Position numbers and translations under genes: made by a program. Below the pieces are notes generated by a model, which worked only from the letters and a program-made list of their open reading frames with translations, did not search any database and had not been told where the DNA came from. A DNA stretch of 64,000 bases, taken from NCBI RefSeq assembly GCF_039530225.1, contig NZ_BAAAOH010000001.1, positions 806,001-870,000 of the forward strand. Direction: 5' to 3'. The DNA comes from Microbacterium pumilum (GTDB taxonomy: Bacteria > Actinomycetota > Actinomycetes > Actinomycetales > Microbacteriaceae). Of this stretch, positions 1 to 64,000 are shown in pieces. Each line of letters begins with the position of its first letter. Position 1 is the first letter of the stretch.

Positions 1-145
1 GCTCGAGGGCGATGGCAAACGCCTCCGCTGCGGATTCCTCCGCGATGTCGAGGTCGCCGAACCGCCGGGTCAGACTCGCGACGATCCGGGCCCACTCCTC
101 GCGGTGGGCCCTGATGACCGCCTCGCCGGCGTCGATGCGGCTCAC
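1..145 (-). CDS. RNA polymerase sigma factor, DUF6596-type ECF (5' part only)
   Basis: Only the first 48 codons are in the window; the gene continues past base 1. The visible N-terminus (GTG start, then SRIDAGEAVIRAHREEWARI and a segment with LTRRFGDLDIAEESAAEAF) matches region 2 of the large ECF-like sigma factors that carry a DUF6596/TPR tail, and resembles the full-length paralogue at 47204-48487. Its GTG start overlaps the stop of the YCII gene in a GTGA arrangement, so the two are translationally coupled. YCII/sigma pairs of this kind are a recognised actinobacterial gene pair; the regulated genes are unknown. Confidence 0.85.
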   Translation of the reverse strand, partial: MSRIDAGEAVIRAHREEWARIVASLTRRFGDLDIAEESAAEAFAIALE

Positions 146-480
146 ACGACCAGAAACGGCCGCAGCTCGACCCTGCGATTGCAGTGCTTCGATCCCTCGG
201 CGGCGAGTTGGAGAGCGACGTCGAGGTCGGGCGCGTCGAAGACCCAGAAGCCGGCCACCCACTCCTTCGACTCGAGAAACGGGCCGTCCGTGAAGAGGGC
301 CTGGTCGCCGCGGTTGTCGACGACGGTGGACGTGGTGGGATCGGCGAGGCCACCCGCGAACACCCAGTGACCGTCCGCCTGCACACGATCGTTGAACGCG
401 TCGATCGCTGCCATCTCGTCCTCGGTGGCGGAGCCGGTCCGATCGTCGATCACGGATATCAGGTACTGCATCTGAATCAT
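142..480 (-). CDS. YCII-related (DGPF domain) protein
   Basis: 112-residue protein with the YCII/DGPF signature: an MQYLISVIDD start, a central FTDGPFLESKEWVAGFW segment and a C-terminal RRVELRPF. The fold is a small ferredoxin-like dimer with no established reaction. Such proteins are usually encoded directly before a DUF6596 sigma factor, as here, where the sigma start overlaps this stop codon by 4 nt. The ATG at codon 4 (MQYL) is an alternative start that fits the family N-terminus slightly better. A second YCII gene lies at 46378. Function is inferred as an accessory of sigma signalling and is unproven. Confidence 0.85.
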   Translation of the reverse strand: MIQMQYLISVIDDRTGSATEDEMAAIDAFNDRVQADGHWVFAGGLADPTTSTVVDNRGDQALFTDGPFLESKEWVAGFWVFDAPDLDVALQLAAEGSKHCNRRVELRPFLVV

Positions 481-612
481 CCCCCTCTGCTCTCAGGCGC
501 CCCTCGCGGGCATCCCGTCATCCGCTCAACGAACAGTCGTGCTCCAATCCGACACCATTCCGCATGATTTCGGCAGGGATTGTGAAACGGGCAGTCGTTC
601 GACGTCCTCGCC

Positions 613-618
613 TAGACT
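613..618 (+). promoter_or_regulatory. -10 element for leaderless transcript
   Basis: TAGACT fits the actinobacterial TANNNT -10 consensus and ends 8 nt before the ATG at 627. That places the transcription start on or next to the start codon. No ribosome-binding site is present, which agrees with a leaderless mRNA. No convincing -35 hexamer is visible. Confidence 0.45.
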
Positions 619-626
619 GGCCCACG

Positions 627-1037
627 ATGGATGCCTCGATCGCGAAAGCCCTGTCGCTGGGACCCGAGTCGACGATCGCCGACCACACCGTGGACATCAC
701 CACCACCGGTGCGCGGTCGAATGAGCCGCGTCGCATCGAGATCTGGTTCCACAACATCGACGGCAGCGTGTACCTCACCGGCCTGCCCGGTCCCCGCGCT
801 TGGTACGCGAACCTGCTGTCGCACCCGCGCTTCACCTTCCACGTCAAGCACGCCGTTCGCGCAGATCTTCCTGCCACCGCGGCGCCGGTCACGGATCCAC
901 GCGAGCGGGCCGCGCTGTTCGACGCGATCATCACCGGCATCGACGCCCTCTACGCCCGGCGCGGATCGCACCAGCGAGTGGCCCACCCCGAGCGCTGGGT
1001 CACCGACAGCCCTCTGGTCCGCGTCTCGTTCGACTGA
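627..1037 (+). CDS. Nitroreductase-family deazaflavin-dependent oxidoreductase
   Basis: 136 residues from the ATG at 627 (MDASIAKAL). This start was chosen over an upstream ATG because of the -10 box 8 nt before it. The core (VDITTTGARSNEPRRIEIWF, then DGSVYLTG and a proline-glycine-rich AWYANLLSHPRF) matches the split-barrel deazaflavin (F420)-dependent nitroreductase family related to mycobacterial Ddn. Family members use reduced F420 to reduce diverse substrates; the substrate here cannot be inferred. It is a single gene followed 32 nt later by a DUF1330-like gene on the same strand. Confidence 0.75.
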   Translation: MDASIAKALSLGPESTIADHTVDITTTGARSNEPRRIEIWFHNIDGSVYLTGLPGPRAWYANLLSHPRFTFHVKHAVRADLPATAAPVTDPRERAALFDAIITGIDALYARRGSHQRVAHPERWVTDSPLVRVSFD

Positions 1038-1069
1038 TCGACACCCGCCGGCCGCGGAAAGGAGACTCG

Positions 1070-1363
1070 GTGGTACTCCGCATGTGCGTGCTGCTGTGGG
1101 CGCGGGAAGGCCGCGAGGAGGACCTTCGCCGCTACGAAGACACGGTCCTCGCGTTGCTCGACGACCATGAGGGCACCCTGATCCAGCGCAGCCGTGTGCT
1201 GCGGCAGAGCCCGACCGACCCGACAGAGATTCAGGTCATCGAGTTCGCCCATGTCGCGGCGATGGATGCGTACATGGATGATCCGCGCCGAACAGCACTC
1301 CACGACGAGCGGGATGCCGCTATCGCCGACACGCGGATCCTGCGCCTCGATTCGACCGACTAG
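1070..1363 (+). CDS. DUF1330-like / dimeric alpha-beta-barrel protein
   Basis: 97 residues from a GTG at 1070, preceded by AAAGGAG 5 nt upstream, which decides this start over the far-upstream open frame. The sequence (MCVLLWAREGREEDLRRYED near the start, then EIQVIEFAHVAAMDAYMDDP) has the beta-alpha-beta pattern of DUF1330/EthD/ABM-type ferredoxin-like barrels. No catalytic residue is obvious. Its stop overlaps that of the convergent ABM-like gene within a CTAG tetranucleotide. Function is unknown; small stress or aromatic-degradation monooxygenase-like roles are known in the superfamily. Confidence 0.7.
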   Translation: MVLRMCVLLWAREGREEDLRRYEDTVLALLDDHEGTLIQRSRVLRQSPTDPTEIQVIEFAHVAAMDAYMDDPRRTALHDERDAAIADTRILRLDSTD

Positions 1364-1677
1364 CTCCGCTGCTCGTAGTGCCGAACGTGGAGGTCGCGTT
1401 CCAGCAGGAACCGGTCATCCTCGGGGTAGAACACCGCCCGCTCGATGTCGGTGCCGGCGAAGCCCACGATGGCATCGCGCGACTCCCATCGCGACACCGT
1501 CGTGATCTCCGTCCTGCCGTCACCGAGATCGCGGGTGAGCAGCCACGCGTCGAGGTTCCCCGCTGTCGTGCGGTACTCGTCCATCCCGGTGCGTTCGACG
1601 TACTCCACATAGCTGTCCCGGTCCTCCGTGCGGACCACACCGGTCCACATGCGCACCACCGCTCGCTGCTCGGTCAT
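1360..1677 (-). CDS. Antibiotic biosynthesis monooxygenase (ABM) domain protein
   Basis: 105 residues from the ATG at 1677 (MTEQRAVVRMWTGVVRTEDR). The rest shows the ABM ferredoxin-like pattern: YVEYVERTGMDEYRTTAGNL, then a beta strand TEITTVSRWESRDAIVGFAG and the conserved tail FYPEDDRFLLERD. The last motif is typical of the small ABM subfamily in actinobacteria. An alternative ATG at 1773 sits one base after the stop of the upstream NADP-binding gene and would add a 32-residue proline-rich extension. That spacing would favour coupling, so the start is not settled. No cofactor is expected for this family. Confidence 0.75.
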   Translation of the reverse strand: MTEQRAVVRMWTGVVRTEDRDSYVEYVERTGMDEYRTTAGNLDAWLLTRDLGDGRTEITTVSRWESRDAIVGFAGTDIERAVFYPEDDRFLLERDLHVRHYEQRS

Positions 1678-1774
1678 GAGATCCAGGATGCTCCGCCGTG
1701 CCCGCGGCGTCACTCGGGCATCAGGGAATGGCGGTGGAGGCACGGACTCTGGCAGATCGCCGTCGATCGCCATG

Positions 1775-2485
1775 CTAATGATCGGATCCCGATGCGGCGC
1801 GAGAGGCGAGGGCGGCCGCCAGGCGACGGCCACGCTGCGAGTCGGGGAAGCGATCGATCATCTGCCTGAGCTCGCGGGCATCGACATCCGCCCCGAAGGG
1901 CTCGGTGCCCGGCTCGAGCCGGATTCCGTCGGCGAGCGCTCCCACGATGACCGGGTCGAAGCCCAGGTCATCCACGATGCCCGACACGACCTCGAGGTCG
2001 TCTGCGCGGTCCCCGGCGACGCCTATGGCCTTGCGTCCCGCCTGGCCGGGTGGTCGCGCTTCGTCTTCGAGGTCCCGGTATCCCATGTGATTGAACGCCT
2101 TCACGACCCGCGATGCGGGCAGGTGATCGCGCACGAGCGCGCTGCTCGAGGTCAGCGGATCGGTGAACTCGTCCGGAAACCCGTCGACTTCCCACCAATA
2201 GTTCGTGGCATCGATGACAAGCCGGCCGGCGAGCTGGTCCGCCGGGATCGTGCGGTACCTGCCGAGCGGAAGCGCCAGGATGACGACGCCCGCGCGCTCC
2301 GCCGCATCTGGTCCGGAGGTCGCCGCCGCACCCATCGCGAGCATGTCGGGCGTGAGCGCGACCCGCTTCGGGTCACCGGACCCGGCGATCAGCACCGGGT
2401 ACCCTGCGCCGGTCGCGAGACGCGCGAGGACCATCCCGAGCCTGCCCGCACCGAGGATCCCGATCACGGGCTTGCCTGCGGTCAT
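1775..2485 (-). CDS. NADPH-dependent F420 reductase-like dinucleotide-binding protein
   Basis: 236 residues from the ATG at 2485 (MTAGKPVIGILGAGRLGMVL). The Rossmann motif GAGRLG near residue 11 and the downstream VIDATNYWW, VVKAFNHMGY and GFDPVIVGALADG blocks match the family of F420H2:NADP oxidoreductase-like / pyrroline-5-carboxylate reductase-like NADP-binding proteins. In the family these move hydride between NADPH and coenzyme F420; whether this copy does so is inference. It fits with the deazaflavin-dependent oxidoreductase 1.2 kb away. Same strand and close to the ABM gene (stop at 1775), so probably co-transcribed with it. Confidence 0.75.
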   Translation of the reverse strand: MTAGKPVIGILGAGRLGMVLARLATGAGYPVLIAGSGDPKRVALTPDMLAMGAAATSGPDAAERAGVVILALPLGRYRTIPADQLAGRLVIDATNYWWEVDGFPDEFTDPLTSSSALVRDHLPASRVVKAFNHMGYRDLEDEARPPGQAGRKAIGVAGDRADDLEVVSGIVDDLGFDPVIVGALADGIRLEPGTEPFGADVDARELRQMIDRFPDSQRGRRLAAALASRAASGSDH

Positions 2486-2531
2486 GGATGCACAGCCCCT
2501 TCGCTCCGTGCGGCGCGCGGCATCCGCCGCC

Positions 2532-3059
2532 TCAGCGCCGCAGCTCACCCAGCGCGGCGAAGCGGAGCATGTGCGCCTGGCCGCTGTGCAGTGTGTACTC
2601 ATGCACGATCTTGATCAGCGTGTAACCCAGGGGCTGCCCATGGCCGAGGCCAGGTGAGTCGTAGGTGGCCAGCGCTGCGATGGCGGCATCCGATCGCGAG
2701 ACCTCGGCCAGGTAGCCGCGGATGTCGTCCTCGATCGTCTCGGGCCTTCCCCCCGCGTAATCGTCCTCGCCGTAGTACTCGGTGCGCTTGCCACCGCCGA
2801 GACCCCACGCCAGGTACACATGCTCCATCTGGCGCATATGCCTCACGAGGCCGAGCACCGACAGCTGGACAGGCGGCACCGACCACGCCGCCAGCTGGTC
2901 GGCGTCGAGATCTCGAAGCTTGCGCAGGAACTCGTGACGCTGATATCCCAGCCACGCGACCAGATCGCCCCTAGGGTCGCCGGTGGGCTTCGGCTGTTCG
3001 GCGGGACCGAAATCCAAGGAGTCGAGCGAATGCAGGATCACAACGACAGTCTCGCGCAC
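2532..3059 (-). CDS. DinB-family / DUF664 protein
   Basis: About 175 residues. The body (GDLVAWLGYQRHEFLRKLRD, LSVLGLVRHMRQMEHVYLAW, IVHEYTLHSGQAHMLR) is the four-helix DinB/DUF664 fold, with the metal-ligand histidines in H-x3-E-H and H-x3-H-x3-H patterns. Members include mycothiol- or bacillithiol-dependent transferases, but many are uncharacterised. The predicted first codon is GTG at 3059 with no clear ribosome-binding site; a shorter start near the proline-rich segment is possible. It is divergent from the RibD-fold reductase that starts at 3155. Confidence 0.8.
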   Translation of the reverse strand: MRETVVVILHSLDSLDFGPAEQPKPTGDPRGDLVAWLGYQRHEFLRKLRDLDADQLAAWSVPPVQLSVLGLVRHMRQMEHVYLAWGLGGGKRTEYYGEDDYAGGRPETIEDDIRGYLAEVSRSDAAIAALATYDSPGLGHGQPLGYTLIKIVHEYTLHSGQAHMLRFAALGELRR

Positions 3060-3154
3060 TTGTGCATTTCTCCGCGTGGTGTCGGAAGGCCGGTGTGCCG
3101 TTCGTAGCAGAGGTGAGCCAGCCCGCGCAGGGCGCCACAGAAGGGACCACGAGC

Positions 3155-3754
3155 ATGAAGCTGATCACCCACACCCAGATCACCGTCGACGGCGTGATGC
3201 AGGCGAACGGTGGCAACAACCCGGTACTCGATCCCGGGTTCGACCGCGGCGGATGGGCGATGCCGTTGGGCGACGATGAGTCGGTCGCCTACATCGGCGA
3301 GTGCTACCAGCGAGCCGACGCGTTCCTGTTCGGCCGGCGGACGTATGAGCTCTTCGCCGGGTACTGGGGAGTCAGGGACGACGTCGACAATCCCTTCGTC
3401 GGCTCCTTGAACTCGCGCCCGAAGTACGTCGCGTCGAACACCATCACCGACCCGGAGTGGACGGACACGACCGTGCTCTCGGGCGATCTCGAGGCGCCGA
3501 TCCGAGAGCTCAAGGCGAAGCCGGGCGGCGAGCTGCAGGTTCACGGCAGCGGTCAGCTCATCCGCTGGCTGCTCGAGCGCGAGCTCGTCGATGAGATGAC
3601 CCTGATCGTGTGCCCCGTCATCGTCGGCGCGGGCACCCGGCTGTTCCCCGAAACGGGCCGAGACTTCGCACTCCACCTGGTGGAATCGCGCAGATTCGCG
3701 ACGGGAATCCTGGCCCAGACCTACCGGCCCGCCGGACGGCCGCAGTACGCATAG
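3155..3754 (+). CDS. Dihydrofolate reductase-like RibD C-terminal domain protein
   Basis: 199 residues from the ATG at 3155 (MKLITHTQITVDGVMQANGG). AAGGGA 8 nt upstream fixes this start rather than the longer open frame. The sequence has the RibD-C/DHFR-like order: ITVDGV at the N-terminus, FLFGRRTYELFAGYW, VASNTI, then ELQVHGSGQLIRWLLERELVDEM and the final CPVIVGAGTRLF. This group of NADPH-binding reductases is very common in soil actinobacteria and most have no known substrate. A related but truncated gene lies at 5571-5876 on the other strand. Confidence 0.85.
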   Translation: MKLITHTQITVDGVMQANGGNNPVLDPGFDRGGWAMPLGDDESVAYIGECYQRADAFLFGRRTYELFAGYWGVRDDVDNPFVGSLNSRPKYVASNTITDPEWTDTTVLSGDLEAPIRELKAKPGGELQVHGSGQLIRWLLERELVDEMTLIVCPVIVGAGTRLFPETGRDFALHLVESRRFATGILAQTYRPAGRPQYA

Positions 3755-3789
3755 CGGAGCGCTCGAACGGTGGTGTCGGGACGGGGCCA

Positions 3790-3795
3790 TAAGGT
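3790..3795 (+). promoter_or_regulatory. -10 element for leaderless VOC gene
   Basis: TAAGGT (TANNNT) ends 6 nt before the ATG at 3802, with no ribosome-binding site between them. This is the expected layout of a leaderless actinobacterial transcript. Confidence 0.4.
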
Positions 3796-3801
3796 CGGGG
3801 G

Positions 3802-4197
3802 ATGGCCGGTCTCGTTCCCTATCTCCACTTCGCGGGCAGTGCGCGCGAAGCCCTCACCTTCTACCGCGACATCTTCGAGGGCGATCTGACTCTTCACACG
3901 TTCGCCGACCTGGGTCGCACGGATGGTCCGCCCGACGCGATCGGTCACGGCATCCTGCAGGGTCGCGTCGAGCTCTTCGGTGCGGATGCCGCCGACGGCG
4001 ACGTTCCGCTGGCTGTGGAGGGCATGATGTTCTCCCTGCTCGGAACAGCCGATCCGGCGACACTCGAGGACTGGTTCGCCTCGCTGTCCGCGGGTGGCAC
4101 CGTGAACGATCCCCTTCAGGTCAGACCGTGGGGGGCCCACGACGGTCAGGTGACCGATCGATACGGGCTGAGATGGCTCATCGGCTACGAGGTCTGA
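3802..4197 (+). CDS. VOC-family (PhnB-like glyoxalase fold) protein
   Basis: 131 residues: VPYLHFAGSAREALTFYRDI at the N-terminus, a HGILQGRVELFGAD strand, and FSLLGTADPATLEDWFASLS followed by GGTVNDPLQVRPWGAHDGQVTDRYGLRW. This is the PhnB-like branch of the vicinal-oxygen-chelate superfamily (paired beta-alpha-beta-beta-beta units). No substrate can be assigned; the usual metal-ligand pattern is only partly visible. It is monocistronic, with a predicted leaderless promoter. Confidence 0.85.
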   Translation: MAGLVPYLHFAGSAREALTFYRDIFEGDLTLHTFADLGRTDGPPDAIGHGILQGRVELFGADAADGDVPLAVEGMMFSLLGTADPATLEDWFASLSAGGTVNDPLQVRPWGAHDGQVTDRYGLRWLIGYEV

Positions 4198-4348
4198 CGC
4201 CTGAAACCCCACCTGGGGCCTAGGGCATCGCAGTCGGCGTCGGACGGATGACGTCCCGCTGCGGTCCATAGTGCGGCTGTGTCGGATGCCGCGAGCGCCG
4301 GCATCCTCTCGGTGAGGTCGTGCCCCTGCCGCCGCGGATCTGCCGGGC

Positions 4349-5488
4349 TCAGGCAGGTTCGCCGAGTTGACCGATCATGCGCTCGATCTCTGCAACGGCG
4401 TAGGCCGCGATCGCGCGCTGGCCTACGTCGGCGGCACTGCCGGGCTGTTCGTCGAGGTCGCCGATCACGATGATGTTCTCGTCGTTCAGCGTGTTCGCGG
4501 GCGCGGTGTAGTTGAAGCTGCCGACGATCGTGATGCACTCGTCGATGACCATCAGCTTGTGGTGGACCTTCCTGACTCCGACGCCCTTCTTGTTCATGTG
4601 CAGGTCGATGCCGGCCGCTTTGAGGGCTGCCGCCGGAGTCCAGGTCTGCCTCCCCTGCGTCCTGTCGATGATTCCCCGGATGCGCGCGAGTCCGGGACGC
4701 AGGCGGAACATGGCATCGTCGATGCCGGATGACGCGGCGAACGTGTACATCGCGAAGTCGATGCTGACCTTCGCCTTCAGCATCTGCTTGATGATCTCCA
4801 TCTCGGGACCGTGCCGAGGCGCGAACAGCGGCTTCACGCGCACATCGCCGATGCGGAACTCTTTGGGGCGCGCCTCGACTCGTTCGTGCAGCGCGCCGAA
4901 CGTCCCACTGTCACGCATCCGCTCGAACTCGTTCTGGTATTGGGATGCCGCGGTCCTACCGCGCAGGATGACGATGTGGTTCAGGTTGTTGCCCGAGGCG
5001 TCTCCGCCGTTCGCCGGGGTGTTCAGACCCGTATCGGTCAGAGTGAAATTGGTGGATCCGGTGAGCACGGCCGCGTTGTCTGTGTCGACGTCTCGAACGA
5101 TGAACTTCTGGTGGAAGATGTTCGGATTGAGGTCGGTGACGACATCCACCCCCGCGCGAAGCATCGCCGCGTGGATCTCGCGGTTCCGCTCGTTGGCGCC
5201 GCTGGGCAGCCAAGGATCCGTGAGCGGCGACTCCTCCGTCAGGTAGTCGCCCTCCAGAATCAGCTGCACCCCGAGTCGATCCTCACCGGGCTTGCGGGCG
5301 GCTTCGTGCGCAGCCTTCGCAGTGAGGATGGCGGAAGCGACCGACTTGGAGTCGAGCTCTTGCACGGCGATGGCGAGGCTGTGCTTGGTCGCGCCGATGA
5401 ACGCTCGGATGGCCGCGTCAAGATCGTCCGGCCCGCCGACGCTGCTCGGGCCGGTGTGCAACTCGAGATTGCCGACGGAAACGGACAT
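4349..5488 (-). CDS. Phospholipase D-like protein with two HKD motifs
   Basis: 379 residues with two complete PLD active-site motifs: H126-x-K128-x4-D133 (FHQKFIVRD, followed by GSTNFT) and H309-x-K311-x4-D316 (VHHKLMVID, followed by GSFNYT). Both halves needed for a composite PLD active site are therefore present. There is no signal peptide or membrane segment, so it is probably cytoplasmic. The family includes phospholipases, cardiolipin synthases, nucleases (Nuc, BfiI-like) and stand-alone DNA-damage proteins; the domain alone does not distinguish them. It stands alone between a VOC gene (convergent) and a truncated reductase on the same strand. Confidence 0.8.
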   Translation of the reverse strand: MSVSVGNLELHTGPSSVGGPDDLDAAIRAFIGATKHSLAIAVQELDSKSVASAILTAKAAHEAARKPGEDRLGVQLILEGDYLTEESPLTDPWLPSGANERNREIHAAMLRAGVDVVTDLNPNIFHQKFIVRDVDTDNAAVLTGSTNFTLTDTGLNTPANGGDASGNNLNHIVILRGRTAASQYQNEFERMRDSGTFGALHERVEARPKEFRIGDVRVKPLFAPRHGPEMEIIKQMLKAKVSIDFAMYTFAASSGIDDAMFRLRPGLARIRGIIDRTQGRQTWTPAAALKAAGIDLHMNKKGVGVRKVHHKLMVIDECITIVGSFNYTAPANTLNDENIIVIGDLDEQPGSAADVGQRAIAAYAVAEIERMIGQLGEPA

Positions 5489-5570
5489 GTGGGCCTCCAG
5501 GAACCGCCGACGACGACGAGTGGCACCTCGCAGTGCACATCGTACTCATCGGGCTCGCGGCCGGGGCTCG

Positions 5571-5876
5571 TCAGTTGTATTCGTCGCCGCGCGGAGCGTC
5601 GGTGTCGGACACCACGGTGATTTCGAGATCGGTCGCGTATCGAGAGGCGATGTAGCGGTCGTCGGGGATCGCGTCGGGATTGTCGACCTGGCTCGGCCAG
5701 TACTGCGCCATCCCTCGATAGGCCGTCGCCCCGAAGAGCAGCCGTCCGGCGGATCGCACCCGATCGGCGTCGTGTTGAGCGAAGGCGAGATCCATCGGCA
5801 TCTGCGACACATCTCCGCCGGCCCCCTCGGTGCAGCCGTCGATGCTCACCATGCTGCTGACGATGATCTTGGCCAT
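5571..5876 (-). pseudogene. Truncated RibD-fold (dihydrofolate reductase-like) gene
   Basis: The 101-residue product starts like a normal family member (MAKIIVSSMVSIDGCTEG, then RLLFGATAYRGMAQYWPS and ITVVSDT) but stops after about half the usual 180-200 residues. The C-terminal half, which carries the HGS/GxG nucleotide-binding part, is missing, and I found no continuation in other frames of the 80 nt before the PLD gene. The intact relative at 3155-3754 shows what is lost. It may be an inactive remnant; a short functional protein cannot be excluded. Confidence 0.6.
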
Positions 5877-6035
5877 CGGATCCTCCTCGTGCGTCGCTGT
5901 GCCCCAGCGTCTCCCGCACCGAAGCAGGGTCGACCCGCGTCGTCAAGGCCTTGACCTGCGCGTGGGGGCCTGCGAGGTTCGGGCACGAAGGCACCCCCGC
6001 ATCGCGCCCGTGACGATGACGTCGTGAGGATTGAC

Positions 6036-7979
6036 ATGAAGCTCCAGATCCGCCTGCTGGCAGCGTACGCCGCAGTTTCGGCGACCGCGCTCGTCGCCGG
6101 CATCCTGACCGCCCCCGCCGCTGTGGCAGACGATGCCCCGCCGCCGGTGCGGGTCTGGCTCACCACGGCCAACGACCGCAGCAGCCAGCTGACGGAGCAG
6201 GCACCGCTGGAATTCGGCACAACGCCGTCAACGGCGCAGACGATCGTCATCGATCCTGAGACCACCTACCAGAGCATGGACGGGTTCGGCGCCTCGCTCA
6301 CCGACTCCTCGGCTGCGGTGCTCTACCGGCTGCCGAAGCAGCAGCGCGATGACGTCATGCGCTCACTCTTCGACCCGGTGGATGGCATCGGGGTCAGCAT
6401 CCTGCGCCAGCCGATCGGGTCCTCCGACTTCACTGCGGCGCCGGCTCACTACACGTATGACGATGTGGCGCCGGGAGGGAAGGACCTGCTGCTGCGCAAG
6501 TTCAGCATCGCTCACGACGAGAAGCAGATCCTGCCCCTGCTGCGTCAGGCGAAGAAGCTCAACCCCGACCTCAAGATCATCGCCACCCCGTGGAGCCAGC
6601 CGGCGTGGATGAAGACCAACGACTCCCTCGTGGGCGGCCGGCTCAAGGACGGATACGTCTACGCGACGGCATACGCCGCGTACCTCACGAAGTATGTACT
6701 CGCGTACAAGCGAGCCGGCGTACCCATCGACTACCTGACGGTCCAGAACGAGCCGCAGAATCGGACCCCCGACGGCTACCCGGGAACGGATCTGCCCGTC
6801 GCGGATGCCGCGCGGGTCATCTCGATCCTCGGGCCGATGCTGAAGCTGGCCAGCCCCCGGACGAAGATCCTCGGCTATGACCACAACTGGGCGACGCATC
6901 CGGGTGACATCGCCGACACGCCTCCCGGCGAGGATCCGGAGACCGACTATCCGTCGAAGCTGCTGCAGACCTCGGCGGCGAAGTGGATCGCGGGCACCGC
7001 ATTCCATTGCTACTACGGCGACCCCAGTGCGCAGACCGTGCTGCACGAACAGTTCCCGAACAAGGGGATCTGGTTCACGGAGTGCTCGGGCTCGCACAAT
7101 CCCGCCGACCCGCCGGAGAAGTTCTACCAGGAGACCCTCGAATGGCACGCCCGCAACCTCGTGTTCGGGGTGACGCGCAACTGGGGCAAGACCGTCGTCA
7201 ATTGGAACCTCGCCCTCGACGAGCGAAGCGGTCCATACCTCGGCGGCTGCACGACCTGCACGGGGTTGGTCACGATCGCCGACGACGGCACCGTGACGAA
7301 GAACGCGGAATACTTCACGATCGGGCACCTGTCCACGTTCGTCGAGCGCGGGGCAGTGCGCATCGCCAGTACGTCGTTCGGATCGGTCGGCTGGAATGGT
7401 CAGATCCAGGATGTCGCCTTCCGCAATCCGGACGGATCGACTGTGCTCGTGGTGCACAACCAGCACTGGGCGGACGACCGCACATTCGCCGTCTCGATGG
7501 GCGGGAAGACCTTCGAGTACACGATCCCGCCGCGAGCGCTCGCCACTTTCGTGTGGCCCGCCTCCGAGGCTTTCGCCGACGACCTCGCCCCGGTGGACAT
7601 CTCCGGCGCGACGGCCACAGCGACGCATGAGAATGCCGCCGATCCCCCTGCGAACGCGATCGACGGGGATGCTTCGACCCGCTGGTCGAGTGGCACTGCA
7701 CAATCCGATGGTCCGGCGCTCACGATCGACCTCGGAACTGCAACGACCTTCCGCCGCGTTGCGATCGACTCCGGCGGCAATCTCGGTGACTTCGCGCGCG
7801 ATTGGACGCTGGACGTCTCCCTCGACGGTGTGACGTGGACGGCAGCCGCCACCGGCACCGGTGTGGGCCAACTGACCCAGATCGACGTTGCGTCGACGAC
7901 AGCGAGATACATGCGGGTCGCGGCATCCGGCGATGTCGGCAGTTGGTGGAGCGTCGCCGACGTGCGGCTCTACGACTGA
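6036..7979 (+). CDS. Secreted GH30 glycoside hydrolase with C-terminal F5/8-type domain
   Basis: 647 residues from the ATG at 6036. AGGA 5 nt upstream favours this over a GTG at 6024. Residues 1-32 are a Sec signal peptide ending near VADD. The catalytic domain shows the GH30 hallmarks: MDGFGASLTDSSA, the acid/base Glu239 in TVQNEPQN, and the nucleophile Glu349 in WFTECSG. A beta-sandwich follows (VLVVHNQ, FEYTIPPRALATFVW), and from about residue 513 a discoidin/F5-8C (CBM32-like) carbohydrate-binding domain (NAIDGDASTRWSSG to the end). GH30 includes beta-1,6-glucanases, xylanases and glucosylceramidases; the substrate is not decided by sequence. Exported, presumably for polysaccharide degradation. 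Confidence 0.85.
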   Translation: MKLQIRLLAAYAAVSATALVAGILTAPAAVADDAPPPVRVWLTTANDRSSQLTEQAPLEFGTTPSTAQTIVIDPETTYQSMDGFGASLTDSSAAVLYRLPKQQRDDVMRSLFDPVDGIGVSILRQPIGSSDFTAAPAHYTYDDVAPGGKDLLLRKFSIAHDEKQILPLLRQAKKLNPDLKIIATPWSQPAWMKTNDSLVGGRLKDGYVYATAYAAYLTKYVLAYKRAGVPIDYLTVQNEPQNRTPDGYPGTDLPVADAARVISILGPMLKLASPRTKILGYDHNWATHPGDIADTPPGEDPETDYPSKLLQTSAAKWIAGTAFHCYYGDPSAQTVLHEQFPNKGIWFTECSGSHNPADPPEKFYQETLEWHARNLVFGVTRNWGKTVVNWNLALDERSGPYLGGCTTCTGLVTIADDGTVTKNAEYFTIGHLSTFVERGAVRIASTSFGSVGWNGQIQDVAFRNPDGSTVLVVHNQHWADDRTFAVSMGGKTFEYTIPPRALATFVWPASEAFADDLAPVDISGATATATHENAADPPANAIDGDASTRWSSGTAQSDGPALTIDLGTATTFRRVAIDSGGNLGDFARDWTLDVSLDGVTWTAAATGTGVGQLTQIDVASTTARYMRVAASGDVGSWWSVADVRLYD

Positions 7980-8016
7980 GCCTGCGTTGTCTGATCAGCG
8001 ACGCGGCGACGAAGCT

Positions 8017-8484
8017 ATGAGCTCCACCGCAGACGACTCGCCGACGGGCGTCGCGCGCCGCATCATCGATGCGAACTCCTACGCCACCCTCGCCACCGCC
8101 GATGCCGAGGGCCGCCCATGGGTCACGCCCGTGTGGTTCGCCGAGCGCGACCTGCGTGAGTACCTCTGGGTATCGCGAACCGAGCGGCGGCACTCGCAGA
8201 ACGTCGCCGAGCGGGCCGAGCTGGCCCTCGTGGTATTCGACTCGACCGCCGCTGCGGGTTCCGCGAACGCGGTCTACGTAGAGGCGGTTGCAGCGCCGGT
8301 GTCCGACACCGACCTCGACGACCTGCTCGCCGTCTTCAACGCGAAGTGCGAGGCATCAGGTCTGCGAGCCTGGCCCCGCTCCAAGGTCTCCGGGCACGAG
8401 CCCTTCCGCCTGTACCGCGCGACGGCGTCGCAGGTGTGGGTGCTCGACGAGCACGAACACCGGGTGCCGGTGGGGCTGCAATAG
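8017..8484 (+). CDS. Pyridoxamine 5'-phosphate oxidase-like split-barrel protein
   Basis: 155 residues from the ATG at 8017 (MSSTADDSPTGVARRIIDAN). The N-terminal half (YATLATADAEGRPWVTPVWF, EYLWVSRTERRHSQNVAE, ELALVVFDST) is the PPOX/flavin or F420 split-barrel pattern. The C-terminal part (HEPFRLYRATASQVWVLD) is typical of actinobacterial members. Family proteins bind FMN or F420; the substrate is unknown. It lies 37 nt after the GH30 gene, but the functions look unrelated. Confidence 0.8.
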   Translation: MSSTADDSPTGVARRIIDANSYATLATADAEGRPWVTPVWFAERDLREYLWVSRTERRHSQNVAERAELALVVFDSTAAAGSANAVYVEAVAAPVSDTDLDDLLAVFNAKCEASGLRAWPRSKVSGHEPFRLYRATASQVWVLDEHEHRVPVGLQ

Positions 8485-8537
8485 GTCCATGTGACGCACG
8501 AAGCTCGCCGCGCGACGCCTGGAGAACGGTCCCGTTG

Positions 8538-9031
8538 GAGAACGCTTACGGTGCGCTCTGCTGGATGTCGGACCCGGCCGTCGAGCTGGGCATCGACCCT
8601 GCCAGGCCGGTGATCGCCGGTCAGAGCGCCGGCGCAGGGCTGGCGGCCGGGGTGACCCTGCTCGTTCGGGAGCGCGGGGGTCCGGTAGTGTGCGGGCAGA
8701 TTCTCGTCAGCCCCATGCTCGATGACCGCCGCGGCGGTCCGGATGTCGGTTCCCCGACCGCTGCAGCGCAGCGGTCGACCTGTCCGACCCACCACCGGCA
8801 TTCAACTCCACGGGGAGCAGCGAGGTCTTCCGCGATGAGGCCGTCGCGTACGCCTCACGCAACTGGGCATGTGGCGGGATCGCCGAGCTTCATGTCTGGC
8901 CGAGCGGCTTTCACGGATTCGAGAACCTCACGCCGCGGGCGGCTCTGTCTGTGGCGGCCGCGGCCGCGAGGGACGGATGGGTACACCGCCTGCTCGACGG
9001 CCATCACGGAAGCCCGCAGCGGTCAGCCTGA
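8538..9031 (+). pseudogene. Decayed alpha/beta-hydrolase (acetyl-esterase / HSL-type) remnant
   Basis: Two fragments in different frames align with one HSL-type esterase. Frame one (from 8538) reads ENAYGALCWM, then ELGIDPARPVIAGQSAGAGL with the GxSxG nucleophile elbow, and ILVSPMLDDR. Frame two (from about 8774 to a TGA at 9029-9031) reads AVDLSDPPPAFNSTGSSEVF and HVWPSGFHGFE, which carries the catalytic histidine. The oxyanion HGGG region upstream is absent, about 30 residues of the lid region after MLDDR are missing, and the frame changes near 8760-8774. The gene cannot encode an intact enzyme. Confidence 0.75.
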
Positions 9032-9051
9032 GCTCGCGTGCTGAGAACTCC

Positions 9052-10104
9052 TCACGGCGACGGCTCGAACCAGTCGAAGTTGCGCTTGAACGCGGACGTC
9101 GGCATGAGCGTCGTCGGCTCGGTGCCATCGGAGTTGATGACGATCACGCTGTTGTCCGGATGGGCGAACTGATTCGAGTCCGGGTCGAGTGCGAACACGA
9201 TCTGACTGCCGTCGGGTGACCATTCGGGCGTGATCGGGAAGGTCCCGTCGGGTGGGATGTAGATCTGCGTGAGTCCGGAGCCGTCGGCGCCGACCGTCCA
9301 GATCCCACCCACGGGTTGGTTGCGCTCTGCTGCGAAGAGGATCTTCTCCCCGTCGGGTGACCATCGCGCCCACCAGCTCGGGGCGATGTTGCCCGTCTCG
9401 ACGGGCCGCAGATCGGTGCCGTCTGTGGCCACGATCCAGAGGCTGCCGCCGAGATCCCAGTCCGGCTCCGGCATCCCGCGGAAGAACAGCAGCTCTGTCC
9501 CATCAGGTGAGTAGTCGAGCGGCACGTCGTGACCGCCGGTGTCGGTCGTCGTGACCCGTACCAGGTCGTCGCCGGAGGGAGAGGCCGCGGTGTAGACGCC
9601 GGTCCGGGACGCATCGGCGTTCGCCCATCCCTCGGATGCGATGCGCGTGCCGTCGGGGGACCACAGCTGGGCGACGAGGTTGAGGTCGGGGTCGACAGCG
9701 GACAGGAATGCGGGTTCACCCCCTTCGACGGGGATCGTTGCGCTGGTCAGCGGGCCGACGGGCTGCGCGGAGGGCAGCAGCAGCACCGATGATCCGTCGG
9801 GTGATACTCGAGCGCAGCATGCCTCGCCGAGGTCCGTGAGCTGCTTTTCCGGTGACCCGTCTCCCGGAACGAGGAAGACCGTCTCGTCGCCGTACTGCCC
9901 GCCCGCCCGGGTGAACAGCAGGGATCCCTCCAGTTCGACACCTGCAGTCGCCGTGGCAGTCGGCGGCGCGGTACTCGGTTCCGCCGGCGTACCGGCGCAC
10001 CCCGGCAGAACCGCCACGACGAGCATCCCGGCTGTCGTGAGCCGGCTTCCACGAGAACTCCTGGCGGACGCTCGGTCACGACCGACGACTGGCCACCTCT
10101 TCAC
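9052..10104 (-). CDS. Putative lipoprotein with TolB-like / PD40 beta-propeller repeats
   Basis: 350 residues from a GTG at 10104, chosen because GAGAGGA lies about 8 nt upstream and because it places a lipoprotein signal at the N-terminus: a basic region, a hydrophobic MLVVAVLPG and lipobox Cys36. The mature part contains at least five WSPDG/YSPDG/SPDG motifs, each followed by a hydrophobic strand: the PD40/WD40-like repeats of TolB-type six-bladed propellers. It is probably surface-anchored. Function is unknown; propellers of this kind bind proteins or sugars. No operon partner is evident. Confidence 0.8.
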   Translation of the reverse strand: MKRWPVVGRDRASARSSRGSRLTTAGMLVVAVLPGCAGTPAEPSTAPPTATATAGVELEGSLLFTRAGGQYGDETVFLVPGDGSPEKQLTDLGEACCARVSPDGSSVLLLPSAQPVGPLTSATIPVEGGEPAFLSAVDPDLNLVAQLWSPDGTRIASEGWANADASRTGVYTAASPSGDDLVRVTTTDTGGHDVPLDYSPDGTELLFFRGMPEPDWDLGGSLWIVATDGTDLRPVETGNIAPSWWARWSPDGEKILFAAERNQPVGGIWTVGADGSGLTQIYIPPDGTFPITPEWSPDGSQIVFALDPDSNQFAHPDNSVIVINSDGTEPTTLMPTSAFKRNFDWFEPSP

Positions 10105-10216
10105 GCCGACATCCTCTCGGATCTGCGCTGTCGGCGACAGGTCGAACTGCGTACTCGGCCACTTACGGACCCGCCCTCGCAAGAGCGGGTCGCATCTACA
10201 GCAGAACGACGCGTCC

Positions 10217-11449
10217 CTATGACTGAGTCGGTGCAGACGCCGCTGCGGCGGGCGTGCCGCTGAGAACCCGCGCACCCCACCGGCCCGCGCGCCCGGACAG
10301 AACGTGCGCCGGCGCTTCGACCAGGTAGTAGAAGCCGGTGGCCAGGATGAGTGCGATCGGGATGACGATGAGCATGAAGATTCCCAGAGACACGTCGGGC
10401 ATGAGGTGGCGGATCGCCACGATCAGCGGAACGTGCACGAGGTAGAGGCTGAACGAGATCCGACCCGCGAAGCGAGCCGGGCGCAGTGTCAGGATGCGGC
10501 CGCACAGCCGAGAACCGAGGGCGCTCACGACGATCAGCAGAGCGCCGACCGGGATGAGTGCCGTCAAGAGCGGTGGCATCCAGGAGGCGGCCATCGCCTC
10601 AGGGCCGACCAGCCAGCGGGCGATGAGGAGAAGGAGGCCGGCCGTCACGGCCGCGGCCCAGATCAGCCACGAATAGCGCACCGCATTGATCACCGCAATG
10701 AGTTTCGTCACACCCTCCAGCCCGACCGCGAGCAGAACGCCGATCATGAAGACAGGCAGGTACAGGAACGAGGCCGTGCCGGTGAGCGCCCCGATCCACA
10801 CCCCGACGAGGCATGCGGCGATGCCCACCACCCACCACCGCTTCACGACGATGGCGATGATGCCGAAGACCGGGAGCGCGAGCGAAAAGATCATCTCCCA
10901 CTGGATCGACCACAGCGGGTTGTCGATCTGGTACTGGCCGTTGAGCAGATCGAGCGCGCTCAGCACGCTCGCCCAGGTGAGCTGGGGCGTGCTCGCCATG
11001 TCGAGCCACCGGGATGCCCCGGGCACCAGGGTCTGCGGGTGGAGGAGGATGAGCAACGACGCCAGGGCGACAGCGCCGGCGACGGGGACCATGAGTCGCA
11101 CGACACGGCGTGGAAAGTACGCAGCCCAGTTGAATCCACCGCGCAGTACGGGAAGAGCGAGGACGAATCCCGACAGCACGAAGAAGAGGACCACTGCCTC
11201 GGGCCCCGCGTTGGTGAGTTTGAGCGGACTGTACGTCAGCCACCACAGCGCCGAGCCGGGCTGCGGCGGTTCACCGCCCGGCATCACCACCGCCGACATC
11301 GCCGGCGTCACAAGGAGGGTGTGATGCACCAGGACGACGAGCGCAGCAACACCACGGAGGCCGTCAAGGGACCTGAACCGGTCCGCACCGACGGTCGCGC
11401 TCCGTTCGGGCGCCACCGTAGACGTTGTCGACACTGCGGAACTCCACAC
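10217..11449 (-). CDS. Acyltransferase family 3 (OatA/OafA-like) membrane protein
   Basis: 410 residues with about ten membrane segments. Near the N-terminus FRSLDGLRGVAALVVLVHHT carries the R-x10-H motif of acyltransferase-3 proteins, and FFVLSGFVL, RRVVRLMVP, PLWSIQWEMIF and FSLYLVHVPLI follow in the family order. These enzymes transfer acetyl or other acyl groups to cell-surface sugars, lipids or peptidoglycan. No extracytoplasmic SGNH domain is attached. It stands alone between the propeller lipoprotein (same strand, 112 nt away) and the divergent ArsR gene. Confidence 0.85.
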   Translation of the reverse strand: MWSSAVSTTSTVAPERSATVGADRFRSLDGLRGVAALVVLVHHTLLVTPAMSAVVMPGGEPPQPGSALWWLTYSPLKLTNAGPEAVVLFFVLSGFVLALPVLRGGFNWAAYFPRRVVRLMVPVAGAVALASLLILLHPQTLVPGASRWLDMASTPQLTWASVLSALDLLNGQYQIDNPLWSIQWEMIFSLALPVFGIIAIVVKRWWVVGIAACLVGVWIGALTGTASFLYLPVFMIGVLLAVGLEGVTKLIAVINAVRYSWLIWAAAVTAGLLLLIARWLVGPEAMAASWMPPLLTALIPVGALLIVVSALGSRLCGRILTLRPARFAGRISFSLYLVHVPLIVAIRHLMPDVSLGIFMLIVIPIALILATGFYYLVEAPAHVLSGRAGRWGARVLSGTPAAAASAPTQS

Positions 11450-11570
11450 TCACACACACGTGCGTCATCACTGATGAAGGGGATGCGCACGGTCTGGACG
11501 GGGCCGCGGCGGGCGCAAAGGTACGGAGAATGGTAGCAATGCCTAACTGGGCGTCTGCCGAGCCGGTCTT

Positions 11571-11596
11571 ATCACTTAGCTCCTGTGCTAAGTGAT
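11571..11596. promoter_or_regulatory. Perfect 10-bp inverted repeat, likely ArsR operator
   Basis: ATCACTTAGC, six bases, then GCTAAGTGAT: a perfect palindrome 23 nt before the GTG start of the ArsR-family gene. A further half-site (ACTTAGC, 11609-11615) lies between it and the start, giving GCTAAGT-N15-ACTTAGC as a second inverted pair. This is the layout expected for an autoregulated ArsR/SdpR-type repressor. Confidence 0.6.
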
Positions 11597-11618
11597 GGAT
11601 GCCGCAATACTTAGCTTT

Positions 11619-11951
11619 GTGGCTCAGTATTCTTCGACGCTCGACACGGTGTTCGAGGCCCTGACAGACCCCACCCGCAGGGCGGTGATCCGTCGTCTGG
11701 GCGGCGGGCCGGCGAGCGTCGGCGAGTTGGCGAGCGAGTTCACGATGGCGCTGCCGTCCTTTCTGCGGCACATCCGGGCGCTGGAGGGCAGCGGACTCAT
11801 CCGCACCCGAAAGACCGGCCGGGTCCGCCTGTGCACTCTCGAACACGACCGCCTTGCGGTCGTCGACGGGTGGCTCGCCGAACAGCGCGCCATCTGGGAG
11901 AGCCGGACCGACCGACTCGAACAACATCTGCGTGAGGCGAAGGACGACTGA
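11619..11951 (+). CDS. ArsR/SdpR-family winged-helix repressor
   Basis: 110 residues from the GTG at 11619. The protein then begins MAQYSSTLDTVFEALTDPTR, the usual N-terminus of the SdpR-like ArsR subfamily; earlier GTG/ATG codons at 11592/11595 would fall inside the operator palindrome. The helix-turn-helix covers ASVGELASEFTMALPSFLRH and is followed by the wing RTRKTGRVRLC. There are no cysteine metal sites. Its TGA overlaps the ATG of the next gene by one base, so it is co-translated with an SRPBCC protein. This pair is common in actinobacteria. Autoregulation is inferred. Confidence 0.85.
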   Translation: MAQYSSTLDTVFEALTDPTRRAVIRRLGGGPASVGELASEFTMALPSFLRHIRALEGSGLIRTRKTGRVRLCTLEHDRLAVVDGWLAEQRAIWESRTDRLEQHLREAKDD

Positions 11952-12436
11952 TGAACCCCGACGAAATCAATCCCGATCTCGACCTGGAACTGAACCGGAT
12001 CATCCGCGCACCGCAGAGCGCGGTGTGGCGCGCGTGGACGAACCCCGATGAGCTGCAGCGATGGTTCATCCCTGCTCCGACGGTGCTGCGAGTCGATCGG
12101 CTCGACGTCCACCCTGGTGGTGGGCTTGTCACCTCCATGAGCGACGACGGCGCGAACTTCACTGCGCATATCGATGCGGTCTTCCTCGTCGTGGAGCCGG
12201 GGTCTCGCCTCGTCTGGACGAATGCGATCGACAGCATGTGGCGGCCGCAGCAGCCGCGGCCCGTGCCGCTCACGGCGGAGATTCGTCTGCTCGAGCATCC
12301 CCAAGGCACGGACTACCGCGTCGTCGTTCGCCACGGCCGACCTGAGGATCAGCGCTTGCACGCCGAGCTGGGGTTCTTCGAAGGCTGGGGAGCTGTCACC
12401 GAACAGCTCGCCGAGTTCGCTGAGCGGAGCAGCTGA
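11951..12436 (+). CDS. SRPBCC (AHSA1-like START fold) protein
   Basis: 161 residues: ELNRIIRAPQSAVWRAWTNP and DELQRWFIPAP at the N-terminus, then GGGLVTSMSDDG and FEGWGAVTEQLAEF at the C-terminus, the signature of Aha1-domain/SRPBCC proteins (hydrophobic-ligand cavity). It overlaps the ArsR stop by one base (TGATG). In such pairs the regulator is thought to control the SRPBCC gene; the ligand is unknown. Confidence 0.85.
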   Translation: MNPDEINPDLDLELNRIIRAPQSAVWRAWTNPDELQRWFIPAPTVLRVDRLDVHPGGGLVTSMSDDGANFTAHIDAVFLVVEPGSRLVWTNAIDSMWRPQQPRPVPLTAEIRLLEHPQGTDYRVVVRHGRPEDQRLHAELGFFEGWGAVTEQLAEFAERSS

Positions 12437-12444
12437 GCGGACGT

Positions 12445-13299
12445 TCAGCGGGTCCAGAAGTCCTCGGGACGGGATCCCTCACGGAAGCCGATCGCCTCGA
12501 GCATCGCGGTCGCCTCGGGAAAGCCAGCCGCGAGAGCCCCCGGTCCGTGGGAGTCGCTGCCGAAGCACACCGCCCGTCCGCCCTCCTCCGCCCACCATTG
12601 CGGAATCCAGGGCTCGAGCCGCCGGGTGTTCATCTCGAGCGCTCGTCCCGAGCTTGCGATTGCGCGCATCGCCCCACGGAACGGCTCTTCGAACCTGCGC
12701 GGGTCGAATGGCCCTGCGGTCGCGACAGGCCACGAGCGAACTGCGTAGTCGATGTGGGTGAACACCACGAAGGAGTCGGAACCGGCGACCATTCGTGGGA
12801 TCTCCGCGAGGTACTCCCACATGACCGCATCCGCCGGCCGGTAGCGGTAGAGGGTGGCCGGCTCCGCGCGATCGCCGGCAGCGAACGGGAGCATATGCAG
12901 CGACCCGTTGACGCGATCGATGACACCGCTCGACAGCAACGGCGCGGCGTGCGCGTCCCACAGGTGCGGCTGCCCGAACTCGACACCGGTGAGGATGCGG
13001 AGCTGGGGGTACGCATGGCGGCAGTGATCGATCGCTGCAAGGTAACCGTCGGCGTCGAACCGCGGCAGCCGGACGTGCCCCGTCGCGTCGACGTACTTCT
13101 GTGCGTATTCGCCGATGTCACCGTCGTCCGCCCGCCAGGAATCCTCGAAATCAAGGTGCTCTGTGAACACGAGCGCGGGCAGCCCGATCCGCACCGCGTG
13201 TTCGCACATTCGGGACATCGACCCCGGAGACTCCGGATGCGATCCCCAATCCCACGACCACTCGCTGTGGACGTGCGAGTCAGCGGGCAGGGTCGTCAT
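12445..13299 (-). CDS. PHP-domain phosphoesterase (histidinol-phosphatase-like)
   Basis: 284 residues with the PHP metal-site motifs in order: DSHVHSEWSW near residue 8, VFTEHLDF, LTGVEFG, VFTHIDYAVR and CFGSDSHGPG. These place it with HisK-type histidinol-phosphatases and related PHP phosphoesterases. No his genes are nearby, so histidine biosynthesis is only one possibility. It lies 27 nt downstream of dnaB on the same strand and may be read through from it. Confidence 0.8.
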   Translation of the reverse strand: MTTLPADSHVHSEWSWDWGSHPESPGSMSRMCEHAVRIGLPALVFTEHLDFEDSWRADDGDIGEYAQKYVDATGHVRLPRFDADGYLAAIDHCRHAYPQLRILTGVEFGQPHLWDAHAAPLLSSGVIDRVNGSLHMLPFAAGDRAEPATLYRYRPADAVMWEYLAEIPRMVAGSDSFVVFTHIDYAVRSWPVATAGPFDPRRFEEPFRGAMRAIASSGRALEMNTRRLEPWIPQWWAEEGGRAVCFGSDSHGPGALAAGFPEATAMLEAIGFREGSRPEDFWTR

Positions 13300-13326
13300 C
13301 GCGCCGAGCGGGCCATCTGTAGCGGC

Positions 13327-14694
13327 CTACAGCCCGACCGCCATGTCGGTGAAGCGCGAGAAGTGGCCCTGGAATGCCACGGTCACGGTGTCCGTGGGCC
13401 CGTTGCGGTGCTTGGCGACGATCAGGTCGGCCTCGCCCGCCCGCGGGTTCTCCTTCTCGTAGGCGGCCTCGCGGTGCAGCAGGATGACCATGTCGGCATC
13501 CTGCTCGAGCGAACCCGACTCGCGGAGGTCGGACAGCGCGGGCTTCTTGTCGGCGCGCTGCTCGGGACCACGGTTCAGCTGCGACAGCGCGATGACCGGC
13601 ACACCCAGCTCCTTGGCGAGGAGCTTCAGCGCACGCGAGAACTCCGACACCTCTTGCTGGCGCGACTCGACGCGCTTGCCCGACGTCATGAGCTGGAGGT
13701 AGTCGATGACCACCATCTTGAGGCCCACGCGCTGCTTGAGCCGACGGCACTTCGCACGGATCTCGACGAGCGTCATGTTGGGGCTGTCATCGATGTAGAG
13801 CGGTGCGTCGTTGATGCGACCGCGCACCGACGCGATGGTGGTCCAGTCGCGGGAATCCAGCGTGCCCTTGCGCATCGCCTGCAGCGGCACAGATGCCTCA
13901 GCGCTCATGAGTCGCATGGCGATCTCGCTGCGGCCCATCTCGAGTGAGAAGAAGATCGTCGGCAGGGAGTGCTTGATCGCTGCCGACCTCGCGAAGTCGA
14001 GGGCGAGCGTCGACTTGCCGAGGGCGGGTCGCGCGGCGATGATGATGAGCTGACCGGGGTGCAGCCCGTTGGTGAGCTGATCCATCTGCGCGAAGCCGGT
14101 GGGCACGCCGGTCATCTGTCCGTCACGGCCTCGTGCGGCCTCGATCTCGTCGACGGCCGCATCGACCGCGATCGTCAGCGGAACGTAGTCCTCGGCGGCA
14201 TCGGCGCCCGTGACGCCGTAGATCTCCGCCTGGGCATTGTTGACGAGGTCGAGTGCCTCACCCTCGCCGGCGTAGCCCATCTGCACGATGCGCGTGCCGG
14301 CCTCGACGAGACGCCGCAGCAGCGCGCGCTCCGCGACGATCGAGGCGTAGTACCCGGCGTTCGCCGCCGTGGGCACGATCGAGGTGAGCGTGTGCAGGTA
14401 GTCGGCGCCCCCCGCACGCTGCAGCTCACCGGTCTTGATGAGCTCGTCGGTGACCGCCACGACATCGGTCGGCTCGCCATGCGAATACAGCGAGAGCACG
14501 GCCTCGAAGATCAGCTCGTGCTTGGGCACGTAGAAGTCGGTGCCGCGGAGCGATTCGATCACGTCGGCGACGGCATCCTTCGACAGCAGCATTCCGCCGA
14601 GCGCGCTCTGCTCTGCGAGCAGGTCATGAGGAGGCGTCCGCTCGTGCGTGCGGGGTCCGCCCATCCGCTCATCGGAGATGTCGGCTATCGACAT
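13327..14694 (-). CDS. dnaB: Replicative DNA helicase DnaB
   Basis: 455 residues from the ATG at 14694 (MSIADISDERMGGPRTHERT). The N-terminal primase-binding domain (PHDLLAEQSALGGMLLSKDA) is followed by the RecA-like helicase domain with Walker A ARPALGKST near residues 220-228, FFSLEMGRSEIAMRL, Walker B VVIDYLQLM and the DnaB C-terminal DLRESGSLEQDADMV. The length is normal and no intein interrupts the motifs, unlike many mycobacterial dnaB genes. It forms the hexamer that unwinds the fork on the lagging strand. Normally follows rplI; here the two are separated by the divergent surface-protein genes. Confidence 0.95.
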   Translation of the reverse strand: MSIADISDERMGGPRTHERTPPHDLLAEQSALGGMLLSKDAVADVIESLRGTDFYVPKHELIFEAVLSLYSHGEPTDVVAVTDELIKTGELQRAGGADYLHTLTSIVPTAANAGYYASIVAERALLRRLVEAGTRIVQMGYAGEGEALDLVNNAQAEIYGVTGADAAEDYVPLTIAVDAAVDEIEAARGRDGQMTGVPTGFAQMDQLTNGLHPGQLIIIAARPALGKSTLALDFARSAAIKHSLPTIFFSLEMGRSEIAMRLMSAEASVPLQAMRKGTLDSRDWTTIASVRGRINDAPLYIDDSPNMTLVEIRAKCRRLKQRVGLKMVVIDYLQLMTSGKRVESRQQEVSEFSRALKLLAKELGVPVIALSQLNRGPEQRADKKPALSDLRESGSLEQDADMVILLHREAAYEKENPRAGEADLIVAKHRNGPTDTVTVAFQGHFSRFTDMAVGL

Positions 14695-14772
14695 GTGCAG
14701 TGTCCTCCACGCGGTATTCGGGCAATCCTGGTGCGGCCGGCGGGTGCGCGCGGGCATGCGCGAGCACGGTCA

Positions 14773-14800
14773 TGCATCGGATGCCGCAGCATCCGATGCA
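14773..14800. repeat. Perfect 12-bp hairpin upstream of dnaB
   Basis: Arms 14773-14784 and 14789-14800 (TGCATCGGATGC and its complement) with a CGCA loop. It lies 79 nt upstream of the dnaB start, has no T-run, and is built from the GGATGC motif common in this genome. It could be a protein site or an RNA structure in the dnaB leader. Confidence 0.6.
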
Positions 14801-14913
14801 GTCCCATATCAGTGGAGCATCATCCACCGACATCGTCCACGCCGACGTGCGGTGCGGTCCTCCCCGGGCCGGACCCCACGCTAGAGAGCGGGTATTCGAT
14901 GTGCAACTCGGCC

Positions 14914-15111
14914 TGTGGATAAGTCTGTGGAATGTATGCGCGAAACGCCGGGAAGCCTGTGCACAACCCCTGTGGAGAGTCTCTCGGCGATGGCGGATCG
15001 CGATCGAGGTTCTTCGATCTGATCAGGGATTCTAGATTTCACAGCTTGTGGATGGCGATGTGGTTGAAGTACGGCTTGAAGGTTCCGTCGATGACCGCGA
15101 CCTGTGCACAA
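14914..15111. promoter_or_regulatory. Cluster of DnaA-box-like sites upstream of dnaB
   Basis: A perfect box TGTGGATAA at 14914-14922 (complement of TTATCCACA), then near-matches TGTGGAATG 14926-14934, TGTGCACAA 14958-14966, TGTGGAGAG 14971-14979, TGTGGATGG 15047-15055 and a second TGTGCACAA 15103-15111. The 11-mer CCTGTGCACAA occurs twice. Most share one orientation. A DnaA-dependent control or titration site is inferred. Confidence 0.5.
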
Positions 15112-15276
15112 AGTACGCCCCCGATGCGCAGCCACCGACGGTGCGGCGAGCGCCGGAGTCGACAGGGGCATAGACAGACGTCGCGGCAGACGTTATCGTC
15201 TTCAGAGATCCAGGCACCCCGTTTGACGCGATCACATCGCTGCTCGCGTGACGTTCTTCGTCGCACAGGAGGTGAC

Positions 15277-16242
15277 ATGGACCCCGAGGCAATCAGCCCG
15301 CAGCCGAACATCCGGCGACTGCTGTTCGTCGCCGTCGGCGTCGCATTCGCCTGGGTGCTGCTCACGCTCGCGATGGGTGTCGGCTCGTCCGGCGCCCGCG
15401 CTGAGCAGACGGATGACGGGGGTGCCCTCTCACGCGTGAGTTCGGTCATGGATGAGACCACCGATGCCGTGACGGATACCGGAGCCGCCGCGACCGTTGC
15501 GATATCACACGCCACCAGCTCTGTTCCGCCGGCCCCGCCCGCGCAGGTGCCGATCGTGGCAGCCGTCGTCGATACGGTCGCACCCATCGTCGAAACAGTC
15601 ACCTCGACGGTGAACGACACCGTCGCACCGGGAGTGGTGGCCCCGATCGTCGCGCCGGTGGTGGAGGTCGTATCGGCCGTCCCCGCCGTGGGCGACGTCG
15701 TCTCGGAAACCGCACTCGATCAGGCCCTTCCCGCCGCTGCGGCCGATGTGGACGAGACGCTGCGGCACCTCATTTCGACGGTGACCGACACCGTGGGCGG
15801 TGTGATCCCTCCCCTTCCGTCGGTGCTTCCGTCGCTTCCGGATGTCGCAGCGCCGACGGAGATGCACCCGTCCACCAGCACGGGATCGCGTGCCACGCCG
15901 ACGGACTCCGCGGGCACGGTCACCGCCGGCACCCTCACGGACTCGTGGTCGCCCGCTGGGTGGACGGTCGTGCGCACGCTCACCGCGGGCATGGCGGCCA
16001 TGACGACCCTCGCTCTTTCGCCCGAGTTCGAACTCGGCTCAGCCGAACAGCCTCTTCCCCTCGGTGCGGCTCTGCCGGCCGATCTGCTCTCCATGGGATC
16101 CAGCGGTGCGGGTCCCGGCGTCTGGGGCATGCTCGCCCTCGCGTTCTTCGTTGCATACCGTGCCTGGGTGCTGCGCAAGACCGGCGAGAACGCCGACGCT
16201 CCTGCGGCGCCCCTGCTCGGCACCGACGTCTCTCCCGACTGA
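15277..16242 (+). CDS. Thr/Val/Pro-rich membrane-anchored surface protein, unknown function
   Basis: 321 residues from the ATG at 15277, preceded by AGGAGGT. The N-terminal hydrophobic segment (about 14-36, ending GARAEQ) looks like a signal peptide. Residues about 45-200 are low-complexity with recurring VVDTVAPIVETV-, VAPIVAPVVEVV- and TVTDTVGGV-like blocks, and the middle is rich in Ser/Thr/Pro. A C-terminal membrane segment (GMLALAFFVAYRAWVL) precedes a short RKTGEN tail; there is no LPXTG/LAXTG signal. I do not recognise a domain. It lies 86 nt before the chaplin-like gene on the same strand, so a shared surface role is likely but inferred. Confidence 0.7.
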   Translation: MDPEAISPQPNIRRLLFVAVGVAFAWVLLTLAMGVGSSGARAEQTDDGGALSRVSSVMDETTDAVTDTGAAATVAISHATSSVPPAPPAQVPIVAAVVDTVAPIVETVTSTVNDTVAPGVVAPIVAPVVEVVSAVPAVGDVVSETALDQALPAAAADVDETLRHLISTVTDTVGGVIPPLPSVLPSLPDVAAPTEMHPSTSTGSRATPTDSAGTVTAGTLTDSWSPAGWTVVRTLTAGMAAMTTLALSPEFELGSAEQPLPLGAALPADLLSMGSSGAGPGVWGMLALAFFVAYRAWVLRKTGENADAPAAPLLGTDVSPD

Positions 16243-16328
16243 TCGGAACCCGCCGCCGAACGCTGGCGGCCGAGTTCACCCGCGCGCGCTGCGCGCGGCA
16301 TCCGATCCCCAGTCAATAGGAGACAACC

Positions 16329-17294
16329 ATGCATACCTTCATCACGCGCGCCCTCTTGGGCACGCTGCTCGCCGGCGGCATCACGCTGCTCGGTGCTACG
16401 GTCGCCAACGCGGCCGAGACAACAGTCGACGACGGACTGGTGTCCGGCACGCAGGCCCTCATCGACATCCAAGCTCCGGTCACGATCGCCGGAAACGCCA
16501 TCTCGGTGATCGGCGACAGCTCGTCGACCGCACCGGCGCCCGCTCCCGCCCCGGCTCCGGCTTCAGCGCCGGCAGCGACAACGAGCGGCAACCACGGCAT
16601 CGGCTCGGGAACGCAGGCGATCGTCACGGTCGCCGTGCCCATCACCGTGTCGGACAACGCCATCTCGGTGATCGGCGACAGCTCGTCGACCGCACCGGCG
16701 CCGGCGCCGGCTCCCGTGGCCGCCGCGGCACCCTCTGCGTCGACGGAGGGCGATGACAGCATCCTCGGCGGCACCCAGGTCATCGCGCCCGTCGCGGTGC
16801 CCGTCACCGTCAGCGGGAACGCCATCTCGGTCATCGGCGACAGCAGCGCCGCCTCGGCCACGGAAGGCGCCCCGGCACCCGGAACGACACCCCCGCCGGT
16901 CGGTGGCGCCACGAGCGGTGACGACAGCATCCTCGGCGGCACCCAGGTGATCGCACCGATCACCGCCCCCTCCACTGTCACCGGCAACGCCATCGCGATC
17001 ATCGGTGAATCAATCACCGAGACGGTCGTCGTGCCGGCCGTCTCGACGGAGCCCACCGAGCCGACGGTTCCCGCGAACCCGACCGATCCCACCGAGCCGA
17101 CCGTGCGTGACAGCACGACCGACTCCGTAACGGCTGTCGGCACCGACGGAACGATCGTCGGGGCGAAGGCTTCGACCACCGCGACTCAGCTCGCCGCAAC
17201 AGGAGGACCGAACGCGCTGGTCGCGCTGCTGATGAGTGTCGGGCTCATCGCAGCAGGCCTGACGGCGCGCGTCCTGCGGCGCCGCTCCGCGTGA
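16329..17294 (+). CDS. Chaplin-like four-repeat cell-wall protein with LAXTG sortase signal
   Basis: 321 residues. Signal peptide 1-29 (ends VANAAE). Four repeats at about residues 35-64, 89-118, 143-172 and 199-228, each of the form (S/G)GTQ-hydrophobic-P-x-T-V-(S/T)GNAISVIGDS; this resembles the chaplin domain (DUF320: SGNxVxxPxxxPVxxCGNxxxVIG) but lacks the cysteines. Ala/Pro linkers separate the repeats, and a Thr/Pro/Glu stalk (about 230-285) follows. LAATG at 288-292, a membrane segment (295-315) and RVLRRRSA form a class E sortase signal, as in the long chaplins of Streptomyces. Repeats 1/2 share a nearly 50-nt identical stretch 162 nt apart, showing recent duplication. Surface-active or amyloid role is inferred. 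Confidence 0.7.
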   Translation: MHTFITRALLGTLLAGGITLLGATVANAAETTVDDGLVSGTQALIDIQAPVTIAGNAISVIGDSSSTAPAPAPAPAPASAPAATTSGNHGIGSGTQAIVTVAVPITVSDNAISVIGDSSSTAPAPAPAPVAAAAPSASTEGDDSILGGTQVIAPVAVPVTVSGNAISVIGDSSAASATEGAPAPGTTPPPVGGATSGDDSILGGTQVIAPITAPSTVTGNAIAIIGESITETVVVPAVSTEPTEPTVPANPTDPTEPTVRDSTTDSVTAVGTDGTIVGAKASTTATQLAATGGPNALVALLMSVGLIAAGLTARVLRRRSA

Positions 17295-17299
17295 CGTCA

Positions 17300-17329
17300 G
17301 GGTGGCGGCGTGCCCCAGCGCCGCCACCC
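17300..17329 (+). terminator. Hairpin 1 behind the chaplin-like gene
   Basis: Perfect 11-bp stem (GGGTGGCGGCG, 17300-17310, with 17319-17329) and an 8-nt loop, 5 nt after the chaplin-like stop codon. No T-run. Probable terminator of the surface-protein transcript. Confidence 0.6.
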
Positions 17330-17344
17330 GACTCCGCGTGAGCA

Positions 17345-17377
17345 GGCGGGAGCGCCGTACCCAGCGGCGCTCCCGCC
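17345..17377. terminator. Hairpin 2 of the 17.3-17.6 kb array
   Basis: Perfect 13-bp stem (GGCGGGAGCGCCG, 17345-17357, with 17365-17377) and a 7-nt loop. GC-rich, no T-run; could work from either strand. Confidence 0.5.
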
Positions 17378-17396
17378 CCATCAACCCCCTCGTACT

Positions 17397-17434
17397 CGCG
17401 GGAGGGCCGCCATGCCTGGATCGGCCCTCCCGCG
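17397..17434. terminator. Hairpin 3 of the 17.3-17.6 kb array
   Basis: Perfect 12-bp stem (CGCGGGAGGGCC, 17397-17408, with 17423-17434) and a 14-nt loop. Different sequence from its neighbours. Confidence 0.5.
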
Positions 17435-17450
17435 TCATGCCGCTGGGGAG

Positions 17451-17489
17451 GGCGGATGCCGCGGATCCTACGGGTCCGCGGCATTCGCC
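17451..17489. terminator. Hairpin 4 of the 17.3-17.6 kb array
   Basis: 18-bp stem (17451-17468 with 17472-17489) that pairs throughout if two G-U wobbles are allowed, with a 3-nt loop; built from GGATGCCGCGG/CCGCGGCATTC. Similar in sequence to hairpin 5. Confidence 0.5.
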
Positions 17490-17589
17490 GCGCCCTGCGG
17501 CGGGCCGAGACGATCTGGACCCTGACCCGCTCGAGGTCACCGCGATCGCCGTGGCCGCTCCCGGTCGCCCGCCGAGATGCCGAGAACGA

Positions 17590-17623
17590 CGGATGCCGCG
17601 AACCCGAGGGTCCGCGGCATCCG
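17590..17623 (-). terminator. Hairpin 5, likely rplI-operon terminator
   Basis: 16-bp stem with one mismatch (CGGATGCCGCG..., 17590-17605 with 17608-17623), 15 nt downstream of the rplI stop. Best placed to end the rpsF-rplI transcript. Confidence 0.55.
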
Positions 17624-17637
17624 CTGCTTCGCGCGAA

Positions 17638-18090
17638 TTACTTCGCGGCGACCACCGTCAGCGTGATCACGGCGGTGAGGTCGTCGCGGAGGCGAACGGT
17701 CGCCTCGTGCTCGCCCACCGACTTGATCGGAGAGGTGATGTGGATCTTGCGCTTGTCGAGGTCACCGAGACCGGCGGCCTTGACCGCGTCGGCCACGTGC
17801 TCGGTCTTGACCGAGCCGAACAGGCGACCTTCGGAACCCGCCTTGACGACGAGCTTGACCTTGTTCGACTCGAGGGCGTCCTTGAGCGCAACGGCCTCGT
17901 CGTGGTCGTGGATGGCACGCGTGTCGCGGGCCGCGCGAATCGACGCGACCTGCTTCTCGCCACCGCGGGTCCACCGGACGGCGAAACCCTGGGGGATGAG
18001 GTAGTTGCGGGCGTACCCGTCCTTGACCTCGATCACGTCACCGGCAGAGCCCAGCCCGGCGACCTCGTTCGTGAGAATCAGCTTCGACAT
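17638..18090 (-). CDS. rplI: 50S ribosomal protein L9
   Basis: 150 residues, normal bacterial L9 length: [40 protein letters not shown], a central connecting helix, and the C-terminal domain [20 protein letters not shown] with [17 protein letters not shown]. It binds 23S rRNA at the base of the L1 stalk. It is the last gene of the rpsF-ssb-rpsR-rplI operon, 9 nt after rpsR. A 16-bp hairpin follows the stop. Confidence 0.97.
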
Positions 18091-18099
18091 ATCTGGTCC

Positions 18100-18354
18100 C
18101 TACCTGCCGGCGCCGGCGTAGGGCAGAAGCGCCATCTCGCGCGCGTTCTTGATCGCGCGGGCGATGAGGCGCTGCTCCTGCACGGAGACACCGGTGATGC
18201 GACGGGCGCGGATCTTCCCACGCTCCGAGATGAACTTGCGAAGCGTCGCGACATCCTTGTAGTCGATGACGCCGACGCGGGTCGGCTTCGCGGGAGCGGT
18301 GGGCTTGCCACCCTTCCGCGGCTTGCGGCGGTCGCCGCTTGACTTTCCAGCCAT
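18100..18354 (-). CDS. rpsR: 30S ribosomal protein S18
   Basis: 84 residues with the S18 core ([51 protein letters not shown]) and a basic lysine-rich N-terminus. Binds next to S6 on the 30S platform, and the S6 gene is in the same operon. The cysteines of some zinc-binding S18 forms are absent (C-minus type). It sits between ssb, separated by a dispersed repeat, and rplI. Confidence 0.97.
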
Positions 18355-18393
18355 GGTTTTCCTTTACGTGTCTAAGTGGGGGTGCCGGACATC

Positions 18394-18419
18394 GGTCGCT
18401 GAGCTTGTCGAAGCGCCCG
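18394..18419. repeat. Dispersed 26-bp intergenic repeat, copy 1
   Basis: A 26-nt sequence containing GCTGAGCTTGTCGAAG, between ssb and rpsR. It recurs exactly at 57808-57833, with diverged copies at about 57754-57771 and 25867-25885. It resembles the widespread high-GC extragenic element with core CTTCGACAGGCTCAG. Confidence 0.75.
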
Positions 18420-18434
18420 ATGCCGAGGCGAGTA

Positions 18435-18944
18435 TCAGAACGGAGTGTCGTCGCCGTAGGCGCCGGGAGCAGCCCAGGCGTCGCCGCCGGCACCGCCTGC
18501 GGCTGCCGGAGCGGCCGACTGCGAACCGGGGGTCGACCACGGCTCGTCGGACGAGACCTGGCCACGGGACTGACCGCCGCCGGCAGCGCGCGTCACCTGA
18601 GCGGTGGCGTACTTGAGCGAGGGGCCGATCTCATCGACCTCGAGCTCGATCGCGGTGCGCTTCTCGCCCTCGCGCGTCTCGTAGGAGCGCTGCTTGAGGC
18701 GACCGGTCGCGATGACGCGGGAGCCCTTCGTCAGCGAACCGGCGACGTGCTCGGCGAACTCGCGCCACACGCTCGCGCGGAGGAAGAGCGCTTCGCCGTC
18801 CTTCCACTCGTTCGCCTGGCGGTCGAAGTTGCGCGGCGTCGACGCGATCGTGAAGTTCGCGACGGGGAGTCCGTTCTGCGTGTAGCGCAGTTCGGGATCA
18901 GCCGTGAGGTTGCCCACGACGGTGATGATCGTCTCGCCGGCCAT
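18435..18944 (-). CDS. ssb: Single-stranded DNA-binding protein
   Basis: 169 residues. The N-terminal OB fold ([74 protein letters not shown]) is followed by a Gly/Ala/Ser-rich linker and the acidic tip DDTPF, which recruits replication and repair proteins. It lies in the usual rpsF-ssb-rpsR context: 5 nt after rpsF, 80 nt before rpsR with a repeat element in that gap. Confidence 0.96.
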
Positions 18945-18949
18945 CGTCG

Positions 18950-19348
18950 TTACGCGTCCTGCTTGGCGGGAGCCGAAGCGACAGGCTTCGCCGGGCGGGC
19001 AGCCTTGCGGGCGGCCTTCTCAGCGGAGCGCTCGGCCTCGGCGGCGACCATCGCGATTGCTTCCTCGGCCCGGAGGACCTTGGTGCGCATGATCGTCTCG
19101 CTGAGGTTCAGCTGACGGTCGAGTTCCTGTGTGGCAGCGCTCGTGGCGGTGAAGTTGACGACGGCGTAGATGCCTTCGGTCTTCTTCTCGATCTCATAGG
19201 CGAGACGGCGCTTGCCCCAGATGTCGACCTTGTCGATCGAGCCACCATCATTCGTGATGACTTTCAAGAACTTGTCGAGACTGGGAGCGACCTGGCGCTC
19301 GTCGATCTCGGGGCTCAGAATGACCATGAGTTCGTACTGGTGCGTCAC
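18950..19348 (-). CDS. rpsF: 30S ribosomal protein S6
   Basis: 132 residues from a GTG at 19348 ([20 protein letters not shown]), with AAGGAGG 7 nt upstream. The S6 core continues through [20 protein letters not shown] and [20 protein letters not shown]; the C-terminus is an Ala/Lys-rich extension of about 30 residues typical of actinobacteria. First gene of the operon. A TAGACT -10-like box on this strand (19466-19461) is the best promoter candidate, about 110 nt upstream. Confidence 0.96.
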
Positions 19349-19466
19349 TAACCCACCTCCTTCGGACTAGAACGGCCGCCGAGCATTTCCCGGCAGCAGG
19401 AGGGTGTGTGCACGTCGTCCTGGGCTTACGCGCACTGGGGCGCCACCGGACAACCTTGACAGTCTA

Positions 19467-19512
19467 GCGGATGCCGCGTGCCCGGCCGAATCCGTCTGCC
19501 CGCGGCATCCGC
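19467..19512. repeat. 12-bp inverted repeat upstream of rpsF
   Basis: GCGGATGCCGCG (19467-19478) pairs exactly with 19501-19512; the loop is 22 nt. It lies between rpsF and the convergent-side end of the acyl-CoA dehydrogenase gene, in a 273-nt stretch with no other feature. It could end transcription of the dehydrogenase's upstream neighbour or be a protein site. Confidence 0.45.
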
Positions 19513-19621
19513 GGGTGTCCGCGCGACGAGCCCACGCATTCACGGTCGAGACCTCGGTTCCAGGTGACGCGGGACTGTGGTTTCGCGCACCGATGTGCGG
19601 GCTCAGGGGTGAGCTCCGCCA

Positions 19622-20827
19622 TCAAGGCCGCACGTCAGTGAAGGCGCTGATTCCGGTGAGGTGCTGGCCGAGGATGAGGGTGTGAACCTCATCCGTCCCC
19701 TCATATGTGCGGACCGACTCGAGGTTCGCTGCGTGGCGGATCGGCGAGTTCTCCAGCAGCACGCCATCGCCACCGAGGATCGTCCGCGCCTCGCGCGCGA
19801 TCGCGATCGCCTCGCGCACGTTGTTGAGCTTGCCGAGCGAGATCTGGGCAGGGGTCAGGGATCCGGCATCCTTCGCCCGCCCGAGGTTCAGCGCCAGCAG
19901 CGCACCCTTCTGCAGCTCGAGGACCATGTTCACGAGCTTCTGCTGCGTGAGCTGGAACGCCGCGATCGGGCGACCGAACTGCTCACGTCGCAGCGCGTGG
20001 CGCAGTGCGGCTTCATAGCTGTCGCGGGCCGCGCCGAGCGAACCCCACACGATGCCGTACCGCGCCTCGTTGAGCGCTTCAAACGGCCCGCGAAGGCCGC
20101 GAGCGCCCGCCAGCAGAGCGGATGCCGGCAGCCGGATGTCGTCGAAATGCAGCTCGCACTGGATCGACGCCCGCATCGAACCCTTCGGCTCGAGCACCGT
20201 CACCCCGAAGCCGGGCGAATCAGTGGGGACGATGAATCCGCGAACACCGCCCTCGGTCTGCGCCCAGACGACGGCCATCTGCGCGATCGAGGCCAGCCCG
20301 ATCCACCGCTTCGAACCGGACAGGATCCAGTCATCGCCGTCCCGCCGGGCGAACGTCTTCATGCTCGAGGGATCCGAGCCCGCGCTCGGCTCCGTGAGGC
20401 CGAAGCAGCCGATCACCTCGCCGCGCGCCATCCCGGGCAGCCACTCCTGCTTCTGCTCCTCGGACCCCCAGCGGTGGATCGAGCCCATCGCCAGCGAGCC
20501 CTGCACCGACACGAATGTGCGGATGCCGGAGTCACCCGCCTCGAGTTCGAGCGCGGCAAGGCCGTACTCGACGGACGATCTGCCGGGGCATCCGTAGCCC
20601 TCGAGCGTCATGCCGAGCAGACCCAGCTTTCCGAGTTCGGGCACCAGCTCGGCCGGGAAGACTGCTCGATCGAACCAGTCGCCGATATCGGGGCGGATCC
20701 GCTCATCCGCGAAGCCGCGAACGACGTCACGGACCGCGCGCTCCACGTCGCTGAGCAGGGCGTCGAGGCCGAGGACATCGGATGCCGCGCGCAGCCCGTC
20801 GAGATCATCGGGGTTCCTCGGCTCCAT
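19622..20827 (-). CDS. Acyl-CoA dehydrogenase (glutaryl-CoA dehydrogenase-like)
   Basis: 401 residues with the complete ACAD fold: CFGLTEPSAGSDPSSM, KRWIGLASIAQMAVVWAQ, RYGIVWGSLGAARDSYEAAL, REQFGRPIAAFQLTQQKLVN, ILGGDGVLLENSPIRHAANL and the catalytic base Glu376 in TYEGTDEVHTLILG. The position of the Glu and the surrounding motifs match the glutaryl-CoA/GcdH branch, which links lysine and tryptophan breakdown to crotonyl-CoA. No other pathway genes are adjacent, so the acyl substrate is inferred only at subfamily level. FAD-dependent, cytoplasmic. Confidence 0.85.
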   Translation of the reverse strand: MEPRNPDDLDGLRAASDVLGLDALLSDVERAVRDVVRGFADERIRPDIGDWFDRAVFPAELVPELGKLGLLGMTLEGYGCPGRSSVEYGLAALELEAGDSGIRTFVSVQGSLAMGSIHRWGSEEQKQEWLPGMARGEVIGCFGLTEPSAGSDPSSMKTFARRDGDDWILSGSKRWIGLASIAQMAVVWAQTEGGVRGFIVPTDSPGFGVTVLEPKGSMRASIQCELHFDDIRLPASALLAGARGLRGPFEALNEARYGIVWGSLGAARDSYEAALRHALRREQFGRPIAAFQLTQQKLVNMVLELQKGALLALNLGRAKDAGSLTPAQISLGKLNNVREAIAIAREARTILGGDGVLLENSPIRHAANLESVRTYEGTDEVHTLILGQHLTGISAFTDVRP

Positions 20828-21010
20828 CGGCTTCCTCCTCGTCGAGCGGCTGGTTCGATCATGCCTCGGTCGGGCGGGGACGTGTCACCCCTCCTCCTCG
20901 TGGTGCCCTTCCCCGTCGCCGCTCGTGGACCTGCGCGCACCTTCGGAACGCTCGGATACGCCGAGGCGGAGTTGTGACACGACCGGGGAGACCCCAGGTA
21001 CCTTGGGCGG

Positions 21011-22003
21011 ATGGAGTGGACGGCGGATGTCTCGGTGGGCGACTGGATCCGGGAGCATCTCGAAGACGGGCGCGACTGGTCGACGATGCACGCTGTGGTG
21101 CCTCGCGGCTTCGCCGCCTACGCCCGCATCCTCCATCCCGCCTCGCGGGATCGCCCGGTCGGGGCTGCCTGGCCTCCGGTGCCCTACGGAAAGCACGTCA
21201 AGGAGTGGGATGCCTTCCAGGCAGCGGGCCACGAGATCGACACCGAGCGCGTGACCTGGGCCGCCACTGCGAGCGCCTTCGGCACCACCATGCACGCGCT
21301 GGCGCAGTGGCACCGGATCGTCGGGCCCCGCGTGGTCGAAGGCGAGGACGGACCGAGGGATGCCGCAGGCTGGCGCTACTCGGACCCGATGGAGGGCTCG
21401 CTGGAGCCCGACCTCGTGTCGGCGACGGCGAGCATCCTTGCGCGGCATACGAGCACACCCGACGACGGGTTCGTGGCGGTGTGGGAAGGTTGGGGCGGGA
21501 TCGTCGGCGCCATGGGATACGGGCCTTCGCGCATATTCCTCACCATCGGCGACGAGTCGGCCGACGACGATCCGCGGCATGACGAGTTCCTCGCCCACGC
21601 GGCTCGCGACACCTTCAACGACGTCTTCAAGAAGCCCACCTGGCAGCCCGGCATCCTGTCGGACGAGGTCTCACGCGGTCCCCGGCTGAGCCTGCCGAAT
21701 CGCGACCACGTGCTGTTCCGCGGCGGAGTGTCGGAGCTCGCCGACCCTGACTGGGAATCGCGCGTGCCTTGGCAGGACCGCGAACTCGAGACCCACGGCT
21801 TCGCACAGACCGCGCACTGCCCCAGCCTCGTCTGGCCGCAGGACCGCGCCTGGGTGCTCGTCACCGAGGTCGACTACGACTCGACGATCGTCGGCGGCTC
21901 GTCCGAGCTGGTCCGTGCCCTGGTTGCGGATCAGCGACTCGAGGTGCTGCCCCTCCGCGAGGGTGCCGAGCTCGCGTGGGATGCCGACGAGGTAAACCGA
22001 TGA
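21011..22003 (+). CDS. Conserved hypothetical protein
   Basis: 330 residues, soluble, without a signal peptide or known motif. Notable blocks are ARILHPASRDRPVGAAWPPV, WEGWGGIVGAMGYGPSRIFL, RLSLPNRDHVLFRG and WPQDRAWVLVTEVDYDSTIV with GGSSELVRALVADQRLEVLP near the C-terminus. I recall similar Trp-rich proteins only in Microbacteriaceae and relatives; this is from memory, not a search. It overlaps the following membrane-protein gene by ATGA, so the two are co-translated. Confidence 0.75.
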   Translation: MEWTADVSVGDWIREHLEDGRDWSTMHAVVPRGFAAYARILHPASRDRPVGAAWPPVPYGKHVKEWDAFQAAGHEIDTERVTWAATASAFGTTMHALAQWHRIVGPRVVEGEDGPRDAAGWRYSDPMEGSLEPDLVSATASILARHTSTPDDGFVAVWEGWGGIVGAMGYGPSRIFLTIGDESADDDPRHDEFLAHAARDTFNDVFKKPTWQPGILSDEVSRGPRLSLPNRDHVLFRGGVSELADPDWESRVPWQDRELETHGFAQTAHCPSLVWPQDRAWVLVTEVDYDSTIVGGSSELVRALVADQRLEVLPLREGAELAWDADEVNR

Positions 22004-23181
22004 GCGGTCCCGGGCCGGTGGCGTCCGTCTCCTTCGATCCTCGCCCGCTCACGGAACCGGTCGACCGAAACAGCGTCGTCGCGTTCGCCCGCCGGCTGCG
22101 GCAGAACGGACAGGTCCCCTCGCCGTTCAACACCATCGCGGTCATCGTGACCGTGGCGGTGATCTGCGTGTTCGTGTTCGTGTTCGGCACGACCTTCGTC
22201 TCGATCATCGTCTCGGTCGTGGCCGCAAGCGCAGGTTCGGGGGGTGGCGGCTTCGGCCTGCTGTTCTTCCTGCTTCCGGTGCTCGTGATGGTCGGCGTCG
22301 CCGTGGCGATCGTCGTCAGCGTGGCGCGTGCGCTGACCGGCGGCCGCGAGCGCTGGTACCGCCTCGACCGGTTCGCGCGCGCCAATGGGATGACGTACGT
22401 GCCGCAGCTCGCGGCCCCGGCTCTGCCCGGGATGATCTTCGGAGTCGGCGACTCCCGGCATTCGACCGACCTCGTGCGCGGCGATCGCCCGAGGTTCGTC
22501 GAGTTCGGCAACTATTCGTACACGACCGGCTCGGGCAAGGACCGCACCACCCACCAGTGGGGCTACGTCGCGGTCAGACTCGACGTGCCCCTGCCGAACA
22601 TCGTGCTCGATGCGACGAGCAACAACTCCCTGTTCGGCTCGAACCTGCCGGCCTCGTTCGGCAAGGATCAGCGCCTGCGCCTGGAGGGCGACTTCGATCA
22701 GCACTTCGCGCTGTACGCACCGGTCGGCTACGAGCGGGATGCGCTGTACCTGTTCACCCCCGACATCATGGCGCGGTTCATCGACAACTCGGCCGCGCTC
22801 GACGTCGAGATCGTCGACGACTGGCTCTTCCTGTACGGGCAGCGCGCGTTCTCGACGCTGGATCCGGCGACGTGGGCGTGGCTGTTCTCGGTCGTCGGGG
22901 CACTCCTCGACAAGTTCGCGCAGTGGTCGCGGTGGCGCGATGAGCGACTCGCGGCGGATGCCGCGGCCACGCCATCCGTTCCTGCCGGCGCGTCCGCAGC
23001 GAGCGCGGCGGTGCCCTTCGCGGCGCCACCCGAACTGCTGCGGCCACCCCCGGGGGTCGCACCGCCCGGCCGCCGCCTCACCCGGCGGTTCGGCTGGGTC
23101 GGCTTCGTGGTCATCGGCGTGTTCATGCTGATCTGGCTGTTCCAGGTGTTCGCCGGCGGGATGTTCGCGCTGTTCTCCTGA
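22000..23181 (+). CDS. Conserved hypothetical membrane protein
   Basis: 393 residues from the ATG at 22000, inside the ATGA overlap with the preceding stop. Two membrane segments near the N-terminus (about 45-70 and 85-110, separated by a Gly-rich loop), a soluble central domain (RWYRLDRFARANGMTYVPQL, HQWGYVAVRLDVPLPNIVLD, SFGKDQRLRLEGDFDQHFAL), a Pro/Ala-rich linker and a C-terminal membrane segment (GFVVIGVFMLIWLFQVFAGG). I do not recognise the family. Coupling to the upstream soluble protein suggests they work together. Confidence 0.75.
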   Translation: MSGPGPVASVSFDPRPLTEPVDRNSVVAFARRLRQNGQVPSPFNTIAVIVTVAVICVFVFVFGTTFVSIIVSVVAASAGSGGGGFGLLFFLLPVLVMVGVAVAIVVSVARALTGGRERWYRLDRFARANGMTYVPQLAAPALPGMIFGVGDSRHSTDLVRGDRPRFVEFGNYSYTTGSGKDRTTHQWGYVAVRLDVPLPNIVLDATSNNSLFGSNLPASFGKDQRLRLEGDFDQHFALYAPVGYERDALYLFTPDIMARFIDNSAALDVEIVDDWLFLYGQRAFSTLDPATWAWLFSVVGALLDKFAQWSRWRDERLAADAAATPSVPAGASAASAAVPFAAPPELLRPPPGVAPPGRRLTRRFGWVGFVVIGVFMLIWLFQVFAGGMFALFS

Positions 23182-23345
23182 CCGTCCTGTCGCGGTCGGC
23201 AGGGACGAGAGACGCGGCGATGCAGCGGGACCGTTCGCGGGCGGTGCGCGGATACCACCGACACGGTCTGCGCGCGGGGCCCTTGATCCCGGCGTGAGGA
23301 ACCGTAGCGTGGGTTCATCACATCCGGTAGAAGGAGGAGGCGCCC

Positions 23346-25679
23346 GTGGATGACTCGGTGCAGGATCTGACCACGACCGAAGAGAGCGCGACGGCGGTCG
23401 AGCATCCATCCGTGCCGAGCGAGTCCGCAGACGTCGAAGAGGCTCCCGCCGAGCTGGCGCCGGAGATCACCTACGACGAGCAGCGCTACCCGGCACGACC
23501 GCGCCGACTTCGCCCGCGCGATCAGCTCCGCCCGAGCAATCTCCGCCGGGTGAGCATCGACCCGAGAAGCGCGACGGGGACGAACCCGTCGTACGTCGAG
23601 TGGCTGGTGCGACAGGCGATGCTGAAGGATGCCGACGTGCTGAGCCGCCAGCTCTCCGGTCAGCCGAGCATGTGGCGCAATCCCTATGCGCGACCCGACG
23701 CGCGCCGCGCGATCACCACCGCCGACGTCTGGTTCACCGCGTATCCCATCTCGCTGATCACCCGGCCGGGCGAGTCGTTCCTCGACGCGCTGGGTCAGCA
23801 GGTGCTGTGGGATGCCTTCGAGCGTGTCGGCATCAATGCCGTGCACACCGGCCCCGTCAAGCGCGCCGGCGGCATCGTCGGCTGGCGCGAGACTCCGAGC
23901 GTCGACGGCCATTTCGACCGCATCTCGACGCAGATCGACCCGCTGTTCGGCGATGAAGCGGCGTTCCGCCGGCTGACGGACGTCGCGGAATCCCACGGCG
24001 GGAGTGTCATCGACGACATCGTGCCCGGGCACACCGGCAAGGGTGCCGACTTCCGGCTCGCCGAGATGGCGTTCAAGGACTATCCCGGGATCTATCACAT
24101 GATCGAGATCCCGCCCGAGGACTGGCACCTGCTGCCCGAGGTTCCCGAGGGAGCCGATTCTGTGAACCTCGACGCCGCCACCGAGCTCGAGCTGTCTCGA
24201 ATGGGCTACATCATCGGAGAGCTGCAGCGGGTCATCTTCTACACGCCGGGCGTCAAGGAGACCAACTGGAGTGCCACTGCGGCGGTGAAGGGCGTCGACG
24301 GGGCCGCCCGCCGCTGGGTCTACCTGCACTACTTCAAGGAGGGTCAGCCGTCGATCAACTGGCTCGACCCGACGTTCGCGGGAATGCGGCTGGTCATCGG
24401 CGATGCCCTGCACTCGCTCGGCGACCTGGGCTCCAGCGCGCTGCGGCTCGATGCGAACGGCTTCCTCGGCGTCGAGAAGAGCGCGGAGGGACTGCCCGGC
24501 TGGTCGGAGGGGCATCCGCTTTCGCACGCCGCGAACCACATCATCGCCGGCATGGTGCGCAAGGTGGGCGGCTTCACCTTCCAGGAGCTGAATCTGGCGA
24601 TGGAGGACATCCGCGACACCGGTGCCGTCGGCGCCGACCTGTCGTACGACTTCGTCAGCCGTCCCGGCTATCAGCACGCGCTGGCCACCGGCAACACCGA
24701 CTTCCTTCGCCTTGCACTGCGTGAATCGCTGGAGGTGGGGGTCGAACCGGTGAGCCTCGTGCACGGCATGCAGAATCACGACGAGCTGACCTACGAACTC
24801 GTGCACTGGGGGACGGCGCATCGCGACGACGTCTTCCCGTTCCGGCACGAGGAGATGACCGGAGCGCAGATCGCCGAGGCGATCCGCGCCGAGCTCACCT
24901 CGGCGCTCACGGGTGAGGCGGACTTCAACCGGGTCTTCACGCAGAACGGGATCGCGTGCACGACCACGTCGGTGATCGCCGCCGCACAGGGTTTCACGTC
25001 CCTCGACGACATCACCGAGGACGATGTGCCCGCCATCCGGGATGCCCACGTGCTGCTGGCCAAGTACAACGCCTGGCAGCCGGGCGTCTTCGCCCTCTCC
25101 GGGTGGGATCTCACCGGCATGCTCACCATCCCCGCCGATCAGGTGCGGGACCTCATCGCGACGGGTGACACCCGCTGGATCGAGCGCGGCGCGCACGATC
25201 TCATCGACGCAGACCCGCTCGCCCAGCGGTCGCTGTCGGGAATGCCCAGGGGTCGTTCCCTCTATGGATCCCTGCCGAGCCAATTCGAGTCACCGGACTC
25301 GTTCGCCGCACAGCTGACCGATGTGATCTCGGTGCGACGAGATCACGGTGTCGCGGTCGCGACTCAGATCGACGTGCCGGATGTCGCGCACGGCGCCATG
25401 CTCGTGCTCGTGCACCGGCTGGATGAGGGCAGCGGCGACGACGCGGCGACGATCCAGCTCACCGTGCTGAACTTCTCGGCGGAGTCCGTCGACGGCACCG
25501 TGCATTCCGCCGCCCTGCCGCCGCAGCGGGACGTGGTCGACGCGGCGACGGGTGAGACCATCGCGCACGTCGATGACCTGCAGAGCTTCATCGTGCACCT
25601 CGAGCCCTACGGCGGACTGTTCCTGCTGCTGCGCGAGCCGGAGCCCGAAGCAGAGACCGCCAAGGCCTCAACCGTGTGA
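23346..25679 (+). CDS. GH13 alpha-amylase-superfamily enzyme, trehalose-synthase-like
   Basis: 777 residues from a GTG at 23346 with an AGGAGG box about 7 nt upstream. After an acidic 45-residue N-terminus come the GH13 regions: [11 protein letters not shown] (region I, unusual PGH instead of the common NHT/NH), [11 protein letters not shown] with nucleophile Asp369, FQELN with acid/base Glu414, and MQNHDE with Asp479. The C-terminal beta domain follows. No maltokinase is fused. In Microbacteriaceae such proteins are annotated as trehalose synthase / maltose glucosyltransferase (maltose to trehalose); that activity is inferred. Its last 12 nt overlap the convergent DUF779 gene. Confidence 0.75.
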
Positions 25680-26093
25680 GGCCCCGAGCCCGAAGTGCTC
25701 CAGTTCGGCCTCGTCGAGCATGCGCGAGCGGATGAGGAACCGCATCCCGGTCGGCCCCTCGACCGAGAAGCCCGCACCGCGTCCGGGTACGACGTCGATC
25801 GTGAGGTGCGTGTACTTCCAGTACTCGAACTGCGACTCGGACATGTAGATCTCGACCGGCTCGGCCCGCGCTGAGCCTGTCGAAGGGTCCAGCCCGACCT
25901 CCAGTGAGCCGAGCAGCACGTCGCTCGGGCCGGTCATGAACATGCCGACCGGATAGCACATCGGCGAGCTGCCGTCGCAGCAGCCGCCGGACTGGTGGAA
26001 CATCAGCTTGCCGTGCTGAGCGGTGAGCTCACGGATGAGGGATGCCGCGGCATCCGTCACCGCCACGCGCTGGGGTGCCTTCGTGTCGACCAT
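25668..26093 (-). CDS. DUF779 protein, aldehyde dehydrogenase partner
   Basis: 141 residues from the ATG at 26093, with AGGAG 7 nt upstream. Family hallmarks are [38 protein letters not shown] and [21 protein letters not shown]779 genes accompany acetaldehyde-type dehydrogenases in actinobacteria; the paired cysteines suggest metal or redox chemistry, unproven. Between LLGSLEVG and VEIYMSESQ lies an unusual insert [11 protein letters not shown], encoded by a copy of a dispersed extragenic repeat (25867-25885). It is downstream of the dehydrogenase on the same strand, separated by a large imperfect palindrome. Confidence 0.85.
25867..25885. repeat. Dispersed-repeat copy inside the DUF779 coding sequence
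   Basis: CGCTGAGCCTGTCGAAGG matches the core of the intergenic repeat at 18394 and 57808 (16 of 18 positions). Here it lies in frame within the DUF779 gene and encodes part of the DPSTGSA insert. Confidence 0.6.
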
Positions 26094-26122
26094 CGTGCTC
26101 CTGCTTCTCGCTGCTTGCTGCT

Positions 26123-26196
26123 TTTCGTCTCGCTTCGCTCGCTCAACGACCGAAGCCTCCGGTCGTTTGAGCGAGGAGCGAAGCGACGAGACGAAA
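26123..26196. repeat. Large imperfect inverted repeat between ALDH and DUF779 genes
   Basis: About 30-nt arms (TTTCGTCTCGCTTCGCTCGC... and its complement) with three small bulges around an AAGCCT loop. The right arm CGAAGCGACGAGACGAAACG recurs exactly at 27997-28016, and a related arm lies at about 61760-61800. Placed after the dehydrogenase stop, so it may also attenuate transcription into DUF779. Confidence 0.65.
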
Positions 26197-26269
26197 CGTC
26201 TGTGCCGCACCAACCGGGGGCGGCGACGGGCACCCGCTGGGGCCGGGGCGCCCGTCGCCCATCCCGGGT

Positions 26270-27817
26270 TCAGAAGAACCCCATCGGCCCTTCGGCATAC
26301 GAGACCAGCAGGTTCTTCGTCTGCTGGTAGTGATCGAGCATCTTGAGGTGGTTCTCGCGACCGATGCCGGACTGCTTGTAGCCGCCGAACGCCGCGTGCG
26401 CGGGGTACTGGTGGTAAGTGTTGGTCCAGACCCGCCCGGCCTCGATCGCACGCCCGGCGCGGTAGGCCGTGTTCATGTCGCGGCTCCACACTCCAGCGCC
26501 GAGCCCGTAGAGGGTGTCGTTCGCGATCGAGATGGCGTCGTCGAAGTCGTCGAACGACGTGACCGAGAGCACCGGGCCGAAGATCTCCTCCTGGAAGATG
26601 CGCATGTCGTTCGTGCCCTCGAAGATGGTGGGCGCGACGTAGTAGCCCTCGGAGAGGTCTCCGCCGAGGTCGACGCGCTCGCCGCCGAGCAGCAGCTTCG
26701 CGCCGCCCGACTTTCCGATGTCGATGTAGCTGAGGATCTTCTCGAGCTGGTCGTTCGAGGCCTGGGCGCCGATCATGGTGTCGGGGTCGAGCGGGTTGCC
26801 CTGCTTGATGGCCTTGACCCGTTCGATGCCGTCTCCGAGCAGCTGGTCGTAGATCGATCGGTGCAGCAGCGCGCGCGACGGGCAGGTGCACACCTCGCCG
26901 TTGTTGAGCGCGAAGAACGAGAATCCCTCGAGCGCCTTGTCGTAGAACGAGTCGTTGGCGCGGGCGACATCCTCGAAGAAGATGTTCGGGCTCTTTCCGC
27001 CGAGTTCGAGCGTGACGGGGATGAGGTTCTGCGACGCATACTGCATGATGAGGCGGCCGGTCGTCGTCTCACCCGTGAAGGCGATCTTGCGGATCTTCTT
27101 GTGCGACGCGAGCGGCGCACCCGCCTCGATGCCGAAGCCGTTCACGATGTTGAGCACTCCCGGCGGGATGAGGTCGCCGATGATGTCGATCAGGAAGAGG
27201 ATCGACGCCGGCGTCTGCTCGGCGGGCTTCAGCACGACGCAGTTGCCGGCCGCCAGCGCCGGCGCGAGCTTCCACACCGCCATCAGAATCGGGAAGTTCC
27301 ACGGAATGATCTGGCCGACCACTCCGAGCGGCTCCTGGAAGTGGTAGGCCACGGTGTCTTCATCGAGCTGCGAGATGCTGCCCTCTTGTGCACGCAGCAC
27401 TCCGGCGAAGTAGCGGAAGTGATCGATCGCGAGGGGGATGTCGGCGGCCAGCGTCTCGCGGACGGGCTTGCCGTTCTCCCAGGTCTCGGCGACGGCGATC
27501 CCCTCCAGGTTCGCCTCCATACGGTCGGCGACCTTGAGGAGGATGTTGCTCCTCTCGGTGGGGCTCGTCTTGCCCCAGGTCGCGAACGCCTTCCATGCGA
27601 CATCCACAGCGCGGTCGATGTCTTCGACGGTGCCCCGGCCGACCTCGGTGAACGTCTTGCCTGTCACCGGCGAGGGGTTCTCGAAGTACTGCCCCTTGAT
27701 CGGCTCGACGAACTCGCCGCCGATGTAATGGCCGTAGCGCGGACGGTAGTCGGCGACCGAGCCTCGCTGGCCCGGGGCGGCGTAGACGCTCGAGACGCCT
27801 TCTTCGACGATGGTCAT
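26270..27817 (-). CDS. NAD-dependent aldehyde dehydrogenase (ExaC/AldB-type)
   Basis: 515 residues from the ATG at 27817 ([20 protein letters not shown]), with GGAGA upstream. The ALDH motifs are all present: [30 protein letters not shown], Glu271 in [11 protein letters not shown], catalytic Cys310 in [11 protein letters not shown] and [10 protein letters not shown]. The EVCTC form and a DUF779 neighbour are typical of acetaldehyde/ethanol-induced dehydrogenases in actinobacteria. Likely oxidises short aliphatic aldehydes. The GAF regulator gene just upstream on the same strand probably controls it. Confidence 0.92.
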
Positions 27818-27925
27818 GATGTCTCCTTCGACGGGTTCGCGACGGTCTTCGTCGCGCTGCGCCGAGGCTAGGCGAGCGAAGGTTGCAGAACGTTGCAACC
27901 TCCCCGTCCCCACCACCCTCACCGT

Positions 27926-27981
27926 TTACGGACGGGACACGCCGCGTCCCCGGTCGCGGGAGCGGCGTGTCCCGTCCGTAA
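27926..27981. terminator. Perfect 20-bp hairpin, palindrome family B copy 1
   Basis: TTACGGACGGGACACGCCGC (27926-27945) pairs exactly with 27962-27981; 16-nt loop. It separates the GAF regulator gene from the aldehyde dehydrogenase promoter. The arm matches the 38985-39048 hairpin at 21 of 22 positions. Probably terminates transcription; no T-run. Confidence 0.65.
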
Positions 27982-28040
27982 TCGGCCTCGACGCCTCGAA
28001 GCGACGAGACGAAACGCAGTGCCCCGCCCAGCGGCCGATT

Positions 28041-29369
28041 TCAGGCGGTGGCCTCGAGGCGCTCGATACGCGCTACCAGGCCAGCGCGCTTCGGCGAGCG
28101 GGCCGGCAGCAGCCTCAGGCACAGACGCAGGAGGTCGACATCCTCCGCCCCGATGTCGGTCTCGGCGAACGCGAGCAGGACGTCGCCGCTCGCCTCGGAC
28201 ATGAGGGCCTCGCGCAGCGCCGTGCGCACGGTGTCGCGGAACTCCTCGACGCCCGGCGAGGTCGAGTCGGGCAGCACGTCGCCCCGGTACGCCGCGAGCG
28301 CCACACGATGCGCGCCGCGGTCGAGGAGCGAGAGCATCTGGTGCGCGTCCGTCTCGAGCTCGGCCGCGAGGCGATACGGCCGCGACTCCGGTATGAACGC
28401 CGGCGCCGCGCGCTCCAGCACCTTGCGAAGCCGGACCATCTCGGCCCGCAGGGTGTCGGCGGTGCCGGCGTCGCCGTACACCAGCTCCGCGAGGCGTTCG
28501 GCGGACAGTCCCTGCCGATGCACCGCGAGCATCAGCAGCAGCTCGGCGTGGCGCGGGCCGAGCTCCGACACGGACTCGACGCCGGCGGCCTGCACTTCGA
28601 GCAGGGCCCGATCCCGACCGAGCACGCGAAGGACCGCGCGCGTCGCGTCGGGCCGCCGGGCGGAGCGGCGGGGAGGAGTGGATGCCGCGGCCCGCTGCCG
28701 CAGCCGGGCCACGAGCAGCTCGCCCTCGATCGCGCGAGCCGTGGCATCCACGAGCAGCTGCGCCTGCGGCGTGACGGCCTCGAGGCCCCCGGTGACATCG
28801 ACGACCCCGAGCAGTCTGCGGGTCTCGGGATCGTGCACGGGAGCCGCGGTGCACGACCACGGCTGCACGAGACGGTTGAAGTGCTCGGCCCCTCGGATCT
28901 GTACGGAGCGGTCGAGTGCCAACGCCGTCCCGGGCGCCGACGTGCCCACGGCCGACTCCGACCAGTTCGCGCCCTCGGTGAATCCCATGTCGCCGGTGAG
29001 CGAGCGGATGTGGCGATCGCCCTCGATCCACAGCAGGCGGCCCGCCGCATCCCCGACGGCGATGACGACACCCGACTCATCGGCCTCGCCGGGCAGGAGC
29101 AGCGCGCGCACCATCTCCATGACCCCGGCGAGCGGGTGGGCGCTGCGATACTGCTCGATGTCAGCCGCGGTCAGGTCGAGCGGCGGAACACCCTCTGCTC
29201 CCACGAGGCTCTCGAGCGAGCGCCGCCACGACTCGCGCACCAACGGACGCACATCCAGCAGCCGCCGATCTGCGCCGTTGCCTGCGACGAGCTCTTCGTG
29301 TGCGCGCTCGATCAGCAGGCGCGAGGTCTCGGGTGACACTTCGCGTCGTTGCGACCACGGCGATGACAT
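28041..29369 (-). CDS. GAF-domain transcriptional regulator (AcoR-like sensor half)
   Basis: 442 residues. The N-terminal part (VRESWRRSLESL, then ESGVVIAVGDAAGRLLWIEG and GANWSESAVGTSAPGTALAL with HFNRLVQPWSCTAAPVHDPE) is the GAF sensor module of AcoR-type activators. The sigma-54 AAA domain is absent; instead a Pro/Arg linker leads to a C-terminal winged-helix-like region (LGPRHAELLLMLAVHRQGLS and LRAEMVRLRKVLER). This architecture is regularly found upstream of ALDH/DUF779 in actinobacteria. It probably senses an aldehyde or alcohol-related signal; inferred from context. Confidence 0.8.
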   Translation of the reverse strand: MSSPWSQRREVSPETSRLLIERAHEELVAGNGADRRLLDVRPLVRESWRRSLESLVGAEGVPPLDLTAADIEQYRSAHPLAGVMEMVRALLLPGEADESGVVIAVGDAAGRLLWIEGDRHIRSLTGDMGFTEGANWSESAVGTSAPGTALALDRSVQIRGAEHFNRLVQPWSCTAAPVHDPETRRLLGVVDVTGGLEAVTPQAQLLVDATARAIEGELLVARLRQRAAASTPPRRSARRPDATRAVLRVLGRDRALLEVQAAGVESVSELGPRHAELLLMLAVHRQGLSAERLAELVYGDAGTADTLRAEMVRLRKVLERAAPAFIPESRPYRLAAELETDAHQMLSLLDRGAHRVALAAYRGDVLPDSTSPGVEEFRDTVRTALREALMSEASGDVLLAFAETDIGAEDVDLLRLCLRLLPARSPKRAGLVARIERLEATA

Positions 29370-29472
29370 GGGGCTCCGATCGACGTCGGGGAGCGTTGGT
29401 CAAGTCTAGGTCGGCCGTCGAGGCGCCCGGGTCGAGCCGCCCGACTCCGAGGACGACGCAACCTGGATGAGG

Positions 29473-31128
29473 TCAGACCTCGCGGGAGGCCTGCCACGCC
29501 TCGCGGCGAGTGGCCTGCTCGATCGGATCGGGCACCGGCAGCGACGCGAGCAGGCGTCGGGTGTAGTCGTCCTGTGGGTTGCCGAGCACCTGTGCCGTCG
29601 AGCCCGTCTCGGCGACCCGCCCGTTGTGCAGCACCACGACGCGATGGGCGAGGAGGTCGACCACAGCGAGGTCGTGCGTGATGAACAGCGTGGCGAAGCC
29701 GAACCTCTCCTGCAGCTCGGCGAAGAGCTCGAGCACCCTCGCCTGCACCGAGACGTCCAGAGCGCTCGTCGGCTCATCCGCGATGAGGAGCTTGGGGTCG
29801 AGGGCGAGAGCCCGCGCCAGGCTCGCCCGCTGGCGCTGTCCTCCCGAGAGTTCGTGCGGGAAGCGATCGCCGTACGCACCGGGCAGCTGCACGGCCTCGA
29901 GCAGCTCGTCGACCTTCTGGCGTGCACGGGCCGCATCGCGGGCGACGCCGTGCACGATGAGCGGCTCGGCCACGCACTCTGCGATCGTCAGCAGCGGGTT
30001 GAAGCTCGTCGCCGGGTCCTGGAAGACGAAGCCGAGCTCTTTGCGACGCGGGCGGAATTCACGCTCCCGCACACCGAGCATCTCGGTGCCGAGCACCCGC
30101 AACGACCCGCCTGCCACCGGGGTGAGCCCGGCGATGGCCCGACCGATCGTCGTCTTGCCCGAACCGCTCTCGCCGACGAGGCCGAGCACCTCGCCCGGCG
30201 CGATCGTGAAGCTCACTCGATCCACGGCCCGGAATGTCGCCCGGCCGAAGCGCCCCGGGTATTCGATGACCAGGTCTTCGGCGACGACCACTCGCGCGGA
30301 GTGGTCGTCATCCGTCATGAGGGGACGATCGAGGATCTCGAGGCGCGGCACCGCCGCGAGCAGACGTTTCGTGTAGTCGTGCTGCGGCGCCGCGAAGAGC
30401 TCGTGCACCGGGGCGGTCTCGACGATCTCGCCTTCGAGCATCACGGCGACGCGGTCGGCGAGATCGGCGACGACACCCATGTTGTGGGTGATCAGGACGA
30501 TCGCCGTGCCGTCCTGATCACGCAGATCGCGCAGCAGGTCGAGGATCTCGGCCTGAACCGTCACGTCGAGCGCCGTCGTGGGTTCATCGGCGATGATCAC
30601 CGTCGGGTCGAGCGCGAGCGCCATCGCGATGATGACGCGCTGCTTCTGACCGCCCGAGAACTGGTGCGGGTAGTCGTCGACACGGCGACCGGGTTCGGGG
30701 ATGCCGACACGACCGAGCATCTCGATGGCGCGGGCCCGGGCCTCGGCCTTGCTGTACCGACCATGAGCGCGAAGGCCCTCGGCGATCTGCCATCCCACCG
30801 TGTACACCGGGTTCAGCGCGGTCGACGGCTCCTGGAAGATCATCGCGGCCGACGGTCCGCGGACGGCGCGCAGCTCCTTCTCGCTGAGGCCGACGACGTT
30901 CGTGCCGTCGAGGACGACTGCGCCATGCGCGGTCGCCGTCTCGGGAAGCAGTCCGAGGATCGTGCGTGCCGTGACGGTCTTGCCGCTGCCGGACTCGCCG
31001 ACGATGGCGAGCACTTCACCGCGCCGTACTTCCAACGACACGTCGCGCACCGCGCGGACGTCGCCGCCGTCGGTGGCGAATGTCACATCGAGGTCGCGGA
31101 TGTCGACCGCCAGATCTTCGACGCCCAT
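29473..31128 (-). CDS. Dipeptide/oligopeptide ABC transporter, fused double ATP-binding protein
   Basis: 551 residues comprising two ATPase domains in one chain (DppD-DppF fusion). Domain 1: Walker A GESGSGKT (about 44-51), signature FSGGQKQR, Walker B VIIADEPT. Domain 2, from about residue 275: GESGSGKT (about 315-322), [23 protein letters not shown]. Both have the oligopeptide-family C-terminal VMLEGEIVE / [10 protein letters not shown] segments. Its ATG overlaps the stop of the upstream permease by one base (TGATG). It energises the peptide importer encoded by the next three genes. Confidence 0.92.
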
Positions 31129-32129
31129 CAGATGACCTCGCCCATCTCTTCGCGGGCAGCCGGCTGGCTCGCCGCGACGGCGTCCGCGGCCGTGCCACCG
31201 GCCCGGCGGCGCGCCCGCAGGCGCGGATCAGCAAGGTCGTTGAGGCTCTCGCCGACGAGGGTGACACCCAGCACGGCGATCAGCATCGCCACACCGGGGG
31301 GAATAGCCGTCCACCAGATTCCGCTCGTGACGTCGCTCATCGACTTGCGCAGGTCGTAGCCCCATTCAGCGGCGGAGGTCGGCTCGATGCCGAAGCCGAG
31401 GAAGCCGAGGGCGGCGAGCGTGAGGACCGCCTCGGAGGCATTCAGCGTCATGATGAGCGGCAGCGTGCGGGTGGAGTTGCGGAAGACGTGGCGGAACATG
31501 ATGCGCCACGTCGACGCGCCCATGACCAGGGCGGCTTCGACGAATGCCTCCGACTTGATGCGCACCACCTCTGCGCGGACCACTCGCAGATACTGCGGGA
31601 TGAAGACCACGGTGATCGAGATGCCGGCTGCGAGCAGTCCGCCCCAGAGTCCGGACTGACCGCCGCTGATCGCGATCGCGGCGACGATCGCGAGCAGGAG
31701 CGTGGGGAAGGCGTAGATGGCGTCGGAGATGACCACGAGCACACGGTCGAGCCAGCCGCCGATGTAGCCCGAGATGAGTCCCAGCGCCACGCCGGCGAAC
31801 ACGGACAGCAGCACAGCGATGATGATCACGAGAAGCGCGGTCTGCGCGCCCCAGATAGCCCGCGACAGCACGTCGTAGCCACCGACGGTCGTTCCGAGCA
31901 GATGCTCCGGACTCGGCGGCTGCTGCGACCCGAAGAGGCCGTCGGGTCCGCGCAGCTGGTTGAACCAGTACGGCGCGATGTACGGCGCGAAGATCGCGCA
32001 CAGGATGAAGAGTGCCGTGATCACGAGGCCGGCGACCAGCATCCCGCGCTGCAGGCCGATGCTCTGGCGCAGCTGGTGCACGACAGGCAGCCGTCCGAAG
32101 AAGGCGCGCGCTTTTCCCTTGCCGGCCAT
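31128..32129 (-). CDS. Dipeptide/oligopeptide ABC transporter permease (DppC-like)
   Basis: 333 residues from the ATG at 32129, which overlaps the DppB stop by one base. N-terminal [20 protein letters not shown] membrane segment and OppC-type [20 protein letters not shown], then the transmembrane core and the EAA loop [20 protein letters not shown], ending with the [10 protein letters not shown] tail of DppC permeases. It pairs with DppB in the membrane. Confidence 0.92.
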
Positions 32130-33217
32130 CAGTAACGCACCCTCGGGTCGATGAACGCCGCGATGATGTCGACGACGAAGTTGGTGAGCGCCACGATGAC
32201 GGCGAGCAGCGCGACGATGCCCTGCACTGCCGCGAAGTCGCGCGCCGTGAGGTACTCCGTGAGCTGGTATCCGAGGCCCTGCCACTCGAATGTCGTCTCG
32301 GTCAGCACCGCGCCACCCAGCAGCAGGGCGATCTGCAGACCGATCACGGTGATGATCGGAATGAGCGCGGGCTTGTAGGCGTGCTTGCGAACGAGCCGGT
32401 AGCCGCTGACGCCCCTCGATCGTGCCGCATCGACGTACGGCATCGAGAGCGTGCCGATCACATTCGTGCGTACGAGCCGCAGGAAGATGCCGGCGGTCAG
32501 CAACCCGAGCGTCAAGGCAGGCAGAATCGCGTGTAGCAGCACATCCGCGACGTACGCGGGGTTTCCCGAGGCGATGGCATCGATGAGATAGATACCGGTG
32601 CCGGAGCCGCGATTCAGCGCGAGCTCGGTTCGGACGCTCGCGCGGCCGCTCGCGGGAAGCCAGTCGAGCCACACCGAGAAGACCAGCTTGAGCATGAGGC
32701 CGGCGAAGAAGACCGGCGTCGCGTAGAAGATGATCGCACCGACGCGCAGCCCGGCATCCTGCCACCGGTCTCGGCGGGCGGCGGCGATCATCCCGAGCGG
32801 AAGGCCGACGATGAACGCGACGATCAGCGCATAGAAGGCGAGCTCGAGGGTGGCGGTCCCATAGCGCAGCAGCACCTCGACGACAGGCTGATTGTCGGTG
32901 ATCGTCCTTCCGAAATTTCCCGTGAAGACGTTGCCGAGGTACTCGAGGTACTGCACGATGATCGGGCGGTCGTACCCTGCCTCGTGGATCCGCTCCTGCA
33001 GCTGGTCGGCCGGCAGTCGGCCGCCGAGCGCGGCCGTGATGGGGTCGCCGATGGAGCGCATGAAGAAGAACACCATCGTGACGAGGATGAAGACCGTGGG
33101 GATCACCAGCAGGGCACGGACGAGGATGTAGCGACCGAGGGTTCCCCCAGTGCGCGCACGCCGCTGCGCGAGTGCGGGAGGTGGCTGGTCGACCGGGACC
33201 GCGACGTCCATCGTCAT
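32129..33217 (-). CDS. Dipeptide/oligopeptide ABC transporter permease (DppB-like)
   Basis: 362 residues: YILVRALLVIPTVFILVTMV as first membrane segment, then QYLEYLGNVFTGNFGRTITD, PLGMIAAARRDRWQDAGLRV, the EAA loop YVDAARSRGVSGYRLVRKHA and C-terminal DPRVRY, all characteristic of DppB/OppB. An unusually long loop (LPASGRASVRTELALNRGSG) lies between membrane segments. First permease after the substrate-binding protein. Confidence 0.92.
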   Translation of the reverse strand: MTMDVAVPVDQPPPALAQRRARTGGTLGRYILVRALLVIPTVFILVTMVFFFMRSIGDPITAALGGRLPADQLQERIHEAGYDRPIIVQYLEYLGNVFTGNFGRTITDNQPVVEVLLRYGTATLELAFYALIVAFIVGLPLGMIAAARRDRWQDAGLRVGAIIFYATPVFFAGLMLKLVFSVWLDWLPASGRASVRTELALNRGSGTGIYLIDAIASGNPAYVADVLLHAILPALTLGLLTAGIFLRLVRTNVIGTLSMPYVDAARSRGVSGYRLVRKHAYKPALIPIITVIGLQIALLLGGAVLTETTFEWQGLGYQLTEYLTARDFAAVQGIVALLAVIVALTNFVVDIIAAFIDPRVRY

Positions 33218-33246
33218 AGCTGGAGCCTATCTTCGGGGGACGCAGA

Positions 33247-33289
33247 GAGAGGGTGGGAGGACCCGCGGAGCGAGTCTCCCCACCCTCTC
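33247..33289 (-). terminator. Hairpin after the substrate-binding protein gene
   Basis: GAGAGGGTGGG (33247-33257) pairs with 33279-33289 (11 bp), with a 21-nt loop. Located between the binding-protein stop and dppB, so it may lower read-through and give the usual excess of binding protein over permease. Confidence 0.6.
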
Positions 33290-33297
33290 CGTGTCGA

Positions 33298-34938
33298 TTA
33301 CTTCGTGAGCGGTGCGAACCGGAACTTGAACGACGCGTCGAGCACGACGCCGTCAACGCCCGGTCCCGAGACGGCCAGCTCGGATCCCTGCAGCAGCGGC
33401 ACAGTGGACAGCAGCTCGCCGACCCGCGCCTGGATGTCCTCGATGAGCTGCGTGCGCTCGGCGACATCCGTCGTGACGGCCTGCTTGAGGATCATCTCCT
33501 CGGTCTGGGCGTCGCTGAAGTGGTTCCCCAGGAAGTTCTCCGTGAGGAAGAACGGCGTCAGATAGCTGTCGGCGTCCGAGTAGTCCGGGTACCAGCCGAG
33601 CTGGTAAGCGGGGTACACGTCGGCGGTGCGGTCCTCCGAGTACTGCACCCACTCGGTCGACTTGAGGTCGACCGTGAACAGGCCGTCCTTCTCGAGCTGG
33701 TCCTTGATCATCGCGTACTCGTCACCCGACGAGGGGCCGTAGTGGTCGTCCGAGTTGTACTGCAGGCTCAGCGCGACGGGGGTGGTGACTCCGGCTGCCT
33801 CGAGGGTCGCCTTCGCCTTGTCCGCGTCGGGGCCGCCGTCGCCATCGCCGTAGAGGTCCTTCAGCACCGTCGTCGCGCCGGTGAAGCCCTCGGGAACGAA
33901 CGAGTACAGCGGCTGGTACGTGTCCTTGTACACCTGGGTCGCGATCGCCTGGCGGTCGACGAGGTCGGCGACGGCCTGGCGCACAGCCAGTGCCTTGGCG
34001 GCGTCGGCGTCGTCGGTCTTCGCACCGTAGGGCTGCGTGTCGAAGTTGAACACGATGTAGCGGATCGATCCGCCCGGGCCGTCGGTGACGGTCAGGTTGT
34101 CATCGGTGCGGAGGTCCGCGACGTCGGTGGCCGACATCGTGCGGTACGCCACATCGATGTCACCCTCCTGGATGGCGAGCTTGAGGTTCGTCGAGTCCGC
34201 GAAGTAGCTGAGGATCACGCCGCTGTTCTCCGGCGCGGCCAGCACTCCCTTGTAGTCGGCGTTGGGCGTGAACTCCACCGTCTTGTTGAAGTCGTACTCG
34301 GTGATCGTGTACGGCCCGCCGAATGCGTTCGCCGCGACGATGTCGGAGTCGGGTGTCAGCGCGTCGGGCGAGAACGATTCCTCGTCGACGATCGCACCGG
34401 GGAAGCTCGTCAGGATGTACGGGAAGATCTGGTCGTTGCCCTGCTTGAGGTTGAAGACCACCGTCGTGTCATCGGGCGTGTCGACGCTCTCCAGGTTGTA
34501 GAGCAGGCTCGATGCGCCGTTCGGGTCGGCGATCGCAATGTTCCGATCGAACGAGAACTTGACATCGGATGAGGTCAGGTCGTTGCCGTTGGCCCACTTC
34601 AGGCCTGCCGGCAGCGTGACGGTGTACTCCGTCGGCGACGTGAATTCGGCGCTCTCGGCGAGGTCGGGGACGACCTCGGTGCTGTTGTAGTCGGTGTTGA
34701 CCAGGTACGGGAACACCTGGGTCTGCACCGTGAGCGACCCGTTGTCGTACGAGCCGGCCGGGTCGAGGGTGACGACCTTGTCGGTGGTGCCGACAATGAG
34801 CGGCTCGCCGGAGGCGTCGCCGCCGTCGGTCGAGTTGCCCCCGCCGCCACCGGCGCAGCCGGCGAGAAGGATGGCCGAGGCTCCGAAAGCCCCGATGGCG
34901 AGGCCGAGACGGCCGCGCGCGCTGTGGTGCAGTGACAT
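33298..34938 (-). CDS. ABC transporter substrate-binding lipoprotein (SBP_bac_5, peptide type)
   Basis: 546 residues. Lipoprotein signal with lipobox LAG-Cys28 followed by a Gly/Ser/Asp-rich tether. The mature part is the SBP family 5 fold: VVTLDPAGSYDNGSL, LPAGLKWANGNDLTSSDVKF, TEYDFNKTVEFTPNADYKGV, AIQEGDIDVAYRTMSATDV and the C-terminal YQLGWYPDYSDADSYLTPFF. Delivers peptides (or similar solutes) to the permease pair encoded downstream. It leads the four-gene operon; a hairpin after the stop likely gives differential expression. Confidence 0.92.
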   Translation of the reverse strand: MSLHHSARGRLGLAIGAFGASAILLAGCAGGGGGNSTDGGDASGEPLIVGTTDKVVTLDPAGSYDNGSLTVQTQVFPYLVNTDYNSTEVVPDLAESAEFTSPTEYTVTLPAGLKWANGNDLTSSDVKFSFDRNIAIADPNGASSLLYNLESVDTPDDTTVVFNLKQGNDQIFPYILTSFPGAIVDEESFSPDALTPDSDIVAANAFGGPYTITEYDFNKTVEFTPNADYKGVLAAPENSGVILSYFADSTNLKLAIQEGDIDVAYRTMSATDVADLRTDDNLTVTDGPGGSIRYIVFNFDTQPYGAKTDDADAAKALAVRQAVADLVDRQAIATQVYKDTYQPLYSFVPEGFTGATTVLKDLYGDGDGGPDADKAKATLEAAGVTTPVALSLQYNSDDHYGPSSGDEYAMIKDQLEKDGLFTVDLKSTEWVQYSEDRTADVYPAYQLGWYPDYSDADSYLTPFFLTENFLGNHFSDAQTEEMILKQAVTTDVAERTQLIEDIQARVGELLSTVPLLQGSELAVSGPGVDGVVLDASFKFRFAPLTK

Positions 34939-35091
34939 AGTGCTACCTCTGCTGTGGAAGAGACGGCCACGTCCGGGAGGCGCGGCCCATCAGGCTATCT
35001 TCACTGCGCCCCACGCTCAGGGCAATCCGGTGAACGATTCGTAACCAGACCGAAACCACAGCAGCGGCGCGAAGCGCAGGCGATTCGGGAG

Positions 35092-37296
35092 CTATGCCAG
35101 TCCGCGATCGCGCGCGATGCGCCGCAGAGCGCCGTCGACGGCTCCCGTGAGAGACGTGAATCTCTCGTTCGCCGCGAGGTCCTCGATCAGGACCGGAGCC
35201 CCCGCGCTGTCGGCCAGCGGCACCTGCCAGTTCGGGTATTGCGTGTCGGTGCCCGGCTGGTTCTGCACCCGACGCTCGCCGACCGTGTCGACGAGCGATA
35301 CCCCGAGCAGCACGGACTCCGCGGCGGTGAGATGCAGATGCAGCGCCTCGATGATCTGCTGCTCCGTGGCATCCTCGCCGATGAGGCCGCGCTCGCGCAG
35401 CACGGCGAGCATCGTGTCACGCTCACGCTGGGCTTCGGCGCGCGCCTCCTCCACGGGTTGCGTGAGTAGGCCCAGTCGCTCGCGGAGGTCGACGTGGTCG
35501 CCGGCGAGATAGCCGGCCGTGGGGGGCAGGTCGTGGGTGTTGACCGTCGCGAGCAGCGCCCTTCGGTAGTGCTCCGGCGGCTTCGGCCCGTCGCCCTCGT
35601 ACTCGAACCAGAGGACGGACGTGCCCAGGATGCCGCGAGCCGACAGATACTCGCGAACCCACGGTTCGACGTTGCCGAGGTCTTCGCCGATCACGACGGC
35701 ACCGGCGCGGTGTGCCTCGAGGGCGAGCACACCGATCATCGCCTCATGGTCGTAGCGCACGTACGTGCCGGCATTGGCACCCAGGCCGGTGGGAATCCAC
35801 CACAGCCGGAAGAATCCGATGATGTGGTCCACACGCAACGCGCCGGCGTGGCGAAGGAGGTTGCGGATCATGTCGCGCAGCGGCCGGTACGCCTCGCGCT
35901 CGAGCGCCTTCGGCAGCCAGGGCGGCTGCGACCAGTCCTGGCCCTGCTGGTTGTACATGTCCGCCGGGGCACCGACGGTGATCCCCGCCGCATACATGTC
36001 GCGCAACGACCAGGCGTCCGACCCCCTCCGGTGCACACCGACGGCGAGATCGTGCATCAGGCCGATCCGCATACCGGCATCCTGCGCGGCCGCCTGCGCC
36101 GCGGCGACCTGCTCCTCGGCGATCCACTGCAGCCACGAGTGGAAGGCGACGCGCTCGGCGAGCTGGATGCGCAGACCCGAGACCAGGCTCGACCCGATGT
36201 CCCACGCTTCTGCGGGACGCTCCTCGCCCGGAGGCAAGGTCGCCGCATAGTGCTCCTCGAGTGCGCACCACAGCGCGAAATCCGCGAGGGGAGCACCCTG
36301 CCGTTCGAGGAAGGCGTCGAGCGAGCGCTGGCGGCCGGGCGAGCGCGGTGCGGCATGGATGACCTCGAGGGCGGCGCGCTTGGCCGACCATGCGGCATCC
36401 CGATCGATGCGCGACGGATCGGTGTTCGATCTGCTCACCGTCGCCCGGGCTGCGTCCACCAGGGCGCGCTCATCGGGTGCGAGATACGCGGCCTCACGGA
36501 TGTCTTCGGGCCGCAGGTAGAGCGGTGCGAGAAACCGTCGTGTCGCTGGAAGATAAGGCGACGGCTCGATGGGCGATGTCACCTCGGCGGCGTGAATGGG
36601 GTTGATGAGGAGGAAGTCGGCTCCCTCTGAACCCGCCACCGCCGCCAGGTCGCCGAGGTCGGCGAAGTCGCCCATGCCCCACGATCGGCGCGAACGTGCC
36701 GAGTAGAGCTGCGCCATGAGACCCCAGGAACGCCCGCCGTAGCCGGGGCGTCCCGGCGGAAGCGGCAGATGGGCGGGTGAGACGACGAGTGCGCACGCCG
36801 CCTCGCGATCGATCTCGCCCGACCCGTGCCGCTTCTGCCACGCGTGCAGCGTGTGCCAGCCGAGCGGCAGATCGGCCGGCAGCGGAACACGCACACCCCA
36901 CACGCGGGCTCCGTCGACGACGCGCGACGCGGGCGCCTGATCCGGGATTCCCACGTCGCGCCACGAGCCGTCCTCGAGGGCGACCGCCACCGACACATCG
37001 TGGTGATCGGCGACGTTGACCACGACCTCGCCGGAGCCCGCCTGCACGACCAGCGACGGCGGGAGCAGCTCCAACCACGGCGCGGTCTCGGTCGCGGCGA
37101 GAGAGGCCTCGACATCCGCCTCTGTCGTCGCCTCGACATCCATCGCCCGCAGCACCGCGCGCAGCGTGGTCGCGGGCACCTCCACCCAATCGCCGAAGAA
37201 CGACCAATAGCCGGTCGCGATGCCCCACGCCTCAGCGAGCTGCGCGAGGGCGGCCGAAGGGCGATCGAACTCTTGTCCTTGAGCGTCCGCGTCCAT
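35092..37296 (-). CDS. malQ: 4-alpha-glucanotransferase (MalQ, GH77)
   Basis: 734 residues from the ATG at 37296 (MDADAQGQEFDRPSAALAQL). GH77 motifs: YSARSRRSWGMGDFADLGDL, EPSPYLPATRRFLAPLYLRP, the nucleophile Asp490 in RVDHIIGFFRLWWIP, acid/base Glu538 in VIGEDLG, and NTHDLPPTAGYLAGDH. The long N-terminal beta domain (about 240 residues) is the actinobacterial type. It transfers glucan segments during maltodextrin and glycogen metabolism, fitting with the GH13 trehalose-synthase-like enzyme about 10 kb away. Confidence 0.93.
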   Translation of the reverse strand: MDADAQGQEFDRPSAALAQLAEAWGIATGYWSFFGDWVEVPATTLRAVLRAMDVEATTEADVEASLAATETAPWLELLPPSLVVQAGSGEVVVNVADHHDVSVAVALEDGSWRDVGIPDQAPASRVVDGARVWGVRVPLPADLPLGWHTLHAWQKRHGSGEIDREAACALVVSPAHLPLPPGRPGYGGRSWGLMAQLYSARSRRSWGMGDFADLGDLAAVAGSEGADFLLINPIHAAEVTSPIEPSPYLPATRRFLAPLYLRPEDIREAAYLAPDERALVDAARATVSRSNTDPSRIDRDAAWSAKRAALEVIHAAPRSPGRQRSLDAFLERQGAPLADFALWCALEEHYAATLPPGEERPAEAWDIGSSLVSGLRIQLAERVAFHSWLQWIAEEQVAAAQAAAQDAGMRIGLMHDLAVGVHRRGSDAWSLRDMYAAGITVGAPADMYNQQGQDWSQPPWLPKALEREAYRPLRDMIRNLLRHAGALRVDHIIGFFRLWWIPTGLGANAGTYVRYDHEAMIGVLALEAHRAGAVVIGEDLGNVEPWVREYLSARGILGTSVLWFEYEGDGPKPPEHYRRALLATVNTHDLPPTAGYLAGDHVDLRERLGLLTQPVEEARAEAQRERDTMLAVLRERGLIGEDATEQQIIEALHLHLTAAESVLLGVSLVDTVGERRVQNQPGTDTQYPNWQVPLADSAGAPVLIEDLAANERFTSLTGAVDGALRRIARDRGLA

Positions 37297-37382
37297 GCTG
37301 TCGATCCTGGCCCGTCCGCCCGGCGGGGCGCTACCCCGGGCGGCTGGTGTGATTCGTGGGCGCAATCCGACATCCCCCACCG

Positions 37383-37462
37383 TCGTTCCCGTGCTGGTTC
37401 GACGAACGGCCACGGGACCGACGTCGTCTCGGTGCAGGCTCGGCGAGCCAGCACGGGAACGA
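37383..37462. terminator. Long-loop inverted repeat between the CCA-transferase and malQ genes
   Basis: TCGTTCCCGTGCTGG (37383-37397) pairs exactly with 37448-37462, around a 50-nt loop that contains a further imperfect CCACGGGACC copy. It follows the stop of the CCA-transferase gene and precedes malQ. No T-run; possible terminator or repeat element. Confidence 0.45.
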
Positions 37463-37491
37463 TGCCTCACGATCGGTCGCTGCCGCCACTG

Positions 37492-38934
37492 TCAGGCGCG
37501 CGCGGCCCACCACTCGCGCAGCCGGCGCTCTGCCTCGGCCTCACCGACGACGCCTTCGTCGAGACGCACGTCGAGGAGGAAGCGGTAGGCCTCGCCCACT
37601 TCACGCCCTGGTGGGATGCCGAGCACCTCCTGGATGCGATTGCCATCGAGTTCGGGTCGCATCGCCTGGAGTTCCTCCTGAGCCGAGAGCTCGGCGATGC
37701 GCCGTTCGATGTCGTCGTACGCGCGGGCGAGCCGCCCTGCTTTCTTGGCGTTGCGCGTCGTCACGTCGGCGCGGGTGAGGATGTGGAGGCTTTCGAGTTC
37801 TGCGCCGGCATCCCTCACGTAGCGACGGACCGCCGAGTCTGTCCACGCTCCCTCGGCGTAGCCGAAGAATCGCAGGTGCAGCTCGATCAGGCGGATGACG
37901 GTCGTTGTGGTGTCGGTGTCGAAGCGCAGTTCCTGCAGTCGCTTGCGGGCGAGCCTGGCGCCCTTGATGTCGTGGTGGTAGAACGTGACGCCACCGCCGG
38001 GCTCGAGCTTGCGGGTCGCGGGTTTGCCGATGTCGTGCAGCAGGGCGGCGATCCGCAGCGGCACGTCGGGCGCGGCATCCGGGTGCCTCGCCTGCTCGAG
38101 CTCGATGGCCTGGCGGAGCACGGTGAGCGAGTGCTCGTACACGTCCTTGTGATGGTGGTGCTCGTCGATCTCGAGTCGGAGGGCGGGGATCTCGGGCAGG
38201 AACTGCTCCATCAGCCCCGTCTCGACCAGCAGACGGATGCCGCGCACCGGATCATCGGACTGCAGCAGGCGCACGAGCTCGCCCTGGATGCGCTCCGGGC
38301 TCACGATCGAGAGCGTCTTTCGGAGAGCCGCCATCGCCGCGACCGTCGCGGGGTCGACGGCGAAGTCGAGTTGGGCGGCGAACCGGGCGGCGCGCAGCAT
38401 CCGGAGCGGATCGTCGCCGAAGCTGACGCTCGGATCGGCGGGGGTGCGGAGCGTCCGCGCGACCAGGTCTTCGACCCCGCCCGTGGGGTCGACGAGGGTC
38501 TGGGTGGGCACGCGCAGCGCCATGGCGTTGACCGTGAAGTCGCGGCGCGCAAGGTCGCCCTCGAGCGAATCGCCGAACTCCACGGTGGGCTTGCGAGTGA
38601 CTCCGTCGTAGCTGTCGGCCCGGTACGTCGTGATCTCCACCTGTTCGGCCGGCCGATTCGGCGAGGGGACCATCGCCCCGATCGTGCCGAACGCCCGTCC
38701 GATGTCCCAGTGGGCGGTGCTGATGGCTTTGACGATCCGCAGGATCTCGTCGGGCAGCGCGTCGGTCGTGAAGTCGAGGTCGTTCGTCTCGCGGCCGAGC
38801 AGCGCATCGCGCACCGGCCCGCCGACGATCGCGAGATCGTGCCCGGCGCGGGTGAAGGCGTAGGCGAGGGTCGCCACCACCGGCGACCGGGCAAGAGCAC
38901 TCAGGCGCTCGACACCATCGGCCATATTGAGCAT
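37492..38934 (-). CDS. CCA tRNA nucleotidyltransferase (PcnB-like, HD-domain form)
   Basis: 480 residues. Class II nucleotidyltransferase head: LAIVGGPVRDALLGRETNDL with the DLDFTTDA catalytic carboxylates, VEITTYRADSYDG, RRDFTVNAMAL and LRMLRAARFAAQLDFAVDP. The C-terminal HD domain (ALLHDIGKPATRK, HHDIKGARLARKRLQEL) is characteristic of actinobacterial CCA enzymes, in which it may trim 2',3'-cyclic ends. Adds or repairs the 3' CCA of tRNA. Close to murJ and trxB as in related genomes. Confidence 0.92.
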   Translation of the reverse strand: MLNMADGVERLSALARSPVVATLAYAFTRAGHDLAIVGGPVRDALLGRETNDLDFTTDALPDEILRIVKAISTAHWDIGRAFGTIGAMVPSPNRPAEQVEITTYRADSYDGVTRKPTVEFGDSLEGDLARRDFTVNAMALRVPTQTLVDPTGGVEDLVARTLRTPADPSVSFGDDPLRMLRAARFAAQLDFAVDPATVAAMAALRKTLSIVSPERIQGELVRLLQSDDPVRGIRLLVETGLMEQFLPEIPALRLEIDEHHHHKDVYEHSLTVLRQAIELEQARHPDAAPDVPLRIAALLHDIGKPATRKLEPGGGVTFYHHDIKGARLARKRLQELRFDTDTTTTVIRLIELHLRFFGYAEGAWTDSAVRRYVRDAGAELESLHILTRADVTTRNAKKAGRLARAYDDIERRIAELSAQEELQAMRPELDGNRIQEVLGIPPGREVGEAYRFLLDVRLDEGVVGEAEAERRLREWWAARA

Positions 38935-38984
38935 GCACCGAGCCTACCGAGCGCCGTCGCCCTCCCTCCGGTCCGGCCGTCCTC

Positions 38985-39048
38985 CCGTTTACGGACGCGA
39001 CACGCCGCGCGTCCACGCCCGCGCGCGGCGTGTCGCGTCCGTAAACGG
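38985..39048. terminator. Perfect 27-bp hairpin, palindrome family B copy 2
   Basis: Arms 38985-39011 and 39022-39048 are exactly complementary (CCGTTTACGGACGCGACACG...), with a 10-nt loop. It lies between the methyltransferase stop and the CCA-transferase start, both on the minus strand. The arm is nearly identical to the 27926-27981 hairpin 11 kb away. Confidence 0.7.
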
Positions 39049-39061
39049 CAGGGGGTTGGGG

Positions 39062-40582
39062 TCAGGCGAAATGCAGGAACCCCGTGAACACGAGCTCCCG
39101 AACGCGGGGCAGCAGGTCCTCGCGCAGGGCCGTCGCATCCACCTCGAGAAGCTCGCCGATCGCGTCGACCAGCACGCCCACGCCCAGGTCGCCGTCGCAG
39201 GCACCGACGAGAGCGGCGAGACCCGGATCAACCGCCAGCGACCGGCCGAAGCCCCCGCCCTGCCGCAGCTCGATGACCGTCGGATCCGCGGCGCCGGGCA
39301 GGTGGTGCCGCGCCTCGGTCACGTCGGGTGCGACGACGAGGACGGATGCCGCGAGCCCCGGGTCATCGAGCGCCTCGAGCCTGTCGTGCGCCGCGATGGC
39401 GTCGGCGAGGTGCGCCCCCAGACCGTCGCCGGCGAGCGACTGCGGCAGCGATTCGTACCGTGCCAACGTCGGCGGCATCGAGGCGGGACGCCGGAGCAGG
39501 ATGTACCCGAACCCGATGCCGCCCACGCTCCTCGCGGCGAAGTCGTCGAGCCACGCGTCGACGAGTGCCGAGAACTCGGGCGATCCCGGCAGGGTGCCGC
39601 CGTCGCGCACCCAGAGTTCGGCGTATGAGAGCGGATCGAGTTGCTCGCGCTCGACGACCCACGCGTCGAGCGGCACCGGTGAGTCGGCCACCCACTCCCG
39701 CACGCGATCCAATCCGCTGACGCCAGAGCGGCTCTCCCAATTGCCGAGCAGCTGCGCGACGCCGCCGGGTGCGAGATGCGCGCCGACGCCGCGGATGAAC
39801 GCCGCGACGAGGTCGTCGCCGACGAGCCCGCCGTCGCGGTATTCGTATGCCGGCACGCCCTCCACCCGTGGCGTGATGACGAACGGCGGGTTCGAGACGA
39901 TGCGATCGAACACCTCACCGGCGACGGGATCGAACAGGCTGCCGAGTCTGGTCTCGATACGGGGGATGTCGTTGAGCAGCGCATTCAGCCGTGTGAAGCC
40001 GAGAGCACGCTCGGAGATGTCCGTGGCGACGACGTGTTCGACGCCGCGGCGCGCGCGGAGGGCCTGGATGCCGCATCCCGTGCCGACGTCGAGCCCGCGC
40101 GCCGCGGGGGTGGGGAGCTGCAACGACGCGAGTGTCAGTGAGGCTCCGCCGACGCCGAGCACATGGTCCTCTGGGAGCGCGCCGCCCAGAGCCGCTTCGT
40201 CCAGATCGCTCGCGATCCACCACTCACCGGCCCCGCTCGCGTCGACGAACGACTGCGGACGCACGAGTGCGAGTGGACGCACGTCGTCGCCGTCCGCGAT
40301 CGCGAGGCCGAGGATCGCGAGCCCCGCGACACCGGTGAGCGGCACGGCGGCGGCCGTCCGATCCGCGGGCTGCGGCATCCCGAGCACGAGCAGTCGGCCG
40401 AGGACGGCCAGTGGGTCGGCACGCTCGCCGAGCGCCCGCAGGGCCGGTGCACTCAGCCCGCGCGCGATGGCATCGTCGGCGGCTTCACCCCATGCTTCGC
40501 GAAGCGCTTCGGAAGTGTAGCCCGCGCCGCGCAGGTCCGCGGCGAGCGAACGGCACAACGCCGGATCGGGAACGGGGATCAC
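39062..40582 (-). CDS. S-adenosylmethionine-dependent methyltransferase (HemK/RsmC-like)
   Basis: About 506 residues. A central Rossmann methyltransferase domain shows GLDVGTGCGIQALRAR (SAM motif I), HVVATDISERALGFTRLNAL and VSNPPFVITPRVEG; the NPPF motif indicates amino-group methylation of a base, Gln or Asn. The N-terminal 170 residues (DUF7059-like) and C-terminal 150 residues are actinobacterial extensions. The substrate is not decided. The start is uncertain: GTG at 40582 (used here) or TTG at 40594, neither with a ribosome-binding site; the TTG lies inside a tandem-repeat array. Confidence 0.8.
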   Translation of the reverse strand: MIPVPDPALCRSLAADLRGAGYTSEALREAWGEAADDAIARGLSAPALRALGERADPLAVLGRLLVLGMPQPADRTAAAVPLTGVAGLAILGLAIADGDDVRPLALVRPQSFVDASGAGEWWIASDLDEAALGGALPEDHVLGVGGASLTLASLQLPTPAARGLDVGTGCGIQALRARRGVEHVVATDISERALGFTRLNALLNDIPRIETRLGSLFDPVAGEVFDRIVSNPPFVITPRVEGVPAYEYRDGGLVGDDLVAAFIRGVGAHLAPGGVAQLLGNWESRSGVSGLDRVREWVADSPVPLDAWVVEREQLDPLSYAELWVRDGGTLPGSPEFSALVDAWLDDFAARSVGGIGFGYILLRRPASMPPTLARYESLPQSLAGDGLGAHLADAIAAHDRLEALDDPGLAASVLVVAPDVTEARHHLPGAADPTVIELRQGGGFGRSLAVDPGLAALVGACDGDLGVGVLVDAIGELLEVDATALREDLLPRVRELVFTGFLHFA

Positions 40583-40589
40583 GCACCCA

Positions 40590-40659
40590 TTCAACAGTGC
40601 CTGTTCAACAGTGCCTGTTCAACAGTGCCGATTCAACAGTGCCTGTGCAACAGTGCCGT
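40590..40659. repeat. Five tandem 14-bp repeats at a divergent promoter
   Basis: Units TTCAACAGTGCCTG at 40590, 40604, 40618, 40632 and 40646; units 1, 2 and 4 are identical, 3 and 5 differ at two to four positions. They lie between the methyltransferase (minus) and the DUF6049 gene (plus), overlapping the alternative TTG start of the former. Confidence 0.9.
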
Positions 40660-40700
40660 CCCGCGCCGCGCGGGTACGGGAGCCTCGGAGTCTCGGACCG

Positions 40701-40706
40701 TAGAAT
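40701..40706 (+). promoter_or_regulatory. -10 element of the DUF6049-murJ transcript
   Basis: TAGAAT fits TANNNT, 48 nt before the ATG at 40754; an AGGAG at 40737-40741 lies in the leader. No clear -35. Proposed promoter for the two-gene operon. Confidence 0.35.
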
Positions 40707-40753
40707 CTCACTCGATCGTGCGGTCCGGACATCGCACAGGAGCGAACCACAGC

Positions 40754-43069
40754 ATGACCGTGACCCCCCCGCGAGCGCGCGCCGTTCGGCGCACGCTGCG
40801 CGCGCGTGCCGTCGTGGCCTTCGGTGCCGCCGTGATCGCGCTGCTGCCCGTTATCGGCGTCGTACCCGGCGGCACCGCGCCGGCCGGCGCCTCGACGACC
40901 ACCCCGACGCCTACGCCCACACCGACCCCCGACATCCCGGCGGGCACGACGAAGTTCACCCTGTCGCCCGTCGGAAGCGGGATCGTCCAGCCCGGCGATC
41001 CGCTCAGCGTGTCGGTCACCCTGCAGAACGGCACCAGCTCCCTGACCGCGCCCGTCGAGGTGACGCTGCGCCTCGGATCTTCGCCCTTGCCGGACCGCGC
41101 CGCCCTCGCCGCCTGGCTCGCCGGTCGGACCGGCGGAATCGCCGCACAGCAGGTCGGCACGGCCGCGATCGGGTCGATCCCGGCCGGCGGAGAACGGACC
41201 GAAGGCATCGGAGTCGACGGAGACGATCCGGCGATGCAGAACCGAGCCCCGGGCGTCTACCCACTGGCTGCGTCGTACGACGGGCCGGACGGCGTCGTCA
41301 CCTCGACGAGCGTGATGGTCGTGCCCGACCCTGCCGCCGCGCCGACCCAGATCGGGGTCATCGTGCCGATCACGGCAGACGCCATCGCCGGCGGTCTCCT
41401 CACGGCAGCCGAGCTGACCGAGCTCACGGCCCCGACCGGCTCGCTCACGAGCGAGCTGAACGCGGTCGAAGGCACGTCCGTCATCCTGGCGGTGGACCCC
41501 GCGATTCCTGCGGCGATCCGCGTGCTGGGCACATCGGCGCCCGAGTCCGCCCTCGAGTGGCTCGAGCGGTTCGACGCTCTTCCGCAATCGCGGTTCGCAC
41601 TGCAATTCGGAGACGCGGATGTCGCCGTCCAGATCAAGGCGGGACTCTCCCGCCCGATGCAGCCGACATCCCTCTCCGCATACATGAGCCCGGATGACTT
41701 CATCCCGGTCGACTCACCGACGCCGACTCCTGAGCCGACTCCGACGCCCACGCCGACGCCGACGCAGACGGCGGACGCCGACCCCGACGCTCCGGTCTAC
41801 CCCGACCTCGAGAGCCTCCTCGACATCGGCGGAGGCCGGGCCGGCGTCTTCTGGCCCACAGCCGGTGCGGCCGGACCCGACACCGTCGCGACCCTTGGTG
41901 ACCTCACCATGGAGGGCCAGACGTCGCTCACCGTCATCCCGTCTATCACCACGGCCCAGGGAGCGGCAGGTGCCACGGTCCCGGCGCATGGCCAGAGCGA
42001 AGGCGGCGGCGAGGTCCTGGTCTATGACACCGACGTGTCGACCGCGCTGCAGCAGGCCTCCGTCGTCGACGAGGCGGCGCTCCGGGGCGCAGCGCTGACC
42101 GAGGCGACGGCGTATCTCGCCTTCGCGGCGTCTGACCTGCGGGGCACCGCGCCGCTGCTCGTCACACTCGACCGCGACACTGCCCGGTCTCGAGTGGGCC
42201 TCCGCAGCGCGATCACCACCGCTACGGAGGCACCGGGCGCCGCGCCGGTGACCCTCGGCCGGCTGGCGGCAGCCGACCCGATCGACATCCAGGTCGCGGA
42301 TGCCGACATCGACGCCTCCCGTGTGGCGGCGGCATCCGCTCTCTTCTCAGAAGAGACGGAACTGTCGCGCTTCGCAACGATCCTCGACGACTCGAGCCTG
42401 TTGACCGGACCCGAGCGGGCGAGAATCCTGCAACTGCTCGCTGTCGCATGGATCCCCGATCCTGTCGCGTGGTCTGCCGCGGTCACCGCCCATCGCGCGG
42501 CCACCACCGTGACGCTGAACTCGGTCGATCTGCTGCCCACCAGCACGGTCAACCTGTTCGGGTCCGGAGCCGACCTCGGCTTCTGGGTGCGCAACGACCT
42601 TCCCTACCCCGTCAACCTCATCCTGTACGCGACCCCCGACAGTCTGCGTCTGGACGTTCAGCGGGCAACCCCGGTCGTCGCGGGGGCGTCGAGCAACACG
42701 CGCGTCGAAGTGCCCGTTCAGGCGCGCGTCGGCAACGGCGAGGTCACACTCGCCCTCCAGCTGCGCAGTCGCGCGAGTGTCGCCATCGGCAACGGCGCGT
42801 TCGTCGATGTGAACGTGCGCGCCGAGTGGGAGGGAGTCGGCGTCATCGCGCTCTCGGTCGTCGTCGGAGCCCTGCTCGTCCTGGGCATCGGCCGCACGGT
42901 GCTGCGCGTGCGGAACCGGCGGCGGGCGGCGGCGGCAGGGACGGTGGCGGCAGGGACGGTGGCGGCCGAAACCGCGGACGCCGCAGGCGCACCGGACGAG
43001 CCGCAGGCACGAGAAGAGCCGGACCCTGCCATCTCGGCCACCGACGACGACTCCGGGGTCCGCACGTGA
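40754..43069 (+). CDS. DUF6049 secreted membrane-anchored protein
   Basis: 771 residues from the ATG at 40754. Signal peptide (ends near PAGAST), a Thr-Pro repeat tether (TPTPTPTP), an Ig-like beta domain (VQPGDPLSVSVTLQNGTSSL), a large extracytoplasmic region interrupted by a second Pro-Thr tract (about residues 320-340), a C-terminal beta domain and a membrane segment (GVIALSVVVGALLVLGIGRT) with a basic then acidic cytoplasmic tail. This DUF6049 family is encoded directly before murJ in many actinobacteria. It overlaps murJ by GTGA, so the two are co-translated; a role in lipid II flipping or cell-wall assembly is inferred from that. Confidence 0.85.
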   Translation: MTVTPPRARAVRRTLRARAVVAFGAAVIALLPVIGVVPGGTAPAGASTTTPTPTPTPTPDIPAGTTKFTLSPVGSGIVQPGDPLSVSVTLQNGTSSLTAPVEVTLRLGSSPLPDRAALAAWLAGRTGGIAAQQVGTAAIGSIPAGGERTEGIGVDGDDPAMQNRAPGVYPLAASYDGPDGVVTSTSVMVVPDPAAAPTQIGVIVPITADAIAGGLLTAAELTELTAPTGSLTSELNAVEGTSVILAVDPAIPAAIRVLGTSAPESALEWLERFDALPQSRFALQFGDADVAVQIKAGLSRPMQPTSLSAYMSPDDFIPVDSPTPTPEPTPTPTPTPTQTADADPDAPVYPDLESLLDIGGGRAGVFWPTAGAAGPDTVATLGDLTMEGQTSLTVIPSITTAQGAAGATVPAHGQSEGGGEVLVYDTDVSTALQQASVVDEAALRGAALTEATAYLAFAASDLRGTAPLLVTLDRDTARSRVGLRSAITTATEAPGAAPVTLGRLAAADPIDIQVADADIDASRVAAASALFSEETELSRFATILDDSSLLTGPERARILQLLAVAWIPDPVAWSAAVTAHRAATTVTLNSVDLLPTSTVNLFGSGADLGFWVRNDLPYPVNLILYATPDSLRLDVQRATPVVAGASSNTRVEVPVQARVGNGEVTLALQLRSRASVAIGNGAFVDVNVRAEWEGVGVIALSVVVGALLVLGIGRTVLRVRNRRRAAAAGTVAAGTVAAETADAAGAPDEPQAREEPDPAISATDDDSGVRT

Positions 43070-44664
43070 GCGGCATTGGACGGGCGAGCGTGCTCATCGG
43101 CGCCGGCACGATCGTCTCGCGGCTCAGCGGTTTCCTGCGCGCGGTCGTCCTGGTCACCGCCGTCGGTGCCACGACCGAGGCGGGCAACGCGTTCGCGATG
43201 GCCAACCAGCTGCCGAACAACATCTACGCCATCATCTCGACGGGGCTGTTGAGCGCCGTCGTCGTGCCGCAGATCGTCAAGGCGGCAACCCACGACGATG
43301 GTGGGCGGGCATTCGTGTCCAAGCTCTTCACGCTCGGCACCGTGGTGCTGCTCGTGACCACCGCCCTCGCCATGCTGGTGGCGCCGTGGCTCGTGCAGCT
43401 GTATGCCCCGAACTTCGAACCAGACCAGCAGGCGCTCGCCACCTCGTTCGCATACTGGTGCCTCCCGCAGATCTTCTTCTACGGTCTCTATGCGCTCGTC
43501 GGCGAATCCCTGAACGCCCGCCGCGTCTTCGGCCCGTTCACGTGGGCGCCCATCGTCAACAACATCGTGTCGATCGCCGGTTTCGTGATCTTCATCTGGC
43601 TGTTCGGCCCGGGCGGGTCCACCACCGAATGGACGCCGGAGATGGTCGCGCTGATCGCCGGCACCGCGACCCTCGGCATCGTCGTGCAGGCCGGCATCCT
43701 GCTGCTCTTCTGGCGCCGGACGGGACTTCACGTGCGCCCGGACTTCGTCTGGCGAGGAGTCGGTCTCGGGCAGATCGGGCGGCTCGCCGGCTGGACGTTC
43801 CTGATGGTCGTGGCCGGGCAGCTCGCCGGACTGGTCCAGTCACGGGTGCTGTCGGGCATCCCCGACGGGGATGCCGGCATCCTCGTGTCGCAGAGCGCCT
43901 GGCTGCTGTTCATGCTGCCCTACTCGATCATCGTGCTGTCGATCGGCACCCCTTACTTCACCCAGCTGAGCGAGCACGCGGCGGCGGGACGGGACGATGA
44001 CGTACGCGGCGACATCGGGCGCAGCATCCGGACCCTCGGCCTGTTCGTCGTGGTCGCGGCAGCGGCGCTCGCCGTGGCCGCCGTTCCGGCGGCGCGCATC
44101 TTCACCGACAGCACCGACGAGGCGATCGCCGCGGCGCAGGTGCTCCTCTGCTTCCTCGTGAGCCTCGTTCCGCTCGCGGTGCTGTTCGTCGTGCAGCGCA
44201 CGTTCTACGCCTACGACGACACTCGCGTGCCCTTCCTCTTCACGCTCCTGCAGTGTGTGCTCGTCGTCGCGACCGCGCTCATCGCCGCGTCGACACTTCC
44301 GGTGCATCTGCTCGCGGCAGGGGTCGCGCTCGGCCAGTCGATCGCGAGCGTCGTGCAGGTGATTGTGGCCACCTGGCTGCTGCAGCGACGCCTCGGCGGA
44401 CTTCGCGTCGGGTCATGGATGCTGTCGCTCGGCCGGTTCGCCCTTGCCGCTGTACCCGCAGCCGGCGCCGGATGGGCGACCTTCGTGCTCCTCGGCGGAG
44501 TCGAGGGCTGGACAGTGTCGGACAAGCTCCTCGGCGCACTCGGCGCCGCCATCATCGGGACCGTGGTGCTCCTCGTCTACGTCGGCGCGCTGGCTCTGCT
44601 GCGCGCTCCCGAACTGGCGCCGGCGCTCGCGATCGCGAGGAAGATGCTGCCTGGTCGGTCCTGA
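43066..44664 (+). CDS. murJ: Lipid II flippase MurJ (MviN)
   Basis: 532 residues from a GTG at 43066, inside the GTGA overlap with the DUF6049 stop. About 14 membrane segments of the MOP superfamily: ASVLIGAGTIVSRLSGFLRA, AFAMANQLPNNIYAIISTGL, SAVVVPQIVKAA, ESLNARRVFGPFTWAPIVNN and QRTFYAYDDTRVPFLFTLLQ, the hallmark arginine/asparagine positions of MurJ. Translocates lipid-linked peptidoglycan precursors. No C-terminal pseudokinase domain, unlike mycobacterial MviN. The context MurJ-TrxB-TrxA is conserved in Microbacteriaceae. Confidence 0.93.
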   Translation: MSGIGRASVLIGAGTIVSRLSGFLRAVVLVTAVGATTEAGNAFAMANQLPNNIYAIISTGLLSAVVVPQIVKAATHDDGGRAFVSKLFTLGTVVLLVTTALAMLVAPWLVQLYAPNFEPDQQALATSFAYWCLPQIFFYGLYALVGESLNARRVFGPFTWAPIVNNIVSIAGFVIFIWLFGPGGSTTEWTPEMVALIAGTATLGIVVQAGILLLFWRRTGLHVRPDFVWRGVGLGQIGRLAGWTFLMVVAGQLAGLVQSRVLSGIPDGDAGILVSQSAWLLFMLPYSIIVLSIGTPYFTQLSEHAAAGRDDDVRGDIGRSIRTLGLFVVVAAAALAVAAVPAARIFTDSTDEAIAAAQVLLCFLVSLVPLAVLFVVQRTFYAYDDTRVPFLFTLLQCVLVVATALIAASTLPVHLLAAGVALGQSIASVVQVIVATWLLQRRLGGLRVGSWMLSLGRFALAAVPAAGAGWATFVLLGGVEGWTVSDKLLGALGAAIIGTVVLLVYVGALALLRAPELAPALAIARKMLPGRS

Positions 44665-44766
44665 TGAGGTCACACAGCGTCAGTCCAGCTCCGGTGGAAT
44701 GCCGCGCGGTTAGCATGTGTTGAACCACTGAGCGCCGAAGCATCGGCATATCTCGAAGGGGGCGCA

Positions 44767-45753
44767 GTGCGTCACGTCATCATCATCGGATCAGGTCCTG
44801 CCGGCTATACCGCGGCGATCTACGCCGCTCGCGCCAACCTCGAACCGCTCGTCGTGGCGAGCTCGGTCGAAGCCGGCGGCGACCTCATGACGACGACCGA
44901 CGTCGAGAACTTCCCCGGCTTCCCGGACGGCGTGCAGGGCCCTGACCTCATGACCAAGATGCAGGAGCAGGCCGAGCGGTTCGGTGCCGAGGTCCTGTAC
45001 GACGACGTCGTCTCGCTCGAGCTCGACGGCCCGGTGAAGAAGGTCGTCCTCGGCAGCGGTGCGGTGCACGAAGCGAGCTCGATCATCTACGCGACGGGCT
45101 CCGCCTACCGAAAGATCGGAATCGAAGGCGAGGAGCGGCTCTCGGGTCGAGGCGTGTCTTACTGCGCCACCTGCGACGGCTTCTTCTTCCGCGAGCGTGT
45201 GATCGCCGTCGTCGGCGGGGGCGACTCCGCGATGGAGGAGGCCACCTTCCTCACGAAGTTCGCCTCGAAGGTGTACGTCATCCACCGTCGCGACGAGCTG
45301 CGTGCGTCCAAGATCATGCAGGAGCGCGCATTCGCGAACGAGAAGATCGAGTTCATCTGGAACAGTGAGGTCGTCGACGTGCTCGGTGATGAGACGGTGA
45401 CCGGTGTCGTGCTCGAGTCCGTGATCGACGGCACACGCCGCGACCTCCCGCTCGACGGCGTCTTCGTCGCCATCGGCAACGACCCCCGCACCCACCTCAT
45501 TCACGACAAGCTCGAACTGACCCCCGAGGGCACGGTCTGGGTCGATGGGCGCTCGTCGCGCACATCGGTCGCGGGGGTGTTCGCCGCCGGTGACGTCATC
45601 GATCCGACCTACCGTCAGGCCGTCACCGCGGCCGGCAGCGGGACGGTGGCGGCCCTCGATGTCGAGCACTTCCTCGCCGCGCTCGGCGAAGCGGGCGCGC
45701 CTGACGCACGGGCCGATCAGATCGAGAACCTGGCCGGCGCTGACGCCGCCTGA
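44767..45753 (+). CDS. trxB: Thioredoxin reductase
   Basis: 328 residues from a GTG at 44767 (RHVIIIGSGPAGYTAAIYAA). FAD-binding GxGxxG at the N-terminus, redox centre Cys133-Ala-Thr-Cys136 in YCATCDGFFF, second dinucleotide motif VVGGGDSAMEEATFL, VIHRRDELRASKIMQ and the C-terminal GVFAAGDVIDPTYRQAVTAA. Uses NADPH to reduce thioredoxin, encoded 96 nt downstream. A TAGCAT -10-like box (44711-44716) is the best promoter candidate. Confidence 0.96.
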   Translation: MRHVIIIGSGPAGYTAAIYAARANLEPLVVASSVEAGGDLMTTTDVENFPGFPDGVQGPDLMTKMQEQAERFGAEVLYDDVVSLELDGPVKKVVLGSGAVHEASSIIYATGSAYRKIGIEGEERLSGRGVSYCATCDGFFFRERVIAVVGGGDSAMEEATFLTKFASKVYVIHRRDELRASKIMQERAFANEKIEFIWNSEVVDVLGDETVTGVVLESVIDGTRRDLPLDGVFVAIGNDPRTHLIHDKLELTPEGTVWVDGRSSRTSVAGVFAAGDVIDPTYRQAVTAAGSGTVAALDVEHFLAALGEAGAPDARADQIENLAGADAA

Positions 45754-45849
45754 CCTGCGGTTCTCAGCGCACGATCTGACCCCGGAACAATCCGGACGCC
45801 TGCGGCGTTCGAACCACTGCGAAGACTTCCCCAAGAAGGAGTGAAAGAT

Positions 45850-46173
45850 ATGACTGCAAAGGCGACGACATCCGCCACCTGGAACGAGGACGTGCTGCAG
45901 GCCGATGGTCCCGTTCTCGTCGACTTCTGGGCTGAGTGGTGCGGCCCGTGCCGCATGGTCTCCCCGATCCTCGATCAGATCCAGACCGAGAACCCCGGCA
46001 AGATCACGATCCTCAAGCTCAACGTCGACGAGCACCCCGACCTGGCGATGAAGTATCAGATCACCTCCATCCCCGCCATGAAGGTGTTCCAGGGCGGCGA
46101 GGTCGAGACGACGATCATCGGTGCCAAGCCGAAGTTCGCGCTCGAAAGGGATCTCGAAGCGTACCTCGCCTAG
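45850..46173 (+). CDS. trxA: Thioredoxin
   Basis: 107 residues from the ATG at 45850. AAGGAG 8 nt upstream favours it over a GTG at 45841. The motif WAEWCGPCRM carries the redox pair Cys31/Cys34, and the fold continues with LNVDEHPDLAMKYQITSIPA and VFQGGEVETTIIGAKPKFAL. General disulfide reductase, regenerated by TrxB. Followed by a textbook intrinsic terminator. Confidence 0.97.
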   Translation: MTAKATTSATWNEDVLQADGPVLVDFWAEWCGPCRMVSPILDQIQTENPGKITILKLNVDEHPDLAMKYQITSIPAMKVFQGGEVETTIIGAKPKFALERDLEAYLA

Positions 46174-46189
46174 TATCTGCAGATCGGCG

Positions 46190-46235
46190 ACCGCCACCAT
46201 CAGGGATATGAATCCCAGATGGTGGCGGTTTTCTG
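46190..46235 (+). terminator. Intrinsic terminator of trxB-trxA
   Basis: ACCGCCACCATC (46190-46201) pairs exactly with 46218-46229, and an inner GGGAT/ATCCC pair extends the stem; TTTTCT follows at once. This is the only hairpin with a clear T-run that I noticed in the window. Confidence 0.9.
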
Positions 46236-46377
46236 TTGTATACCGCATGCGGCATCCATAGATCTTTCGAACTTCTTGGGCGAGGATGTCGATCCAGACC
46301 ACTCTCGTTCGACGCACCTGATGAGAGGGCCGAAGGGGCCCCCACGAGCCCAGGCTCGACGACGGAAGGAACACGAT

Positions 46378-46797
46378 ATGCGCTACATGATGCTCATGCA
46401 GGTCGAGCCGGAGGCGGCGGCTCGCGCAGCGGAGGATCTCGACCTCGAGGAAGTCGTCGCAACGATGGGCGCCTACAACGAGGAGCTGCAGAAGGCGGGG
46501 GTCTTCCTCTCGGCGGAGGGCCTCACCGACGCGAGCGAGGGATTCCGCGTGGACTTCTCGTCGACGCCACCCGTCGTCACGGACGGACCTTACGCCGAGG
46601 CGCGGGAGGTGTTCACGGGCTTCTGGATGCTGGAGGTGGCGGATCGTGAGGAGGCGGAGCTATGGGCCCGCAAGTGCCCGCTCGGGCCCGGCGTCGCGCT
46701 CGAGGTGCGACCGATCGGCGAGCTGGACGAGGTCGACCTGCCGGCCGACAATGACTGGCTCGTCAAGGCGCAGGAGTGGCGCGCAGCCAACACGTGA
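46378..46797 (+). CDS. YCII-related (DGPF domain) protein
   Basis: 139 residues from the ATG at 46378, with GGAAGGA about 8 nt upstream. MRYMMLMQVEPEAAARAAED, VVTDGPYAEAREVFTGFWML and GVALEVRPIGELDE give the YCII/DGPF pattern. This is the second YCII gene in the window. Its sigma-factor partner is not adjacent as at 142-480 but 406 nt away (47204), with an opposite-strand gene between. Role as accessory to the sigma factor is inferred from family context. Confidence 0.88.
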   Translation: MRYMMLMQVEPEAAARAAEDLDLEEVVATMGAYNEELQKAGVFLSAEGLTDASEGFRVDFSSTPPVVTDGPYAEAREVFTGFWMLEVADREEAELWARKCPLGPGVALEVRPIGELDEVDLPADNDWLVKAQEWRAANT

Positions 46798-46799
46798 CG

Positions 46800-47144
46800 T
46801 CACGCGTCGATGCGGACCGACGCATCCCAGCGGCGGTGCGCGCCGGTGTCTCCGAGCAGACGCCAGACGGCCCTCGTGAGCGGTGGGTATTCGAGCGCTA
46901 TCTGGCGCAGCACGCGATAGTTCCGAGCGGCATTCGGCCTCGCGCCGCCGTTCTCCGCGATGTTCTCGGCCCGGAGTGTCAGGACGACGAGTTCGTCGAC
47001 CGACGGAAGGTCCTCCATGAACTCCCACGGGTCCTCGCCGTCGCGCAAGCGCTCGTCGACGACGACGGACAGTTCGTCCGCGGCCTCGGCGCGGAGGAGT
47101 TCGAGACTGGCTCTGCGGCGCAGGGGCTGATCGTCTTTCGGCAC
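46800..47144 (-). CDS. Conserved hypothetical protein between YCII and sigma genes
   Basis: 114 residues: acidic middle (DELSVVVDERLRDGEDPWEF, MEDLPSVDELVVLTLRAENI) and a C-terminal YRVLRQIALEYPPLTRAVWR. No domain recognised and no membrane segment. Its stop is 2 nt from that of the convergent YCII gene. Codon use looks genuine (strong third-position GC). It lies on the strand opposite both neighbours, splitting a pair that is usually contiguous. Confidence 0.65.
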   Translation of the reverse strand: MPKDDQPLRRRASLELLRAEAADELSVVVDERLRDGEDPWEFMEDLPSVDELVVLTLRAENIAENGGARPNAARNYRVLRQIALEYPPLTRAVWRLLGDTGAHRRWDASVRIDA

Positions 47145-47191
47145 CCATCCAGCGTACGACGACTGCCAGACCTGGTGCTCTGCGGCACCCC

Positions 47192-47197
47192 TACGCT
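47192..47197 (+). promoter_or_regulatory. -10 element for leaderless sigma-factor mRNA
   Basis: TACGCT (TANNNT) ends 6 nt before the ATG at 47204, with no ribosome-binding site. The sigma gene therefore seems to have its own promoter, independent of the upstream YCII gene. Confidence 0.4.
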
Positions 47198-47203
47198 GGC
47201 ATC

Positions 47204-48487
47204 ATGAGCGACGGCGACGGCGATGACCACGCCCGGCGGGCGGTCGAGGCGGTCTGGCGTGGTGAGTCGGCCCGCATCGTATCGGCGCTGACGCGCCATA
47301 CCGGTGACTTCTCCTGGGCCGAGGATCTCGCTCAAGAGGCGCTGCTCGAGGCCCTGGCGGGGTGGCCGCGCGCCGGCATCCCTGACAATCCGGGTGCATG
47401 GCTGCTCTCGGTCGCGAAACGGCGTGCGATCGACGGCTGGCGGCGGCGGGAGAGGCTGGCCGCGCGCGAGCCGCTGCTCGGCGTCGAGACGATCATGGCC
47501 GAGAAGCAGGACTCGGTGCCCGAGCTCGGCGACCCGGACCGGATCGACGACGACGTCCTTCGACTCGTGTTCATCGCGTGCCACCCGATCATTCCCGCTC
47601 AAGCTCGCCTCGCGCTCACCCTGCGCACCGTGGCGGGACTCACGACGGAGGCGATCGCGCGGGCGCTGCTCATGACGGTGCCCACCGTGCAGCAGCGGAT
47701 CGTGCGCGCGAAACGTTCGCTCGCCGACGCGCACGTGCCGTTCGAGGTGCCGGATCGGACGGAGCGGCCGGCACGCCTCGCGAGCGTGCTGCAGGTGATC
47801 TACCTGCTGTTCACCGAGGGATACTCCGCAGCCGGCGGCGATCGCCCGGTACGCCCGGACGTCGCGCGCGAGGCAGTGCGGCTCGCGCGTCAATTGTCGG
47901 CGCTCATGCCGTCGGAGCCCGAGGTGCAGGCGCTCATCGCCCTGATGGAGTTCCAGTCGTCGCGCTTCGCCGCCCGTGTCGATCGCGATGGCCTGCCCCT
48001 GACTCTCGGGGAGCAGGATCGCAGGCGCTGGGATCGGTCCGCGATCGGGCGTGGTCGACAGGCTCTCGAACGGGCGGATGCCGACGCCCGCGGTCTCGGG
48101 TATTACGGCCTCCAGGCGGCCATCGCGGAGTGCCACGCGATCGCGCCGTCGTTCGATGACACCGACTGGGAGCGGATCGTGCTGTTGTACGACGCGCTGG
48201 AACGTCTTGCGCCATCGGCGGTCGTGCGTCTCAACCGCGCCGTCGCCGTCTCGATGGCACGGGGACCCGGCGAGGCGCTGGTGGAGGTCGACGCGGTCCG
48301 TGCCGAACTTGCTCAGTTCCGGCCCCTGCACGCGGTGCGCGCGGAACTTCTCGAAAGACTCGGGGAATCGGATGCCGCGGCCGCGGCATTCCTCGCTGCC
48401 GCAGACCTGCCCGGAAACGAGGCCGAGGAGATCGTTCTTCGACGCCGAGCCGCGTCGCTCGTTGGTGAGTCCTACCCCGCGCCGTAG
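47204..48487 (+). CDS. RNA polymerase sigma factor, DUF6596-type ECF
   Basis: 427 residues. Region 2: VWRGESARIVSALTRHTGDF, SWAEDLAQEALLEALAGWPR and GAWLLSVAKRRAIDGWRRRE. Region 4: RLALTLRTVAGLTTEAIARA and TVPTVQQRIVRAKRSLADAH. The remainder is the DUF6596 helical tail with LASVLQVIYLLFTEGYSAAG, ALMEFQSSRFAARVDRDGLP and YYGLQAAIAECHA. This large ECF type works without a classical anti-sigma factor and is normally linked to YCII proteins. Its 3' end overlaps the parB stop region by 16 nt (convergent). Confidence 0.9.
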   Translation: MSDGDGDDHARRAVEAVWRGESARIVSALTRHTGDFSWAEDLAQEALLEALAGWPRAGIPDNPGAWLLSVAKRRAIDGWRRRERLAAREPLLGVETIMAEKQDSVPELGDPDRIDDDVLRLVFIACHPIIPAQARLALTLRTVAGLTTEAIARALLMTVPTVQQRIVRAKRSLADAHVPFEVPDRTERPARLASVLQVIYLLFTEGYSAAGGDRPVRPDVAREAVRLARQLSALMPSEPEVQALIALMEFQSSRFAARVDRDGLPLTLGEQDRRRWDRSAIGRGRQALERADADARGLGYYGLQAAIAECHAIAPSFDDTDWERIVLLYDALERLAPSAVVRLNRAVAVSMARGPGEALVEVDAVRAELAQFRPLHAVRAELLERLGESDAAAAAFLAAADLPGNEAEEIVLRRRAASLVGESYPAP

Positions 48488-49446
48488 CCGTTTACGCCGA
48501 TCTCATCAAGGATGCGGTTCAGATCCTGGATGCTGGCGAAATCTACGATGATCTGGCCTTTTCTGGCCGTAAGTGACACCCTCACCCGAGTGTTGAGCCG
48601 GTCACCGAGGCGGTCGGCCACCTCGTCGAGGTGTGCCCGGCGCGCGCCGGCCTGCGGCTTCGAGGGTCGTTGGCGCGCGGCATCCGGTGCTTTCGACGCC
48701 GCTTCCGCGGCGCGCACCGAGAGGTCCTCGTTGACGATCTTGTCGGCGAGGCGCTGCATCGCCTCGGGGTCGTCCCCGAGCGACAGGATGGCGCGCGCAT
48801 GTCCGGCGCTGAGGACGCCGGCCGCCACCCTCTGCTGGACAGGCATCGGCAGCTTGAGCAGCCGGATGGTGTTGCTGATCTGAGGACGGGAGCGGCCGAT
48901 GCGACCAGCGAGCTCCTCCTGGGTGATGCCGAAGTCCTCGAGAAGCTGCTGGTAGGCGGACGCCTCCTCGAGCGGGTTCAGCTCGGACCGGTGCAGGTTC
49001 TCCAGCAGTGCGTCGCGCAGCAGGTGCTCGTCGGCGGTGTCACGGATGACCGCGGGTATGGAGTCGAGGCCCGCCTCGCGCGCGGCTCGGGTGCGACGCT
49101 CTCCCATGATGAGCTCGTAGGTGCCGTCGTCCGTCGCTCGGACGACGACGGGCTGCAGCACGCCGAACTCGCGCACACTGTGGACGAGCTCGGCCAGGTC
49201 GTCGGCGTCGAAGTGTGTGCGCGGCTGTCGTGGATTCGGCACGATGAGCCGTGGATCGATGTTCGCGAGCCGCGCACCGGGCACCGCGATGAGCTCCTCG
49301 GTCGGCTCGCGCTCGCCGTCCTCGGATCCTTCCGGCTCAGCCGGAGCGGCGCGTGGGAAGAACACGTCCGATGGCCGCTCCTCGGTCGCCTCGCTTGTAG
49401 GGATGAGTGCCCCGATCCCCCGGCCCAGGCCTGTGCGCTTGGCCAT
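48472..49446 (-). CDS. parB: Chromosome partitioning protein ParB
   Basis: 324 residues: MAKRTGLGRGIGALIPTSEA start, an acidic linker, then the CTP-binding N-terminal domain (LIVPNPRQPRTHFDADDLAE, GVLQPVVVRA and GERRTRAAREAGLDSIPAVI; the box that is usually GERRWRAA has Thr), the central parS-binding HTH (GITQEELAGRIGRSRPQISN) and a C-terminal dimerisation domain. Loads on parS and spreads; four parS sites lie within 2.4 kb. It overlaps parA by one base. Confidence 0.95.
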   Translation of the reverse strand: MAKRTGLGRGIGALIPTSEATEERPSDVFFPRAAPAEPEGSEDGEREPTEELIAVPGARLANIDPRLIVPNPRQPRTHFDADDLAELVHSVREFGVLQPVVVRATDDGTYELIMGERRTRAAREAGLDSIPAVIRDTADEHLLRDALLENLHRSELNPLEEASAYQQLLEDFGITQEELAGRIGRSRPQISNTIRLLKLPMPVQQRVAAGVLSAGHARAILSLGDDPEAMQRLADKIVNEDLSVRAAEAASKAPDAARQRPSKPQAGARRAHLDEVADRLGDRLNTRVRVSLTARKGQIIVDFASIQDLNRILDEIGVNGYGAG

Positions 49447-50438
49447 CAGGATCCTCCTTCAATGTTCGACGTGCTGTGGGGTGCGTTTGGAGCACCGGCT
49501 GATGCTGCGTTGCCGGACTTGGCGCCGTCGCGGCGGATGATCTCGACCGCAGCCTCGCGATACGCGACCGCGCCCGCTGAGTGCCCATCGTAGGCAATGA
49601 CCGTCTGACCGAAACTCGGGGCCTCGGACACCCGAACCGACCGTGGAACGACGGTCTTGAGCACCTCGTTCGGAAAATGGGTGCGCACCTCTTCGGCCAC
49701 CTGTTGCGCCAGTCGTGTGCGACCGTCGTACATCGTGAGCAGGATCGTGGACAGCCGGAGCTTCGGGTTGAGGTGCTTCTGGATCATCCGCACCGTGCCG
49801 AGCAGCTGGCTGAGTCCTTCGAGCGCGTAGTACTCGCACTGAATGGGGATGAGCAGCTCGCTCGCGGCCGTGAACGCGTTGATCGTGAGCAGGCCCAGTG
49901 ACGGCGGGCAGTCGATCAGGACGTAGTCGATCCGCTCGTCGACATTCGCGAGATACTCATCGAGCGCGGTGCGCAGCCGATGCTCGCGAGCTACCTGGGA
50001 GACGAGTTCGATCTCAGCGCCGGCGAGATGGATCGTGCTCGGCGCGCACAGCAGGTTCGGCGACTCAGGGCTCGTCTGCACGATGTCAGCGAGCGGGAAC
50101 TCATCGATGAGAACGTCGTAGACGCTGGGAATCTCGGCCGTGTGGGGGATGCCGAGAGCCGTGGATGCGTTTCCTTGGGGGTCGAGGTCGATCACCAGGA
50201 CGCGAGCACCTACCGAGGCCAGGCTCGCAGCGAGATTCACGGCGGTGGTCGTCTTGCCGACGCCCCCCTTCTGGTTCGAGACGGTGAGGACGCGGGTACG
50301 GCCCGAGAGTTGGACCTCGGCCTTCTCAAGCGCCCGACGTCGCGCAGAGAGGTCCGCGAGTTCGCGAGCGAGAGGGGTGTCGTCGAACGAGAAGGATGCT
50401 GCTGCTTCCGTCTCGTCGGGCTGTTTCACGTGAAACAC
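49446..50438 (-). CDS. parA: Chromosome partitioning ATPase ParA
   Basis: About 330 residues. Deviant Walker A SNQKGGVGKTTTAVNLAASL, VIDLDPQGNASTALGI, DYVLIDCPPSLGLLTINAFT and SEAPSFGQTVIAYDGHSAGA are all classic ParA/Soj. The start lies within parS site 1: GTG at 50438 (used here) or GTG at 50429, both downstream of an AAGGGAG box (spacing 1 or 10), so the N-terminus encodes the palindrome as VFHVKQ. ParA moves ParB-parS complexes. Binding of ParB to parS 1 could feed back on parA expression; inferred. Confidence 0.94.
   Translation of the reverse strand: MFHVKQPDETEAAASFSFDDTPLARELADLSARRRALEKAEVQLSGRTRVLTVSNQKGGVGKTTTAVNLAASLASVGARVLVIDLDPQGNASTALGIPHTAEIPSVYDVLIDEFPLADIVQTSPESPNLLCAPSTIHLAGAEIELVSQVAREHRLRTALDEYLANVDERIDYVLIDCPPSLGLLTINAFTAASELLIPIQCEYYALEGLSQLLGTVRMIQKHLNPKLRLSTILLTMYDGRTRLAQQVAEEVRTHFPNEVLKTVVPRSVRVSEAPSFGQTVIAYDGHSAGAVAYREAAVEIIRRDGAKSGNAASAGAPNAPHSTSNIEGGS
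50422..50437. promoter_or_regulatory. parS: parS site 1 (at the parA start codon)
   Basis: TGTTTCACGTGAAACA, a perfect 16-bp palindrome matching the conserved bacterial parS consensus. It overlaps the first codons of parA. Confidence 0.95.
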
Positions 50439-50598
50439 TCTCCCTTTCGCGAGCGGCTGAACAACGCCCTCCACTCTATCCCGCCGTCGCAGCCCACCCC
50501 TCCCCACCGCCTGCGTGGGGGCGGATTCCGTGGGTCGAGTACGCTGACACCCGCCGGTCGCTCGAGGAGGCGGCGAAACCGTCGTATCGAGACAAGTC

Positions 50599-50612
50599 GT
50601 TTCACGTGAAAC
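50599..50612. promoter_or_regulatory. parS: parS site 2
   Basis: GTTTCACGTGAAAC palindrome in the intergenic region upstream of parA, 177 nt from site 1, in tandem-repeat unit 1. Confidence 0.95.
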
Positions 50613-50679
50613 ATCTCGGTGGGAGCGAGCGTTACCCGGCGGTCGAGTAGGCGGCGAAGCCGCTCTATCGAGACCCACG

Positions 50680-50693
50680 GTTTCACGTGAAAC
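50680..50693. promoter_or_regulatory. parS: parS site 3
   Basis: GTTTCACGTGAAAC palindrome exactly 81 nt from site 2, in the same position of tandem-repeat unit 2. Confidence 0.95.
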
Positions 50694-50799
50694 ATCTCTT
50701 GGGAACGTGACCTATCCGTCGGTCGAGCAGACGGCGAGGCCGATCCATCGAGACCCACTGTCACGACGGCGTTGGATCTCGACACGCCCGCTTTGTGGG

Positions 50800-51061
50800 C
50801 TACTCGACCGGTTCACCCGGAGAACGCACGGGCTTCCTCTTCTTCTCACTCAGCACCGGCAACTTTTCGAGCTGCTTCTCGCGGCGGTACGCGTCTTCGA
50901 TGCGGTCGAACACCTCGAAGTTCAGCAGCCGCCCGGCAGGCGTGTGCGGGTGTACAGCGCTCCTTCGCCCTCGTTGTGCTGAGTGAGTCGGTGCTCGAGA
51001 TCGCGCGTACCGCCGATGTAGAGGGACCGATCAGAAACTCGAGAATGCATATGTATGCCAT
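50800..51061 (-). pseudogene. GIY-YIG endonuclease-family gene with two frameshifts
   Basis: Three frames are needed to read one GIY-YIG protein. From the ATG at 51061: MAYICILE; then, after a shift near 51035, [20 protein letters not shown] and [15 protein letters not shown]; then, after a second shift near 50935, [20 protein letters not shown] and LEKL to a TAG at 50800-50802. The YIGG..R...H and the E of the REKQ box match UvrC-type GIY-YIG nucleases. Two imperfect direct repeats of 38 nt (50774-50811 and 51158-51195, 32 identical) flank it. No intact product is possible. Confidence 0.8.
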
Positions 51062-51157
51062 CGGCCCGTTGTTGTGTGGCTGGATGGCACGGAATCTCCC
51101 GTCGGGTGTGAGTGTGGGAACGCCGCATAGCCACTCGCTCGGGGAGGATCGAACACT

Positions 51158-51195
51158 GGATCTGGATACGCACGCTTCGCGGGCTACTCGATCGG
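51158..51195. repeat. 38-bp repeat flanking the GIY-YIG pseudogene
   Basis: GGATCTGGATACGCACGCTT... matches 50774-50811 at 32 of 38 positions in direct orientation, with the GIY-YIG remnant between. Both contain GGGCTACTCGA, the core of the local extragenic repeat family. The remaining 51062-51202 has no gene. Confidence 0.6.
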
Positions 51196-51202
51196 CGGGG
51201 GA

Positions 51203-51826
51203 TCAGCGGACCGTGGCTCGAATCACCCTTGACGGCTCGGCGAGCACGCCCTCGCCCACGACTTCGACACGGGCGTTCGTCACACGGAACTTCCGGAGTT
51301 GCTTCTCGGCCGCCACGATCTCGTCCGCGGCGCTCGCGCCCTTCAGCAGGATGAGCTCCCCGCCATCCCTCACCAGGGGCGCCGTGATGGGCACGAGGGT
51401 CCGAAGGGCACTCACGGCGCGCGCGGTGACTGCATCCAGGGTCGAACCTTCGCGCCAGTCCTCCGCGCGCGCCCTCACGACCGTCACGTTGTCGAGCCCG
51501 AGCGCCTCGGTCTGCTCGTTCAGCCATGCGACCCGGCGCTCCATGGGCTCGACGAGCACCCACTCCACGTCGGGGCGCGCGATCGCGAGCACGAGTCCGG
51601 GAAGACCGGCGCCCGACCCGATGTCTCCGACCCGCCCACTGAAGAGCGGGGCGATCACGGCGCTGTTCAGCACGTGTCGCGTCCAAAGCCGGGGAGGCTC
51701 GAGTGGACCGATCAGTCCTCGAGTCTCGCCGTGCTTGGCAAGCGCTGCGGTGAAACGACGAGCGAGTTCGATCCGATCGCCGAAGATCTGCTGCGCCTCA
51801 GGCGGTTCGGGCTCGATATCGTTCAT
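51203..51826 (-). CDS. rsmG: 16S rRNA (guanine527-N7)-methyltransferase RsmG
   Basis: 207 residues from the ATG at 51826 ([20 protein letters not shown]). RsmG motifs: [40 protein letters not shown] (SAM motif I), [20 protein letters not shown] and [20 protein letters not shown]. Methylates G527 of 16S rRNA; loss gives low-level streptomycin resistance in other bacteria. Lies between jag and parA as in most actinobacteria. parS site 4 touches its start. Confidence 0.95.
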
Positions 51827-51829
51827 CGA

Positions 51830-51845
51830 TGTTTCACGTGAAACA
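51830..51845. promoter_or_regulatory. parS: parS site 4 (between jag and rsmG)
   Basis: TGTTTCACGTGAAACA, perfect 16-bp palindrome, between the jag stop (51850) and the rsmG start (51826), 1.4 kb from site 1. Confidence 0.95.
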
Positions 51846-51849
51846 CACG

Positions 51850-52392
51850 TCAGCCGCGGCTGATGACGGTGTGACGGTCGGCGCCTTCTCCGTATGACTC
51901 CGACACGAAGCCGCGCTCCGACACGATGTCGTGAACCAGCTTGCGCTCATAGCTCGACATCGCGGGCAGCGAAGCCTGCGACGCACCCTCTTCAAGACGC
52001 ACGATCGCACGGTCGACGAGTGTCGCGAGCTCGCGCTGACGAGTGTTGCGGGAGCCGCCCACATCCAGGATCAAACGTGAGAAGCGCCCGGTGCGGTTCT
52101 GCACCGCGATGCGCGTCAGCTCCTGCAGGGCCTGAACCGTGTCGGGATCGGCGATGAGGGCGACCGATCCACCCTCCGGAGCCTCGACGGAGACATAGGC
52201 GCGTCCGGACCGCACATCGAGCGCGAGATCGCCATCGATGTCGGCGATGTCGAGCAGCCCCTCGAGGAAGTCGGCGGCGACGTCGCCTTCCTGCTCGAGC
52301 TGCTCGACCGTGGCGCTGGCCGGCTCGACGGCGACCGCGGCACGCTCCACGGGGGCCTCGTCGACGGGCGCGAAGTCAGGGTTGCTGGTCAT
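51850..52392 (-). CDS. jag: Jag/KhpB-type RNA-binding protein (KH and R3H domains)
   Basis: 180 residues. After an acidic N-terminal tail, a KH domain (ALDVRSGRAYVSVEAPEGGS, DPDTVQALQELTRIAVQNRT) and a C-terminal R3H domain (GGSRNTRQRELATLVDRAIV, LPAMSSYERKLVHDIVSERG, RHTVISRG). The N-terminal Jag_N domain of firmicute proteins is missing. In other bacteria KhpB binds mRNAs affecting cell elongation and division. Directly downstream of yidC, as is usual. Confidence 0.9.
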   Translation of the reverse strand: MTSNPDFAPVDEAPVERAAVAVEPASATVEQLEQEGDVAADFLEGLLDIADIDGDLALDVRSGRAYVSVEAPEGGSVALIADPDTVQALQELTRIAVQNRTGRFSRLILDVGGSRNTRQRELATLVDRAIVRLEEGASQASLPAMSSYERKLVHDIVSERGFVSESYGEGADRHTVISRG

Positions 52393-52436
52393 GTTTTCCT
52401 CGGGATCAATGCGGAGAGCGAGTGAGAAAGCTGCGG

Positions 52437-53567
52437 TCAGGATGTCGCGCCTGCGGCGCCGCCGGCTGAATCCGCCGGCTTCGGGGGCTGCTTCTGACCC
52501 TGCTGAGTCTGCTTCTTGGCTCGCTGCTTGCCGACCGGCTGCTGGCGCTTCGGTGCCGCGGCCCTTGCCTTCTCAGCCTCGTCGAACAGACGCTGCTGCT
52601 CCGCCAGGTACTTCTCCAGGGGGACGACCTTGCCCGACGAGTCGATCGCCTTGCCTTTGCGTGCGAGCCGCTCTTCGCGAGCCTTCGCGGCATCTGAGCC
52701 GGGGGTCGGCATTTCGCGGATGACGAGGAACTGCTGTCCCATCGTCCAGAGGTTCGAGACGAACCAGTAGATGACGACACCGAGCGGGAAGAAGACACCC
52801 GAGAACACGAAGGCGAAGGGCAGAACGTACAGCATGACCTTCTGCATCTGGTACGCCTGGCCGGTCTTGGCCTCGGGGGAGAGGTTCTTCGAGATGATCT
52901 GCAGCTGCGTGAAGAACTGCGACGCGATCATCAGGACGACCAGCACGAGCAGGATGCCGACTGTGACTTGCCAGCCGGGAGCCTGCGCCTCCCACGCACC
53001 GATGAGGGAGTCGTGGAGGGATGCGACACCGAACAGCTTCGCGTTGTAGAACTCCGTCATGAGCTCGTTTGTCAGCGGGCCGACACCCGTGTGATTGGGA
53101 TCGGTTTTGATCGTCTGAACACCGTTGAGCACGCTGAACAGCGCGAAGAAGATCGGCATCTGAACCAGGAGCGGGAGACAGCTCGACACCGGCGTCGTGC
53201 CGTGCTTCTTGTAGAGCGCCATGGTCTCGCGACTCATCGCCTCCCGAGAGAGCTGATCACGCTTGCCTTTGTACTTCTCCTGAACTTTTCGCAGTTCAGG
53301 GGCGATTTCCATCATCTTTCGCTGGCTCTTGATCTGCTTCACGAACAGCGGGATCATGGCCGACCGAACGACGAGCACAAGGCCGATGATGGCGAGGACC
53401 CAGGTGATGCCGTCGTCCGGAGGCAGGCCGATGGCCGTGAACAGGGCGTGCCACGCCACGAGGACGAGTTCGACCAGCCACTTCAGCGGCCAGAGGATCG
53501 TTCCGATCAAGTCGAAACCGCCGCCCGAGGCGGCCGGGGTTGTGGAGGCGGCGAGCAAGAGATCCAT
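52437..53567 (-). CDS. yidC: Membrane protein insertase YidC
   Basis: 376 residues. Five membrane segments of the Oxa1/YidC core: WPLKWLVELVLVAWHALFTA, TWVLAIIGLVLVVRSAMIPL with the groove arginine (about Arg68), then PVSSCLPLLVQMPIFFALFS, WQVTVGILLVLVVLMIASQF and VMLYVLPFAFVFSGVFFPLG. The C-terminus is a long basic Gln/Lys/Pro-rich cytoplasmic tail (about 75 residues), typical of actinobacteria and able to contact ribosomes. Inserts proteins with or without SecYEG. It follows yidD by 8 nt. Confidence 0.94.
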   Translation of the reverse strand: MDLLLAASTTPAASGGGFDLIGTILWPLKWLVELVLVAWHALFTAIGLPPDDGITWVLAIIGLVLVVRSAMIPLFVKQIKSQRKMMEIAPELRKVQEKYKGKRDQLSREAMSRETMALYKKHGTTPVSSCLPLLVQMPIFFALFSVLNGVQTIKTDPNHTGVGPLTNELMTEFYNAKLFGVASLHDSLIGAWEAQAPGWQVTVGILLVLVVLMIASQFFTQLQIISKNLSPEAKTGQAYQMQKVMLYVLPFAFVFSGVFFPLGVVIYWFVSNLWTMGQQFLVIREMPTPGSDAAKAREERLARKGKAIDSSGKVVPLEKYLAEQQRLFDEAEKARAAAPKRQQPVGKQRAKKQTQQGQKQPPKPADSAGGAAGATS

Positions 53568-53575
53568 GTGTTGGA

Positions 53576-53932
53576 TCAGTCCTTTCGGGTGGAAGCAGGC
53601 ACCACGAACCCGTGACGGGTCAATCCGTGCTGGAAGTGAGGGTGAGCGGGAACGTCATCGACGCCACCTTCCGCCCAAGGGTGACAGCGTGCGAGCCGCG
53701 CTGCGGTCAGGGCGGCGCCTTTCAGCGCCCCGTGCTGCTGGACCGCGCCGACGGCATACGCGGAACAGGACGGATAGTACTTGCAGACGTCGCCATAAGT
53801 ATGGGAGATCGTCGCACGGTAGCCGTGAAGCAGCGCGAGAACGACGTTGCGGGGGAGCAGTGGCACCGCGCGGAAACCGTCTGCGGCGTCGAAATGCGCA
53901 TCGCCGAGTGCGTAGGCCGGCAGAACGCTCAT
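53576..53932 (-). CDS. yidD: Membrane protein insertion efficiency factor YidD
   Basis: 118 residues from the ATG at 53932, inside the ATGA overlap with the rnpA stop; the longer open frame is not needed. The core [40 protein letters not shown] and [17 protein letters not shown] carries the conserved three cysteines. A short amphipathic N-terminus allows peripheral membrane attachment. Helps YidC-dependent insertion. Confidence 0.93.
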
Positions 53933-54264
53933 GCCGCCCTCCGACTGAGGCAGCGATTCACTTCGGCGCGAAGGTCGGCGAACGAGGCGGTCGCAGCGCC
54001 GGGAAGCGCGCGAATGACGATGTCGTTGCCGGGGGCGACGGCGGGAAGCGACTCTGCGCACACGGCCTTGAGGCGGCGACGGACGGTGTTGCGGACCACC
54101 GCGGAGCCGACCTGGCGGCTCACGATGAAACCGAAGCGCGGCGTCGTCTCGGCTGCGGAAGAATTCACGTAGGTCACCGTGTGGGTCGCGGCACAGCGAC
54201 GCCCCCGACGGACGACAGCCTTGTACTCCGCTCCGCGGGTGAGTCGGTTCGGCCTCGCCAGCAC
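53929..54264 (-). CDS. rnpA: Ribonuclease P protein component
   Basis: 111 residues from a GTG at 54264 ([20 protein letters not shown]), 10 nt after the rpmH stop and without a ribosome-binding site, suggesting coupling to rpmH. The RNR motif lies in [20 protein letters not shown] and the [10 protein letters not shown] strand precedes it. It binds the RNase P RNA for tRNA 5' processing. Upstream in-frame codons (to 54327) overlap rpmH and are not used. Confidence 0.93.
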
Positions 54265-54274
54265 CGGTCGGGGG

Positions 54275-54412
54275 TCAGGCCGACAGCTCGGTGCGCCCCT
54301 TGGCGCGGCGAGCCGAGAGGATGCCACGGCCGGCGCGGGTGCGCATGCGAAGACGGAAACCGTGCTTCTTGGCGCGGCGACGGTTGTTGGGCTGGAAGGT
54401 GCGCTTGGTCAT
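54275..54412 (-). CDS. rpmH: 50S ribosomal protein L34
   Basis: 45 residues: [45 protein letters not shown], a complete standard L34. The ATG is at 54412. This is the first gene of the minus-strand cluster rpmH-rnpA-yidD-yidC-jag-rsmG-parA-parB and lies back to back with dnaA, the classic bacterial origin layout. A TTGACT -35-like hexamer on this strand (54499-54494) is a possible promoter part. Confidence 0.98.
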
Positions 54413-54617
54413 TGGGGAATCGCTTCCGGATCAGGGGTCACCGGGACGCTCAGACCGGGGACGCTCGTACAAAGAGACTGCCTCGAGGGCATAAGTCAAC
54501 CGATTTAGGTTACGCCGTGTCGGCTGAGAACTCAAACCGAGCGCAGCGAGTCGTCCATTATCTCGAAACTCACGCATGGGCCTGGCAAAGACACGCGGGG
54601 CGGTCTTACAGTGGAGT

Positions 54618-54646
54618 TTGCTCCCGGGACCCCCGCTGACTAGCGT
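54618..54646 (+). promoter_or_regulatory. Candidate dnaA promoter
   Basis: TTGCTC (54618-54623), a 17-nt spacer and TAGCGT (54641-54646). A start near 54653 would put the DnaA box directly on the initially transcribed region. Confidence 0.45.
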
Positions 54647-54657
54647 GGCTCCCGCAG

Positions 54658-54666
54658 TTATCCACA
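54658..54666 (+). promoter_or_regulatory. DnaA box upstream of dnaA
   Basis: Perfect TTATCCACA, 57 nt before the dnaA ATG and just behind the candidate promoter. Suggests DnaA autorepression. Confidence 0.75.
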
Positions 54667-54722
54667 GGTTCGGCGTGAAGACCCCGCGGCAGCCAACGGA
54701 CTCATCAATACCCGGGGGGGCC

Positions 54723-56156
54723 ATGTCACCGCACGAAGTTCCAGATGTTCCTGTCTGGTCGTCGGTGCTCGACGAGCTCACGGATGACGATCGCGTCACG
54801 CCGCAGCTCCAGGGATTCCTCAACCTCGCCGTGCCGCAGGGCGTCATGGGCGGCACGCTCTACCTCGATGTGCCGAACGATCTCACCGCTGCGCAGTTCA
54901 CCAAGCGCATGCGCACGCCGATCATGGAGGCCCTGGCCAGGGTCGATCAGGAGCCGCAGACGAGCGCGACGACGTTCCGTGTCGTGGTGAATCCCGATCT
55001 CGCCGACCCGCACCTGACGGCGCCGATTCCGGTCCAGTCCACTGCGCAGACTCAGGCCCCGACGCCCATGGCGCGCCCACAGCTGCAAGAGGCCGCGCCG
55101 GCGCCATCCGGAAACTCGCGCAGCGATACGCGGCTCAACCCGAAGTACACGTTCGACAACTTCGTCATCGGTCAGTCGAACCGCTTCGCGCACGCTGCCG
55201 CCGTCGCAGTCGCCGAAGCGCCGGCGAAGGCGTACAACCCGCTCTTCATCTACGGCGACTCCGGACTCGGAAAGACCCACCTGCTGCACGCCATCGGCGA
55301 CTACGCCATGAGCCTCTACTCCGGCATCCGCGTGCGATACGTCTCGAGCGAAGAGTTCACCAACGATTTCATCAACTCCATCGCCAACAACCGCGGCTCG
55401 GCTTTCCAAGCGCGGTACCGGGATGTCGACATCCTTCTCATCGACGACATCCAGTTCCTGCAGGGACGAGCCGAGACCCAGGAAGCGTTCTTCCACACTT
55501 TCAACACGCTCCACGATCACGACAAGCAGGTCGTGATCACCAGCGATGTGCCGCCCAAGCACCTCACCGGCTTCGAAGACCGGATGCGCAGCCGCTTCGA
55601 GTGGGGCCTCATCACCGACGTGCAGGCGCCCGACCTCGAGACACGCATCGCGATCCTCCGCAAGAAGGCGCAGAGCGAGCGCCTCCACATCCCCGATGAG
55701 GTGCTCGAATACATCGCCACCGTCGTGTCGTCCAACATCCGCGAGCTCGAAGGTGCACTCATTCGCGTCTCGGCATTCGCGAGCCTGAACCGTTCCACAC
55801 TCGACATGTCACTCGCCCAGACCGTTCTACGCGACATCGTCGACCAGGATGACGCCAACATCATCTCGCCGACCGACATCATCTCGGCCACCGCGCATTA
55901 CTTCAAGCTCACCGTCGACGATCTGTACGGTTCCAGCCGGTCGCAATCGGTCGCGACGGCTCGTCAGATCGCGATGTACCTCTGTCGTGAGCGCACGAGC
56001 CTCTCGCTTCCCAAGATCGGGCAGCTTTTCGGCAATCGGGACCACACCACCGTCATGTACGCCTACAAGAAGATCAGCGATCTCATGAAGGAACGTCGCT
56101 CGATCTACAACCAGGTGTCGGAGATCACCGCCCAACTCGGCCGCAACGGGCGCTGA
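54723..56156 (+). CDS. dnaA: Chromosomal replication initiator DnaA
   Basis: 477 residues from the ATG at 54723 ([20 protein letters not shown]). Domain I is followed by a Pro/Gln-rich domain II linker (about 95-140), then AAA+ domain III from [20 protein letters not shown] with Walker [10 protein letters not shown] (about 178-186) and Walker B LLIDDIQF (about 239-246). Domain IV carries the box-binding HTH and signature [12 protein letters not shown] (about 440-451). Opens oriC. Upstream in-frame codons from 54576 lack a start signal. Confidence 0.97.
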
Positions 56157-56589
56157 CGCGACCCTCGGCGAAATATGCCGCAAGAAGTCCTTGACACTCG
56201 TCGTCGACAGGGCCAAAATCGCGGTTCTTCACAGTGTGGAAAACCTGTGGATAACTCTGGACCCCTGCGGAAACCCTGTGCGCCCGGCACCCTCGGCCTG
56301 TGGATGACGGGGCACCATGCTCCAGATCCCGACATGAGTTCCGACACACGTTCCGCAGCCGCTCCACAACTCACACGGTTGTAGTTATCGTGTCCCCCTT
56401 GGCCGAGCTCGAGTTATCCACAGTTTGCACAGGGGTTAACACCATCACAGAGAGAGATTGATGAAGAGGACATCCGATCACCTTTGCGGTGAACGAACCG
56501 GATGCCGCATGCCCGGCGCACTCGGCACTAGCATCGGCCGGGGCGGGCACTAGCATGAGAAGGCCCAGCCAGATGTCAAGGGAGCGTCA
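56157..56589. other. oriC: Chromosomal origin of replication (oriC)
   Basis: 433 nt without a gene between dnaA and dnaN. DnaA boxes: perfect TGTGGATAA (56246-56254) and TTATCCACA (56414-56422), plus one-mismatch boxes TGTGGAAAA (56235-56243) and TGTGGATGA (56299-56307). No long AT-rich unwinding element is obvious; the least GC-rich part is about 56380-56480. Two TAGCAT -10-like boxes (56529-56534 and 56551-56556), in a direct repeat GGCACTAGCAT, probably drive dnaN. Confidence 0.85.
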
Positions 56590-57741
56590 GTGAAGTTTCA
56601 CGTCAATCGCGATGTGTTCAGCGAAGCCGTGTCGTTCGTCGTCAAGCTCCTGCCGCAGCGAAACCCTCAGCCGATCCTTGCCGGTGTACTGATCGAGGCA
56701 TCCGACGCCGGCCTGTCTCTGGCAGCGTTCGACTACGAGGCATCCGCGCGCACCACCATCGATGCGACCGTCGATGAGCCGGGCACGATCCTCGTCCACG
56801 GCCGACTCCTTTCCGAGATCGCCAGCCGGCTGCCGAATGCGCCGATCCAGGTCGAAGTCGATGAGGACGGCGGCATCGTGCTGAGCTGCGGTTCCGCACG
56901 CTTCACCCTGGCCTCGATGCCGGTGCAGGAGTACCCGGCGATTCCCGAGGTCTCCGGCGACTCGGGCCTGGTTCCGGGCGAGGACTTCGCAACCGCCATC
57001 GCCCAGGTGGCATTCGCCGCGTCGCGCGACGATGTCACCCCTGTGCTGACCGGCGTGCAGCTCGAGGTGACGGGCACAAGTCTCAGCCTGGTCGCCACGG
57101 ACCGCTACCGCGTGGCGCTGCGCGAGATCCCCTGGGATGGCGGGTCGACCTCGAGCGACGAACCGACCACCGCGCTCGTCCCCGCACGGACTCTGACCGA
57201 GGTCGGAAAGACATTCGCGCACGGCGGCGACATCTCGATCGCCTTCTCCGGTTCGGGTGACCGCGAGATCATCGCCTTCACGGCCGGCAACAAGACCGTG
57301 ACCTCGCTGCTGATCAAGGGCAACTTCCCGCCCGTGCGCCGCCTCTTCCCCGATCAGACCGAGCACCACGCGGTCGTCAACACTGCGGAGCTGACCGAAG
57401 CCGTGCGCCGCGTCTCGCTCGTGCTCGACCGTTCGGCGCCGCTGCGTTTCACATTCACGACCGACAGCGTCTCGATGGACGCCTCGGGCACCGAACAGGC
57501 GCGCGCTTCGGAGTCCGTTGATGCCCATCTCGTGGGCGACGACGTCACGCTCGGGCTCAACCCCCAGTACCTGCTGGAGTCGCTCGGCGCCGTTCGCAGC
57601 GAGTTCGCCCGCATCACATTCACTTCAAGTGACAACGCCAACAAGCTGAGCCCGGTCTTGATCACCCCCCAGACCTCGGTCGACAAGTCCGGCACCGAGT
57701 CGTTCAAGTACCTTCTGCAGCCCAACCTCCTGTTGCGCTGA
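56590..57741 (+). CDS. dnaN: DNA polymerase III beta sliding clamp
   Basis: 383 residues from a GTG at 56590, with AAGGGAG 5 nt upstream (MKFHVNRDVFSEAVSFVVKL). Three clamp domains; marker segments LPQRNPQPILAGVLIEASDA, GSARFTLASMPVQEYPAIPE, VATDRYRVALREIPW, GNFPPVRRLFPDQTEHHAVV and the end segment LSPVLITPQTSVDKSGTESF, then KYLLQPNLLLR. Ring dimer that tethers the polymerase. Followed by an intergenic region with two dispersed repeat copies before recF. Confidence 0.97.
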   Translation: MKFHVNRDVFSEAVSFVVKLLPQRNPQPILAGVLIEASDAGLSLAAFDYEASARTTIDATVDEPGTILVHGRLLSEIASRLPNAPIQVEVDEDGGIVLSCGSARFTLASMPVQEYPAIPEVSGDSGLVPGEDFATAIAQVAFAASRDDVTPVLTGVQLEVTGTSLSLVATDRYRVALREIPWDGGSTSSDEPTTALVPARTLTEVGKTFAHGGDISIAFSGSGDREIIAFTAGNKTVTSLLIKGNFPPVRRLFPDQTEHHAVVNTAELTEAVRRVSLVLDRSAPLRFTFTTDSVSMDASGTEQARASESVDAHLVGDDVTLGLNPQYLLESLGAVRSEFARITFTSSDNANKLSPVLITPQTSVDKSGTESFKYLLQPNLLLR

Positions 57742-57753
57742 GTCGGGCGCCGA

Positions 57754-57833
57754 TCGCTGGGCTTGTCGAAGTTGCATGGTGCGGCCGCTGCGCGATGTGA
57801 TCACATAGGTCGCTGAGCTTGTCGAAGCGCCCG
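57754..57833. repeat. Two copies of the dispersed GCTGAGCTTGTCGAAG repeat
   Basis: A diverged copy at 57754-57771 and an exact 26-nt copy at 57808-57833 (identical to 18394-18419), in the same orientation, between dnaN and recF. They occupy most of the 161-nt gap. Confidence 0.75.
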
Positions 57834-57889
57834 GGACCATCGACCAGCTAAGGTCCGTCGACCGCGGGCCCGGGGTCGGGAGCGCTGAC

Positions 57890-57895
57890 TAGGGT
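57890..57895 (+). promoter_or_regulatory. -10 element for leaderless recF
   Basis: TAGGGT (TANNNT) ends 7 nt before the GTG at 57903, with no ribosome-binding site; recF appears to be transcribed separately from dnaN. Confidence 0.45.
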
Positions 57896-57902
57896 TGACC
57901 CC

Positions 57903-59057
57903 GTGATCGTGGAGCAGCTGAGTCTCGTCGACTTCCGCAACTATGCGGTCGCCGATGTCGCGCTCGGCACTGGTCCGAACGTCTTCGTCGGGCGCAATGG
58001 ACAGGGAAAGACGAATCTCGCCGAGGCGATCGCCTATCTCGCAACTCTCGGCTCGCACCGCGTGTCTTCCGACGCTCCGATGGTGCGCGATGGTGCGGAG
58101 TCAGCCGTCATCAGAGCTCGACTCGCCCACGGCGACCGTCGCGTGCTGCTCGAAGTCCAGCTCAATCGGCAGGGGTCGAACAAGGCGCGTGTGAACGGAG
58201 CTCCCGTCAAACCGGGCGAGCTTCCCCGCCACGCGCAGGTCGTGCTTTTCGCTCCCGAAGATCTGCAGATCGTGCGGGGTGATCCGAGCTGGCGACGCCG
58301 GTTCGCCGACCAGCTCCTGGTTCAGCAGGCACCTCGCCTCGCCGGCGTCCTCGCGGACTACGATCGCGTGCTCAAGCAGCGAAACGCCCTGCTCAAGTCG
58401 GCGAAGGTGCGCGGCATCCGTGGTGACGCACTCTCCACACTCGATGTCTGGGATGACAAGCTCGTCGCCCTCGGCACCGAGATCATCGAGGAACGTTCGC
58501 GGCTGGCCGCCGACCTCGCAGCGCCGATCGCCGGTGCCTATGCGGCGATCGCCGGCGCGGACCACAGTCCCGAAATCGGCTGGGCGCTCTCGGTGAGGGG
58601 CGCCGACCGCGAGGATGGGGGCGACGAGGTGACGGACGCCGGAGCTACACCGATCCGGGATCTCTTCCGGCAGGCGCTCTCGGTTCGCCGCACCGCCGAG
58701 CTCGATCGCGGACTGACCCTCGTCGGACCGCACCGCGACGACCTCGTGCTGAGTGTTCGCGGATTGCCGGTCCGGGGATACGCCTCGCACGGTGAGTCAT
58801 GGTCCTTCGCGCTGGCGCTGCGACTCGCCTCCGCCGAGCTGCTCCGGGCACAGTCGCGGCTCGGCGATCCCGTGCTGATCCTCGACGACGTCTTCGCCGA
58901 GCTCGACGCAGGTCGCCGATCGCGGCTGGCCGACCTCGTGGCAGGCTACGAGCAGGTGCTCGTCACGGCTGCCGTCGAAGAGGACGTGCCGACGGCCCTG
59001 CGCGCCCGCACGGTGCGTGTCGAGGCCGGCACGATTCTGGAGGCTGCGGATGCCTGA
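57903..59057 (+). CDS. recF: DNA replication and repair ATPase RecF
   Basis: 384 residues from a GTG at 57903 (IVEQLSLVDFRNYAVADVAL). SMC-like ATPase: Walker A FVGRNGQGKTNLAEAI, signature GLTLVGPHRDDLVLSVRGLP and Walker B PVLILDDVFAELDAGRRSRL; QVVLFAPEDLQIVRGDPSWR is the RecF-specific block. Loads RecA at gaps with RecO/RecR. Its end overlaps the DUF721 gene by 8 nt. Confidence 0.95.
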   Translation: MIVEQLSLVDFRNYAVADVALGTGPNVFVGRNGQGKTNLAEAIAYLATLGSHRVSSDAPMVRDGAESAVIRARLAHGDRRVLLEVQLNRQGSNKARVNGAPVKPGELPRHAQVVLFAPEDLQIVRGDPSWRRRFADQLLVQQAPRLAGVLADYDRVLKQRNALLKSAKVRGIRGDALSTLDVWDDKLVALGTEIIEERSRLAADLAAPIAGAYAAIAGADHSPEIGWALSVRGADREDGGDEVTDAGATPIRDLFRQALSVRRTAELDRGLTLVGPHRDDLVLSVRGLPVRGYASHGESWSFALALRLASAELLRAQSRLGDPVLILDDVFAELDAGRRSRLADLVAGYEQVLVTAAVEEDVPTALRARTVRVEAGTILEAADA

Positions 59058-59583
59058 GCCCGAAGATCACGCGCCCGATCCGACCACCGGCGATGCCGTC
59101 GAACACACCAGCGTGCCCGAAACCATCGCGACCTACCTGCGGCTGCGGGGGCTCGAGCCGTCGGCTCGAGCCTTTCGCAAGCGCCGACGGCGGTACGAAG
59201 ACGATGAGAACGGGCCGTTCACACCGGGACGAGACCCGCACGGCTTCGCCGACGTGCTCGCCGACCTCACCCGGGAGGCCGGCTGGGACACCCAGCTCGC
59301 GCGCGAGGATGTGGTCAGCGCCTGGTCGGAAGTGGCCGGCGAAGACACGGCACGGCACACTCGCCCGGTGGCGTTCTCGGAGGGCACCCTAACAGTCCAA
59401 TCCGACTCGACGGCGTGGGCGAAGCAGCTCCAGCTGATGCGGTCGCACATCCTGTCCGAGATCGTCCGAAGGTTTCCGGATGCGGGGGTTCAGGTGATCC
59501 GCTTCATCGGGCCGGACGTTCCCTCTTGGAAATGGGGTCCCAGAACGATTCCAGGGCGGGGTCCGCGCGATACCTACGGCTGA
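59050..59583 (+). CDS. DUF721 (DciA-like) protein
   Basis: 177 residues from the ATG at 59050, overlapping the recF stop by 8 nt. N-terminal acidic then basic region (RAFRKRRRRYEDDENG) and a C-terminal DUF721 KH-like domain (VSAWSEVAGEDTARHTRPVA, GTLTVQSDSTAWAKQLQLMR, VRRFPDAGVQVIRFIGPD). The family is related to DciA, the common loader/regulator of DnaB in bacteria without DnaC; the position between recF and gyrB is standard for actinobacteria. A helicase-loading role is inferred from the family. Confidence 0.88.
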   Translation: MPEPEDHAPDPTTGDAVEHTSVPETIATYLRLRGLEPSARAFRKRRRRYEDDENGPFTPGRDPHGFADVLADLTREAGWDTQLAREDVVSAWSEVAGEDTARHTRPVAFSEGTLTVQSDSTAWAKQLQLMRSHILSEIVRRFPDAGVQVIRFIGPDVPSWKWGPRTIPGRGPRDTYG

Positions 59584-59659
59584 GGCACGTCCGATATCGT
59601 CCGAACACATTTCCGCGCGTCAGAGGGGCGTAGAGGCCTCGCGCGCGGGTGGGACTTGG

Positions 59660-59665
59660 TAGACT
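59660..59665 (+). promoter_or_regulatory. -10 element of gyrB
   Basis: TAGACT (TANNNT) 40 nt before the gyrB ATG; the hexamer equals the -10 at 613-618. No clear -35. Confidence 0.45.
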
Positions 59666-59669
59666 GTGA

Positions 59670-61745
<2,076 letters not shown>

Positions 61746-61759
61746 ACAAACTCAATGCG

Positions 61760-61800
61760 TTTCGCCTCGCTTCGCTCGCTCGACGACCGAGCCGAGTAAC
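61760..61800. repeat. Dispersed-repeat fragment between gyrB and gyrA
   Basis: CGTTTCGCCTCGCTTCGCTC with GCTCGACGACCGAG resembles one arm of the 26123-26196 palindrome (CGTCTCGCTTCGCTCGCTC...AACGACCG). It fills half of the 86-nt gyrB-gyrA gap. No terminator signal was seen. Confidence 0.55.
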
Positions 61801-61831
61801 GAGATGAGACCACAGACACGGAGACACACGC

Positions 61832-64000
61832 ATGGCTGATGACGAGCGCCCCGAACTGACGCCCGCGCACGACCACGGCAAGATCGACCAGGTCGACCTG
61901 CAGTCCGAGATGCAGCGGAGCTATCTCGACTATGCGATGAGCGTGATCGTCGGTCGTGCCCTGCCCGACGTGCGCGATGGACTCAAGCCCGTGCACCGCC
62001 GGGTGATCTACGGCATGTACGACGGCGGATTCCGTCCCGACAAGTCGTTCTCGAAGTGCGCCCGCGTCGTCGGTGAGGTCATGGGGCACTACCACCCGCA
62101 CGGCGATGCCCCGATCTATGACGCCCTCGTGCGTCTCGTTCAGCCGTGGTCCCTGCGCTATCCGCTGGCGCAGGGACAGGGCAACTTCGGCTCGCCCGGC
62201 AACCAGGGCGCCGCCGCCCCGCGCTACACCGAGACCAAGATGGCTCAGCTCGCGCTCGAGATGGTGCGCGACATCGAAGAAGACACTGTCGACTTCCAGG
62301 ACAACTACGACGGCCAGACGCAGGAGCCCACCGTCCTGCCGGCGCGCTTCCCGAACCTGCTGGTGAACGGCTCGGTCGGCATCGCGGTCGGCATGGCCAC
62401 AAACATCCCGCCCCACAACCTGCGCGAGGTCTCGGCCGGCGCTCTGTGGTCGCTCGAGAATCCGGATGCGACCCGCGAAGAGCTGCTCGAGGCTCTCATG
62501 GAGCGGATCCCCGGCCCCGACTTCCCGACGCGCGCCCAGATCCTCGGCACCCGGGGCATCAAAGAGGCGTATCGCACCGGACGTGGCTCCATCACGATGC
62601 GCGCCGTGGTGAATGTCGAGGAGATCCAGGGCCGCAACTGCCTCGTCATCACCGAGCTGCCGTACCAGGTCAACCCCGACAACGTCGCCGTCAAGATCAG
62701 TGACCTCGCGCGCGAGGGAAAGATCACGGGCATCGCCGACATCCGTGATGAGACGTCGGACCGCACCGGCCAGCGCCTCGTGATCGTGCTGAAGCGGGAT
62801 GCCGTCGCCAAGGTCGTGCTGAACAACCTGTACAAGCACACCCAGCTGCAGGAGAACTTCGGCGCGAACATGCTCGCGATCGTCGACGGGGTGCCCCGCA
62901 CCCTGCCGCTCGACGGGTTCATCACGCACTGGATCGACCACCAGATCGAGGTCATCGTCCGGCGTACGCGCTACCGGCTGCGCAAGGCCGAAGAGCGCAT
63001 GCACATCCTGCGCGGCTACCTCAAGGCGCTCGACGCGCTCGACGAAGTGATCGCGCTGATCCGCCGCTCGCCGACGGTCGAGGATGCCCGAGAGGGCCTC
63101 AAGGGTCTGCTCGACATCGACGACATCCAGGCGGATGCGATCCTCGCGATGCAGCTGCGCCGCCTCGCCGCACTCGAGCGCCAGAAGATCATGGATGAGG
63201 CCACCGAGCTCGAGACGCAGATCGCGGGCTTCAGGGCGATCCTGGCCGACGAGTCGCTGCAGCGGTCGATCATCCGCGATGAGCTGACCTCGATCGTGGA
63301 GCGCTTCGGCGACGACCGGCGCACCGAGATCCTGTACGGCTACGAGGGCGGGATGACGAATGAGGACCTCATCCCCGAAGAGGAGATGGTGCTCACCGTC
63401 ACGCGCGACGGCTACATCAAGCGCACCCGCAGCGACAACTACCGCCAGCAGCACCGCGGGGGCAGAGGCGTCAAGGGTGCGCAGTTGCGCGCCGACGACG
63501 TGGTCGAGCACTTCTTCGTCACCACGACGCACCATTGGCTGCTGTTCTTCACCACGAAGGGTCGCGTCTACCGCACGAAGGCGTACGAGGTTCCCGAGGC
63601 CGGTCGCGACGCCAAGGGCCAGCACGTCGCGAACCTGCTCGCGCTTCTGCCCGACGAGGAGATCGCCCAGATCCTCGACATCCGCGACTACACGGTCGCG
63701 ACGTATCTCGTGCTCGCAACCCGCAGCGGTCTCGTCAAGAAGACCCGACTGACGGAGTACGACACCAATCGCCAGGGCGGCGTCATCGCGATCAAGCTGC
63801 GCGAAGACGACGAGGTCGTCAGCGCCCTGCTCGTCGACGAGGGCGACGACGTGCTTCTCATCAGCCGCCATGGGATGTCGCTGCGCTTCACCGCGACGGA
63901 CGACGCGCTGCGCCCGATGGGCCGCTCGACAGAGGGCGTGAAGGGGATGTCGTTCCGTTCATCCGACAGCCTGCTGTCGGCATCGGTCGCGCAGGACGAT
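61832..64000 (+). CDS. gyrA: DNA gyrase subunit A (3' end beyond window)
   Basis: 723 codons are present from the ATG at 61832; the reading frame is open to the last base. [20 protein letters not shown], then the [24 protein letters not shown] with Ala93, Pro94 and Asp97, and the catalytic Tyr132 in [10 protein letters not shown]. The C-terminal beta-pinwheel begins near residue 510 ([15 protein letters not shown]) and includes the GyrA box [11 protein letters not shown]. Breaks and rejoins the G-segment. Ala93 replaces the common quinolone-contact serine, as in mycobacteria. Confidence 0.97.

Follow-up and report, generated by a model that had tools for sequence, protein, structure and literature searches.

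The long chaplins of Streptomyces coelicolor, ChpA-C, combine a signal peptide, repeated chaplin domains (PF03777), and a class E sorting signal of the LAxTG type. Loss of the chaplin cysteines is not unprecedented in this family, because ChpE and the second ChpB domain are also without them, according to the excerpted texts of two accounts (PMC5618241; PMC13251363). A chaplin-like gene is described in Arthrobacter chlorophenolicus as well, where surface attachment is proposed, in the portion of the paper that is available, as an older role of the chaplins (PMC4255298). As for the translation of neighboring genes, the excerpted report on Escherichia coli rpmI-rplT finds that RNA unfolding lets a second ribosome bind with a gap of +52 nt (PMC12548453), and in six gene pairs a gap of ~20 nt nearly abolished termination-reinitiation, according to the available part of a second report (PMC10666635).

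Here we analyze a two-gene locus in the window, by which we mean the whole stretch of 64,000 nucleotides of Microbacterium pumilum DNA that was studied. Here, as in many rod-shaped soil bacteria, a partner gene is followed by the gene for a Cys-free, chaplin-type surface protein, and we consider it probable that the two form an operon in which translation of a sortase E-anchored coat is coupled to that of the partner through the unfolding of an RNA located between them.

Results

A conserved partner gene precedes the surface protein gene

Both genes lie on the + strand between dnaB (13327-14757) and rplI (17638-18090), which are on the − strand. This is the arrangement given in the preliminary description, and both open reading frames are present: the partner gene (15277..16242, 321 aa) has an AGGAGG Shine-Dalgarno at 15267-15272, and the surface protein gene (16329..17294) likewise encodes 321 aa. 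A consensus scan of positions 14800-17450 returned two promoter-like sites (one on each strand, compared with a shuffle mean of 0.1), of which the + strand site stands 5' of the partner (15171..15199). The same scan found no promoter-like site between the partner and the surface gene and no terminator-like site in the interval. We infer that the two genes are co-transcribed.

Homologous loci were collected from genome contigs, and 80 of 87 were kept for analysis. Both dnaB and rplI can be seen in 27 loci, 26 from Microbacterium and 1 from a MAG, and in each of these they flank the pair; dnaB alone is visible in 2 further loci, and neither gene is seen in the remaining 51, none of which is labeled Microbacterium. 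In Agromyces, Herbiconiux, and others, different neighbors surround the pair. The rplI-dnaB setting emphasized in the preliminary description therefore holds for the window as a trait of the genus, but it lies outside the system proper, since other genera keep the pair elsewhere.

In every one of the 77 loci that include upstream sequence, the surface gene is directly preceded by a same-strand open reading frame with a partner-type tail, which bears out the proposal of a two-gene locus. Three loci that are cut off upstream (L022, L054, and L085) were set aside, and L021 and L084 contain only the partner's end. The partner open reading frames were chosen by their position and by an ending in P-D or P-E, so the uniform P-D is partly a condition of selection. 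When blastp clustering was performed without the ending condition, the window's partner was joined by 59 loci.

The partner protein has a signal sequence, a middle region rich in Val, Pro, and Thr, a C-terminal hydrophobic stretch, and the short tail GTDVSPD. As a family, the partners match no entry in Pfam or NCBIfam; scattered Pfam matches are found, each in only 1-2 of 41 members. Among the matches listed, homologues that are named by the source are called 'hypothetical protein'. The tail follows the pattern DDxLPxSPVxDTDxSPD, with the variants APD in L047 and SRPD in L056 and L059. The likeliest job for the partner, probably a secreted or membrane-held protein, is that of a co-assembled component of the wall or membrane.

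The surface protein carries truncated, Cys-free chaplin-type repeats

The surface protein consists, in order, of a signal peptide, four Cys-free chaplin-type repeats (the first with the motif GTQ..P..GNAISVIG), a Pro/Thr stalk, and an LAATG-TM-RRR ending. The repeats are encoded at 16434..16535, 16596..16697, 16758..16859, and 16926..17027, all on the + strand. The protein scores 40.9 bits against PF03777 (cut-off 21) over four stretches, and in a profile-profile comparison (hhalign) its repeats matched 14 canonical chaplin domains with an E-value of 3.2e-8 and a probability of 95%. The canonical domains were drawn from eight large genomes, inferred to be Streptomyces-like from their many Cys-bearing chaplins. 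Chance is excluded as the source of the resemblance. The four chaplin-like repeats, the absence of the chaplin cysteines (there is no Cys in the entire protein), and the LAATG-membrane-RRR ending had all been recognized in the preliminary description, and all are confirmed.

A homologue search scored the 7998 candidates with the most words in common and yielded 211 proteins at E<=1e-3, among them that of the window. Among the 120 matches listed of these 211, 98 have no Cys, 18 have one, and 4 have two, and Cys occupies the C-G-N place in none of their 429 repeat motifs. NCBI has already given several of the matches listed the name 'chaplin family protein' or 'DUF320'; the named homologues among them come mainly from Microbacteriaceae, plus a Pseudarthrobacter and a Lapillicoccus.

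Within the window repeats, the first GN motif of the chaplin domain is GT(Q), while the second is retained (as DN in repeat 2) and is preceded by a residue other than Cys. The third GN motif and the second Cys are missing, the last third of the chaplin domain being gone. Neither the three GN motifs spaced 12-13 residues apart nor the two Cys per domain that characterize chaplins are found. The mean GRAVY of the four repeats (34 aa) is 0.84, compared with 0.50 for the 14 canonical domains, which were taken at 54-57 aa with leader residues included. Aggregation-prone stretches were located in the surface protein with an amyloid scale, and we treat them as a hint only. The AlphaFold model, with a pLDDT of 49.6, is too poor for judging the fold, and a search of solved structures gave no useful match.

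How far the chaplin relation predicts function depends on how these features are weighed. The protein may be an ordinary repeat adhesin or stalk, for which a likeness to chaplins is uninformative on amyloid formation or hydrophobic coating, and we place this reading only slightly below an even chance. Against it speak the profile match to chaplins and the hydrophobicity of the repeats, which on average exceeds that of the canonical domains; the missing cysteines and the missing last third of the domain are in its favor, as is the occurrence of unrelated repeats at the same junction in L131/L185, L139, L140, L241, and L249. Only family and composition speak for a hydrophobic or amyloid coat. 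The genus of the window is not filamentous, unlike the hosts of ChpA-C, and a surface coat in non-filamentous cells is plausible.

The sorting signal (17190..17291, +) opens with LAATG (17190-17204), after which come a hydrophobic stretch and RRR (RRRSA), and it has the LAxTG motif, hydrophobic stretch, and positive tail of a class E substrate. It scores 20.2 bits against the NCBIfam LAVTG profile NF058582, below the cut-off of 27. The preliminary description had named a class E sortase gene in the same genome as a check, and exactly one was found (NF033747, 234 bits vs a cut-off of 160), with its gene ~7 kb past the window's end. Three class F-like sortases are also present in the genome, one of them above its cut-off. 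In the order, 261 of 297 genomes have sortase E, among them, as judged by eye, all 35 that carry the RNA described below. With a distribution this close to universal, co-occurrence of sortase E with the RNA is uninformative, and its presence discriminates little. Judged from sequence, the surface protein is likely anchored to the wall by sortase E.

The partner's stop codon and the surface gene's Shine-Dalgarno are paired in a predicted RNA

An intercistronic three-way-junction RNA (16228..16324, +) is predicted by minimum-free-energy folding, a covariance model, and covariation. Its closing stem, P1, pairs 16228-16233 with 16319-16324, 16237-16240 with 16311-16314, and 16241-16247 with 16301-16307, and the two arms are P2 (16248-16275) and P3 (16280-16298), all on the + strand. 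The partner's stop codon TGA (16240..16242, +) lies within P1, and the Shine-Dalgarno of the surface gene, AGGAGA (16318..16323, +), is on the 3' strand of the same stem. The preliminary description saw no RNA at this junction; our analysis places the intercistronic RNA at the center as the conserved feature of the locus.

The window junction folds with a minimum-free-energy z of -4.7, and z ranged from -3.3 to -8.8 in all 12 sites that were folded against shuffles. P1 and two arms recur in single-sequence folds of very different sequences. At 78 sites (77 loci and the window), where the intergenic gap measures 78-134 nt, the stop codon pairs with the pre-start region without exception, and the Shine-Dalgarno pairs with the partner's end in 75, the pairing not being clear in L048, L055, and L088. 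By a fixed-offset metric, both pairings were present at 76 of the 78 sites, compared with 10.6% of 690 random windows, and they were present at only 1 of 38 other stop-to-start sites of the same loci. When the 3' strands were swapped among the sites, the mean pairing weakened from -23.9 to -19.4 kcal/mol, and none of 10000 permutations reached the observed value. Strand-duplex energy was also considered as evidence; -20 kcal/mol was reached by 46% of 6000 random pairs vs 63 of 78 sites, and the measure was dropped because random GC-rich pairs often score equally.

It is conceivable that the junction serves mRNA processing or stability and would thereby give the surface gene a protected mRNA 5' end and a dose differing from that of the partner. 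The stem is stable, no terminator-like site is present, and wall proteins are often required in excess. Yet burying the Shine-Dalgarno, which is paired at 75 of 78 sites, would be superfluous for an element of this kind, and we regard the explanation as improbable.

The codons that form the 5' strand of P1 bear on the coupling reading directly. The proline at position -2 of the partner is encoded by CCT in 50 of 75 partners and by CCC in the other 25, whereas in the gene bodies CCT makes up 7.7% and CCG is the commonest proline codon. The sequence CCT-GAC-TGA is complementary to that at the surface gene's Shine-Dalgarno, and the tail proline is constant because its codon, CCY, pairs with the GG of the Shine-Dalgarno. 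The codon of proline -2 is thus an anti-Shine-Dalgarno. The opposite view, in which the tail DDxLPxSP..DTDxSPD serves only as a signal in the protein and the RNA pairing arises as a by-product, appears very improbable to us: the codons used at -2 and -3 depart widely from those preferred in the genes themselves, both strands of P1 covary, and in other families the last residue changes to A or G with the stem retained. Part of the tail does conform to such a signal, as residues D-17, D-16, L-14, P-13, and P-10 are conserved and are encoded 5' of the P1 stem. Since they lie outside P1, they point to a role for, and selection on, the protein as well, in addition to the pairing that we propose for coupling.

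The junction RNA is uncatalogued. A search of Rfam 15 with positions 16100-16500 of the window (401 bases, E<=10) gave two chance matches only, and a search with 20 relatives (E<=0.1) gave three matches, none of which reached the gathering score or lay at the junction.

The junction RNA covaries and occurs in five families of one order

Because the helices differ in length, no consensus structure emerged when 58 of the 78 junctions, those with a gap of up to 108 nt, were aligned with MAFFT; an alignment of 17 junction sequences was set aside as well. A first covariance model was built from 10 sequences (nine Agromyces and one Microbacterium) with the window left out. This model matches the window site with an E-value of 1.2e-8 and a site in Janibacter, a member of another family, with an E-value of 3.5e-5. 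At E<=10, it gave 114 matches and recovered 73 of the 78 sites, missing L038, L043, L056, L063, and L088. Weak matches and minus-strand matches are among the 114, the latter because the structure is nearly its own complement.

For the covariation count and for a second model, R2, the 48 matches at E<=2.5e-5 were used, all of which are at the junction, and 66 were dropped, so that the count covers 48 of the 78 sites. Over these 48 sites, 90.6% of the cells are pairing, and double changes are seen in 23 of 29 pairs, with 187 double-change cells compared with 56.5±5.9 in shuffled and at most 29 in slid controls. All training sites of R2 come from Microbacteriaceae or MAGs, the window among them. 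Searching 297 genomes of the order with R2 gave 38 sites, distributed over 35 of the genomes. The E-values are rough and, if they held, would imply ~15 chance matches at E<=0.05 per genome over 297 genomes, so gene context and not the E-value was taken as proof of a site. A partner-type tail precedes 37 of the 38 sites (36 by the pattern and L144 with SRPD), the exception being L181.

Outside the training family, 21 sites were evaluated; L181, a second, apparently identical G554 site, and one more G471 site were left out. Both pairings are present in 20 of the 21, L139 missing on the stop codon, and in 5 of the 21 the stop is TAG with the stem still predicted. Double changes occur in 24 of 29 pairs, and the count of double-change cells is 127, compared with 39.9±4.7 shuffled and at most 32 slid. 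Both covariation alignments were fitted to the model structure and are therefore biased towards it.

Overall, the RNA spans five families (f1, f2, f4, f76, and f81) of a single order. Within the genus, it is present in 130 of 198 genomes at 136 sites, and the partner tail precedes all 60 sites examined (60 of the 136, spread down the ranking). Under stricter filters, with which weak matches are lost, 4 of 296 genomes drawn across the phylum were matched at E<=0.01, all four of them in the order, and no RNA match was obtained in the eight genomes with canonical chaplins.

Coupling alone would not call for anything as elaborate as a three-way junction with two conserved hairpin arms, whose helices persist despite many double changes. 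Both features would suit a self-acting switch that responds to a protein, a ligand, or heat, turns the surface gene on and off by itself, and holds the stop codon only because of its neighborhood. We think such a switch unlikely. No set of strongly conserved unpaired positions that could form a ligand pocket is found in the plain 58-site alignment, most of whose invariant columns belong to P1 or the start codon, the alignment being poor in the arms. Moreover, the stop codon is located at the stem in the 77 loci and the window, whichever stop is used, and the TAG sites outside the training family keep to this rule.

Different repeat proteins follow the same partner and RNA

We then read what lies downstream of the RNA at the 60 genus sites. 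Judged from the first 75 residues, a chaplin-type protein comes next at 52 sites and a protein with other repeats at 3 (L241, L249, and L257). One site (L258) has a 66-aa protein without repeats, and at 4 sites (L222, L245, L247, and L259) nothing intact is found downstream. Elsewhere, L131 and L185, from the same genus, have an acidic protein with VGDDG-type repeats and an LATTG end behind the same partner and RNA; L140 and L186 have acidic repeats and an LPQTG end; L139 has NGNG repeats; and L130, L134, L135, L137, and others have still other repeats. The downstream open reading frame is short in L094, L143, L177, and L181. The signal peptides at the start of intact downstream open reading frames resemble one another, with a pattern close to M[RHN]T..RRAL..L.[AT]GG, and an LAxTG or LPxTG anchor is present in 47 of the 56 complete downstream open reading frames of the genus sites.

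Since varied repeats follow the same partner and RNA, the conserved unit consists of the partner, the RNA, the signal peptide, and usually the anchor. The preliminary description of a chaplin-type system is accordingly apt for the window protein and too narrow for the locus, where several repeat types are used. We judge it an even proposition that this is a system of surface-coat exchange in the order, in which the terminating ribosome would license whichever coat has been swapped in, at a fixed ratio, with the C-terminal codons of the partner acting as the lock. Exchange of repeats would fit a surface under diversifying selection, for example, for adhesion or for avoidance of phages or grazers.

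Discussion

The results reported above are consistent with a model in which the bicistronic mRNA would fold between the two genes into a three-way junction, with a closing stem that pairs the last codons and the stop of the partner with the Shine-Dalgarno of the surface gene. As long as the partner is untranslated, the ribosome-binding site of the surface gene would stay closed. A ribosome has a footprint of about 30 nt, and one that terminates at 16240-16242 would cover the 5' strand of P1 (16228-16247). The freed 3' strand would expose the Shine-Dalgarno ~80 nt away, and a second ribosome could start the surface protein there. In this model, a wall-anchored coat or adhesin is probably made only once the partner has been translated.

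RNA unfolding presupposes a downstream ribosome-binding site that is closed by a structure reaching into the upstream gene, and prediction and covariation place such a structure here. Termination-reinitiation needs very short gaps, which makes it unlikely that one ribosome restarts here and leaves RNA unfolding as the basis of the case for coupling. Coupling over a distance is rare. The DNA itself shows the genes, the chaplin-type domain, the predicted and covarying RNA, and the pairing between stop codon and Shine-Dalgarno; the order of events in the model goes beyond them.

The locus supplies a sequence-defined, uncatalogued RNA element in five families whose function is directly testable, and the element is attached to a surface protein family outside filamentous bacteria. 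If the model holds, it would explain the occurrence of chaplin-type coats in cells that are rod-shaped, which bears on the idea that attachment was a role of the chaplins before aerial growth. It would also be a strong natural case of coupling by RNA unfolding across a long gap; how far this mechanism can reach is a matter of debate. Among the literature matches listed, whose titles and abstract openings were searched and which cover few subscription papers, neither the gene pair nor the junction RNA is described.

Compared with known systems, the surface protein is closest to ChpA-C of S. coelicolor, with which it shares the signal peptide, the repeated chaplin domains, and the LAxTG class E signal. 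It differs in having four truncated, Cys-free domains where ChpA-C have two full ones, and a dedicated partner gene and junction RNA accompany it here. In having chaplin domains without Cys, it resembles ChpE and the second ChpB domain; ChpE, in contrast, is short and without a sortase signal. The chaplin-like protein of A. chlorophenolicus belongs to a non-sporulating rod-coccus, and the available portion of that account mentions neither a partner nor an RNA (PMC4255298). CwpA and CwpB of Actinoplanes missouriensis are, according to the excerpted text, also hydrophobic wall proteins anchored by SrtE outside Streptomyces, but they have no chaplin domain and their host is filamentous (PMC13251363). 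With regard to the RNA, the closest parallels are E. coli rpmI-rplT, phage f1 VII-IX, and MS2 coat-lysis, in which, as far as the excerpted account goes, upstream translation opens the downstream ribosome-binding site (PMC12548453). In the locus described here, by contrast, the stem of a long three-way junction that recurs in five families takes in the upstream stop codon, and 78-134 nt separate the two genes.

Variant copies of the cassette

In two loci, L087 and L245, an intact copy of the cassette is preceded by an additional, degenerate one, in which a partner tail (the conserved C-terminal end of the partner) and the junction RNA lead into a disrupted start of the surface protein gene; in L087 these remains lie at positions 3000 to 4560. 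Both degenerate copies were detected with the covariance model of the junction RNA and not through protein similarity.

Genome G554 carries two seemingly identical cassettes (L178 and L179) close to opposite ends of a single 3.67 Mb contig. Their partner tails are the same, and their surface proteins are equal in length and the same at the ends compared. This duplication perhaps reflects terminal repeats or an assembly overlap.

At paralogous sites in genomes G008 (L094) and G471 (L177), the partner tail and junction RNA are followed by short ORFs bearing IGNWPDPM motifs, and the surface protein is absent there. Each of these genomes has one further site (L182 and L141, respectively) with an ORF encoding a signal peptide behind it. 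At L258, an intact partner tail and RNA lie upstream of a 66-residue protein with signal-like and membrane stretches only; as judged from sequence, this locus is a cassette displaying no repeat.

Sortases in the genome of M. pumilum

A single class E sortase gene was detected in the genome of the window; it lies near the cassette, about 7 kb beyond the window end (contig C1, approximately 876964-877773). Three additional sortases in the genome are class F-like, and one of these (match at 1778649) starts about 200 bases past another anchor signal of the LAVTG type (27.2 bits), located at 1778344-1778442.
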